From positions 1 through 42,982 of the IMG/VR virus record IMGVR_UViG_3300009079_000037: a stretch of 42,982 bases of DNA, one strand, 5' to 3'. The stretch is from a virus. Of the stretch, positions 1 through 42,982 are shown piece by piece. The translations under genes were made by a program, and so were the position numbers. The notes below the pieces were generated by a model. It searched no databases. It was given only the letters and a program-made list of their open reading frames with translations, and was not told where the DNA came from. How positions within the stretch are numbered: position 1 is the first letter of the stretch; every line of letters starts with the position of its first letter.

Positions 1-208
1 CATCAAATCTTGTAATATCTTCTGTAGTTAATGAATGTCTCAAATAGCATCTCTCCATGCCATTATAACAGTTCTCTTGAAAAAATTGAATAGCATCATC
101 AATAAGATCATCAACTTGATCTACATCAACATTGATTTCTAATACTGGTGCTCCTAATTTTCTCAGACAGTAATTAGTAAACTCTGTCCTAGATGCTGGT
201 TGAGACAT
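1..208 (-). CDS. gp13: Neck protein gp13, N-terminal part (runs off the window)
   Basis: Only the first 69 codons are present; the gene continues beyond base 1. It begins MSQPASRTEFTNYCLRKLG and continues with a GAPVLEINVDVDQVDDLIDDA segment in two pieces around residues 19-39, a pattern I recognise from the N-terminus of T4-like cyanophage neck protein gp13. In T4, gp13 joins gp14 to close the head-tail connector after DNA packaging. Position supports this: in T4, gene 13 follows the fibre and fibritin genes, and here it follows the fibre block and the small tail-assembly gene. The ATG at 208 is the first start after the upstream stop, with a weak AGTAGG about 8 bases before it and a late-type CATAAATA further up. 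Uncertainty: only the N-terminus is visible, so gp13 rather than another connector protein rests on recall of the motif and on synteny. Confidence 0.72.
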   Translation of the reverse strand, partial: MSQPASRTEFTNYCLRKLGAPVLEINVDVDQVDDLIDDAIQFFQENCYNGMERCYLRHSLTTEDITRFD

Positions 209-229
209 CCTTACAACCTACTTTTTAAG

Positions 230-237
230 TATTTATG
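230..237 (-). promoter_or_regulatory. Late-type -10 element (CATAAATA) before gp13
   Basis: The minus strand reads CATAAATA 22 bases upstream of the gp13 ATG. It differs by one base from the T4 late promoter TATAAATA. Similar sites lie 20-40 bases before several other structural starts in the window, which makes chance less likely in spite of the A+T richness. Confidence 0.45.
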
Positions 238-244
238 TTAGTAA

Positions 245-793
245 TTATTCTGCTGGTAGAGGATCAATAAACATAAAGGTAGATCTCATGCTCCTCCTAT
301 ATTGTTCGTTCGTAGTAATATCTATCATCTCCGTAACTTCAGAAGGTGGTGTTGGAAATGTTAACGGAAATGTATCTCCATTTGGGAGATCTCTTAATGC
401 TTGTCTCCAATCTTTAAACTCTTGCGATAAACTAGTTTCACACTCGATACTTTTAATCACTAAAACATCAGACATTTCTAAAGATTCGTTTCTAATTTCT
501 CTCACTGAATCATATCTTAAGAGTTGTTGATTGGCATCAAAAGGAACTGTAATTGCATCCCATTCCGATTGAGATAATTGAACAACCCCTGCTTCTGTAG
601 GTTGATCTGTGATATCATAGTCGTCAGAAGCAGTACATAAAAAATAGGGAACAACACCATCATCCATTTCATGAAGGATAGTTATACCACCAAAATTTGG
701 TGTTTTATACTTATGTCTTTGTTCTGAAAATGTATCTACATCAACTGCTCCAATGCCTGTATCTACATGAGTTAAATGAATTTTAATATACAT
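245..793 (-). CDS. Putative tail-fibre assembly / tail assembly chaperone-like protein (182 aa)
   Basis: This 182-aa protein has no signal peptide or membrane segment. The middle and C-terminal part has the segment QEFKDWRQALRDLP (about residues 124-137) followed by a proline-rich FPLTFPTPPSEV. A Trp-x(2)-aLRdlP core followed by a P/F/P stretch is typical of phage tail fibre assembly or tail assembly chaperone domains (Phage_tail_APC and related families), which help distal fibres fold or attach and are normally encoded next to fibre genes. It sits directly after three C1q-like fibre proteins (4-base gap) and before gp13, which suits that role. The N-terminal 110 residues are not recognised. 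The family call rests on a short motif and is moderate; it could instead be a small virion protein. It is probably transcribed with the 418/208/213-aa genes. Confidence 0.5.
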   Translation of the reverse strand: MYIKIHLTHVDTGIGAVDVDTFSEQRHKYKTPNFGGITILHEMDDGVVPYFLCTASDDYDITDQPTEAGVVQLSQSEWDAITVPFDANQQLLRYDSVREIRNESLEMSDVLVIKSIECETSLSQEFKDWRQALRDLPNGDTFPLTFPTPPSEVTEMIDITTNEQYRRSMRSTFMFIDPLPAE

Positions 794-797
794 GGGT

Positions 798-1439
798 TTA
801 ATTTAATTTTAATGCAAAGAATGTAGAATTTGTCGTTAAGGTAAAAAGAGAACTAGATCCCCCACTTATACGTCTTCTTGACACTGCTAATTGATCATTG
901 GCAGATAAATCTAATATAATAGAACAGTTTGCTGAACTGTCATAATGATTATCACTATTAGAATTACCTCTAATGTAAGTGTGTCTAACTTCATTTCCAA
1001 TTACACTACCATTTACAGTAATTTCAAATCCGTATACAGTTCTTAATGTTGCAGTTGTTCCACTAAAATTTATATCAAGATTATATCCAACTAAGTACCT
1101 CCCATTAGTTGCTACTTGAATATGATTAGTTGTAACAGAACCAGAACCTAACGTAAAAGATACTTGATTATCTGTAGTAGTATTTAACCAACTAGTTAAT
1201 TGAGACGGAGTAGTGCTTGTTCCTAAAGATGTCTGTAAAAGATTTACTTTATAGCACTCTGTTGTTTCGTTGCTACCACCTCCACCAGATGTAGGATAAT
1301 CCTGCCAAGTTGGAGCACTACTAGTTCCATTGGAAGTTAAGTATTGACCATTAGATCCTTTTGATCCGTTTCCATCAATGATAGGACCTTGTAAAATTAA
1401 ATCATCGTTTATGATACTGTTTGGTTTTAATAATGCCAT
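798..1439 (-). CDS. C1q-like short tail-fibre protein, paralogue 3 (213 aa)
   Basis: This is the third of three tandem related genes. The N-terminus (MALLKPNSIINDDLILQG, then a G-S-x-G-x-x-G-Q-x-L-x-S-x-G-T block to about residue 45) matches those of the two genes upstream. The SNGTSSAPTWQD segment also occurs in the 603-codon fibre fragment at 7366-9177 as SNGTGSAPTWQD. After a glycine-serine linker (GGGGSNE), residues about 60-213 look like a C1q/TNF-type beta jelly roll: a YLVGYNLDINFSG strand, a charged RHTYIRG segment, then SANCSIILDLSANDQLAV. Such domains form trimers at the tips of phage fibres and baseplates and are likely receptor-binding. There is a 2-base gap to the previous gene, so all three are probably one transcript from the TATAAATA at 3359-3366. 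The fold is inferred from pattern only; the paralogy is directly visible. Confidence 0.62.
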   Translation of the reverse strand: MALLKPNSIINDDLILQGPIIDGNGSKGSNGQYLTSNGTSSAPTWQDYPTSGGGGSNETTECYKVNLLQTSLGTSTTPSQLTSWLNTTTDNQVSFTLGSGSVTTNHIQVATNGRYLVGYNLDINFSGTTATLRTVYGFEITVNGSVIGNEVRHTYIRGNSNSDNHYDSSANCSIILDLSANDQLAVSRRRISGGSSSLFTLTTNSTFFALKLN

Positions 1440-1441
1440 AA

Positions 1442-2068
1442 TTAGGTATATGATTTTACTTTAACTATTGAAATGGAACTTTTAGATGCATCCAAAACAA
1501 TATTGCTACTGGTTGCACTAGCATCTTTTTGGAATAAAATACTAATTTGTTTACCCGAATCTAATCTAAGTATGGATTGAAAATTGGCAGTAGATTCTCT
1601 ATGTTCCGATACTCGTCTGATATAAGTATGTCTACATGTATCTGAAATTCCGACTCCATCAATTGCCAACCTATTTTTTACTGTTGGTCGTCTTCCTGAA
1701 GTGCAAGAATAATATAAACTTACTGTAATTAAATAAAATCCATTAGATGGAACTGTTATTCTAGTTCCATTATTAGTCCAAGAAGCACTGTTAGTTGTAA
1801 ACACATTACTTGTGTTCATCCATGCTAATTCTGTTTCTGATGTCACAAATGGATCTGGGTCAGCGACACCTGTTCCATTGAACTGACAATAACTACTTAT
1901 TGGAGTAGTAGATCCTCCTCCACCAGCACCAGAAACAGATACCCATTTTGTAGTTCCTCCAGTACTAAGTAATACTTGACCCGAAGTTCCTGCTGAACCA
2001 GTGCTATCTAACAGAGGTCCATCTAGTTCCAGAGATCCATAAATTTTTGTTTCATTTAGATTTGCCAT
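1442..2068 (-). CDS. C1q-like short tail-fibre protein, paralogue 2 (208 aa)
   Basis: The N-terminus is MANLNETKIYGSLELDGPLL followed by DSTGSAGTSGQVLLSTGGT, the same attachment-like block as in its two neighbours. A GAGGGGS linker follows at about residue 50. The C-terminal 150 residues resemble a C1q-like jelly roll: ITVPSNGFYLITVSLYYS, then the shared CRHTYIRR motif, then STANFQSILRLDSGKQISI. The alignment with paralogue 3 around (R)HTYIR and S-A-N-x-(Q)SI-L-L is clear by eye. It lies 4 bases from the 418-aa gene and 2 bases from the 213-aa gene. A role as a trimeric receptor-binding or decoration protein is an inference from fold type and location. Confidence 0.62.
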   Translation of the reverse strand: MANLNETKIYGSLELDGPLLDSTGSAGTSGQVLLSTGGTTKWVSVSGAGGGGSTTPISSYCQFNGTGVADPDPFVTSETELAWMNTSNVFTTNSASWTNNGTRITVPSNGFYLITVSLYYSCTSGRRPTVKNRLAIDGVGISDTCRHTYIRRVSEHRESTANFQSILRLDSGKQISILFQKDASATSSNIVLDASKSSISIVKVKSYT

Positions 2069-2072
2069 GATT

Positions 2073-3329
2073 TTATTTTAATTGTATTATTTCAATAAAA
2101 CTAGAATCTTCTGTTAAGTTTGAATCAGCATCACTGTCATTTCTGCCTGTTGTGTGTTCTAACCATTGAACTGATACTAAATCTCCAGTGTTTAATTCCA
2201 TTAATGTAGATTGATTTGAACTAGTGCTCCCATGTCCACTAGTTGATCTTAGATACGAATGTGCTGCAACATATTCATTTGGAGTTCCATTGATTGCAAT
2301 TGCAACTTGAGGTCCTAATCGATCATTGGTGGTAGGATCAGTGGTCAATTCCCAATTTACATTTATTAAATACAGTCCGTCATTATAAACTTCAATCGTT
2401 GAAGTTGTTACTGTCCACGAACCACTAGAAAATACTGGTGTTGTATTTAGCCATGTTGGTGTAAAATATGTATCATTAGCATCAGTATTGTCTATACTAC
2501 TATTTGAACTAGTGTTACCAACACATTTTATATAAGGTAATGTTGCTGCAGCACTAACTGATGGAAGTTTTGGTCGTAGTGCTATTGTATATCCTTTGTG
2601 TCTATCTGATGAATTCCCAGTGAAAGCAGGTGGATCTTCCGATCCTGCTACAAATTGTTGTTTTCCTGATATAGCAATTGTATTACCACCAACATCCACA
2701 CCAGAAGTACCTTCATCCTCAAATATTTTTATACGCTCATAACCATCTGGTGGATTGATTTGTTCTGCTACATTATCATCATCTATGATACCAACAGAAA
2801 GAATTAAACATCCATCAGTAACAGTAGTAATTGAAGGAGAATTGGGCAATCCAGAAGATGCTGCATTTTGAACAGCATTTACATCAAATGGAGTCGAGGT
2901 ATCTACACCTCTAAATGCAACCAGAATATAGGTGGGATTATCACCGTCTAAACCTGATGCTGTTTCTGATGTTCCGGTAGCAATTTTATAAAATGCTGAA
3001 CTATTTGGATCGTCATCATTATCAGGTTGATTTCCTAATCCTGGAATTGCAGTCCATCCTCCAGATGGAGCATCTTGACTATCCTCATCCTCAGCTCCAA
3101 AAAATAAAACTAAGTCACCTACAGCAATATCGGAGATGGTAACTGAACTCGGATCCGCAGATGTTGTTTTATCTAGATTAACTATAGCAATACCTCCAAA
3201 ATCCCACACCGTTTCTGTTCCAGTAGATTTTAACAATCCACCAGAAAATCCACTAAAATTTTTGTTATCAATTAAAGATCCATTGAGTCTTAAGTTTCCA
3301 ACTGCCTTACTTGGTTTCAAATTTGCCAT
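2073..3329 (-). CDS. C1q-like tail-fibre protein with extra N-terminal insert domain, paralogue 1 (418 aa)
   Basis: Three parts can be seen. Residues 1-45 (MANLKPSKAVGNLRLNGSLI then FSGFSGGLLKSTGTETVW) match the N-termini of the two following genes. Residues about 65-250 form an insert (VGDLVLFFGAEDEDSQD, FYKIATGTSE, ILVAFRGVDTSTPFDV, LILSVGIIDDDNV, GYTIALRP) that is recognisably related to residues about 50-260 of the 1333-aa adhesin upstream (PGNLVFYVASCDSAESHDF, MFAVSGVDTL, LFSFGFLDDDIVAS). The C-terminal 150 residues repeat the C1q-like pattern, with AHSYLRSTSGHGSTSSNQ and LMELNTGDLVSVQW. The gene thus looks like a mosaic of the two neighbouring fibre types. A clean TATAAATA lies 30 bases upstream of the ATG, so it may begin a late transcript through the next genes. 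Receptor-binding is inferred. Confidence 0.62.
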   Translation of the reverse strand: MANLKPSKAVGNLRLNGSLIDNKNFSGFSGGLLKSTGTETVWDFGGIAIVNLDKTTSADPSSVTISDIAVGDLVLFFGAEDEDSQDAPSGGWTAIPGLGNQPDNDDDPNSSAFYKIATGTSETASGLDGDNPTYILVAFRGVDTSTPFDVNAVQNAASSGLPNSPSITTVTDGCLILSVGIIDDDNVAEQINPPDGYERIKIFEDEGTSGVDVGGNTIAISGKQQFVAGSEDPPAFTGNSSDRHKGYTIALRPKLPSVSAAATLPYIKCVGNTSSNSSIDNTDANDTYFTPTWLNTTPVFSSGSWTVTTSTIEVYNDGLYLINVNWELTTDPTTNDRLGPQVAIAINGTPNEYVAAHSYLRSTSGHGSTSSNQSTLMELNTGDLVSVQWLEHTTGRNDSDADSNLTEDSSFIEIIQLK

Positions 3330-3358
3330 AAATTAAAAATTATATTTCCAATTGTAGA

Positions 3359-3366
3359 TATTTATA
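3359..3366 (-). promoter_or_regulatory. Late-type promoter TATAAATA before the 418-aa fibre gene
   Basis: The minus strand reads TATAAATA, an exact match to the T4 late -10 element, 30 bases upstream of the ATG at 3329. It overlaps the last codons of the 1333-aa gene, so the C1q-like gene set can be expressed separately from the adhesin. Confidence 0.6.
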
Positions 3367-6300
3367 TTCCATATCTATCTTTATTTACATTAAAGTTTTG
3401 AGTAATTTCAGATACAGATAGTGCCTTGCCTGGATACACCCTAACAATTGAAATAAATCCAAGATACTCTCCACGATAAGTGCCAAATTTATCACATATA
3501 CCTATACCAAGTGTGCCGTTTGATTGACCAAGAGTTCTCATATTACTCATAGTAGCAACAGAAGTTTTATCGACATAAACTGTTCCTGATCCAGAGTTCA
3601 CAACTAATACATGCTGATGCCATACTTGAGTTGTTGGATTTGAACTGTAATCTACTTCTATTTCTGTACCAGAGGTATTTTTATAAACTATACTATTGTA
3701 TCCAAATAAGAGACCATTATCATTACCAGAACCACTATTCCAATCATCTTCGGCAGAGTTTGTCCAAAAATTTCCACCTGAAAATGGATTTGCCGCAGGT
3801 GCAGATGTGGAATCATAATAGTTCCATACCTCAATAGTATAAGTACCTCCTAAAGTAATTGCAGTATTAGGAAGAGATACATATCCTCCTATTGAATCAA
3901 ATCCTGGTCCATCTGTCCAATCAAACCAACCATTAGAATTATATACTACTTCAGAACTATTAGTTATAGTGCCATTATTACTTTCTCCACTTAGATCACT
4001 CCAAGTAGTTCCACTACCAGAATAAGAACTACTATTCAGTGCATCTAAATGTAATTCTAAGTTATCTGTAACTAATGTTGAAGCAGGTACATAATCTTCT
4101 GTGAATGGAGATAATAGTTTAACAACACTATTGTAAATATTTTTTATTTCTAAATCATTTAGAGCAACACTATAAACCATTACGTTGTCTATAACCCCAG
4201 TCAAGTATGCCTCAGACGTTTCATGTTCTGCTCCTCCAATTGAAACATTATTAGCACTACTTGTATTAATAGCAAGTGAAGGATTGTCTGTAGTTAGAGA
4301 TGTTATTTCTCTGCCATTAATCCAAATTTTAATATCAGCAACCGTACCAGAATCAGGACAGGTAATAGCAAACATATTTTTATATGTTAAATTGACGGAG
4401 TTAGTTGTTTCTACATATCCATTGCCAATTTCAACTCTAAATTTATTAGTTGAAGTTATTCTGCAAGTAAATCTTTGACCAGAAGAATCAGCACCATATG
4501 AAAATGGACGTGAATCAGTAGCAAGTGATACTGGTCTTACTGAAAATATAATTGTTCTTGCACTAGTTCCAGTTACTCCAGTATATGCATTACCAGATTC
4601 TCCATCAACAATACCAGCACTATCACCATAGAATGGTGCTGTCATATATTTTACACCATTATTACCATAACTACCCGCAGTAAGATTGGCAAATCCTCTT
4701 TGAATATATAACAGGGCATTAGCTTCTTGTTTAATACCACGAATTACAAGGTCCCATCCTATATCCGATTTATAAAAATCTTGATATGAAGAAATTACTT
4801 CTTTGCGATATAAATTAGATACAGTATTACCACCTGTTGGTGATATAGTGAGATCAGAATAAAAATTTGTGTCACTAGAAAGATCAGTATCCCATCCGTT
4901 AGTAGCACCACCATTACTTACATTGCCTAATGTATAATACAAATCACCTCTTACATGATTGATTATGGAAGATGCACCACCTCCGGTTATCACATCTTTA
5001 AATTTTATATTTTGACCAGGTAATAGTTTAGGTGTGAATTGAGTTTTAAAACCTTGATATGTTGATACTGGACCACCAGAACCAACCTGAAAATTAGAAC
5101 TACTACCTGATTGAGCAGCATATGGTAATGTTAAATCTCTACTATTTCCACTAATATCCTGCCAGTAATGACCCGAAGTAGAACCTCCCCATTCAAAATA
5201 TACCAATCCAGGTGATCCGGCAGCACCATTGTTGGATCCAGATGATAAACTACCACCTCCACCACCTCCACCAGCACCATAATTTCCACCAGCACCTCCG
5301 GATGTAGTAGAAGCATCAGATCCATCATCTCCATCCAATCCACCACCACCACCGGACGCTCCGTATCCAGCAGCACCACCAGAACCACCACTCGTAGGAC
5401 CATCAAACACTTTCCAATCACCTGAAGGCGAAAACTGTTCAGAAGGACTCGCTTGGGTTTTTTGTAAAACTATGGACTTAACTGCAGACGTAGGTAATGA
5501 CCCACTCGTCAAAGTAAGATTGCCATTTGCATCTGATGTAAATTGACCTGTGCCTAAATTAGTTCCTCCAGTTCCAGATACAGTGTATGGACTACTATCC
5601 AAAGAAGTGCCGGTAGAAATACTTGCTTGACCACTCCAAAAAGAACAATTTACTACTGTCCCAGATGTTAATACTGAAGCAGCAGAAATACCAACTTGAG
5701 ATTTAACATTATTAATACTAAATGTGGAATCTAATACTTCTGCAGTTGTTAATACAATAACTGCCCCAGCGGAAGAAGCACTGGTAGTAGTTCCAGCAGT
5801 TGGAACCTCCACATTCCTATTTTTAAATCCACCGCCACCGCCACCGCCGCCATTTGGGTCGTTTTGTCCAGATCCATTCTTGGTGCCGCCGCCACCGCCT
5901 CCTCCTCCAACAGATGATGAAGCACCAGCATTACCAGATCCACCAGCACCTCCATCAGCACCACCAAAGGAACCATCGGCACCAGCAGCACCACCTCCAC
6001 CTCCACCACCTACTGTAGCGGAAAAAACAAATCCAACACCACCACTACCTCCAGCACCACCATCTAACTGAACACTTGCATCTGCGCCAGATCCAGAAGG
6101 ATTAGTTCCAGTTCCACCACTACCACCACTATTTGATCCTTGATCACCTCCACTGCCACCACCACCTTCAATTAAAAGTGAACTAGATCTTAGTACTTGC
6201 GAATCTCCTCCATTACCACCACCAGCAGATCCTCCAGATCCAACTGTAACAGTTAATGATTCTCCTGCAGTAACTGGTAACGATGATATACACAGTCCAC

Positions 6301-7363
6301 CGCCGCCGCCGCCGCCGCCTGAATTTTGAGTAACAAAAGTTGCAGAATTATGACCACCACCACCTCCACCACCAAGTGCTACTACCTTCAATGAACTTAC
6401 ATTAGCAGGAACTGTAAATGTTCCACTTGAAGTAAATTCTTTATATCCTCCTGAAATTGCCGTAGTTATAGTTACATAATCTGACAATTCACTATTATAA
6501 TGAAGTTCTAAGTCGTTGGGTCGAATTGAATTAAAAACTTCTGTCTCGTCAATTAGTTTTCCAACTTCACTAGAACCATCACTATTTTGTCTTAATGGAG
6601 TGCCAATATAATAAAAACGCCTAGTTACATTAAGATCATCTCCACTTCCAGAAAATCCTTGAGATCTAAGAGTAGATCCATTATTTTTTACCTTAGAAAA
6701 TGCAACCATTAAAGTTGAACCAGACCCAGACGTTCCAGCATCTGCTGCTCCCACCAATATGTTATTGGAGAAATTTCCAGTGCCATACTCCAGAAAATTT
6801 TCAACACTAACACTACTGGCAACAATATCATCGTCTAAGAAACCAAAAGAAAACAAATAAGATCCTACTTTACTTCCATCTTCATCCCAAGCGCCTCCTG
6901 GCATACCAGTGGAACTAGATGTAGTGTCGCCTGTTGATTGTAGTGTGTCAACTCCAGAAACAGCAAACATAAATTGTGCTGTGGCACCACTTGGAAACGT
7001 CATGTTCTGTGCAGTCACAGAAGTTCCATCAGATATTTTAGTTGCTATAATATGACAAGGACCTTGACTAGAATTATAAATGGTTAATTCACTGAACCCT
7101 GTCGGAAGAGTGAAATCATGTGATTCTGCAGAATCACAACTGGCAACATAAAATACTAAATTTCCTGGATTAATGCCAGTTAAAGTTAATGGGTCTGTTT
7201 TTGTACTATTTGATATAGTATTAATTACAGAGACTTGTGGTTCTTTAAATTCATTTGAATATGCAGTTGCATCGGAAGAAATGCCAAATGATGATTTTGT
7301 ATTATCATCAAAGGTTGAAGTAGATAATACTCCATCTTTTGTTAGTCGGGCAACGTTTGACAT
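3362..7363 (-). CDS. Large glycine-rich adhesin / tail-fibre tip protein with two LamG-like domains (1333 aa)
   Basis: Domains in order: a beta-rich N-terminal region (about 50-260) shared with the 418-aa protein; a glycine-rich region (about 320-525) starting EFTSSGTFTVPANVSSLKVV and containing repeated runs of 7-9 glycines with short loops between them; a linker; a second glycine-rich block (about 660-710); then two concanavalin/LamG-like regions, about 920-1075 (TIIFSVRPVS ... IKIWINGREI ... NVSIGGAEHE ... IDNVMVYSVALND) and 1095-1330 (LELHLDALNSSSY ... TYTIEVWNYY ... VYVDKTSVATM ... ISIVRVYPGKALS). Polyglycine sandwiches are known from the receptor-binding adhesin gp38 of T-even-like phages, and LamG folds bind glycans, so host-surface binding is likely. 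The gene starts 2 bases after the preceding fibre frame. Glycine runs are partly encoded by long GGC tracts, which may vary in length. Confidence 0.7.
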   Translation of the reverse strand: MSNVARLTKDGVLSTSTFDDNTKSSFGISSDATAYSNEFKEPQVSVINTISNSTKTDPLTLTGINPGNLVFYVASCDSAESHDFTLPTGFSELTIYNSSQGPCHIIATKISDGTSVTAQNMTFPSGATAQFMFAVSGVDTLQSTGDTTSSSTGMPGGAWDEDGSKVGSYLFSFGFLDDDIVASSVSVENFLEYGTGNFSNNILVGAADAGTSGSGSTLMVAFSKVKNNGSTLRSQGFSGSGDDLNVTRRFYYIGTPLRQNSDGSSEVGKLIDETEVFNSIRPNDLELHYNSELSDYVTITTAISGGYKEFTSSGTFTVPANVSSLKVVALGGGGGGGHNSATFVTQNSGGGGGGGGLCISSLPVTAGESLTVTVGSGGSAGGGNGGDSQVLRSSSLLIEGGGGSGGDQGSNSGGSGGTGTNPSGSGADASVQLDGGAGGSGGVGFVFSATVGGGGGGGAAGADGSFGGADGGAGGSGNAGASSSVGGGGGGGGTKNGSGQNDPNGGGGGGGGFKNRNVEVPTAGTTTSASSAGAVIVLTTAEVLDSTFSINNVKSQVGISAASVLTSGTVVNCSFWSGQASISTGTSLDSSPYTVSGTGGTNLGTGQFTSDANGNLTLTSGSLPTSAVKSIVLQKTQASPSEQFSPSGDWKVFDGPTSGGSGGAAGYGASGGGGGLDGDDGSDASTTSGGAGGNYGAGGGGGGGSLSSGSNNGAAGSPGLVYFEWGGSTSGHYWQDISGNSRDLTLPYAAQSGSSSNFQVGSGGPVSTYQGFKTQFTPKLLPGQNIKFKDVITGGGASSIINHVRGDLYYTLGNVSNGGATNGWDTDLSSDTNFYSDLTISPTGGNTVSNLYRKEVISSYQDFYKSDIGWDLVIRGIKQEANALLYIQRGFANLTAGSYGNNGVKYMTAPFYGDSAGIVDGESGNAYTGVTGTSARTIIFSVRPVSLATDSRPFSYGADSSGQRFTCRITSTNKFRVEIGNGYVETTNSVNLTYKNMFAITCPDSGTVADIKIWINGREITSLTTDNPSLAINTSSANNVSIGGAEHETSEAYLTGVIDNVMVYSVALNDLEIKNIYNSVVKLLSPFTEDYVPASTLVTDNLELHLDALNSSSYSGSGTTWSDLSGESNNGTITNSSEVVYNSNGWFDWTDGPGFDSIGGYVSLPNTAITLGGTYTIEVWNYYDSTSAPAANPFSGGNFWTNSAEDDWNSGSGNDNGLLFGYNSIVYKNTSGTEIEVDYSSNPTTQVWHQHVLVVNSGSGTVYVDKTSVATMSNMRTLGQSNGTLGIGICDKFGTYRGEYLGFISIVRVYPGKALSVSEITQNFNVNKDRYGI
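6300..6319. repeat. (CCG)n microsatellite coding for a polyglycine run
   Basis: On the plus strand this is six CCG units plus CC, encoding consecutive glycines (GGC codons) in the 1333-aa adhesin on the minus strand. Related CCA/CCG tracts lie at about 5828-5850, 5885-5910 and 5995-6010. In an otherwise A+T-rich region these are striking. In-frame triplet tracts can expand or contract without breaking the frame. Confidence 0.75.
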
Positions 7364-7365
7364 AA

Positions 7366-9177
7366 TTAAGAAGCAGAATAAGTAAAGTCTAGGGAATCGG
7401 TAGTTTCATTATATAGTATCTCAAATCTCTCGGTAGATCCTGAGTTCTCATATCTTACCGCTCCTTTAACAGCAACATCAGTAGTCTCCAATCTTTCGTT
7501 ACTAGAATCATATTTTAATCCAGAAGCATCAGTTTTTGCTGCAACTGACCCCGTAGCAGATGTAGCAAATAATGGAAAGCATGTTGTATCTGAAGATTCA
7601 TCAGTAGCAGCAACACTAGATACACCTTCACCACTGATAGTGATTGTTTTTGTTGCACCAGTTCCAGAAGCAACAACACCATCTCCTACGAAGTTGAGAG
7701 TGGTAGCAGTAGTTGATAAGGGGGTTCCCTCATCCTGAACTGTTACACCACCTCCTCCAGTAATAGAAACTTCTGATATACCAGTAATTCTACCATTAGA
7801 ATCTACTACAATTTGAGCAACATTTGATCCATCACCATACGTAGCAGCAGAAGCGCCAGTTAGAGCAGTTAAGTTAACACCAGAACCACTAAATGTTGAT
7901 GCTGTTAATGTTCCATTAGAAGAATTAAATGTTAAATTTGATCCTGTCTTTGGAGAAATGCTTCCTGTTGCATCGGTTGCAAATAGTGGGAAGCAAGTAG
8001 TATCAGTAGATTCGTCTGCAACTGTAATAGTGGTAGGACTATTATCTTGCCATGTAGGAGCACTACCAGTACCATTAGATGTTATTACCTGATCAGAAGT
8101 TCCATAATTAGCACCACTAAGACCAATTTGTCCGGAAGATCCTATACGAAATCTTTCTGTATATCCACTACCATTGAAAAAGATTAAGTTTTTATTTGCA
8201 GTTCCTATTCCAAATCTAAAATCTCCACCAAGATAAACTAATTCTCCATCATTTCCGACTCCACCTGTGGGGAATGATCCACTAGATCCAGCAGTTCTTA
8301 ACCATATACTAGAGTTTTCACTACTTACTTTTATTGTTGGTTCATCACTAGCAGATAATGCTGAAACCTCAAGATTTGATGATGGATTATTAGTTCCGAT
8401 ACCTACATCACCAGCAGAAGTTACACGAACTCTCTCACTACCAGCAGTTTCTATAGTAAATGTATCAGCAGCAGGGAATCTAATCGCAGTATTGGTATCT
8501 CCAGTATGAATGATTTTATCTGATATGGATACATCACCAGATACTGTTAATGACCCTAATGTTCCAACTGATGTGATGTTTGTTTGTGCGGCAGTTTGTA
8601 GTGTTCCAGTTAGATCTGTTGCTGTAATACTATCAATACCACTTATATTAGTAGAGGTATCACCAACAATATCACCATTAGCAGTTATATCACCAGATAC
8701 TGTTAATGACCCTAATGTTCCAACACTAGTGAGTGAAGATCCAGTGACTCCTGTTCCAAGTGTAGTTGCACTTAAAACTGAAGTATTGTCAATTTTATAT
8801 TCTTTTCCAGATGCTAAATTTAAATTTTCAGAAGATCCTAAATTATCTCCTGTTGCCTCAAAATTAAACGTCTTATTTCCATCTCCAGATACAATTGTAA
8901 TACCACCACCATCAGCAGCAGCATCATTTGTTGCACCTGTACCCAACTCAATATTCTTATCATCCACAGTCATCGTGGTTGAATTCACAGTTGTGGTCGT
9001 TCCATCAATTTGGAGATCACCAGCAATTACAACTGTGCCTGTATTATCACCTACAGCAGCAGGGTCAATGGTTAAAGTTGCAGGACCACTAATTGTATTT
9101 GTAGATATATTAATCCCGGTTCCACTTGCTCCAGTTGATAATGCTGTTGCTGATGCTGTTCCGGTTACAGTTAACTT
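7366..9177 (-). CDS. C-terminal 603 codons of a tail-fibre gene, separated from its N-terminal part by an in-frame TAA
   Basis: The frame is open from directly after the TAA at 9178-9180 and is in the same frame as the 460-aa product upstream. It begins KLTVTGTASATALSTGASG and runs through a typical fibre block (GTTTTVNSTTMTVDDKNIEL), two copies of TSVGTLGSLTVSGD, a VGIGTNNPSSNLEV repeat, two copies of a CFPLFAT(D/S)ATGS block, and ends ERFEILYNETTDSLDFTYS. There is no ATG; the first conventional start is a GTG at 8988, 63 codons in and without a good ribosome binding site, so independent translation is doubtful. The fibre-type content is clear. Either it is expressed only by readthrough, or the stop is a mutation or sequencing error and the true gene is one product of about 1064 residues. 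Two bases separate it from the 1333-aa adhesin. Confidence 0.68.
   Translation of the reverse strand, partial: KLTVTGTASATALSTGASGTGINISTNTISGPATLTIDPAAVGDNTGTVVIAGDLQIDGTTTTVNSTTMTVDDKNIELGTGATNDAAADGGGITIVSGDGNKTFNFEATGDNLGSSENLNLASGKEYKIDNTSVLSATTLGTGVTGSSLTSVGTLGSLTVSGDITANGDIVGDTSTNISGIDSITATDLTGTLQTAAQTNITSVGTLGSLTVSGDVSISDKIIHTGDTNTAIRFPAADTFTIETAGSERVRVTSAGDVGIGTNNPSSNLEVSALSASDEPTIKVSSENSSIWLRTAGSSGSFPTGGVGNDGELVYLGGDFRFGIGTANKNLIFFNGSGYTERFRIGSSGQIGLSGANYGTSDQVITSNGTGSAPTWQDNSPTTITVADESTDTTCFPLFATDATGSISPKTGSNLTFNSSNGTLTASTFSGSGVNLTALTGASAATYGDGSNVAQIVVDSNGRITGISEVSITGGGGVTVQDEGTPLSTTATTLNFVGDGVVASGTGATKTITISGEGVSSVAATDESSDTTCFPLFATSATGSVAAKTDASGLKYDSSNERLETTDVAVKGAVRYENSGSTERFEILYNETTDSLDFTYSAS
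8533..8724. repeat. Two identical 36-base direct repeats inside the fibre gene
   Basis: Bases 8533-8568 and 8689-8724 are identical and 156 bases apart (52 codons), so both code in the same frame for the peptide VGTLGSLTVSGD. Recombination between them would delete 52 residues in frame. This looks like an internal duplication of a fibre repeat. Confidence 0.8.
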
Positions 9178-10560
9178 TTATGTTGGGTGAGTATTTCCAA
9201 TACGAACATTACCAGCAAAATAGTTAGTGGCATCACGCCATTCTTGATAAATTCCCCAGTTGTTTGTAACTGTTAGTCCAGTACTAGCATTTGGTGGTCT
9301 TAATCTCAACCCATACAGGTTGGTGATAGTTGCGTTTAATGTTCCAGTGCTACCTGTTGTCCCCCAATACTGAGATGTATCGTAATAACTAGCATTTGTT
9401 ATATTTACTGTTTTTGTTCCTGCACTGTTATTACTGATTCTAAGCAGAGGAGAATAGGAGTAATAATTTGTAATATTTACATTTGATGTGCCAACAGGGC
9501 TGAGCGATAAAGATGGACTATTGACATTGGCAATAGACTGAGTTCCCCCATCGGGTGGAGATAGGGCTATTGAATTTGCACCAAAGTATGAGCTACTTCT
9601 ACCATTTGCGTTGATTCCTGCATAGTAAAAACCATCAGCAAAACTAACATACTGTTTACATGTATTTGCGTCTGTCCAATCAAAAGATTGACTAAAACCA
9701 GCAAAATATAATCGTTCAATATCACTGGTTGTTCCTGCACTCTTTGTATATATTCTCTTATCAGCAGTTACAAAGTTATATCCGCCAGGAGTTGAGGCGT
9801 CAACTGTTTGTGTTGTGCCTAACTCTAGGTTTATATTAGTGCCAGCAATTACATTAAAACTACTACTGGTTGGATAAGTTTTTGTAGTAGTATCAGAAAG
9901 TAAAATTCCTCCAGTGTCTAATGTTGTTGCGATTGATATACCTTCTACATGAAGTTTTGCACTTGGACTAGCAGTTCCGATCCCTACATCACCATCAGAA
10001 GTTATACGAAGTTTTTCTGATGTACCAACACCAAATAATAAATTACCGGTCGAAGTACCTCTCAATACAGTATCATTATCTACGGCAGTATTTACAAAAT
10101 TACTAGAAGCCGTTGCTTGACCGAGCATCGTCCTATCATTGTCAGATGCATCAGTATTATCTGCACTCAATCTAATCTGAGGTGCTGTTGTATTAGTTAC
10201 AAGTAATGTTCCAGTATCTACATGTAATTTTTCTTGTGGGGAACTAATTCCAACACCAACATTTTCATTAGTTCCAAATGGTGCTAATGAAATTGTGCCA
10301 TTTGCATCTACGTCAATAGAGGGGATACCAGAAACATCATTAACAGAGAAAATACTTCCAGAGGTAAGATTATTTGTAACAGAAAATAATTGACCAGCAG
10401 AACCTTGAATTTCAAATGCAGTTGTGCCAGAACCAATATCAATATCAACTTTACCGGTAAGATCTGTATTACCAATAGCAGTTAATACTGTATCTGATTC
10501 GGTGATACTAGAAACACCAATATTAAAATTTCTTACCCGATTAGAAAGATATTTTGCCAT
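9178..10560 (-). CDS. Tail-fibre protein, N-terminal 460 aa, ending at a TAA inside a conserved repeat
   Basis: It starts MAKYLSNRVRNFNIGVSSIT and contains the fibre repeat x-(V/I)-G-(V/I)-G-x-x-x-P-x-x-(K/N)-L-x-V: VGVGISSPQEKLHV (about residue 101) and VGIGTASPSAKLHV (about 193). The last residues are AGNVRIGNTHPT, then TAA, after which the same frame continues KLTV, so the stop falls exactly where the other copies have E or A. The middle (about 300-440) is rich in N, T, Y and S beta-helix-like segments. Such proteins form long trimeric fibres. It follows the 108-aa gene by 1 base. A CAA to TAA, GAA to TAA or AAA to TAA change would explain the truncation. As it stands the protein lacks its distal 600 residues. 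Confidence 0.75.
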   Translation of the reverse strand: MAKYLSNRVRNFNIGVSSITESDTVLTAIGNTDLTGKVDIDIGSGTTAFEIQGSAGQLFSVTNNLTSGSIFSVNDVSGIPSIDVDANGTISLAPFGTNENVGVGISSPQEKLHVDTGTLLVTNTTAPQIRLSADNTDASDNDRTMLGQATASSNFVNTAVDNDTVLRGTSTGNLLFGVGTSEKLRITSDGDVGIGTASPSAKLHVEGISIATTLDTGGILLSDTTTKTYPTSSSFNVIAGTNINLELGTTQTVDASTPGGYNFVTADKRIYTKSAGTTSDIERLYFAGFSQSFDWTDANTCKQYVSFADGFYYAGINANGRSSSYFGANSIALSPPDGGTQSIANVNSPSLSLSPVGTSNVNITNYYSYSPLLRISNNSAGTKTVNITNASYYDTSQYWGTTGSTGTLNATITNLYGLRLRPPNASTGLTVTNNWGIYQEWRDATNYFAGNVRIGNTHPT

Positions 10561-10561
10561 T

Positions 10562-10888
10562 TTAGTTAAGTGTCTCCAAGATAGAAATTACTGCTTCTAA
10601 TGTAGTTGCTTCTCCAGTTAAAACTAACTGATCTCCAGATTGTAGAAATAACTTACCCTCTATCAAATTTGCAGAGTCTTTACTACTAATTGGAAAATCT
10701 GTGACAATACTTGTATCAGAAGCACTTCTTCTATGCTCTAATGTAATTTTGAGTGTTCCCGTAGTAGGATTTGATATATTTGCTAGCAATACAATACCAG
10801 TATAACCGGTAGGAGTTGTGTACACAACTCCTGCTGAAGTAGCAACTGATGGTGTAATTGTTTTGTATACGTTTAATTTTAATGCCAT
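10562..10888 (-). CDS. Small beta-sandwich fibre-associated protein (108 aa)
   Basis: The 108-aa protein begins MALKLNVYKTITPSVATSAG and has alternating strand-like segments (YTGIVLLANISNPT, TLKITLEHRRS, GKLFLQSGDQLVL, LEAVISILETLN). The pattern suggests one beta-sandwich. Similar small proteins are common among fibre genes of marine T4-like phages, where they are thought to decorate or attach fibres; this is recall, not a search. It lies 3 bases after the 960-aa gene and 1 base before the 460-aa fibre fragment, so translation is probably coupled. No catalytic motif, signal peptide or membrane segment is seen. Function is unassigned. Confidence 0.62.
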   Translation of the reverse strand: MALKLNVYKTITPSVATSAGVVYTTPTGYTGIVLLANISNPTTGTLKITLEHRRSASDTSIVTDFPISSKDSANLIEGKLFLQSGDQLVLTGEATTLEAVISILETLN

Positions 10889-10891
10889 GGG

Positions 10892-13774
10892 TTAACCTCC
10901 TAGTGCGATGATATATGGTGTTACTTGAGAGAATAGACTTTGTGAATATGATTGACCAGAGATTCTTCCCAGAGCTTGATCTATAACTACTCCATCACCA
11001 ATTTTAAAGTTTCCAGACTCATTGGTACTTGTAAATACCACTAATCCACCAGTTTGACTGATAGTTTCATTTTCTGGAATTGGAATTCCACCAGTTTGTG
11101 GAAGAGCAGTATTAATATTAGTACCTGATCCTATATACTGAAATGAATGACTTGATGCTAAAAGTCTGCTTTGTTTGTAAAAATTAGCAACACTACTAGT
11201 GGTTAATGCAATAGGAACTTCATTTGCAAACGTGATATCATATACATCGGTAGATGATTCAAGTGTTGACTCTACAATGAAATATGAAGGAACTAATTCA
11301 CCAGTTGCTGTTGCTGTAGTTCCAGAAGTTGGTGCCGCGATTGTTGGGTTTGCTATTGTAGACCCATAACCTCTACCACTAGAAGTGACAATAATACCAG
11401 TTACTACTCCAGTGTTTGATACCTCTGCGATTGCTTCAGCATCAATACCCCAACTTTCTGGAGAACTTGCAATTGTAACTGCAGGAGGATTAGAAGAGTC
11501 ATATCCACTACCACCATTAGTGATATTAATTCTTACAACTTCGTAATATAATGTATCAAAGAAAACTACTTGACCTGTAAATGGACGAATTGCTTCTATC
11601 TCAGCAGTTCCTCCAGAAACATACGTATGAGCAATCGTAGATGTTCCTACATTTACAGTAAATTGTGTAGTGGATGGTGTAGATTCAACTTTAAAGACAT
11701 ATCCATAATTACCTGATGGGAATGCAGCACTTCCACTTGGACTTGTGCAACTAAAAGTTAAATTTTCAATTTTTACATCCATTCCAACATCAAATCCATG
11801 TGCTGCAGATGTGGTGACAGTCAATACTCCAGTAGTATTTGCATAAGTTGCTGTGGAAACACTTTTTTGAGTAGTTGCAATATTTACTCTAATTGTATTA
11901 TCCCCAGCACTTGATGCCTGTGATACTGTACCTGTATATTTTTTAGGACTCACTCCAGTGGCAACTAAACCTTTGTTTCCAAAAGATGAATTTGAGTTTG
12001 TTAGATCACAACACCCACCATTTATACACTCAACTGCAACATCATTACAAATGGTAAACATAGAAACTAATTGAGCATATCCTTCATTGCTAATTTTACA
12101 ACCATGACCACCAGAGTTAAATTGTGTAAAACTATCAACTACCATAGATTTAATGTCTCCTATGGCATCATCTCCATCAATATTAAGACCAGTAGATCCG
12201 TTAATAAAATTAGTACAATTTTGAATATATGGTGACTGATCAATAAATGGTGGATCGGAAGGATTGAATGAAATTACATCACCATTATTAGAAGATGAAG
12301 AATTAAAAGACAAATCAGAAATATAACAACCGTTATTCACATAGATAAAATCTGTATTTGCATTTTGTGGTTTGAGTGTAACTTCTCTTAAACTACTACC
12401 AACAATTGATGTTTGTGCTGGCATGATCAGTGGGTTATCTTCTGTGTATTCTCCGGGATAAACTCTAACCACTGTGTCTGGAGTTGCTACTGATAATGCA
12501 GATTTGATTGTAGTTTTTGCTGTCCCTAACGTAGTGCCAGTATTTGTGTCATCTCCATCTTTACTTACATATATGATATTACTTTCAGGGGCAGTTATAG
12601 CAATTGATGAACTTTGTGCGCCTGTTAACTCTACAGAAACATTTTGTCTTAAATCTATAAGATTTACCAGACGTGCTTTTGGGGCGTTAGTATAGGTACT
12701 ATTTGCTTGAAATATTAATTTGAATAAAGGTCTTACATCATTACGAGGAAATTTTGGAGCATTTGTGGCATCATCATTACCAAGATCTAAATCTTCAAAC
12801 TCTGCCTTCATTGCATCCCCTTCGGTTGCATAATTTCCCTGCCCTTGAATAGAAACTATAGGAGCATCAATATCAGAAGTAGCAATTATAAAATAAACAC
12901 CAAAATTCCCACTACTTACTTGAGCAGAAGACCAAGAAGCACCAGAAACATTATATTCAATAAGATTACCTGTAGAAAACTTTACCGGATATGAAGTAGC
13001 AGCAGTTCTGGTCCATTGACCACCTGTTCCATTTCTATATAAAATTGGAAATTCGCCAGCATTAGTTATAATCTGTTCAAATAAATTTGATGGAGATGCA
13101 GAATGACTTATTGATATTTTATAATCTTCATTATAAAATATTCCACTATCGCCTAAACCAAATTGTGCATGACTATTTGTATTGCCATCACCAGTGGTAG
13201 AATAAGTTACTGCAGTAAATCCAGAAGCAACTACTGCACCTCTAGTTTTTTGTAGATATTCGTGCGTTTGCCAATCTAATGCAATCCCATGTCTAGTATC
13301 AAAAACAAAACTGGCAGCACTACCATTCCAATATAAAATTGCAGTCGGAACTTCATTCTTATAGTCTATATCTGCTGAACTTGCTGCCTTGTTTTGTAAA
13401 ACTCCATTACCATCAAAATACACATAGTACAACCCATTTGTATTTGCTATTGTAGTTGTTTGTGCTGAGGTAAATACAAATCTAATTCCTTGACACCAAA
13501 CATCAAATCTAGATGATGTTGGTGCAATTGAAAATACTCTAGTAGCATTTGTAAACGATATAGTACTTTCTGAGACATCATTATGCCCCATAGGTTCATT
13601 TGCTTCAAGAGGTGCAGTGACATCTACAATTCTTTCTGTGCCACTTTGATTTCTCTTTAAAAATATTTTGCCATCATGAGTATTAATTGCTACTTCGCCT
13701 AATTCTAATTGCGAAGTAGTTGGAATATTTCCACTCGTAGATGAACGCCTCAGGCGTATCTTTGGTGCTGCCAT
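10892..13774 (-). CDS. Tail-fibre / tailspike-like protein with parallel beta-helix region (960 aa)
   Basis: The N-terminus MAAPKIRLRRSSTSGNIPT ... LELGEVAINTHDGKIFLKR is the typical attachment end of cyanophage fibre proteins. A pectin-lyase-like right-handed beta-helix starts near residue 400: YVSKDGDDTNTGTTLGTAKT, then IKSALSVATPDTVVRVYPGEY, then stacked short strands to about 610, including the cysteine-containing CINGGCCDLTNSNSSFGNKG. Near residues 755-830 are two GG-x-GY repeats (INITNGGSGYDSSNPPAVTI; VTSSGRGYGSTIANPTI), the same type as in the gp7-like and gp8 proteins. It probably binds or degrades surface glycans; no catalytic residues can be assigned. The length suits a large tailspike. 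It lies 18 bases downstream of the 71-aa coiled-coil gene and likely shares its transcript. Confidence 0.72.
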   Translation of the reverse strand: MAAPKIRLRRSSTSGNIPTTSQLELGEVAINTHDGKIFLKRNQSGTERIVDVTAPLEANEPMGHNDVSESTISFTNATRVFSIAPTSSRFDVWCQGIRFVFTSAQTTTIANTNGLYYVYFDGNGVLQNKAASSADIDYKNEVPTAILYWNGSAASFVFDTRHGIALDWQTHEYLQKTRGAVVASGFTAVTYSTTGDGNTNSHAQFGLGDSGIFYNEDYKISISHSASPSNLFEQIITNAGEFPILYRNGTGGQWTRTAATSYPVKFSTGNLIEYNVSGASWSSAQVSSGNFGVYFIIATSDIDAPIVSIQGQGNYATEGDAMKAEFEDLDLGNDDATNAPKFPRNDVRPLFKLIFQANSTYTNAPKARLVNLIDLRQNVSVELTGAQSSSIAITAPESNIIYVSKDGDDTNTGTTLGTAKTTIKSALSVATPDTVVRVYPGEYTEDNPLIMPAQTSIVGSSLREVTLKPQNANTDFIYVNNGCYISDLSFNSSSSNNGDVISFNPSDPPFIDQSPYIQNCTNFINGSTGLNIDGDDAIGDIKSMVVDSFTQFNSGGHGCKISNEGYAQLVSMFTICNDVAVECINGGCCDLTNSNSSFGNKGLVATGVSPKKYTGTVSQASSAGDNTIRVNIATTQKSVSTATYANTTGVLTVTTSAAHGFDVGMDVKIENLTFSCTSPSGSAAFPSGNYGYVFKVESTPSTTQFTVNVGTSTIAHTYVSGGTAEIEAIRPFTGQVVFFDTLYYEVVRINITNGGSGYDSSNPPAVTIASSPESWGIDAEAIAEVSNTGVVTGIIVTSSGRGYGSTIANPTIAAPTSGTTATATGELVPSYFIVESTLESSTDVYDITFANEVPIALTTSSVANFYKQSRLLASSHSFQYIGSGTNINTALPQTGGIPIPENETISQTGGLVVFTSTNESGNFKIGDGVVIDQALGRISGQSYSQSLFSQVTPYIIALGG

Positions 13775-13792
13775 TTTAATTACCTATGTAGG

Positions 13793-14008
13793 TTAATACA
13801 CCCCGGCATCTCTTTCTGTATTTACAGATTTTTTACGAGATGCGGGTTTTTCTTTTTGAATTACATCCACTTTATTTAAAGCAGCAGTAAGTTCGTTATC
13901 ATATATTTTTAATTTTGCTTTCAATGCAATCACTTGACTTTGATAAGAATGCAACTCAGTAGTCATAATTTCAACAAGAGTTGCATAATCTACTTGAATA
14001 TCATTCAT
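13793..14008 (-). CDS. Small coiled-coil protein (71 aa)
   Basis: The 71-aa product begins MNDIQVDYATLVEIMTTELH and has heptad-like spacing of hydrophobic residues across about 10-52 (LVEIM, LHSYQSQVIALKAKLKI, LTAALNKVDVI), followed by a basic tail (EKPASRKKSVNTER). It is probably a helical oligomer, perhaps an adaptor or chaperone for the adjacent fibre proteins; the function is not known to me. A late-type GATAAATA lies 21 bases upstream. It sits between the 535-aa and 960-aa fibre genes. A second short coiled-coil gene sits in a comparable position at 16383-16622. Confidence 0.6.
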   Translation of the reverse strand: MNDIQVDYATLVEIMTTELHSYQSQVIALKAKLKIYDNELTAALNKVDVIQKEKPASRKKSVNTERDAGVY

Positions 14009-14028
14009 AAAATTAATTCATTCTATAT

Positions 14029-14036
14029 TATTTATC
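14029..14036 (-). promoter_or_regulatory. Late-type -10 element (GATAAATA) before the 71-aa gene
   Basis: The minus strand reads GATAAATA 21 bases before the ATG at 14008, one base from the T4 late consensus. It overlaps the stop codon of the 535-aa gene and could drive the 71-960-108-460 gene set. Confidence 0.45.
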
Positions 14037-15642
14037 AATATGTTCCAGCATCAACTACTAGGTTCTGGAGGTACCTTCCAGCGGTTGCACCATCAGGAGC
14101 ATCACCACCAGCAAGATAACTAATAACTGCTTCATCAGTTCCAGCAGTATCTGTTACCTTATAAGCAAGTGATAAGAAAGCAACTGGTGTTGGAGCAGCA
14201 TCACTGCCACTACCAGCAATAGCAGTAGTACCAGCAACGAATAAATCCGCTCCTTCGTCATAACCAATGAATACATTGTCTAATGAACCACGATTAAGAA
14301 TCAGACCAGAATCTGAAGTAGGAGCAACACTAGGACCAAGCCCCTGTTGCAGTTCAAGGATAGCATCTGTTACTGTCGTATTTGTTGTATTGACAGTAGT
14401 AGTTGTTCCATTAACTGTTAGGTTACCTTGGATCGTAACAGTAGCTCCATTATCAGAAATAGAGCTATTTACTAATTGTGTATTACCATCATCCCATTTA
14501 AGGACTGTATTTGTGGTCAAGTTTGCAGCATTTTTAAATGCTAAATCAACTGTTTGTCCTTCACTAGCAGAAGAAGTTTTAGTAAGACCTTCACCTGCAG
14601 TCACATTACCGACATAATTGCCAGTGGTATCTGTACCAAGTGCAACAGAGTTTGCTTGAATTGTTGCAACACCAGCACTAGTAACTGTAACATCACCAGA
14701 AACTTTTGCAAATGTATAATCAGTAACCGTGGTTAGTGCTGCCTTGCGATTGGTTCCACCGCCACCATCATCAACAATGATTAAATCTGCATCAGCAAGT
14801 GAAGTAGTTGCAGTACCACCATCAATATCTAATGCAGAAATAGCAACTTTGTCTGCTGTTGAAATTGTTGCTAACTTAGTATCAACAATACCAGCACTAG
14901 CATTGATATCTGCATTAACAATCGTACCATTCGCAATCATGGTACTCGTAACAGTACCACTATCACCAGTTGTTACAACTGTACCAGTAGTTGCTGGAAG
15001 TGTAATTGTAGTAGTTCCTGCTGCCGCTGCAGTTACTAAAGTTACAGTACCAGAGGTTGAACCTGCAATGTCAATACCAGTAGAACCAACACTAACAGAA
15101 CCAGATACACTTAAAATATCGCTATTTGGATTGTATGAAAGTTCTCCATCTGTAAATACTGTCTCTAATGCTGCACTGCCATTATTACTATTTACAAAAG
15201 TTAAGAAAAAAGATGAATCAGTATTAGTATTTTGAGTATTAACTTCTGCTCCAGCAACAGATGGAGCAAATGAAAGAACTTCTGATGCTTGATCATATTC
15301 AAGTAAGTATGCACCAGCAGATCCTGGTTTTGCTGCAGGAAGGGTCAGATCATATGATGCAGTTACACTTGCAGGTGCTTTAATATCAATTGTATTTGAT
15401 CCATTATTAGTGCCCTCTTCTAAGGTTACTATACCGCCAACAGTTGCAGTATTTGCAGTTAGAAATTCATCTACTCTTGAAGTATATGAGGTTCCGCCAA
15501 CATGAATAAAAGTACTAGCACTATCTGCAATATAAAAATTATCACCAGTAGTATCTACAAATGGTTCACCCGCAAGTGCATTAGTAACGTTACCTTCTGG
15601 GGTAGTTGATCCTCTTTTTAATCGTAATCTTGGTGCCGCCAT
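14035..15642 (-). CDS. Tail-fibre protein (535 aa)
   Basis: The N-terminus MAAPRLRLKRGSTTPEGNV followed by LAGEPFVDTTGDNFYIAD is the same class of fibre attachment region as in the 960-aa protein. The rest is low-complexity beta-strand repeat sequence rich in T, S, A, V and G: TVTLVTAAAAGTTTITLPAT, STMIANGTIVNADINASAG, and LTVNGTTTTVNTTNTTVTD, a block related to GTTTTVNSTTMTV in the 603-codon fibre fragment. The C-terminus (FLSLAYKVTDTAGTDEAVIS ... GATAGRYLQNLVVDAGTY) may be a compact tip. It is likely a trimeric shaft or fibre protein of the virion. A perfect TATAAATA stands 39 bases upstream. Receptor and exact location are not predictable from sequence. Confidence 0.72.
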   Translation of the reverse strand: MAAPRLRLKRGSTTPEGNVTNALAGEPFVDTTGDNFYIADSASTFIHVGGTSYTSRVDEFLTANTATVGGIVTLEEGTNNGSNTIDIKAPASVTASYDLTLPAAKPGSAGAYLLEYDQASEVLSFAPSVAGAEVNTQNTNTDSSFFLTFVNSNNGSAALETVFTDGELSYNPNSDILSVSGSVSVGSTGIDIAGSTSGTVTLVTAAAAGTTTITLPATTGTVVTTGDSGTVTSTMIANGTIVNADINASAGIVDTKLATISTADKVAISALDIDGGTATTSLADADLIIVDDGGGGTNRKAALTTVTDYTFAKVSGDVTVTSAGVATIQANSVALGTDTTGNYVGNVTAGEGLTKTSSASEGQTVDLAFKNAANLTTNTVLKWDDGNTQLVNSSISDNGATVTIQGNLTVNGTTTTVNTTNTTVTDAILELQQGLGPSVAPTSDSGLILNRGSLDNVFIGYDEGADLFVAGTTAIAGSGSDAAPTPVAFLSLAYKVTDTAGTDEAVISYLAGGDAPDGATAGRYLQNLVVDAGTY

Positions 15643-15680
15643 TACTCTACCTTCTATATTTTAGTAATTAACTATATATA

Positions 15681-15688
15681 TATTTATA
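15681..15688 (-). promoter_or_regulatory. Late-type promoter TATAAATA before the 535-aa fibre gene
   Basis: An exact TATAAATA on the minus strand, followed by an alternating TA run, in the 47-base gap between the 93-aa gene and the 535-aa fibre gene. Confidence 0.6.
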
Positions 15689-15689
15689 A

Positions 15690-15971
15690 TTAATAAGTCC
15701 CATAATCTATAGCATTGTCACCTAGTTGAACAGGATCATCGCTATCAGATCTATCCACAACTTCAAATGGAGGCACATATTCGTGAATACCTCTTGAATC
15801 ATTCCACATTAATACATAACCTTCTTTTTTATTTGTCTGATCTATGTCATCAAGATCTGCTAAATTACCTGGGTACTGATTAAAACCAACATCTACTAAT
15901 CTTTTAGATGTTTTTGGTAGTCCAACTTGATAACTACTAGTACTTAAACTAACTTGATATTTTACTGTCAT
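15690..15971 (-). CDS. Small virion-associated protein of unknown function (93 aa)
   Basis: The 93-aa protein begins MTVKYQVSLSTSSYQVGLPK. A conserved-looking core is LADLDDIDQTNKKEGYVLMW with N-D-S-R following, then an acidic C-terminus (VVDRSDSDDPVQLGDNAIDY). The D-L-D-D-I ... GYVLMWN pattern is common in fibre-associated proteins of marine phages, where such segments join repeats, but the exact role is unknown. Its ATG overlaps the stop of the 118-aa gene by the ATGA arrangement, so translation is coupled. The C-terminal DNAIDYGTY resembles the LVVDAGTY end of the next fibre gene, hinting at shared packing or assembly at the C-terminus. Confidence 0.6.
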   Translation of the reverse strand: MTVKYQVSLSTSSYQVGLPKTSKRLVDVGFNQYPGNLADLDDIDQTNKKEGYVLMWNDSRGIHEYVPPFEVVDRSDSDDPVQLGDNAIDYGTY

Positions 15972-16324
15972 AATACTGACCCTTTAACAGTTACTATTCC
16001 ATCTATAACTTTTTCGGTTAGTGGAGGAGCATTTTTTGTTATTCTAATATTATATACATATCTTCCTTCTGGAATATCTTGTGTTTTGGTAACAAGTTGT
16101 CCTCCAACGGCAGGGATGGTCAACTGTATTAATCCTGTTGACGGATCTATGATAGTTGGATTTAAATTATACTGTGTTGATGTATTAGTATAATTTTTTG
16201 CCATTTTTGCTTCTACACTATAACTAGATAAATTTATAAAAGTGCCAAAAGAATTCCTTAAATTAAAAGTTACTTCAAAGGTATCCCCTTGTTCAATTAC
16301 CAAATTAATAGGTACTGCAGACAT
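15968..16324 (-). CDS. BppU-like small beta-sandwich baseplate/fibre protein (118 aa)
   Basis: The protein begins MSAVPINLVIEQGDTFEVTF and reads as an all-beta domain: an N-terminal strand followed by QGDTF, LSSYSVEAKMAKNY, STGLIQLTIPAVGG, the G-R-Y-V-Y-N-I-R-I strand, and a closing IDGIVTVKGSVL. This order resembles the immunoglobulin-like domain of phage baseplate upper proteins (BppU family) and related fibre adaptors. The role in linking fibres to the baseplate is inferred. TATAAATA lies 22 bases upstream, with an AGAGG-type ribosome binding site; the 93-aa gene follows with a 4-base overlap. Confidence 0.55.
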   Translation of the reverse strand: MSAVPINLVIEQGDTFEVTFNLRNSFGTFINLSSYSVEAKMAKNYTNTSTQYNLNPTIIDPSTGLIQLTIPAVGGQLVTKTQDIPEGRYVYNIRITKNAPPLTEKVIDGIVTVKGSVL

Positions 16325-16345
16325 GTGTAAATATCCTCTTGTTTA

Positions 16346-16353
16346 TATTTATA
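16346..16353 (-). promoter_or_regulatory. Late-type promoter TATAAATA before the 118-aa gene
   Basis: An exact TATAAATA on the minus strand, 22 bases upstream of the ATG at 16324, in the short gap after the 79-aa coiled-coil gene. Confidence 0.6.
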
Positions 16354-16382
16354 AGAATGTGAAAAAGAAGATATAAAAATCT

Positions 16383-16622
16383 TTAGTAATTAGTATCACT
16401 TACTAGTTTAAGTAATAGGTTTTTAATTTCTGAGACATCTTCTTTTAATTTTTGTACTTCTTCGCGAGTAGAATTTAATTTATCTCTATCAGTTTGCAAT
16501 TTATTTCTAGTTGCAATATATTTTTCAAATTCTGTTTCATTTACATTAATAATTGCACCAGTTTTAGGGTCTCTGGCAAAATTGTTATGACCCTCTACTG
16601 GAATTAGGCTAGTGCTATGCAT
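16383..16622 (-). CDS. Small coiled-coil tail protein (79 aa)
   Basis: The N-terminus MHSTSLIPVEGHNNFARDP is followed by KTGAIINVNETEFEKYIATR and a long heptad stretch (about residues 35-75: RNKLQTDRDKLNSTREEV, QKLKEDVSEIKNLLLKLV), a clear coiled coil. The first 25 residues (P-V-E-G-H ... R-D-P-x-T-G-A-I-I-N) match a short protein I recall from many T4-like cyanophages, always near the large DUF4815-type gene, but it has no assigned function. The start at 16622 lies 19 bases inside the end of the 2085-aa gene, so it is probably translated by coupling. It might bridge baseplate and fibres. Confidence 0.65.
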   Translation of the reverse strand: MHSTSLIPVEGHNNFARDPKTGAIINVNETEFEKYIATRNKLQTDRDKLNSTREEVQKLKEDVSEIKNLLLKLVSDTNY

Positions 16623-19600
16623 CTTAAATCTTTAATAATTGGAATATCACAGGCATTATTAGATCTCATTCTAAGTTTAATTGAATACTGGGTGAAAGTA
16701 TTATTGTTTGTCAAACTAGTTTCATATTCATAGTCAGCAAAATCAACTTCAGATTTTCTATTAGCATATGTTGATGGATTTGGAATTTGCTCCCATTCAA
16801 TTTTATTTGGATCTTCCTCATCACCGGTAAGTAATTTAACATAAACATCAAAGTTTGTGTTAGAGTTATTAAATGCAGAAAGAATAACTTTCAAAGAAGT
16901 ACACTCTTGAGCAAGAGTAACAAGTTTAGTAATATAAATTGCAGAATTAAAATCTTCTTCTGCAGATTCACCGATAGTATAATTGGCACTTAAGTTATCT
17001 GCAAAAAATGCACTTCGAGTGGATCCATCAAAATTATCAATTCTATTATTTGTAGTAATTAAACTAACTCTATCTGTATCAATTACAGGACTCAAATTGT
17101 CGGATTCACTACTTAATTTAATTCTAAAATCAAACGAATTAGCATTAGACATTTGCCTCTGTTCATTAATCGAAGATGCAATCACTTTTGGTCGATTTAC
17201 GTAATTATTTTCATTAATACGAACTTGCTTGTAATTTGAATCTTTTTTATATGAATCTCTATACCAATTTTTTACATTTGGAGTGGGTAAAGAATATTCA
17301 CCATCTCCGATTGAAGTTCCTGAAGTTCCTTTAAATTTACTAACAACAGATGTTCCTGGAAGTTCTTTAAATGCAATTGTAGGCATAAATGATGTGTACT
17401 GTAAGTTAGTACTTGCAGTTACTTCATCCCCACCAAAAGTTACATTATCATCATCAATATTTCTTCTATAAGAATTAAAATCAAGTTGATAACTATCAAG
17501 AGTAATAAATTTTAAATTTTGATGAATTTTGTTAATCAAAGTAAGTGGGATACCATTTTTAACATACAATTCTACTTCCCACTCATCATTACTTTTGAAT
17601 CCACCTGAAGGTACATTATCTTCAGTAATTTTTGAAAGTAATGGAATGTCAAATTTACCTGAAGTTACAGGACCAACTGCAGTAGGATCGTAAGAATAGA
17701 CATATCCTCCAATAGAAATATAACCTGGATTTACAGCACTTGGAGTTGCTCCAAGAATACCATTTCTAGTAGGACTAGAACCAGAGTCAAAGATCATTTC
17801 TGGTGATCCCGCAGTAAATAGGGTTCTAACTGCACTAGATCCAGACGTATCTGTTAATGAAATTACCTGAGCAGTTGAACCACTCCAATTCTCATGAAGA
17901 GATGTTTGAATACCACTAGAAACACCTCTAAGTTCTACAAAAGAGGACTCGTCATGAAGACCATGATTTTTATGATTGACTTTTAGATATCCGCGTGATG
18001 TGCCACTCTCATTAACGGTAAGTTCGATAGGATCTTCTCTAAGTTCTCTATAGAAAAGGTTTCCACTATTATCAGCAACAAAATCAATTGTTGGAGTTTC
18101 ATTTGTTTTAAATTTACATCTAAAGATCTTGAACTTCATATCCTGATATTCAGCAGTAGTCCAAGTAGATGCATTTTGAGATTTAAACAAAACACCTGCA
18201 TAGGGTTGTTTGGAGATTCTTTCACCATTCAAATCATCTCTACCCATCTCAGACAACCAAACATTATATTCAACTGAAGATGTTAAGAGTACAAAACAAT
18301 ACTCTTTTCTTTCTGCCAAGTAAACAGGAGTTTCAAATACAAAAGTGGTATTTGTTTTAGCATCATCAGATAGATTGACATCAGAAGAATCTTTGTTTTC
18401 GGTAGCAAGAACTGTTGGAGATGGATAACCATTCACCATTTCACGAATTTGCATTGTTACTGGAAGATTGGAATCTTTGGTTCTAAAATACACGTCAATT
18501 TTAGAAATAAAACATCCACCTTGCTCTTCAACTAAGAATGATTGTGCAAGAGGGTCAAACCAACCACCTGTCCTAGTACTAGTTCTACTAGAAGAAATAA
18601 TTCTACTATCAGTTACAACATCCCTAGTAACATCTGCATTTCTAACGAGAAGCGTATCTTGCTGCTTTGTAAGAATTGTTCCTCTTGCACTATAAGTATT
18701 TTCAGCAGAACTATCAACAACGCCAGGAATCATAGAGTTGGTAGGACTATCTGTAAATCTAACTACAGAATCTCCTGTCTTCCACCTAGGATTGCCATCG
18801 CCTGAGGGATCTGGAATAAAAGTGCTAGTACGTAAATTGCCTTTTTCATCTGCGATAAAGTGTTTTTTAGTGACCTTTGCAGTTGCACCAGATGTAAGAC
18901 CAATAATGATATCACCTTCAATTAGGTAACCACCATAATTTGATCCTGATAATTGTTGCATAGATGCAATATTTAAATTCAGGAATGTTGAAGAGGTATT
19001 ATAATCGTTAATAGTAATAGGATTTCCTGTATATGGATCTACACTATAAGGTTTGTTAAGTTTAGCAATTCCACCTTTCGGTCCACCTAACCTACATCTA
19101 AATTTTCTACCTCTTCTTCTTCCTGAAAGTGCAATATCTTCATTTTTATCAAAAGCAGTGCTACTACGCATTTCAATTTCAATAATTTTTGGAGTGGTAT
19201 ACGTAGAAATATTTCTACCTTCCATAAATGCATATACTCTTACATTTGGTTTTAATCTATATGCAGTTGCTGAGAAGTTTCTAGATCTCTTCCATCTGGA
19301 GAACGTAGTGTCTACGACTCTATCGCCAAGAACTCTTCTATCTTGTCTTGGTGTAACTCTCGTTCTAATTCCAGTTCTAGATTGACCAGTTCTAGTAGAA
19401 GTAGTAGTTGTTCTAATATTTCTAATCCATGGATTTCGATTTCTTCTTTCCCTACTAGTGCTAGATGAACTACTAGTGCTAGACCATTGAGTTCTCCATG
19501 CATTCCATTGTACTGGAGCAAATCCAGTATTTGGATCAGCACCCATTTGCATTAATGTTGCTGTAAAATCACCTTCAACTGGTGTAAGAGTTTCGGGCAA

Positions 19601-22600
19601 TCTTTTCTCATCAATCCAGTCATCAGATGCTGGAAATATATTCATTAAACCTACCCAAGACACAACAGCAAATGGGTTTACATTTTCAGAAACTGCAGCA
19701 TAAGGTTGTTCAACTAACAATTTGTCAGTATAATCAAGCATTAAGAGATCACCCTTAATGTAATTAGTTGGTTCTTCCTTATAAACTAAAGATACATTAG
19801 TTGTATAATGTTGAGGTCTAAGTTCTCCATATGCAGAATCAATAGCACAATTATAGTTTGGATGTACTGGATCGCCAATATCATGTGATGTGAAATTGTC
19901 AACAAGGAATCCATTCTTTAAACGGTTTAATCCGTTAGCATCACTAATAAACAAATTAGCAGTATCACTCTCAAGTAAACTTAATTGAGTATAATATTCA
20001 ACGTTATCAATTCTATCCTCTAGTTTACCAATATCTTTCATGGTATAACGTCTATTAGTAGACCTTTTAAACGTTACCTTATTAAGATTTCTGACATATG
20101 CAGGCATGGTAATTTGACCAACCTTCATAGCATTTGCTAAAGATTCTTCAGGTTCTTCGGGCACTAATGATGGAATACCTTGCTTATTAATAAATTTACC
20201 ATTTTTGTCTAGGTAAAGATCGTCAATTCTACCTAAGTAATATTCAATGTCTCCATCAGTAGTTCCTGATGGTGTGAGATATGAATTAAAATTATAGTTT
20301 CTATTTTCAAAATCTTCTAAAGTTGTAGATGCTGCAATGTCAGATGCATTGATAGCGAATGGACTATCGTAGGATCCATCATTAGAAAGAATATTTGATT
20401 GATTAGTTCTCCAATCAATCAAGTTACTGAGATAAATTCTCTCCCCTCTAATAGGGTAGTAAGGAATTGCTTTATAATCTGCATCATAATAAGAATTGAC
20501 TGTATAAAATTTACCCGGCACTTCATCTTTGAACCAATCTAATACAACCCATAGGGTCCCAGTTGTTTTACTGACAGAAGATCTTTTCTTTAAGTATGAC
20601 CAATTAAATGACTGGGCACTTTGACCATCCCTAAACTTATATCTTTTTTTAATGTTGATGGCACCATTATTATCAACAGAATCAATTGTTCTAACAAGAC
20701 CTGTTTCTTTTGATTTAATATCTTCCGTTACTACAAATCTAATTTTTCCAATGTAAGTAAAATTAACAGTAGTTCCATTTTGCCTTAAAATACGTGCTTT
20801 AGCACCACTACTCACACCTTCAATAATAGCACCAACCTCAAATGTTTCGTTACCACTTTTTAAAGTGAGTTTTGGAATTGCCTCTTCTATAGTGTCTGCA
20901 TTATAAATTGCATGAACTTTACATACACGTGTTAAACCTAGACGAAGAATTTCAGCATCAACATCATACTTGCTGCCAGAAAGATTTTCTAATTTAAGAA
21001 TTCTCATCTTCTGTAAAGAAGATAAAGTAACATTAGGTTCACTAATTTTTTGAGGACCAATTAAAGTAAATGCTACATTACCACTACCAGATCTTCCAGT
21101 AACAGTAGCAGTTAAAGTACCGGCAGTAACAGAATTAATTGTTAGTGCTAATGTTTCCGTATTTTCACCAGACAATCTGATAGTATAATCACCGGCAGAT
21201 GTTGAATAATATTCCCCATCAACTGAAATATCATTTCCAGTAGTAGTGCCGGTGTAATGAGTCAGTACATCTTGTACTTTAAGATCAGTAATTGCCTTAA
21301 TATCATTATCTCCATATACCTCAAAGAATGATGGACTAAATTGACCAGTAATTTTGCTAGCACCTGCCTGAACAGTTAAATTATAATCATTGCCTGTTGC
21401 TGCACCAACTCCTAAAATAGTTACATCTTTTATTTTCTTACTTGCTGTAGTAATGACAATATTTGACAAACTAATATAATTGTCACTACTATTTTGGACA
21501 TAATTAATTAAACTTGCATATCCAATAACAGTAGATGCATCTTCTTTTAAATATATTGTTCTATTGACATCACCAAGAACTGATGAAAGATCTGGTTGTG
21601 AAACCTTCAGAGTAGGTTCCAAATTAAATCTAACACCTCTACCATCTGTAGAAATAGTTCTATTATTTTGTTCCTCTGTAGTTCTTGGTTTTTCAATATC
21701 TACATAGGTGTTTGCAATAGTTTCAATTTCATATCCACGAACATAAGATTTGCCAGGAGAAGCAACAATTTCAAATAGATCATCCGACGCCAATACATCA
21801 TTATCAGTTTGCTGATTAATTTCAAATACCCCATTATTTCTACCATTGTCTAAACATTCTTGAGTAGAGAACTCATATGGAGTTACTTCATAATCTCCAG
21901 ATTCATCAAAAGTTCTCCTAGCAAGGGTATCTTCTAAAGTAGCAGCAATTTGTGCTTTAGAAGTACTTACAATTTCTTGACACTTACCTTCTTCAAGTTT
22001 AAGCAGTTCAATAAAATTGATAACAGTAGTATCATCTAATGCTTTTTTAGTTAATATTGTTCTAAATTTTAATCTATGTGCTCCAGGAGCAGAATAGTTA
22101 GAGTATCCCTGTGAGGGATCATTTAAAGAATTATCAAGTTCTGGAGTGATAATTTCTTCTAAAACTTGTAGTCCAACTCTATATGATGGTGTTACACCAA
22201 ATTGATCCAGAACGACTTCTTGCTCAGGTACAGTTACAAAATTACCTTTAATGAAATAAATACCTGCAGTAATTTTTGCTGAAGATCCTACAAAAGTTGA
22301 TTGTGAAGTAACACATTTAGCAAAGTCAGTATTTTCCTGAATTACAGTTGTTCCTAAAGAAAAAGTTTCTTCCGTCAGGAGAATTTCATCATCTTCAAAT
22401 GTGGTATATTGAACACCATCTGCATTAGTATTGCCAGCATTGATATATTTAATATAAAGAGTTGTTTTACCTTTTTCAGATTGATCTGAAGATAAGGCGT
22501 TAACAATTTTTGCTTTTACTCCAGAAGTATTTCCTCTAATAGTTTTACCAACAACAACAGGAGTTCCGTCTGTATTTTTATTGGAAACTAAAGCATTCGA

Positions 22601-22861
22601 CTGAATGCCAAAATATTCATCTTCAATTAAAAGAGCATTGTATTTTAAGTCATACCCAACTTGACCAGGAATGACCATCGCGCCATCCTTGTAGATACTA
22701 GAACCAAACTTTTCAATCTGATCCTGTAGGATGGATTGTAAAGTAGTTAATTCTCTTGCCTGAAGAGGAAATCCAGGACGAAATAGTACTTTATGAAAAT
22801 TATCGTCAGAATTGAAATCCTCAAAGTAGGGAGGAGTATTCAGATTAGTTGACTGGGGCAT
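16604..22861 (-). CDS. Large DUF4815-type baseplate/tail structural protein (2085 aa)
   Basis: The N-terminus (MPQSTNLNTPPYFEDFN, then HKVLFRPGFPLQARELTTLQ ... QIEKFGSSIYKDGAMVIPG) is the signature of the DUF4815 family found in marine T4-like phages, where it is a large virion protein, probably at the baseplate periphery. Near residues 1130-1185 is a Ser/Thr/Arg-rich stretch (SSTSSSSSTSRERRNRNPW, RTGIRTRVTPRQDRRVLGDR), followed by FSATAYRLKPNVRVYAFMEG, a motif I associate with tail proteins of this type. Residues about 1540-1640 include YDPTAVGPVTSGKFDIPLLS. It follows gp8 by 3 bases, the slot of T4 genes 9-10, so it may do the job of gp10 in tying fibres to the wedge; this is inference from position. 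No catalytic motif is seen. Confidence 0.75.
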   Translation of the reverse strand: MPQSTNLNTPPYFEDFNSDDNFHKVLFRPGFPLQARELTTLQSILQDQIEKFGSSIYKDGAMVIPGQVGYDLKYNALLIEDEYFGIQSNALVSNKNTDGTPVVVGKTIRGNTSGVKAKIVNALSSDQSEKGKTTLYIKYINAGNTNADGVQYTTFEDDEILLTEETFSLGTTVIQENTDFAKCVTSQSTFVGSSAKITAGIYFIKGNFVTVPEQEVVLDQFGVTPSYRVGLQVLEEIITPELDNSLNDPSQGYSNYSAPGAHRLKFRTILTKKALDDTTVINFIELLKLEEGKCQEIVSTSKAQIAATLEDTLARRTFDESGDYEVTPYEFSTQECLDNGRNNGVFEINQQTDNDVLASDDLFEIVASPGKSYVRGYEIETIANTYVDIEKPRTTEEQNNRTISTDGRGVRFNLEPTLKVSQPDLSSVLGDVNRTIYLKEDASTVIGYASLINYVQNSSDNYISLSNIVITTASKKIKDVTILGVGAATGNDYNLTVQAGASKITGQFSPSFFEVYGDNDIKAITDLKVQDVLTHYTGTTTGNDISVDGEYYSTSAGDYTIRLSGENTETLALTINSVTAGTLTATVTGRSGSGNVAFTLIGPQKISEPNVTLSSLQKMRILKLENLSGSKYDVDAEILRLGLTRVCKVHAIYNADTIEEAIPKLTLKSGNETFEVGAIIEGVSSGAKARILRQNGTTVNFTYIGKIRFVVTEDIKSKETGLVRTIDSVDNNGAINIKKRYKFRDGQSAQSFNWSYLKKRSSVSKTTGTLWVVLDWFKDEVPGKFYTVNSYYDADYKAIPYYPIRGERIYLSNLIDWRTNQSNILSNDGSYDSPFAINASDIAASTTLEDFENRNYNFNSYLTPSGTTDGDIEYYLGRIDDLYLDKNGKFINKQGIPSLVPEEPEESLANAMKVGQITMPAYVRNLNKVTFKRSTNRRYTMKDIGKLEDRIDNVEYYTQLSLLESDTANLFISDANGLNRLKNGFLVDNFTSHDIGDPVHPNYNCAIDSAYGELRPQHYTTNVSLVYKEEPTNYIKGDLLMLDYTDKLLVEQPYAAVSENVNPFAVVSWVGLMNIFPASDDWIDEKRLPETLTPVEGDFTATLMQMGADPNTGFAPVQWNAWRTQWSSTSSSSSTSRERRNRNPWIRNIRTTTTSTRTGQSRTGIRTRVTPRQDRRVLGDRVVDTTFSRWKRSRNFSATAYRLKPNVRVYAFMEGRNISTYTTPKIIEIEMRSSTAFDKNEDIALSGRRRGRKFRCRLGGPKGGIAKLNKPYSVDPYTGNPITINDYNTSSTFLNLNIASMQQLSGSNYGGYLIEGDIIIGLTSGATAKVTKKHFIADEKGNLRTSTFIPDPSGDGNPRWKTGDSVVRFTDSPTNSMIPGVVDSSAENTYSARGTILTKQQDTLLVRNADVTRDVVTDSRIISSSRTSTRTGGWFDPLAQSFLVEEQGGCFISKIDVYFRTKDSNLPVTMQIREMVNGYPSPTVLATENKDSSDVNLSDDAKTNTTFVFETPVYLAERKEYCFVLLTSSVEYNVWLSEMGRDDLNGERISKQPYAGVLFKSQNASTWTTAEYQDMKFKIFRCKFKTNETPTIDFVADNSGNLFYRELREDPIELTVNESGTSRGYLKVNHKNHGLHDESSFVELRGVSSGIQTSLHENWSGSTAQVISLTDTSGSSAVRTLFTAGSPEMIFDSGSSPTRNGILGATPSAVNPGYISIGGYVYSYDPTAVGPVTSGKFDIPLLSKITEDNVPSGGFKSNDEWEVELYVKNGIPLTLINKIHQNLKFITLDSYQLDFNSYRRNIDDDNVTFGGDEVTASTNLQYTSFMPTIAFKELPGTSVVSKFKGTSGTSIGDGEYSLPTPNVKNWYRDSYKKDSNYKQVRINENNYVNRPKVIASSINEQRQMSNANSFDFRIKLSSESDNLSPVIDTDRVSLITTNNRIDNFDGSTRSAFFADNLSANYTIGESAEEDFNSAIYITKLVTLAQECTSLKVILSAFNNSNTNFDVYVKLLTGDEEDPNKIEWEQIPNPSTYANRKSEVDFADYEYETSLTNNNTFTQYSIKLRMRSNNACDIPIIKDLRCIALA

Positions 22862-22864
22862 CTT

Positions 22865-24343
22865 TTAGAACTCTAAAATAATTTTGAAATCTTCGGTCTG
22901 ATCGTCTGCTCTGGAAATTTTATTCCTATTATCTATGTAGATGATATCTCCAGACCCTCTAATTAATTGAGGGGCAGATACTGCATTGGCAGAATCTACA
23001 ATTGATCCACTTGTAATTGACTCAATTGCAATATTATCATTTCTCTCAAAAGGTGTTCTCACACCTCTTGAATCCAATCCAGAATTGTAAATATTTTCTT
23101 GCAGGAAATAAATTCTTCGGGTAACACCATCATCTTCATACTGGACAACAGTTCCAGTTGCTTTTGGAACATCAGCGTTCCCACCAGTAACTCTAATTAG
23201 TTTATCTTCTAAACTACTAGGTTCAGTGATATTAGGAAGTTCAGCATCTAATGTTAATACATGAGTGCCAATCGCTGTACTTGTCGGATTTCCTGTAAAT
23301 TGTGGATTTAAAATTACTCCAACAACTGTAAAATCATTCTTAAATACAAAATCATCTGGTTCTAATCTAGCATGAAGAGCAATTCGATTTGCACCAAGTT
23401 CTTTTGCAAAATCAACAGCAATTCCTTCCTTTGTTGAAATAATTGGCGTCAGATCTGCACCAGTTCCAGTTCCTGCTTGCTCACCATTTTGAGAATTTAC
23501 TACAACCGTAGAATTAATTTGACCATATGTATAAGAAGTTCCTGGATTAATAATTTTAACTCCAGTAACTCCTCCATTAGTAGCGTCTACTGTAGTTACT
23601 CTTACTTGAGCATTTGTACCATCACCAATTACATTAAATATATCGCCAGTACTGTAACCACCACCCGGTGTTTTAATGTCTACTTTATAAATTGCTCCAC
23701 CATAGTTACTACTAGCATTAATTCTATTAGTAACTTCTGAAATTTCTGGAACAGGAATATACTCATCACTTTTAAATTTTTCAAAATCACTTGCATTAAC
23801 AGTAAACATATACTTCCAAGTATATCCATCACCAAGTATAAATGGTGATGGTGAAGTAGATGAAGGTTCTACCGTTGAGGAAGAATTATTAGCATTATCT
23901 AAACACTTATAAACTTTATATTCAGAAGTAACCACATAATGATTGGTTTCATAAAGTTTTGCTTCATTAGAAATACCTGTCTGGTATACAATAGTGTTTC
24001 CCTGATTTTGAGTTCTATCTATAACAGAACCGTAATCATGTCTATAATAATCGTATAGTTTTCCACTCACCCATTTATTATTTCTAATTACCTGCCTCAC
24101 TTCGGAAGGTGGAACTTTTTTTAATCCAATAATATAATCAAAAATTTCAAATTCAGTTTCCAGATTATCTACAGGATTTTCTGGCGTGTTGACTTCATTA
24201 CCATCATTATCTTCCCAAGGTCTAGGTCTTGCAAAAAATAACCACAGTCCACTTTTACTGGAATCATCTTCATCCAATGTGATACGTTCTTTAAACCTTT
24301 CGGCAAGTAGAACCCTAAATTTATCAGTAAGTATCGCTGCCAT
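22865..24343 (-). CDS. gp8: Baseplate wedge subunit gp8-like (492 aa)
   Basis: The sequence starts MAAILTDKFRVLLAERFKER and includes WLFFARPRPWEDNDGNEVNT, IRNNKWVSGKLYDYYRHDYG, ETNHYVVTSEYKVYKCLDN and DGYTWKYMFTVNASDFEKF, which together I recognise as the gp8-type baseplate wedge protein of T4-like cyanophages. T4 gp8 (334 aa) dimerises and joins the gp7-gp10 wedge; the cyanophage form is longer. The extra middle part (about 220-300) carries two GG-x-GY-type repeats (IKTPGGGYSTGDIFNVIG; IINPGTSYTYGQINSTV), also found in the gp7-like and 960-aa proteins. TATAAATA lies 20 bases upstream. Order gp25-gp6-gp7-gp8 matches T4. Confidence 0.78.
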   Translation of the reverse strand: MAAILTDKFRVLLAERFKERITLDEDDSSKSGLWLFFARPRPWEDNDGNEVNTPENPVDNLETEFEIFDYIIGLKKVPPSEVRQVIRNNKWVSGKLYDYYRHDYGSVIDRTQNQGNTIVYQTGISNEAKLYETNHYVVTSEYKVYKCLDNANNSSSTVEPSSTSPSPFILGDGYTWKYMFTVNASDFEKFKSDEYIPVPEISEVTNRINASSNYGGAIYKVDIKTPGGGYSTGDIFNVIGDGTNAQVRVTTVDATNGGVTGVKIINPGTSYTYGQINSTVVVNSQNGEQAGTGTGADLTPIISTKEGIAVDFAKELGANRIALHARLEPDDFVFKNDFTVVGVILNPQFTGNPTSTAIGTHVLTLDAELPNITEPSSLEDKLIRVTGGNADVPKATGTVVQYEDDGVTRRIYFLQENIYNSGLDSRGVRTPFERNDNIAIESITSGSIVDSANAVSAPQLIRGSGDIIYIDNRNKISRADDQTEDFKIILEF

Positions 24344-24362
24344 CGCTTGAAAGGTTTCCTTT

Positions 24363-24370
24363 TATTTATA
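24363..24370 (-). promoter_or_regulatory. Late-type promoter TATAAATA before gp8
   Basis: An exact TATAAATA on the minus strand, 20 bases upstream of the gp8 ATG and just after the stop of the gp7-like gene; it is followed by AAAGG, which may be the ribosome binding site. Confidence 0.6.
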
Positions 24371-24374
24371 GGGG

Positions 24375-27300
24375 TTAGAAATCATATATAAAATCATCAT
24401 TGTATGACAATGATTGATATTTAATCATTAAATCATCTTCCTCTACTTGATAACTAATATTTTTTGCGGTAGTGATAGTACCTTGAGCGTTATCAGTTGC
24501 ATAGGTTGTGATTGGAATTTGTGAATCATCAAGTTTTACATATAAGTATCTAGTGTTGCCAGCACCAGGGAGAGTTTCATCAGAGGTATAGTTAATTATT
24601 TTTGCGGTGTTATTAGCATTGTTATAATAGATTGTATCATCAATTTGACTAATTTTTAATCGTACATTATTAAATCCATCAAGTCCAACAATCTGACCAT
24701 CAATATAATCAGATCCTCTATTTACAACAGTTGCAGATGTTACAACACCAGCAGATACTGTAACATTAACAGTACAACCTGTGCCAGGACTATCCATATC
24801 AGATCCTAGTGTATATAAAAATCCACTTCCATTTGAAATACCAGCACTCAAAGTATCACCCTCACTATAACTATTAGATCCAGTAGAAATAATAGTTACT
24901 TTAGTAACGGAACCATTAGTAACTTCAATATTTGCTCTCGCACCATTACCACTTCCTCCAGTTAACTGACGATTATTATATACTCCATCATCATAACCAA
25001 GACCGCCAGTAATTGTAGAATTCATTGACAAATTCTGCAATGATAAAATATTTACATTAGATGAAGTTTCATTTGGAAAACCAGTTCCTTGCTCCGCAAT
25101 GGATAAAGAACCCACTTCACCAGAACTTACTGTAACTAATACTTCATATGTTTCACCAGATGCAGATGAATCTAACCTAATAATTTGATCATATTTTAAA
25201 TCAAAACCAACAGTTAAATTGCCAACGCTATCAACATCTTTACCTGAAAATCTATGAGTACCTGTTTCAGTGGATGTTATATTTACATAAATTTCATTAT
25301 CCAAATTATATTTATTAGTTGCTAATTTAATTTTATGCTGATCAACAACATAAACGTAATATTCCAAACCAGTAACTAATGGAGTATGATCAGTATTTGT
25401 TTGATTACTGTAGGTGACAGTACCACCTGTAACTAAAGAATGACTATCATAAACACCAGTATTAGTCGTTAATTGGAAAGTATCATCAGAAACATTAATT
25501 TGTGATGGTGTAAAATCATAATTAGTTGTTTGATTGCTCTGTCTAGCACCAAAGGAAGAATAGATGCAATTTAATTTACGTTGAGGAAACTTATCATTTG
25601 CTGCTAATAGCACTGACAGGAATGAGTTAGCATCAGTAGTTGCAGGCAAATTGTCTGAGATATTTGAAATATCTATTAATTGAATTGGTGCAGTTAACAA
25701 CGTTGATTGTGTAATAGGATATTGAGTTGCATCAATTCTTAAAATTTTAGATCGTAATGATCTTCTTACTCGTAAAGTTTCTCGCACATCAGCAGATTGA
25801 AGCAGATCAGTAAACCAATATCCTTGAGTGCCATCATTAAGTAGAGGTCTAGATGCATTAGGAATGGTATTAATTTGTCCGAAAGAAGATCCTACTGAAA
25901 GTTTATTAGCACTAACGATTAAGTTTACTTCTCTAGATCTTCTTTCATTTCCTTGTATGATAATATCTCCTCTTTCTACTGGAGGATCAATGTCAATTTC
26001 TTGAAAGTCATCATCAGAACCAATGTAAATATATCCTTCAAATGTAGCACCATTCTGTGGAGGTGCAGAATATTCAACAATACTACCAAATAATTTGTAA
26101 GAAACTAATGAATTTGGATATGCTGGAACCCTACCTGTTTCCTCGGTTGATGGTATTTGTAAAGATCCGTCAATAAAAATAATCAAGTTTGCGGAGATAT
26201 TTGCTGCAGGTCTAGATTCAGCAATTACTGAGAATACCTCATCATTAGTAGGATTAATCAAGTTAAATGCTCGGTCAGTGCCGTTGAATAGACCAGACAT
26301 ATCTTTTAATGGTATTACCTCGCCCAGGTAGAAAACATTCAATGGTGCGCCTTCTGGAGGTGCTTCTGTGAAAGATAGAACCGAATATTCATTGGGTGCG
26401 GTGCCAGTTAAATTAATTACATAAGAATCATTTACACCTTTCTTCTGTAAAATACCATTAACGATAACAAAAATATCTTTGTCAGTTCCAATATTAACTG
26501 GTTCTCTATTTTCTTTAAGTGGGAAAACTGTTTTATCACCATCAAATCCTCTAGAAAAAGATTTAACTGTTAAAGTATACGGAGTGATTTTTTCCACCAC
26601 TACACCATCAGGATGCAAAACTGCAGATGTACTCAGTTGAGAACGATCAACAGTTAAAGTATTTGTTGAGATATTAGTAATTTTTACAATCTCAACTTCA
26701 TTAATCAGTAAGTAATCATTTGTAGTAAATCCAGAAGCATCATCTACAGTAATTTCAGTATCAGCAACAAGTACTGCGAAAGGTTCATTAGTTAATGTTT
26801 GGACTCCAGTTCTAATTGAAGAAACAATACCACTTTCAAGAACGTCATTATCAACAAATGCATCATCTCTATCTGCTTCAGTTGTTGCTATATTGATAAG
26901 AATAAGTTCTCTATGAATAAATTTAATCGTTCCACTAGTAGGAATATTATACAAAGGTAATGCAGAACTACTAATATTTGTTAAAGTAATTACATTGCCA
27001 TTAATAGCAGTAATTTCTAATTCATCGTTATTTTCAGATGTTAATCCAAAAGCAGAATTAAATAATACTCTATCACCAACGTAAACTTTAAGTGTTGAAG
27101 AAATTGTTATATCTGTTGTTGCACCTGATGCTAAAGATCCAGAAGAACCTAAAGAGATGGATTTAATAATAACATTTTCATCTTTACGTTCAATAACTGC
27201 TGATGATGTTGCTGTATTAATATAATCACCAGTAACAAAATTATCAAACTCTTCTTTAACATGTATTTTACTAATACTTACATCATCAAATTGATAATTA

Positions 27301-30300
27301 GGTGTAGTTGTATTACCCTCTGGATCTAATCTTTCATATAAAAATCCAATAAACTGTCTACCAATTTCAGTTCTATCTGAAGCAACATTGGGTAAAATAT
27401 ACCTAAATGGTGGTTCAAAGAAACGAATCTTTCTGGCACCACTACTTCTAGTATTATACACGATATGTGGAGATTGAACTATACCTGAAATATCAACTAC
27501 ATACTGCTCTGGTTTAATTACAAAACCTGGGGGAATTTCTAATTGCCCATCTTCAATTTTATAAACGTATTTTGTGCCATTAATACCATGAGATAATTCA
27601 GACAACGATGCTCCATTTATATCAATAAGGACTATTAACGTATCATAATTAAATCCATAATTAAATAAAATATCTTTATTTGTATCTAATTCATAATCAT
27701 CAGGAGAAATTATAATACCATCTACAAATACAAAGTAATCGTGTTTTGATGCAGGTCCTGATGTCTTATTTGGTAATACAATTGGAGTCCCAACACTAAC
27801 ATTTCCTGGAGTAAATACACCACCACTTCCCGTATAGAACTCATTCTTGATAAATGAATTAGATTGTCTTACTGAAATTTGTGTACCAATAGGTAATGCA
27901 ATGGGAGTATTGGAAACATCATCATCAGTAAATGTAATTGTAGGAGTTCCACCTCCAGCACTAACTGCAAAGTTATCATTTCTCTGAACAATACCATCAA
28001 CAAATACCAGGTATTCATCTTTATTAATTGATGTAAATACTCCTGCTGGCCAAACAGATCCGTCTGTCTGATTAAGATTAAATACACTACTACTAGCAAT
28101 TGATGTTTGATTCATAGTGTAAATTGAATTTACCTCATTAAATTGTCTATATCTTATCAGTTCTCCATCCGGCATTGGATCGCCAGACAGTTGTTGTGTA
28201 TAAAAATCAATTACTTTATCCGCATCAATAATTTCCCAAGAAGTTCCATATGTTTGAATAATATTATCCAAAAGAACAACCATTTGGTCAACTTCATAGT
28301 CAACTATGTAATTTGGACTTCCATTTTTAATTGGTGTTATTGGATCGATTACTTTAAGTTCAAATAAAGTTTCAATTCCATTAAATTGGTCAGATATATC
28401 TTCAAATACTCCAACAATTGATGTTTTGATGTTTAAAACATCAGTCAGTAATTTATTTTCAACAACAACAGAATCAAATCTGTTATTTTCATTTTTAGCA
28501 ACTAAGAAATTATATTTTCTTCTTAATTGTGCTATTTCAGCAGAAGTTGTACCTATATTGACAATAGAATTGCCTTCTTTAATTAAATTCGTTTCATCAT
28601 AATTAGTATCTTCAAGGTCCTTAGTTCTAAAGTTTTCATGGAGAATACTATCTTCTGGAGAACTTAAAATTTGAGTTTTAGAGAAAACTTTATAACCTGC
28701 AGGGTGCAGAGCGTTTTCATAGTTTTCTCGCCACTCTACAAATGGGGTTTGAACTCCAACTTGGTATGCAAATTTTTGATAACGATTACTATCTTGAATC
28801 TTAAGTGCATTTGATCCAATGAAAGATCCACCATCAATAAATTGTTTTTGTGTTTGTACAACAGCATCTAATTTTGCTGATGTTTCTACTGAGTAAATTT
28901 CACCAACAACACCAACTGCTAATGTATTTAATCCAATAATTTCATCGTCTTCTTTCAATTTAGTTGTAATTCCAGTAATTCTTAAAATAGAATTATTTTC
29001 TTGCCATCCATCAATAGTAGAAATTTCACCAGAACCAATAGTTGTTTCGATATTACCAGTAGATCTAATAATACTAACACGTTCACCATTGGAGAAAGGA
29101 GATTTCTTCATTATTGCAGTAAACTGGGCATTTCTTGCAAAATTAACTGCTTCATAATATATTCCTTGATTAATAATGATATTGGAAATATCCTCAGTCC
29201 AATATGCTTGATCTAATGGTAATAAATTAACAATACCATCCTGTGCTCTTGCTTTAAGTGAAACATTACCAAGGAATGCATAGAAAGTGTTACTTTCTAT
29301 GAAACTGTAAACTTGATTTGCTTCATCGTTTGAATTTGCAAAATAGTATGCTCTAATTCTAAAAGGATCTCCTGCTTGGAAAAATTCTTTAAAATTGATA
29401 TTAAAATTAATATCAGATCCAGAAATAGTACTAATATAATAATATTTTTCTGCCGTGACTGTTGGGGCAGAATTATATTTAATTCCTGAACTTAGTATGT
29501 TAATATTTGAAATAATTCTAGAATTAATTACTCCATCAAATTTTGCATGATTTGGACTATCATTTTGAAGACCACCACCAACAACTTTCATCCTAGGTGA
29601 AAATAAGTAATCATCTCCAGGATCATTAATTGTTAAAGATTCTATAGTAAAATTATTTTTTAATTTACTAATTACTGGAAAAATTAGTGTTGGTTTTTGA
29701 GTTGGATCTGGACTATATCCATATCCAGAATTAATTGATTTTACACTTTTAATTGTTCCAATTTTATCCGAAACTGCTTCTAAAATTGCTCCTTCCCCGC
29801 CTACAGTAGAAATAGAAGTAATTTGTGGAACTTGTTGATAGTTTACTCCATTATTAGTTAAAGTAACTCTCTCAATAGGTCCATCTGCATTTTTTGATGT
29901 GGTTGTATATGAAATTTTATTTAAATCATATTTATCGAAAAGATTGTCATCAGGGTCTGGATTAATTTTACTGTAAATTTCAAAAAAAGTAGATCCAGAA
30001 TTAATTACATGATATGAACCATTAATTGGTTCAGATTTAATCATTAGTGGAATAACAGTAATCCCATCAGTATTAACATTTTTAACTTCCATATTAACTT
30101 TACTTAAATCTGAATCATCAGGTAATAATACAAATTGAGTTAATTTACCATCAATATTGAATTTTTTTTCAATGCCAACATCAAAATATTCTTTTTTTGT
30201 ATCTGATCCTGGGGTAAAAAATCGTACTTCAATATTGTTATAATTTGGATTATTATATGATACGTTAAATTTATATGTTGAATTTTCGTATAAAGTAAGT

Positions 30301-33300
30301 CCATTAGGATAAGTTTCATTAAAATTATCACCAGTGGATAACTTTAACTGACCAGATGGTTGATATATGTCAAATGACTCTATATTTTCAGTAGATGCAG
30401 AAATAGTTACAAAATCATTAATAACTAATCCATTATCTGAAGAATTTAATTTAGTTACAATTCTATCTTCTTCATACTTTAGTGTTTCTGCTGTACTAAA
30501 AAATAATCTATTAACTTCAGTTCTAGGGTTATGATCTGCTAAAACAGTTTCTAGTGCCGTTCTTTCGACAATCAAAGTATGACTATATGTTGTAGCAGTT
30601 AAATTTACACCACTTACAATATTAGGAGGTGCATCATTAACATTTGTTCCAGAGTATGAACTATTAGTAGAAATATACGCAATTGGATTTGAAATATAAT
30701 TTTCAGAACCTGGAGTAAATGTAATATCTGAAATATTACCATCGTTAATTGTCACTACTGTCGAAATATCTCCACCATTGTTTTGAATATATCCATTAAA
30801 ATACAAATAATACTGTATTCCACTTTGAGTGCCTGTACTATCATTAATTTTTATAGCAACTACTTCATTGTTAATATTTTTTTGAATAACAGTATCAATA
30901 ATTCTCATTTTTTCAGAATTAATTTCAATATAATCACCAACTGAAAATTTTGAACTATCGTATACAGGAAGTGAAGATAAAATTGTTACGGTTGAGTTAT
31001 TATTATGGGAACTAGGTGTAGAATTAATACCTCTACTTACAAGTAATCTATTATTACCTTGAGTAGAAATAACCTTCATAATCTCAGTACCAACTTTAAT
31101 ATAAACTGGATTCCCTGAAGAATGAGTAAAATCACTAATAATTGAATTATTAAAGTTATCAATTAGGAATGTAGTTTGATTATTAGAAATTCCAGATGCT
31201 TCATTTAATGCAGCAAATTTTAATGAAGCAGTAACTACAGGTGCTGAAGCATCTGGACCTACAAGTTCTGATACTGATTGAGTATCAACTGTAAGTGTAG
31301 TGTTGTAAAAATTATCTCTATTATCTGGATTTGGAAGATTACCTAAAACATTAGAAAGATATAGATTTTGATTCTCACTATCAACTGAATGGATTGTAGC
31401 AGAAAATCCTTCTATAGTTTTAATTTGATCTCCAATATTAAAAGATCCTACATCACTTCTATATTCTAAGTAATCATAGGTTGCTTTTGTTACTGAACTA
31501 ATTGTTTTTCCTTTAAGAACACTTACAAAACTTGCTGCTCCAAAACCACCAGTTCCTTCATTGTCAAAATTAACAATATCGCCAAATTTATATCCAAATC
31601 CTGAAGTGATAATATCAATAAAATCTAACGATGCTTCTGCTGAAGATGGAATAGACGCCACTTCAAAGAAACCAGGATCTATTGGTTTAGGTGCAATATT
31701 AGATCTGAAATCTAAATATCTTTTTAAATTAGGAATTGCTTCAAGGTTAAGGAATTGTTGATTGTTAAATTCTGTATAAACTTTACCTGAAAATTTAGGA
31801 CCAATAAAATATGGAAATCCTTCACTACTTAGTGAATTTAAATTAACACTTGCGGTCATAAAATATGCATAAACACCGTTAGGATAGTCAGGTGTTTTAC
31901 AATACCTACCATTATTTGAATCTAAATCTGCATTTTTAGAAGTCCATTTATAATCTTGCTCAAACTCTCCAATTGAATAGTCAGTGTTCAATCCACCACC
32001 ATTACGATCTGTTTGTCTCTCAGGTTCAAGATTATTTTGAAATAGTAATTTATATCCACTCTTCATCTCAACAATAACAGAGTTATCGTCTAATGGATTT
32101 CTATATCCATAAGGACCATAAATTGGAGCACCATCTAATGCCCATCCAATGAGTGGAGAGTGAACTAAATTATTTTGAAGATTTACAGATTCTATTTCAT
32201 TTGTTGATGGATCTTTAAGTTGAAGTTTAAATGGAGCAGCAATGATTGAATATTCACTTAAAAACGTTTCATTTCCTTGATCATCAGTTGTAATACCTTT
32301 TTGGGCATAATATGCTCCAAGATCAGTTCTAATCAAATTAGATAAATTTGGATTAGTATTATTAACCTTTGTGTAAAATTTAGCAGTAGTATTTAAAATA
32401 AGGTTCTCACCAGGTTCAAAAATTTCAATAATAGCATTAAGTTCATCGTAACCAATACCACCATTTAAAATTTTAATTCCCTGCACTTGCTTACTATTAC
32501 TATCCCATTCTGCAAGTAAAACTGCACCAAAACCAGGGTTAGTAGAAGTATCAACAACTCTTATAACAGGACGAGAATTATATTGAGATCCACTAGTAAT
32601 AATAGAAGCCGATGTAATAACACCATTATCGATACTAAGTATACCGGAAGCACCCAATCCTCGAACAATATCAGCAGATGGGTTAATTCTATATCCTTTA
32701 CCAGGATTTACAATCGTAACATCGGTTACTGGACCACCAATTTGAAGTTCAATATCTGCAGCATTATCAATATTAAGTTCAGGTGTAATTTCAATGGTTG
32801 GAGATTTAGTATAACCTGTACCTGGATCAATAATTCTTACTTTAGTAATTTTTCCATCAACCACAATAGGAGACAGAACAGCATCTCTAAAATTATTTCC
32901 AGAATAAACTGTGTCGGAAAGGTCTCTAATGACGTTTATAAAAGTTGTATTTGCTGGGTATCCTACACCACCATTTTTAATATAAACTTCGCTTACGCGA
33001 CCAGAAACGACCATTTCTGCTGTTGCTTGTTCACCTGACCATATAGAAACAACTTCTAATGAAATATCATCATCTTCAGTTAATCCGCCCACATCAGACC
33101 CATCAATAATAATATTAGTACCAGATTCATAATTATTTCCAGCTAAATTATCAACTACTTTAGCAGATAATACAGATCCAAAATTATCTCTAATAACTTT
33201 AAATCTAGCTTGAGTACCAACCGTAGAAAAACCATCTACCAAATATACTTGATTTGCTTGACTTAAAATAGTTGTAGATGAAACTATAGATACATCCCCA

Positions 33301-35009
33301 ATTGCATCTATAAGGGGAGATTCAATCTTTAATTCTGGAGGATTGTCAATTGCAAAATTATCTCCACCGTTAACAATATTAATACTTTCTATTTTACCGT
33401 TAATAATACGCTCTTCACTCTTCCAATTATAAATATAACTTCCATCTCTAAGAATTCCAACAACATCATTTGGATTAGTTTCTTGCTGAAGAGTATCTAC
33501 TGATTTATTAAATACTTTGGGAATTTTCTTAAAAATATTAGCATTAATAATTTTTAAATTATTATTTTCTAAAAATACTTGACCAGGATTAATGCTATAA
33601 AACGGGATACTAGAAGTATACACATAAACTGATTCAATATCAGTGTATACTTGAGTTATTCCAGCAACGATATTTTCATTTAATACAATTGGAGTTGTGT
33701 CGTTAAAAGTCCAACTAGTAACTAATAAATTAGTTTCATCTATTAAGTTAGTAACAAATCCTAAATCACCTTTTTGGTAATATGTGCTATTTTTAATAAT
33801 TTCAAAATTACTAACACCAGCATATATGATAAAATATGAACCTTCAATAATATCTGAATCTAATTCTTTAACTCTTGCTAAGGTATTGACATCATAAACA
33901 TAGTCATCTGTATTAATTAATAGAGTAGGATTTTCAGAAACTCTCAATATAAAATAATTAAAATGTTTATCATAATACGTAAACAATTTATTTCCAATTC
34001 TTAAAGTTCCTTCACGATCAAAATTAGAGGTTGAATCAACGTAAACATATGCAATATCATCAACTATACGAAATTGAGTAGTAACTTTTGTGAAATACGT
34101 TGGAATTAAATTCCTTCCATTAGAAATTTCAATTTCAAATACTTGACTTGCGAAAGAAAATACATTTTCAACTGTTTGTACTGGAAACTGGTGATTACCC
34201 TGTACTAAGATAGCTCCCCTATCTGCTAATAAACTTAAAGGGTAATTATCTAATGTTTCAATTCTTACAATTTCTTTATTTTGATATGTGGCATCAGAAG
34301 ATGCCATTAAAAGATCTCTATAGTTTATAATATCAGCATTTTCTTGATATAAAAATTTAAAGTAGAATGAAATTGCTTTTGGAGTACCTTTAGAGATATA
34401 AAAATCTCTAATTTTTTTAATAATAGTATCTACATTAACAGTTTGAAGATTTTTCTCTAATGCTTGCTTTGGAAAATCAACAAGATACTGTTCTCTAATT
34501 TTTTCTAAAATATAGAGAGTATATGAAAATCCCTGATTATATACTTTAATATTATTACTAGCATTATAAGAATCGGCTACAGTAACAATATTTGGTAATA
34601 ATACACCTTCAACACTAAGATCATTATACGTATAACCTCTAGTGCATCCTGAAAAAACTGTACGCTTCTGTCCATTAACAGTTTTTACTGATCTAGTTTT
34701 ATATAAAATAACTTCGTCTTCAATTTTAAGCAATCCATCATTTGGAGGAAAATTTACATCTTCATCAACTTCAATTTCAGTATCATTAACATCGATAGAT
34801 GCTGATAAAATTGCATATGGAGTTACCGACGTATAAGAGTCAATATTGATAAGTTTTTCAATATTTCCTAAAATATCCAAAGGATTACTATTCGTTTCTA
34901 AGAACGCATAGTACTCTTTAAGGAAAGATACAAATGTTGGATATTCCGAGGCAAAGTATTTAGATACTTGCCCGTCAATGGAACTCGATACTTTTAGATC
35001 GTTAAACAT
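24375..35009 (-). CDS. gp7: Giant gp7-like baseplate wedge protein with YHYH domain and repeat modules (3544 aa)
   Basis: At 3544 aa it is more than three times T4 gp7 (1032 aa). N-terminal motifs (YFASEYPTFVSFLKEYYAFL, then KIRDFYISKGTPKAISFYFK at about 200-220) and its place between gp6 and gp8 support gp7, the wedge initiator. Inside: about 14 GG-x-GY repeats (near 545, 678, 728, 770, 806, 848, 1135, 1716, 1760, 1796, 1840, 3306, 3376 and 3426, e.g. IIDPGTGYTKSPTIEITP); a YHYH-type region at about 945-1075 (GWALDGAPIYGPYGYRNPLD ... GVYAYFMTASV ... PYFIGPKFSG); about six F-x-V-F-V-D-G-I-x-Q modules at 2240-2950; and three I-x-x-E-x-(V/I)-x-K/Y-x-T modules near 88, 1370 and 2760. These are beta domains likely to spread across the baseplate surface. 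The first ATG after the gp6 stop is used. The gp7 name rests mainly on synteny. Confidence 0.72.
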   Translation of the reverse strand: MFNDLKVSSSIDGQVSKYFASEYPTFVSFLKEYYAFLETNSNPLDILGNIEKLINIDSYTSVTPYAILSASIDVNDTEIEVDEDVNFPPNDGLLKIEDEVILYKTRSVKTVNGQKRTVFSGCTRGYTYNDLSVEGVLLPNIVTVADSYNASNNIKVYNQGFSYTLYILEKIREQYLVDFPKQALEKNLQTVNVDTIIKKIRDFYISKGTPKAISFYFKFLYQENADIINYRDLLMASSDATYQNKEIVRIETLDNYPLSLLADRGAILVQGNHQFPVQTVENVFSFASQVFEIEISNGRNLIPTYFTKVTTQFRIVDDIAYVYVDSTSNFDREGTLRIGNKLFTYYDKHFNYFILRVSENPTLLINTDDYVYDVNTLARVKELDSDIIEGSYFIIYAGVSNFEIIKNSTYYQKGDLGFVTNLIDETNLLVTSWTFNDTTPIVLNENIVAGITQVYTDIESVYVYTSSIPFYSINPGQVFLENNNLKIINANIFKKIPKVFNKSVDTLQQETNPNDVVGILRDGSYIYNWKSEERIINGKIESINIVNGGDNFAIDNPPELKIESPLIDAIGDVSIVSSTTILSQANQVYLVDGFSTVGTQARFKVIRDNFGSVLSAKVVDNLAGNNYESGTNIIIDGSDVGGLTEDDDISLEVVSIWSGEQATAEMVVSGRVSEVYIKNGGVGYPANTTFINVIRDLSDTVYSGNNFRDAVLSPIVVDGKITKVRIIDPGTGYTKSPTIEITPELNIDNAADIELQIGGPVTDVTIVNPGKGYRINPSADIVRGLGASGILSIDNGVITSASIITSGSQYNSRPVIRVVDTSTNPGFGAVLLAEWDSNSKQVQGIKILNGGIGYDELNAIIEIFEPGENLILNTTAKFYTKVNNTNPNLSNLIRTDLGAYYAQKGITTDDQGNETFLSEYSIIAAPFKLQLKDPSTNEIESVNLQNNLVHSPLIGWALDGAPIYGPYGYRNPLDDNSVIVEMKSGYKLLFQNNLEPERQTDRNGGGLNTDYSIGEFEQDYKWTSKNADLDSNNGRYCKTPDYPNGVYAYFMTASVNLNSLSSEGFPYFIGPKFSGKVYTEFNNQQFLNLEAIPNLKRYLDFRSNIAPKPIDPGFFEVASIPSSAEASLDFIDIITSGFGYKFGDIVNFDNEGTGGFGAASFVSVLKGKTISSVTKATYDYLEYRSDVGSFNIGDQIKTIEGFSATIHSVDSENQNLYLSNVLGNLPNPDNRDNFYNTTLTVDTQSVSELVGPDASAPVVTASLKFAALNEASGISNNQTTFLIDNFNNSIISDFTHSSGNPVYIKVGTEIMKVISTQGNNRLLVSRGINSTPSSHNNNSTVTILSSLPVYDSSKFSVGDYIEINSEKMRIIDTVIQKNINNEVVAIKINDSTGTQSGIQYYLYFNGYIQNNGGDISTVVTINDGNISDITFTPGSENYISNPIAYISTNSSYSGTNVNDAPPNIVSGVNLTATTYSHTLIVERTALETVLADHNPRTEVNRLFFSTAETLKYEEDRIVTKLNSSDNGLVINDFVTISASTENIESFDIYQPSGQLKLSTGDNFNETYPNGLTLYENSTYKFNVSYNNPNYNNIEVRFFTPGSDTKKEYFDVGIEKKFNIDGKLTQFVLLPDDSDLSKVNMEVKNVNTDGITVIPLMIKSEPINGSYHVINSGSTFFEIYSKINPDPDDNLFDKYDLNKISYTTTSKNADGPIERVTLTNNGVNYQQVPQITSISTVGGEGAILEAVSDKIGTIKSVKSINSGYGYSPDPTQKPTLIFPVISKLKNNFTIESLTINDPGDDYLFSPRMKVVGGGLQNDSPNHAKFDGVINSRIISNINILSSGIKYNSAPTVTAEKYYYISTISGSDINFNINFKEFFQAGDPFRIRAYYFANSNDEANQVYSFIESNTFYAFLGNVSLKARAQDGIVNLLPLDQAYWTEDISNIIINQGIYYEAVNFARNAQFTAIMKKSPFSNGERVSIIRSTGNIETTIGSGEISTIDGWQENNSILRITGITTKLKEDDEIIGLNTLAVGVVGEIYSVETSAKLDAVVQTQKQFIDGGSFIGSNALKIQDSNRYQKFAYQVGVQTPFVEWRENYENALHPAGYKVFSKTQILSSPEDSILHENFRTKDLEDTNYDETNLIKEGNSIVNIGTTSAEIAQLRRKYNFLVAKNENNRFDSVVVENKLLTDVLNIKTSIVGVFEDISDQFNGIETLFELKVIDPITPIKNGSPNYIVDYEVDQMVVLLDNIIQTYGTSWEIIDADKVIDFYTQQLSGDPMPDGELIRYRQFNEVNSIYTMNQTSIASSSVFNLNQTDGSVWPAGVFTSINKDEYLVFVDGIVQRNDNFAVSAGGGTPTITFTDDDVSNTPIALPIGTQISVRQSNSFIKNEFYTGSGGVFTPGNVSVGTPIVLPNKTSGPASKHDYFVFVDGIIISPDDYELDTNKDILFNYGFNYDTLIVLIDINGASLSELSHGINGTKYVYKIEDGQLEIPPGFVIKPEQYVVDISGIVQSPHIVYNTRSSGARKIRFFEPPFRYILPNVASDRTEIGRQFIGFLYERLDPEGNTTTPNYQFDDVSISKIHVKEEFDNFVTGDYINTATSSAVIERKDENVIIKSISLGSSGSLASGATTDITISSTLKVYVGDRVLFNSAFGLTSENNDELEITAINGNVITLTNISSSALPLYNIPTSGTIKFIHRELILINIATTEADRDDAFVDNDVLESGIVSSIRTGVQTLTNEPFAVLVADTEITVDDASGFTTNDYLLINEVEIVKITNISTNTLTVDRSQLSTSAVLHPDGVVVEKITPYTLTVKSFSRGFDGDKTVFPLKENREPVNIGTDKDIFVIVNGILQKKGVNDSYVINLTGTAPNEYSVLSFTEAPPEGAPLNVFYLGEVIPLKDMSGLFNGTDRAFNLINPTNDEVFSVIAESRPAANISANLIIFIDGSLQIPSTEETGRVPAYPNSLVSYKLFGSIVEYSAPPQNGATFEGYIYIGSDDDFQEIDIDPPVERGDIIIQGNERRSREVNLIVSANKLSVGSSFGQINTIPNASRPLLNDGTQGYWFTDLLQSADVRETLRVRRSLRSKILRIDATQYPITQSTLLTAPIQLIDISNISDNLPATTDANSFLSVLLAANDKFPQRKLNCIYSSFGARQSNQTTNYDFTPSQINVSDDTFQLTTNTGVYDSHSLVTGGTVTYSNQTNTDHTPLVTGLEYYVYVVDQHKIKLATNKYNLDNEIYVNITSTETGTHRFSGKDVDSVGNLTVGFDLKYDQIIRLDSSASGETYEVLVTVSSGEVGSLSIAEQGTGFPNETSSNVNILSLQNLSMNSTITGGLGYDDGVYNNRQLTGGSGNGARANIEVTNGSVTKVTIISTGSNSYSEGDTLSAGISNGSGFLYTLGSDMDSPGTGCTVNVTVSAGVVTSATVVNRGSDYIDGQIVGLDGFNNVRLKISQIDDTIYYNNANNTAKIINYTSDETLPGAGNTRYLYVKLDDSQIPITTYATDNAQGTITTAKNISYQVEEDDLMIKYQSLSYNDDFIYDF

Positions 35010-35011
35010 AT

Positions 35012-36856
35012 TTAACTAGATACTGGAATTTGTCCTACGCCTGATGTTCTGTTGGCAGATGAGATTGTATCAAGGATTGAGGTTACTCGTATATCTTCTG
35101 GTTTAACAGAAATATAAAGATCACGCAATGCAATGATATCATTTGATTTTGGTATTATCGAGAAAGAGATAGTTTCAAGATTACCTACAACAGAATTAAT
35201 ATTGATAGCATTAATATTTATTTCACCCTTTTTATAGTCAATTGTACCGGCATTTTTAGACCAGTAAATCTTTTCACCTCCTGAAATTTTAAAAATTGCT
35301 AATCCAGAAACACCATATTTTTCAAAATAGTAAACATTAGTAGTATCTTCACCAGTAATTTTAAATCCACTAGAAATTAAATCTGTATCATCAGAAATTC
35401 TATTTCCATAACAAATTTCATATGAAGCAAACACATTTGACAAAACTGGCATATTTTTCTTTATTCTAATTTTAGTAATATTAGAAGTAATGCCTGGATC
35501 AGTAGAATCAATTTCTGCTACAAGTTTACTATATTTAAATTTACCATTAAATCTATCTAAATCATTATCTTCACCAAATTTTTGAATAACAATTCTAGAA
35601 ACTTCAGCAATTTGTTGTGGTGTTCTTCTCGATTTACTATTATTGTAATAAACGTAAGAATCAACTTCTAAGAAAATATAGGATGGGTCGATAACCTCAG
35701 GAATAACGGAAAGAATAGTATATTCTCTAATTGCCTTGGTTAAATTCATTTTCGCAGTCGTAGTCATTTTATCAGCACCAAATGGTTTTGCTGCAATGAA
35801 TACTTTTCCATATTGTGGAGGACTAGCATCTTCTCCACCATAAATTGACAACGCTTCAAGATTGGGATATAGTTGTGTGACTAATGTCTCATAATCTCTG
35901 ACTGTAACCGCTCTCTGTTGGGCAGAATATGACCTAGGAGCAAGGTATTTGATAGAAGTGATACTCTGAGGTAATGCACCACCTGAAGAGGGGTTTACGA
36001 CGGTTATGGTTGGAGTTACATTTTCAAAAAATTGATTGTTATATTTAAAAACTCCAGTAAACTCAAAAAGTGAGCATTGATTTGCTTCGTCTTGGTTATT
36101 AACAATATACTCAATAGTTACTGAATCATTATTTTGCAATTTACGTCCAAAAACATCGTCCCCAAACAAAAGTTCAAACTGTTCGTTTTTATTTTCTTGA
36201 ATCCAGTAGATTGTATCGTCAGAGCTTAAACCTGTAATACTTTCTGCTTTTTTATAAGTTATTGGAACATTATAATTATCTTGATTGACAATAACTGTAA
36301 TTAAGTCAACATCTGCATTAGCACTTGGAATAATAATACTTTGTCTTGTTGAAGTGTCAATATTATAAACAATACTTAAAAGATTTCCTTGGTAGATGTC
36401 AATGTCTGAAAAACGTACTTTTCTAACGCCATCAACATCAACAAATGCTTCTCTTGTAATATCATCTAGTGTTGAATACACAAAAGAACCATTTTCATTA
36501 CTACCAATGAATGATTCGCCTTTTTTTAAAGTGAATGCACCAATCTGTGGAGATACTGGTACATCCATACTAATTGTTGCCTTTGCTGACTTTGATGATC
36601 TTGGTGTATATCCAATCAAACTCGCAAGAGAAACAACATTATCTCTAATAGAGGCACTATCAAAAAATACTTCATTAGCAATCAGGTTAGCATTTAACGC
36701 TGAATAATAAGTGTTGTATGATAGTACATCAATCAATTGGGTCAATACAGACCCTTCAAAATTATAATCACTAAAAGTATCAGACGCACGTAAATACGCC
36801 TTCAAACTTTGTTTGATATTCTCAAAATCTAAATTAGTGATTGTGTTAAACGCCAT
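35012..36856 (-). CDS. gp6: Baseplate wedge subunit gp6 (614 aa)
   Basis: Residues 1-90 (MAFNTITNLDFENIKQSLKA ... SVLTQLIDVLSYNTYYSALN, ANEVFFDSASIRDNVVSLAS, IGYTPRSSKSAKATISM) are the gp6/baseplate-J-type N-terminus of T4-like cyanophages. Further markers are YWIQENKNEQFELLFGDDVFG (in part) near 215-235, where phage gp6/J proteins keep a FGDG-like turn, and APRSYSAQQRAVTVRDYETL near 305-325. Length is close to T4 gp6 (660 aa). gp6 dimers form the inner ring that ties six wedges together and opens on contraction. The ATG overlaps the gp25 stop (TAATG), a T4-like coupled arrangement. Confident call. Confidence 0.88.
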   Translation of the reverse strand: MAFNTITNLDFENIKQSLKAYLRASDTFSDYNFEGSVLTQLIDVLSYNTYYSALNANLIANEVFFDSASIRDNVVSLASLIGYTPRSSKSAKATISMDVPVSPQIGAFTLKKGESFIGSNENGSFVYSTLDDITREAFVDVDGVRKVRFSDIDIYQGNLLSIVYNIDTSTRQSIIIPSANADVDLITVIVNQDNYNVPITYKKAESITGLSSDDTIYWIQENKNEQFELLFGDDVFGRKLQNNDSVTIEYIVNNQDEANQCSLFEFTGVFKYNNQFFENVTPTITVVNPSSGGALPQSITSIKYLAPRSYSAQQRAVTVRDYETLVTQLYPNLEALSIYGGEDASPPQYGKVFIAAKPFGADKMTTTAKMNLTKAIREYTILSVIPEVIDPSYIFLEVDSYVYYNNSKSRRTPQQIAEVSRIVIQKFGEDNDLDRFNGKFKYSKLVAEIDSTDPGITSNITKIRIKKNMPVLSNVFASYEICYGNRISDDTDLISSGFKITGEDTTNVYYFEKYGVSGLAIFKISGGEKIYWSKNAGTIDYKKGEININAININSVVGNLETISFSIIPKSNDIIALRDLYISVKPEDIRVTSILDTISSANRTSGVGQIPVSS

Positions 36857-37248
36857 TATACTCGTTCTAAAATAAGGTTAAGTGACTGCTGATTCAGTGG
36901 TAATCCTACAATTTCATAATTAATTGTAATATCTACTGAATTATCGTCTATATTATCAAGATAATCAATATTAATAACTTTAACGCGAGGTTCAAAAACT
37001 TTTAATGCGTCTTCAATTGAAAGTGTGATATCATCTGCCAAAATAGGGTCAAAATTTTCAAACAATACAACTTGTGCTTCAGTTCCAAAAAGAGGACGAA
37101 AGGGTTTTTCGCCTCTCATGGTCATTACAACACTTTTTACTGCTTGTTTGATGGCATCCTCATTTGTTAACAGATTAATATCACCCGTAATAGGGTGAGG
37201 TTCAAAACTGGGATTAATATCAACAAATTTTTTGGATACCTTACGCAT
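36856..37248 (-). CDS. gp25: Baseplate wedge subunit gp25 (130 aa)
   Basis: The 130-aa product matches the gp25/GPW family (T4 gp25 is 132 aa): FEPHPITGDINLLTNEDAIK, then VKSVVMTMRGEKPFRPLFGT with the hallmark R/T-x-x-GE(K/R)-x-F/P, then FENFDPILADDITLSIEDAL, and the final beta-rich VDITINYEIVGLPL. gp25 binds the gp6/gp53 core and nucleates the sheath. It is the first wedge gene here, followed directly by gp6. Upstream, GATATATAAAGT (37264-37275) is a possible promoter element 16 bases from the ATG. Confident. Confidence 0.92.
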   Translation of the reverse strand: MRKVSKKFVDINPSFEPHPITGDINLLTNEDAIKQAVKSVVMTMRGEKPFRPLFGTEAQVVLFENFDPILADDITLSIEDALKVFEPRVKVINIDYLDNIDDNSVDITINYEIVGLPLNQQSLNLILERV

Positions 37249-37274
37249 TTTAACGCCCGTTATACTTTATATAT

Positions 37275-37403
37275 CTACTTTTTCTTGTTTTTTTTGGTTT
37301 CTGCTGATTTTTTCAAGTAATAATCTGATTTTGGATCGGTAATTAATACCATACCAGATTTTTTAAATTCTTCACTTTGATCAGGCACGGGTTGATTTGC
37401 CAT
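37275..37403 (-). CDS. Small lysine-rich protein (42 aa from the preferred start)
   Basis: From the ATG at 37403 the product is MANQPVPDQSEEFKKSGMVL followed by ITDPKSDYYLKKSAETKKN and a lysine-rich end. I prefer this start because GGAG lies 6 bases upstream and a late-type AATAAATA lies 35 bases upstream. The frame is open further to an ATG at 37499 (74 aa; MSQLVVNLPAQKVWVRRVNK at its N-terminus), whose ATG overlaps the stop of the previous small gene (ATGA), so a coupled longer form is possible. The function is unknown; the charged C-terminus is probably disordered. It precedes gp25 by 26 bases and could be a small tail or assembly protein. Confidence 0.55.
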   Translation of the reverse strand: MANQPVPDQSEEFKKSGMVLITDPKSDYYLKKSAETKKNKKK

Positions 37404-37499
37404 TTTGCTCCAAATTAGTATAGAATAGAACTCTTTATATTTATTCACCCTACGAACCCATACTTTTTGTGCTGGTAGGTTGACGACTAGTTGACTCAT
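37404..37499 (-). other. Upstream in-frame extension or remnant of a small cyanophage gene
   Basis: This stretch is open in the frame of the 42-aa gene and begins MSQLVVNLPAQKVWVRR. That beginning resembles the N-terminus of a short cyanophage protein I recall (LPxQxxxVRK followed by a Y-L-Y-D-like segment), but the resemblance stops after VRR, where the bases carry the AATAAATA element instead. It may be the true N-terminus of a 74-aa product or a leftover of a decayed gene. Confidence 0.35.
37438..37445 (-). promoter_or_regulatory. Late-type -10 element (AATAAATA) before the 42-aa gene
   Basis: The minus strand reads AATAAATA, one base from TATAAATA, 35 bases before the ATG at 37403. It may also serve gp25 and gp6 downstream. 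Confidence 0.4.
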
Positions 37500-37648
37500 T
37501 CTTCGTAAGTAGGTGGATGAAAGTTGCAGTACTCATTAAAAGTGATTTTCATCTCTTTATGAGTAAGATTACAGTATTTTGCTGCTTTTGGTAGGTTCCA
37601 TTTAGCAGTAAACAGCATTTCCATTGATTTACGTGTTTCTGCTCTCAA
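37496..37648 (-). CDS. Small helical protein, conserved-looking (50 aa from TTG, or 42 aa from ATG)
   Basis: From a TTG at 37648 the product reads (M)RAETRKSMEMLFTAKWNLPK followed by AAKYCNLTHKEMKITFNEYC and NFHPPTYEE. The AKWNLPKAAKYCNLTHKEMK part looks like a short helix-turn-helix-type fold, as in small DNA-binding or adaptor proteins, but no function is known to me. The TTG overlaps the stop of the 49-aa gene (TTGA), with AAGGA just upstream, which suggests coupled translation; ATGs at 37624 and 37618 are the alternative starts (42 and 40 aa). Its TGA overlaps the ATG of the next long frame at 37499. The residues between the TTG and first ATG look like normal coding sequence. Confidence 0.6.
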   Translation of the reverse strand: MRAETRKSMEMLFTAKWNLPKAAKYCNLTHKEMKITFNEYCNFHPPTYEE

Positions 37649-37794
37649 CGTCCTTGACCACGATAACGCTTTTTCTTGCCATTACGTGATGTTGCAGACA
37701 ATTTTGTGTTTTGTGAACTGCCTTGACGAGTGTTTTTGGGGTTTCCTTGAACGAATTGAACTCCAGAAAGTCCAATCTTGGAACGCATTGCCAT
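37645..37794 (-). CDS. Small basic protein (49 aa)
   Basis: The 49-aa product is MAMRSKIGLSGVQFVQGNPK, then NTRQGSSQNTKLSATSRNGK, then KKRYRGQGR. It is strongly basic (many K and R, ending in a KKKRYRGQGR tail), suggesting nucleic-acid or ribosome contact, or simply a disordered virion component. I recall similar short proteins in other T4-like cyanophages near the baseplate genes, without function. It is the first gene after the strong promoter at 37824-37852; the leader to the ATG is about 29 bases and has no Shine-Dalgarno sequence. It is too short for most gene callers. Confidence 0.68.
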   Translation of the reverse strand: MAMRSKIGLSGVQFVQGNPKNTRQGSSQNTKLSATSRNGKKKRYRGQGR

Positions 37795-37823
37795 GATTTT
37801 ATGTTTTTTGTGTGAACAACAGT

Positions 37824-37852
37824 AGTATAGAGCAGATTTTCCGATTTGTCAA
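37824..37852 (-). promoter_or_regulatory. Near-consensus sigma70-type promoter upstream of the gp25 operon
   Basis: The minus strand has TTGACA, a 17-base spacer and TATACT. The -35 begins directly after the stop of the PAAR gene. The -10 context TGCTCTATACTA is identical to the one before the early-type gene at 42673. It would allow host RNA polymerase to transcribe the three tiny genes and possibly gp25-gp6-gp7 before late factors exist. Confidence 0.7.
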
Positions 37853-37853
37853 G

Positions 37854-38159
37854 TCAAAAAACGCCTGCAAAGACATTAAATGACCCTTGAGCGATGGTAT
37901 CTCCGCAACCAATCATGTCTCCGATGCGTCCAGGCGGACGAAAATTGAAATATACGTTGACTGGACCCTGTGAAATGGGTCTTATTAGGTGTGGTGGCGG
38001 ACAATTTGAACATGGACACGCATGTGGAGCAAATAAATCTCCCAATCGCCCTGCCAAACTGAAATTTACACGCACATTAGGTGATCCTTGCGTAAGTGCA
38101 GATGGAGGATAGCAGATATGCCCTGTAGATAGAGCACCAACAAATGTACAACCTTTCAT
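37854..38159 (-). CDS. PAAR-type tail spike tip protein (101 aa)
   Basis: The product begins MKGCTFVGALSTGHICYPPS and shows the PAAR-fold pattern: repeated short strand pairs with a G-R-x-G-D motif twice (AGRLGDLFAPHACPCSNCPP at about 36-55; PGRIGDMIGCGDTIAQGSFN at about 76-95), and clustered H and C residues (H47, C49, C52 and more) that could bind the metal ion seen in PAAR tips. PAAR proteins cap the central spike (T4 gp5.4) and sharpen it for membrane puncture. It is encoded by a gene overlapping the 264-aa gene by 4 bases (ATGA). Length is typical. Good confidence. Confidence 0.82.
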   Translation of the reverse strand: MKGCTFVGALSTGHICYPPSALTQGSPNVRVNFSLAGRLGDLFAPHACPCSNCPPPHLIRPISQGPVNVYFNFRPPGRIGDMIGCGDTIAQGSFNVFAGVF

Positions 38160-38950
38160 GGAACAAATTTAGGATTAATAGGATTACGACCTGCCTGACT
38201 AGTTATCGCAGTTCCAAACCTTGTTGATGCAATATCTTTATCATCATACACGATTTGCTTAATTGGGAACGTGCCAGCACCAATACCACAACTACTTGTA
38301 ATGACTACTGTAAATTCTACAATAATCATATAGTTGGGATCTGGTGTGTATGCCTGCATATGATCTTTTACACCAATCTCCTCAATCATTCCGATGGTAG
38401 GTGTTCCGGCAATAGCAGAACCGCCAATAGGATTTAGGTATGGACTTCTAATATTTGCAGACCCCTGGTTCAACGTACCGTACTGTGCAACGTATCCAGA
38501 AGGAGATGCAACAGTTGTTATAGGAAGATGTGTAGGAGCAACTAAATCTCTACGGTACTTATATTCCTTATTAGGAAACAGATAGTCCGTATAGTTCCCA
38601 CTAACTCTCATGGTAATAGTACCAGGAAACGTACATGTTGCTGTTGCAACACCAGTACCCGATGTAGCACTACCACTAGAACCATTAGTACTAGTTAATG
38701 TTACAGTAAGACCAGGATCACCAAAATATGCAGATGGTGCAACAACTGGAGTAAAACTAGGTACAGTTACTGTAAAGAATTCTGCGTAAATTGGTGGTGG
38801 ACCAGAAGAAATTAATGGTCCTGGTGGTCCACATGGCGTAGGTCCTGAAATTGCAGTCCAGACATTAGGAACCCATATGGGTGGTACAATGGGTTTCATT
38901 ACAATACTTGGTGATGGTTGTATTGGTGTATATACGGTTGGTATTGGCAT
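38156..38950 (-). CDS. Beta-rich structural protein near the spike, related to its neighbour (264 aa)
   Basis: It starts with a proline-rich N-terminus (MPIPTVYTPIQPSPSIVMKP, PPIWVPNVW) and continues as beta-rich sequence. Residues about 78-150 (FFTVTVPSFTPVVAPSAYF, LTVTLTSTNGSSGSATSGTG, ITMRVSGNYTDYLFPNKEYK) align by eye with the 456-aa gene (ETFTVTFNSMVPNIGSSAPY, VTVTLLRSDGNSVTATSSSG, VTIKFGGEFGKKLFPEETWE), as does a later strand (IIVEFTVVITSSCGIGAG vs MVFNFTVTSSIAGVSTL). The two are therefore paralogues sharing an Ig-like or C2-like unit. Location beside the PAAR tip suggests a baseplate hub or spike role, but I cannot name it. Overlaps both neighbours by 1-4 bases. Confidence 0.62.
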   Translation of the reverse strand: MPIPTVYTPIQPSPSIVMKPIVPPIWVPNVWTAISGPTPCGPPGPLISSGPPPIYAEFFTVTVPSFTPVVAPSAYFGDPGLTVTLTSTNGSSGSATSGTGVATATCTFPGTITMRVSGNYTDYLFPNKEYKYRRDLVAPTHLPITTVASPSGYVAQYGTLNQGSANIRSPYLNPIGGSAIAGTPTIGMIEEIGVKDHMQAYTPDPNYMIIVEFTVVITSSCGIGAGTFPIKQIVYDDKDIASTRFGTAITSQAGRNPINPKFVP

Positions 38951-40320
38951 TACTTTACTCTCCTTGCTTCAGATGCATTCAGGATCTCTTGGAATCGTGC
39001 CTGCCCTACCAAATAATCATTCATCACATATAGTGTAGTACTCCATGTTCCGGCACCAATACTTGTGAGTAATCCTTCTGGTGGAATATAACGATAGGTA
39101 ATGCCACTCTCGTCTACAAAGATGCCTGTACCACTCGGTCCAGTGTCTGCTGGTGTACCAGGTGTAGATGGCACCGGAGGTACTGCTGTAGGGTTCCCAG
39201 GCGTGCCTGGAGTGCCTCCACTGACTGTTCCACCTACATCCACATGATAAGTACTTCCACCCTTCAATACATACGATCCTGTAGGTAGTGTCGCTCCAAT
39301 TGCCCAGGTAAGTGTTGATACTCCTGCAATACTACTCGTCACTGTAAAATTGAATACCATATCACGATGACCCTCTCTGGTTTGATCATCACTCGTCCCG
39401 GCAGTACGTTCGGTAATATCTCCTTCATATTTTAATAATGATACTCCGGTCGGTACTTCATCACTTAAATCAATTGATCCTCCATTATTGTCCTTATCAA
39501 TTCGATAAGGTTCGATAAAGTTATTTGGATCTTCTCCTCTCTCCGGTAGATCCATCTCAAAATTTAAATGATTACTATCTGGTATGTATTCCGAATTTTT
39601 TTCATAGTAATACTCCCAGGTTTCCTCTGGAAAGAGTTTTTTTCCGAACTCTCCCCCGAACTTAATTGTTACCGTCTGTGGTGCTACCGCACTTATACTC
39701 ACAGTTCCACTGCTCGACGTGGCAGTCACACTGTTCCCATCGCTTCGCAATAATGTGACTGTGACATCATCGTCCAGATATGGAGCACTACTCCCAATAT
39801 TTGGAACCATGCTATTGAATGTTACGGTAAATGTCTCACTTGCTCTGGTAGATGCCATACTAACGGTTGTACAACCATTCTTATACTCAATACCAGATGC
39901 TGTGTTCATCTTACCATATACATCATACTGGACACCCTCCAATACAATATCAGTCGTCCTTGCCTGATTTAATGATGGTTCACTATATTGATTGCCATCC
40001 CCATCAAAACAACACCCTGTATAATTATTCACTAACTTCTCACTCAGATCCTCTCCCACATACACAATACGATCTGTCTCAGTACTATACCCCGATACAT
40101 ACCAACTTGCACCTGATGAGTCACACGGATCCGTCGTAACCGCATTCGGTACTTTCCATGTCTGACGATACGTTCCTACAGGTAATGAAAAATATTTTCC
40201 TTGCCCTGTACCTGCTACCACAGGATAACTGAGATTTACTGCATTACCTACCTCATACTTGATATCAATTTGTGAGGACCCCGTGCCGACACTCTCGACA
40301 ACTTCCTTATAATTAGGCAT
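38950..40320 (-). CDS. Beta-rich structural protein near the spike, longer paralogue (456 aa)
   Basis: It begins MPNYKEVVESVGTGSSQIDI. Residues about 160-345 carry the domain shared with the 264-aa gene (see that entry). The C-terminus has a proline/glycine/threonine linker (GGTPGTPGNPTAVPPVPSTP then GTPADTG) and a conserved-looking GITYRYIPPEGLLTSIGAGT, ending in a basic EARRVK. It also has a cysteine-containing N-terminal domain (YTGCCFDGDGNQ). No enzymatic motif is seen. Its start overlaps the end of the 73-aa gene by 8 bases and it joins the 264-aa gene by TAATG. Proximity to PAAR suggests a structural part of the hub; the call is by location only. Confidence 0.62.
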   Translation of the reverse strand: MPNYKEVVESVGTGSSQIDIKYEVGNAVNLSYPVVAGTGQGKYFSLPVGTYRQTWKVPNAVTTDPCDSSGASWYVSGYSTETDRIVYVGEDLSEKLVNNYTGCCFDGDGNQYSEPSLNQARTTDIVLEGVQYDVYGKMNTASGIEYKNGCTTVSMASTRASETFTVTFNSMVPNIGSSAPYLDDDVTVTLLRSDGNSVTATSSSGTVSISAVAPQTVTIKFGGEFGKKLFPEETWEYYYEKNSEYIPDSNHLNFEMDLPERGEDPNNFIEPYRIDKDNNGGSIDLSDEVPTGVSLLKYEGDITERTAGTSDDQTREGHRDMVFNFTVTSSIAGVSTLTWAIGATLPTGSYVLKGGSTYHVDVGGTVSGGTPGTPGNPTAVPPVPSTPGTPADTGPSGTGIFVDESGITYRYIPPEGLLTSIGAGTWSTTLYVMNDYLVGQARFQEILNASEARRVK

Positions 40321-40534
40321 CCAAATTTACATCCTCCTTGAAGTTTAACATCCAAAAGTCCTCGGCACCCTCATAGTCACGGAAATAATACCGCTCGCCC
40401 TCTGGCGAATCTAAGATGAACTTATCAATCTTTGATTCATACTCGATCTTTGGTCCGGTCATCGGTTTGTCCTCATCGTAAATAAACTTTAAATAATCCT
40501 CGTAGTCCAAATCATCCATACCTTTAAGTAGCAT
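40313..40534 (-). CDS. Small acidic protein of unknown function (73 aa)
   Basis: It begins MLLKGMDDLDYEDYLKFIYD and includes GPKIEYESKIDKFILDSPEG then ERYYFRDYEGAEDFWML. It is rich in D, E and aromatic residues. An internal ATG (40519, MDDLDYEDYL) is an equally good start; AAAGG directly precedes that codon but with too short a gap to be a usual site. GATATATAAAGT (40538-40549), also found before gp25, lies only 4 bases before the first ATG. It overlaps the 456-aa gene by 8 bases, so it heads the spike gene set. The function is unknown. Confidence 0.55.
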   Translation of the reverse strand: MLLKGMDDLDYEDYLKFIYDEDKPMTGPKIEYESKIDKFILDSPEGERYYFRDYEGAEDFWMLNFKEDVNLDA

Positions 40535-40867
40535 ACCACTTTATATATCACCCCTTTGAGGGTTTTTTACCTCAGAAAATTTTTGGGATTATTTTGATAT
40601 ATAGAAGTCGCTTGGGGACCTTTGTAGGTTAGGAGGGACCCATGCATTTTAAACGTAGCGGCCGGTAACATATAAGGGCGCTAATCGCCATTACTGGTTT
40701 TTACTTAGTGTCGGCGCTAAGTGTTACTTAGTGGCGGTCACTATGTATTACTTAGTGCCGGTCACTATGTGTTACTTAGTGATGTGGAGTTTGTGTTACT
40801 TAGTGTTCGCATGTTGTATAACATAGCAGGGGCACAGTGAGTGTTACTTAGTGCCCCTCACTATGTG
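40535..40867. other. Non-coding stretch before the spike gene set, with repeats
   Basis: I see no credible gene in these 333 bases. They hold the shared GATATATAAAGT motif (40538-40549), GGGACC direct repeats near 40616 and 40636, a small stem at about 40677-40690, and most of the 24-base array (40701-40877). On the plus strand a perfect AGGAGG stands before an ATG at 40643, but the peptide has only 8 residues (MHFKRSGR). Confidence 0.6.
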
Positions 40868-40877
40868 TTACTTAGTG
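40701..40877. repeat. Direct-repeat array with 24-base period, core TTACTTAGTG
   Basis: TTACTTAGTG occurs at 40701, 40724, 40748, 40772, 40796, 40844 and 40868: spacings 23, 24, 24, 24, 48 and 24. The copy expected at 40820 is decayed. Units are roughly GTGTTACTTAGTGCCGGTCA plus CTAT. Each unit also has a CACTA ... TAGTG stem. Read on the minus strand, one unit carries stop codons in all three frames (TAA, TAA, TAG-TGA). The stop of the 83-aa gene lies in the first unit it meets. Confidence 0.85.
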
Positions 40878-41119
40878 CTGGTCTTAATCTTGTTAGCGAG
40901 ACGACCCAAACTTACGAATGGGACTAATGCTAACAGCATGTGGCGTTTCTTACAATTATGCATGGATTCTGAACCAGATTTCCAATCACAATAGGCAACG
41001 CCACTAAGTGGATAGAACTCAATTCCACTAAGTGCAGATGAAGGGCGTGAAACATAAAATCTCACATTGCCGGTGATACGTTGAATACAATTAGCAGTGG
41101 AGAGGTTGATGTTAGTCAT
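40868..41119 (-). CDS. Small early-type protein of unknown function (83 aa)
   Basis: It begins MTNINLSTANCIQRITGNVR and includes FYVSRPSSALSGIEFYPLSG and a hydrophobic segment MLLALVPFVSLGRLANKIK at the end. Two CACTTAGTGG copies 24 bases apart lie within it (41002-41010 and 41026-41034), encoding the two (A/P)LSG turns and echoing the array next door. The stop codon is in the first unit of that array. It has the inverted-repeat promoter cassette and the A/C-rich leader common to this cluster, so it is likely transcribed early. Whether it is an authentic product is less certain than for its neighbours. Confidence 0.5.
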   Translation of the reverse strand: MTNINLSTANCIQRITGNVRFYVSRPSSALSGIEFYPLSGVAYCDWKSGSESMHNCKKRHMLLALVPFVSLGRLANKIKTSTK

Positions 41120-41144
41120 GGTGTCGTGTTTGTTTGACTCTTGA

Positions 41145-41178
41145 ATTCTACAGGATGGAGGGGTCGTATGGTGACCCC
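41145..41178 (-). promoter_or_regulatory. Inverted-repeat promoter cassette A (before the 83-aa gene)
   Basis: A -10-like TAGAAT (41145-41150) is preceded, 9 bases away, by GGGGTC-N7-GACCCC (41160-41178). A 25-base A/C-rich leader without Shine-Dalgarno sequence runs to the ATG. There is no -35-like hexamer at the usual distance; the inverted repeat sits there. The repeat could also end the transcript of the 98-aa gene, but there is no T run. Confidence 0.6.
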
Positions 41179-41192
41179 AAACCTTAAGAGAA

Positions 41193-41489
41193 TCAGTCGT
41201 CTTCGTTGAAGATCTCTGCTAGGCAGGCATTCATCTCGGAGGCATTGATTGCGGAATTATCCCAGCGAACACCATCGCCGGTCTCACCAATGAAGCGTCC
41301 GATCTGTCCGGCAGTCATGCAACGGACGAACTTCTCCCAAGGGGTCTCACCCTCAGCGAATCTCACACATGCCTTGGCAGTGTTGTAGAGAAACTCATCA
41401 TTGCCGATCCACAGAGCAGCGTTCCACGTTTCGTAGTTTGCCCAACCGTTGTAGGTTTCAGTGCTGAAGTGGCGGATGTCGGTTGTCAT
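41193..41489 (-). CDS. DUF7249-like small phage protein (98 aa)
   Basis: From the ATG at 41489 the protein is MTTDIRHFSTETYNGWANYE, then TWNAALWIGNDEFLYNTAKA and CVRFAEGETPWEKFVRCM. The YNGW-(A/T)-NYETWN-x-A-LW-I-x-NDE-x-LY block is a hallmark of a small family (DUF7249) found across phages of cyanobacteria and others, with unknown function. I chose 41489 because the longer frame (to 41561) would run across the inverted-repeat promoter cassette; the same leader design precedes the neighbouring starts. It is likely expressed early and alone. Confidence 0.72.
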   Translation of the reverse strand: MTTDIRHFSTETYNGWANYETWNAALWIGNDEFLYNTAKACVRFAEGETPWEKFVRCMTAGQIGRFIGETGDGVRWDNSAINASEMNACLAEIFNEDD

Positions 41490-41514
41490 GATCTTGGTTG
41501 TTTGTGACTTGATT

Positions 41515-41548
41515 ATTCTACAGGATGGAGGGGTCAAATGGCGACCCC
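41515..41548 (-). promoter_or_regulatory. Inverted-repeat promoter cassette B (before the DUF7249-like gene)
   Basis: TAGAAT (41515-41520) and GGGGTC-N7-GACCCC (41530-41548) with 9 bases between, almost the same sequence as cassette A from the -10 through CCAAACCTTAAG. The two cassettes are near-identical over about 43 bases. Confidence 0.62.
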
Positions 41549-41563
41549 AAACCTTAAGCAATT

Positions 41564-41743
41564 CTAGATTGCTGTTGGTGCTCCTGATGCCCAGAACGCG
41601 AGTCGCATTGTGCTCGCCTTGCTTGCTTGCTCTGCTGTGCGACCCTTACGGATTGCAGTGGTCTGCAATGCTTTACGTGTCACGTCTCCATTCTTGGATG
41701 TGATCACGTTGCGTGCTGCTTGGAAAGTTTCTTTCTTAGTCAT
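41564..41743 (-). CDS. Small basic protein of unknown function (59 aa)
   Basis: From the ATG at 41743 the product is MTKKETFQAARNVITSKNGD, then VTRKALQTTAIRKGRTAEQA and SKASTMRLAFWASGAPTAI. It is K/R/T/A-rich and probably helical, with a hydrophobic end. The longer frame to 41773 would overlap the end of the 46-aa gene. The ATG is 4 bases from the TGA of that gene, which suggests the two are co-translated. I do not recognise a family. Confidence 0.55.
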   Translation of the reverse strand: MTKKETFQAARNVITSKNGDVTRKALQTTAIRKGRTAEQASKASTMRLAFWASGAPTAI

Positions 41744-41747
41744 GGTT

Positions 41748-41888
41748 TCAGTTAGTAGCGATGGCGTCAGCAATGGCAGAATCTAGTTCTGTCAGTTCGG
41801 TTTCAATCTCGGAGAGATCAACCTGGTCTAGATCGTACATAAGATCTTCGATCTGAAGTTCCATTAGATAGGCGTCAGTGACTCGCAT
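41748..41888 (-). CDS. Small acidic protein (46 aa)
   Basis: The frame from the ATG at 41888 to the TGA at 41748 reads MRVTDAYLMELQIEDLMYDL, then DQVDLSEIETELTELDSAIA and DAIATN. It is strongly acidic (many D and E) with heptad-like leucines and isoleucines, so a coiled coil or an anti-sigma/host-inhibitor style small protein is conceivable, but no function is known. It has its own inverted-repeat promoter and a 25-base leader. Usual gene callers would miss it because of its length. Confidence 0.65.
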   Translation of the reverse strand: MRVTDAYLMELQIEDLMYDLDQVDLSEIETELTELDSAIADAIATN

Positions 41889-41913
41889 AGTGTCGTGTTT
41901 GGTTGACTTGCTT

Positions 41914-41946
41914 AGTATAGTCGGTAGGGGTCAGAATGCAACCCCT
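41914..41946 (-). promoter_or_regulatory. Inverted-repeat promoter cassette C (before the 46-aa gene)
   Basis: TATACT (41914-41919) with AGGGGT-N9-ACCCCT (41926-41946), 6 bases apart. The leader AAGCAAGTCAACCAAACACG plus ACACT leads to the ATG and shares AAGTCA and CAAACA with the leaders of cassettes A and B. Confidence 0.6.
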
Positions 41947-41961
41947 GAAATGTTAAGAAAA

Positions 41962-42081
41962 TCAGGATTGCTGGCGTTGCTCTTGGATGAGTTCGGTGCC
42001 AGCGTTGATGCCATCCAGTACATACTGACCATAGGCGTAGCCGACAGTGAGAGCAACAAGAGAGATGAGAAGCGTTTTCAT
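41962..42081 (-). CDS. Small membrane-anchored protein (39 aa)
   Basis: From the ATG at 42081 to the TGA at 41962 the product is MKTLLISLVALTVGYAYGQY, then VLDGINAGTELIQEQRQQS. It has an N-terminal hydrophobic segment (residues 4-18) and a short hydrophilic tail, so it is either a single-pass membrane peptide or an uncleaved signal-anchor. Such small membrane proteins are common in early regions of phages. A -10-like TAGGAT and a leader without Shine-Dalgarno sequence precede it. Function unknown. Confidence 0.6.
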   Translation of the reverse strand: MKTLLISLVALTVGYAYGQYVLDGINAGTELIQEQRQQS

Positions 42082-42103
42082 TGTGGTTGATTTGCTTGTG
42101 CTT

Positions 42104-42109
42104 ATCCTA
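42104..42109 (-). promoter_or_regulatory. Promoter -10 (TAGGAT) before the 39-aa membrane protein
   Basis: TAGGAT is followed by AAGCACAAGCAAATCAACCA and the ATG, with the same A/C-rich leader style. No GGGTC inverted repeat is found here. Upstream bases TCAGACGCC also occur after the -10 at 42481-42486. Confidence 0.45.
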
Positions 42110-42141
42110 GTCGATCAGACGCCGCGGCCAAGGGTAAAAAA

Positions 42142-42223
42142 CCAGTTGTAGAAGTGGCACACCTAGACCGGGTTCTAGTCCCCCTAGGCTCTAGAATGGA
42201 GGTAGAGCCCATTTTCAAAATGG
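42142..42223. other. Cluster of consecutive hairpins in a non-coding gap
   Basis: Four adjacent stems: CCA-x-TT/AA-x-TGG at 42142-42157; CCTAG/CTAGG around a 17-base loop at 42162-42188; GGCTCTA/TAGAGCC at 42187-42209; CCATTTT-C-AAAATGG at 42209-42223. The intergenic region (42082-42261) contains no gene that I can support. The minus-strand transcript of the 65-aa gene would run into this only past the terminator at 42237-42254. Confidence 0.7.
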
Positions 42224-42236
42224 AAGACAAAATAAA

Positions 42237-42254
42237 AAGGGCATCTCTGCCCTT
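42237..42254 (-). terminator. Intrinsic terminator after the 65-aa gene
   Basis: The minus strand folds as AAGGGCA-GAGA-TGCCCTT followed by TTTATTTTG, a 7-base stem with a 4-base loop and a T-rich tail, 7 bases after the stop of the 65-aa gene. This is a clear rho-independent terminator. Confidence 0.85.
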
Positions 42255-42261
42255 GTGCCAC

Positions 42262-42459
42262 TCATCCGATTGTCCCTCCCATCATCATGCTGTATTGTGA
42301 GATGGGCAGGACCTTAATCAGCACGTAATCAAAATCATCTTTGATTTCTTCCTTGTAGGCATCTGCCGTTGATTGGCAGTCAAAGAGACGAAGAGAGCTG
42401 AATTCTGCCCCCTCGTAATCAATGCCACCGATGACGGCGATGCATTTTGGTTCGTTCAT
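42262..42459 (-). CDS. Small early-type protein (65 aa from the preferred start)
   Basis: From the ATG at 42459 the product is MNEPKCIAVIGGIDYEGAEF, then SSLRLFDCQSTADAYKEEIK and DDFDYVLIKVLPISQYSM. The pattern (beta-strand CIAVIGGIDY, S-L-x-L-F-D, helix ADAYKEEI, strand YVLIKVLPI) suggests a compact alpha/beta domain that recurs in cyanophage early genes, with no known activity. ATG at 42474 is possible (70 aa), but the leader to 42459 (AAACGAAACC) resembles those of neighbours. Terminator follows. Confidence 0.6.
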   Translation of the reverse strand: MNEPKCIAVIGGIDYEGAEFSSLRLFDCQSTADAYKEEIKDDFDYVLIKVLPISQYSMMMGGTIG

Positions 42460-42480
42460 GGTTTCGTTTCTCATGTGATT

Positions 42481-42486
42481 ATTCTA
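42481..42486 (-). promoter_or_regulatory. Promoter -10 (TAGAAT) before the 65-aa gene
   Basis: TAGAAT with the leader AATCACATGAGAAACGAAAC plus C before the ATG. Upstream only one half of the inverted repeat (GACCC) remains, followed by the shared TCAGACGCC element. Confidence 0.5.
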
Positions 42487-42499
42487 CAGGGTCAGACGC

Positions 42500-42673
42500 C
42501 TAGTGGCGGTCGCTGATGTTCCAGTTGCTGGAGTGGTCGGGTTGGATGCGACCAGCACGGACTGCCTGCCTGTACTCGTGCTCTGCTTGCATCTGACGTT
42601 GGATCTTCTCCATGACGGTCAGCATCTTAGGGGAAGGATCTTTGGAAGTGAGAAAGAATGATGTTTTGTTCAT
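42500..42673 (-). CDS. Small helical protein, possibly translated from a leaderless message (57 aa)
   Basis: From the ATG at 42673 the product is MNKTSFFLTSKDPSPKMLTV, then MEKIQRQMQAEHEYRQAVRA and GRIQPDHSSNWNISDRH. A basic helical middle is predicted by the E/K/Q/R heptad-like run. I do not recognise it. The -10 TATACT ends only 6 bases before this ATG, so the transcript would start at or near the start codon; the 6 extra codons upstream (to 42691) would lie within the promoter. Function unknown. Confidence 0.55.
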   Translation of the reverse strand: MNKTSFFLTSKDPSPKMLTVMEKIQRQMQAEHEYRQAVRAGRIQPDHSSNWNISDRH

Positions 42674-42679
42674 GTGCTT

Positions 42680-42713
42680 AGTATAGAGCATTTTGAGGGT
42701 CAGTGTGACCCTC
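42680..42713 (-). promoter_or_regulatory. Inverted-repeat promoter cassette D (before the 57-aa gene)
   Basis: TATACT (42680-42685) and GAGGGTCA-CAC-TGACCCTC (42695-42713), 9 bases apart. The stem of 8 base pairs is the longest of these repeats. The -10 region TGCTCTATACTA equals that at 37824-37829. Confidence 0.65.
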
Positions 42714-42725
42714 TTAACAATCTCT

Positions 42726-42911
42726 TCAGATTAGGCAAGCATCGATTGCCTCCATGACGTTGCCGTACTCACCGACAATCTCGCCTAGGTGGTCGCGAAT
42801 GAACGCATAGGATCCTGACTCATCGTGCATGGAGAAGCATACATCCATTGCACGGTCGAGATCAGTGAGCATCTCGGTTTCACCAAGGGCAGGGCAAGTG
42901 ATTTCGTACAT
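42726..42911 (-). CDS. Small early-type protein (61 aa)
   Basis: From the ATG at 42911 the product is MYEITCPALGETEMLTDLDR, then AMDVCFSMHDESGSYAFIRD and HLGEIVGEYGNVMEAIDACL. It is acidic and has the order strand, helix, strand, strand, helix typical of tiny alpha/beta phage proteins. The sequence has no known motif. A -10-like CATAAT lies 22 bases upstream of the ATG, which fits the leader design of this cluster; the longer frame (to 42935) would start inside that element. Function unknown. Confidence 0.58.
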   Translation of the reverse strand: MYEITCPALGETEMLTDLDRAMDVCFSMHDESGSYAFIRDHLGEIVGEYGNVMEAIDACLI

Positions 42912-42933
42912 GTGTTTCTTTTGAACTGAGTTC

Positions 42934-42939
42934 ATTATG
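42934..42939 (-). promoter_or_regulatory. Promoter -10 (CATAAT) before the 61-aa gene
   Basis: CATAAT on the minus strand followed by a 22-base A-rich leader. Further up, GTATC-GGTT-GATAC (42962-42975) is a perfect inverted repeat in the same general position as in the other cassettes, though of a different sequence and at about 22 bases from the -10. Confidence 0.4.
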
Positions 42940-42982
42940 GCATGGATCGGCAGACCGTTCTGTATCGGTTGATACCGTTTTC

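Follow-up and report, generated by a model that had tools for sequence, protein, structure and literature searches.

Introduction

Does a large tail-fibre gene of a marine phage end at a single in-frame TAA in its middle, or is this stop passed by ribosomes, a boundary between two genes, or an error in the sequence? The question was raised by a sequence-only reading of what we call the window, the whole 42,982-base virus contig analysed here. It is a single IMG/VR record (IMGVR_UViG_3300009079_000037), presumably assembled from a metagenome. That reading offered three explanations: a nonsense mutation that shortens the fibre, programmed readthrough and a sequencing error. The analysis leaves the first and the last in play, while readthrough finds no support.

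The nearest annotated DNA matches of the window come mostly from Synechococcus phages and cover short blocks only; this marine tailed phage, which has not been cultivated, is a relative of the cyanophages. The part of the gene before the stop (first piece) matches PHROG 9942 and 18345, both tail fiber. PHROG matches in the window comprise tail fiber and virion structural families, and baseplate wedge genes are present as well. The position of the family matches inside a tail and baseplate cluster identifies the locus as a predicted structural fibre gene.

Results

The interrupted gene is encoded on the minus strand, which the sequence-only reading left unstated, and extends as a whole from 10560 to 7366 (Table 1). 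Its first ORF (10560-9178, 460 aa) ends with AGNVRIGNTHPT, followed by TAA at 9180-9178. Beyond this stop the frame reads KLTVTG and stays open for 603 codons up to the TAA at 7368-7366, so that the arrangement described earlier is found as such in the deposited sequence. The motif copies PQEKLHV, PSAKLHV and PSSNLEV that had been reported are likewise present. An open frame of 603 codons has a chance probability of about 3e-13, calculated as (61/64)^603; this value and the homology to the C-terminal part of one relative gene argue that the frame is not a product of chance. On the plus strand, a 226-aa ORF with an ATG start (window 8510-9190) runs antisense across the stop, but nothing indicates that this is a true gene.

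Table 1. Coordinates of the interrupted fibre-like gene and its surroundings in the window
Feature	Position	Strand	Remarks
5' part of fibre-like gene, 460 codons before the stop	9181..10560	-	N-terminal 40 aa conserved in relatives, followed by variable beta-helix/repeat region
In-frame TAA, codon 461 of the frame, inside P-X-X-X-L capping-loop-like motif (HPT*KL)	9178..9180	-	
3' part of the same gene, 603 open codons and TAA	7366..9177	-	Conserved with C-terminal part in L007; under purifying selection
First GTG (8988) and first ATG (8973) of second piece	8971..8988	-	No ribosome binding site
Upstream neighbour, 108 aa	10562..10888	-	94% identical in L007
Downstream neighbour, 1333 aa, LamG/glycine-rich	3362..7363	-	N-terminal 372 aa conserved in L007, same order
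Cassette without DNA homology to L007	9174..10466	-	3' edge 4-5 bases after the stop

The closest relative of the window virus is the syntenic contig IMGVR_UViG_3300037847_006395 (L007). Between the same neighbours it carries one uninterrupted ORF of 863 aa that begins with MAKYLSNRVR and ends with DSLDFTYSAS, as the two pieces of the window do. The genes upstream (960 aa and 108 aa) are 92% and 94% identical to those of the window, and the downstream gene is the same. In a second relative (L096) the frame runs without a stop for at least 1151 codons to the contig end, with the block that follows the stop in the window lying inside it. Other viral loci match the start of the second piece, and in most of them this match begins 100 codons or more into an open frame. 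Aligning relatives across the junction had been proposed earlier as a check; L007 and L096 are both open there, and no two-gene arrangement was seen. With two intact orthologues, the comparison supports a single gene that would be split by one in-frame stop in the window.

Comparison with L007 also reveals where the gene has been exchanged. Alignment of the L007 contig to the window by blastn gives blocks at 10467-15844 and 8683-9173 (90.6% identity) and nothing alignable between 9174 and 10466. Base-level identity resumes with TAACTGTAACCGGAACAGC, four bases past the stop codon and in the same frame. At the protein level 41 N-terminal residues (76% identity), the block after the stop (161/178 aa) and the C-terminal block (238/264), the latter two at about 90% identity, are conserved; the exchanged parts are residues 42-460 and 641-800. 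L007 thus resembles the window in the position of the gene, its ends and its neighbours, but it lacks the internal stop, has an unrelated and shorter segment in place of the middle cassette and differs in a further variable segment nearer the C-terminus. Conserved ends around exchanged middle segments are the pattern of a mosaic fibre gene, to which we assign this locus from the comparison with L007. The sequence-only reading had found the stop but missed how close it lies to the edge of the non-homologous region, a closeness measured against the single relative L007. The chance that a randomly placed position comes as near as two codons to one of the two edges of the swapped segment is about 0.75%; this hints at a link between the exchange and the stop, though from a single, post hoc comparison. 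For the 230 residues before the stop no relatives were found in phage records, viral contigs or genome contigs, and the junction itself had no match in a direct search of viral contigs that allowed any codon in place of the stop.

The part behind the stop has been under selection for most of its divergence from L007. The dN/dS values of the post-stop blocks are 0.21 (178 codons) and 0.27 (264 codons), those of the neighbouring genes 0.10-0.15, and the blocks contain no further stop or frameshift when compared with L007. Purifying selection together with the lack of other damage leads to three readings of the stop: it would be recent, not real, or bypassed.

The stop lies within a recognizable motif. 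For mosaic adhesive trimer (MAT) fibres a capping-loop consensus V-G-G/N-pi-X-X-P-X-X-X-L has been described (PMC10769870). The window sequence IGNTHPT*KL resembles it, being one residue shorter before the proline, and the stop takes the place of the second X after the proline. The MAT fibre Bd2133 of Bdellovibrio (PDB 8ond; PMC10769870) shares the P-X-X-X-L motif of trimeric beta-helix fibres and is matched by the first piece with an E-value of 2.4e-8; it is, however, a bacterial fibre without an internal stop, and the likeness is one of sequence alone. Among 40 non-redundant copies of a related motif in the other fetched loci, the residue in question is A, Q, E, S or another amino acid and in none a stop. 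In 18 of the 40 the codon is one step away from TAA, which makes the change of a sense codon to TAA by a single base substitution plausible, as had been suggested. We further scanned IMG/VR with an exact pattern (GGNACN...) that covers part of the motif family and would miss the window's own GGAAATACT. For TAA within the motif there were 15 matches, and none of them was flanked on both sides by long open frames. The CAA control gave at least 120 stretches; among the matches listed, 102 of 128 sites had 100 or more open codons to either side.

Discussion

If the stop were a true gene end, the second piece would be translated separately, from the GTG at 8988 or the ATG at 8973, to yield a two-part fibre. 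Some phages do encode their large fibres in two genes, and candidate starts exist: contrary to the earlier statement, the second piece does contain ATG, the first as its 69th codon, five codons behind the first GTG (64th codon). However, neither start is preceded by a Shine-Dalgarno sequence, as had rightly been noted for the GTG. The codons in front of both starts, which would then be untranslated, are conserved with L007 (94% identity over residues 2-160 of the second piece), and relatives carry these residues internal to one gene. This conservation makes a separate gene unlikely. Given the lack of a credible start with a ribosome binding site and of separate genes in relatives, we consider the two-part fibre very improbable. 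The second piece has an intact frame, purifying selection and no start of its own; these features would fit programmed readthrough, in which occasional bypass of the TAA by ribosomes adds a small share of long fibres to the short ones. In the literature on stop readthrough in tail fibres we found frameshift or code-15 cases only; the known structural case that emerged is the A1 protein of Q-beta. There, too, a long structural protein is made by passing a stop, but that stop is a UGA in the coat gene of an RNA phage, whereas the one in the window is a TAA that is not conserved and has no supporting context. It is absent from L007 and L096, and the motif scan gives no TAA in a long open frame where CAA is common. 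TAA is moreover the commonest stop in the window (19 of 29 genes). The codon is followed by AAG, and neither a leaky context nor a stimulating structure was recognized: RNA downstream of the stop folds no more stably than shuffled sequences (z = +1.07) and matched no Rfam element. A tRNA was not found in the window either. Readthrough would thus be a most doubtful explanation. The use of TAA as the regular gene end and the lack of a tRNA in the window also led us to reject stop-codon reassignment. Slimmer still are the prospects of a stop kept at the cassette edge as a site of low-rate readthrough or an on/off position, which would provide short and long fibres and be reset by module exchange.

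A more serious alternative is an error of sequencing, consensus or assembly, with a sense codon in the population and the TAA arising as an artefact, perhaps favoured by a mixture of strains at the mosaic junction. The sequence comes from a single, presumably metagenome-derived virus record, the stop sits at the edge of a strain-variable region, a setting in which variants can become mixed during assembly, and the frame shows no other damage and is under purifying selection. Searches of phage records, viral contigs and genome contigs for a second copy of the allele or the cassette gave none. Against an error speaks that no other gene is broken among the long ORFs of the window, so that the contig is not generally poor. 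Misassembly through internal repeats was rejected, as the window holds no junction repeat of at least 15 bases that would force it. On these grounds an artefact is a possible but less likely source of the stop. By judgement, we favour a recent nonsense allele in a mosaic fibre gene, which is probably biologically real.

For such an allele the following course of events may be proposed. The middle of the fibre-like gene was exchanged for a different cassette, at about 9174-10466, and a recent nonsense substitution would have put the TAA into a motif whose other copies carry a sense codon there. Because the stop sits at the cassette edge, the substitution possibly occurred during or soon after the exchange. 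Translation would then stop after 460 residues, keeping the N-terminal end, which presumably attaches to the virion. The distal 603 residues with the conserved C-terminus would be lost, and this loss would probably leave a non-functional product or a short stub. The TAA-bearing form is presumably a minority or recent allele. That a shortened fibre alters the host range, a possibility raised by the sequence-only reading, is speculation.

An interrupted mosaic fibre gene is an ordinary and already known kind of event in phage populations. Exchange of tail fibres by recombination occurs in marine phages, for example in vibrio phages (PMC12028318), and the accessible parts of that report describe fibre-gene recombination hot spots, as here, but, unlike the window, no stop at a cassette edge. 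What the window offers is a mosaic within a single fibre gene, with a stop right beside a clearly defined exchange boundary. If the stop is true, it would illustrate on a small scale the price that receptor-binding genes pay for exchanging modules; there is no ground for claiming a new decoding mechanism.

Other observations on the contig and its relatives

In one relative (L087:11870-12523) an extra gene of 217 aa is found where the window has a small ORF (37275-37499); a search of this region for an Rfam intron gave no match. Another locus that is related at the N-terminus (L106:8001 onward) carries an ORF of 109 aa whose end falls within QG collagen-like repeats and is soon followed by further in-frame stops, possibly owing to a frameshift in the repeat array. 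The intergenic stretch at window 40690-40880 contains many copies of a ACTAAGTAACAC-like unit in direct orientation. Adjoining it is a 34-base element (40614-40647) that occurs identically at the end of the L007 contig (36124-36157), and the repeat stretch and this element together could be a regulatory or replication-related site.
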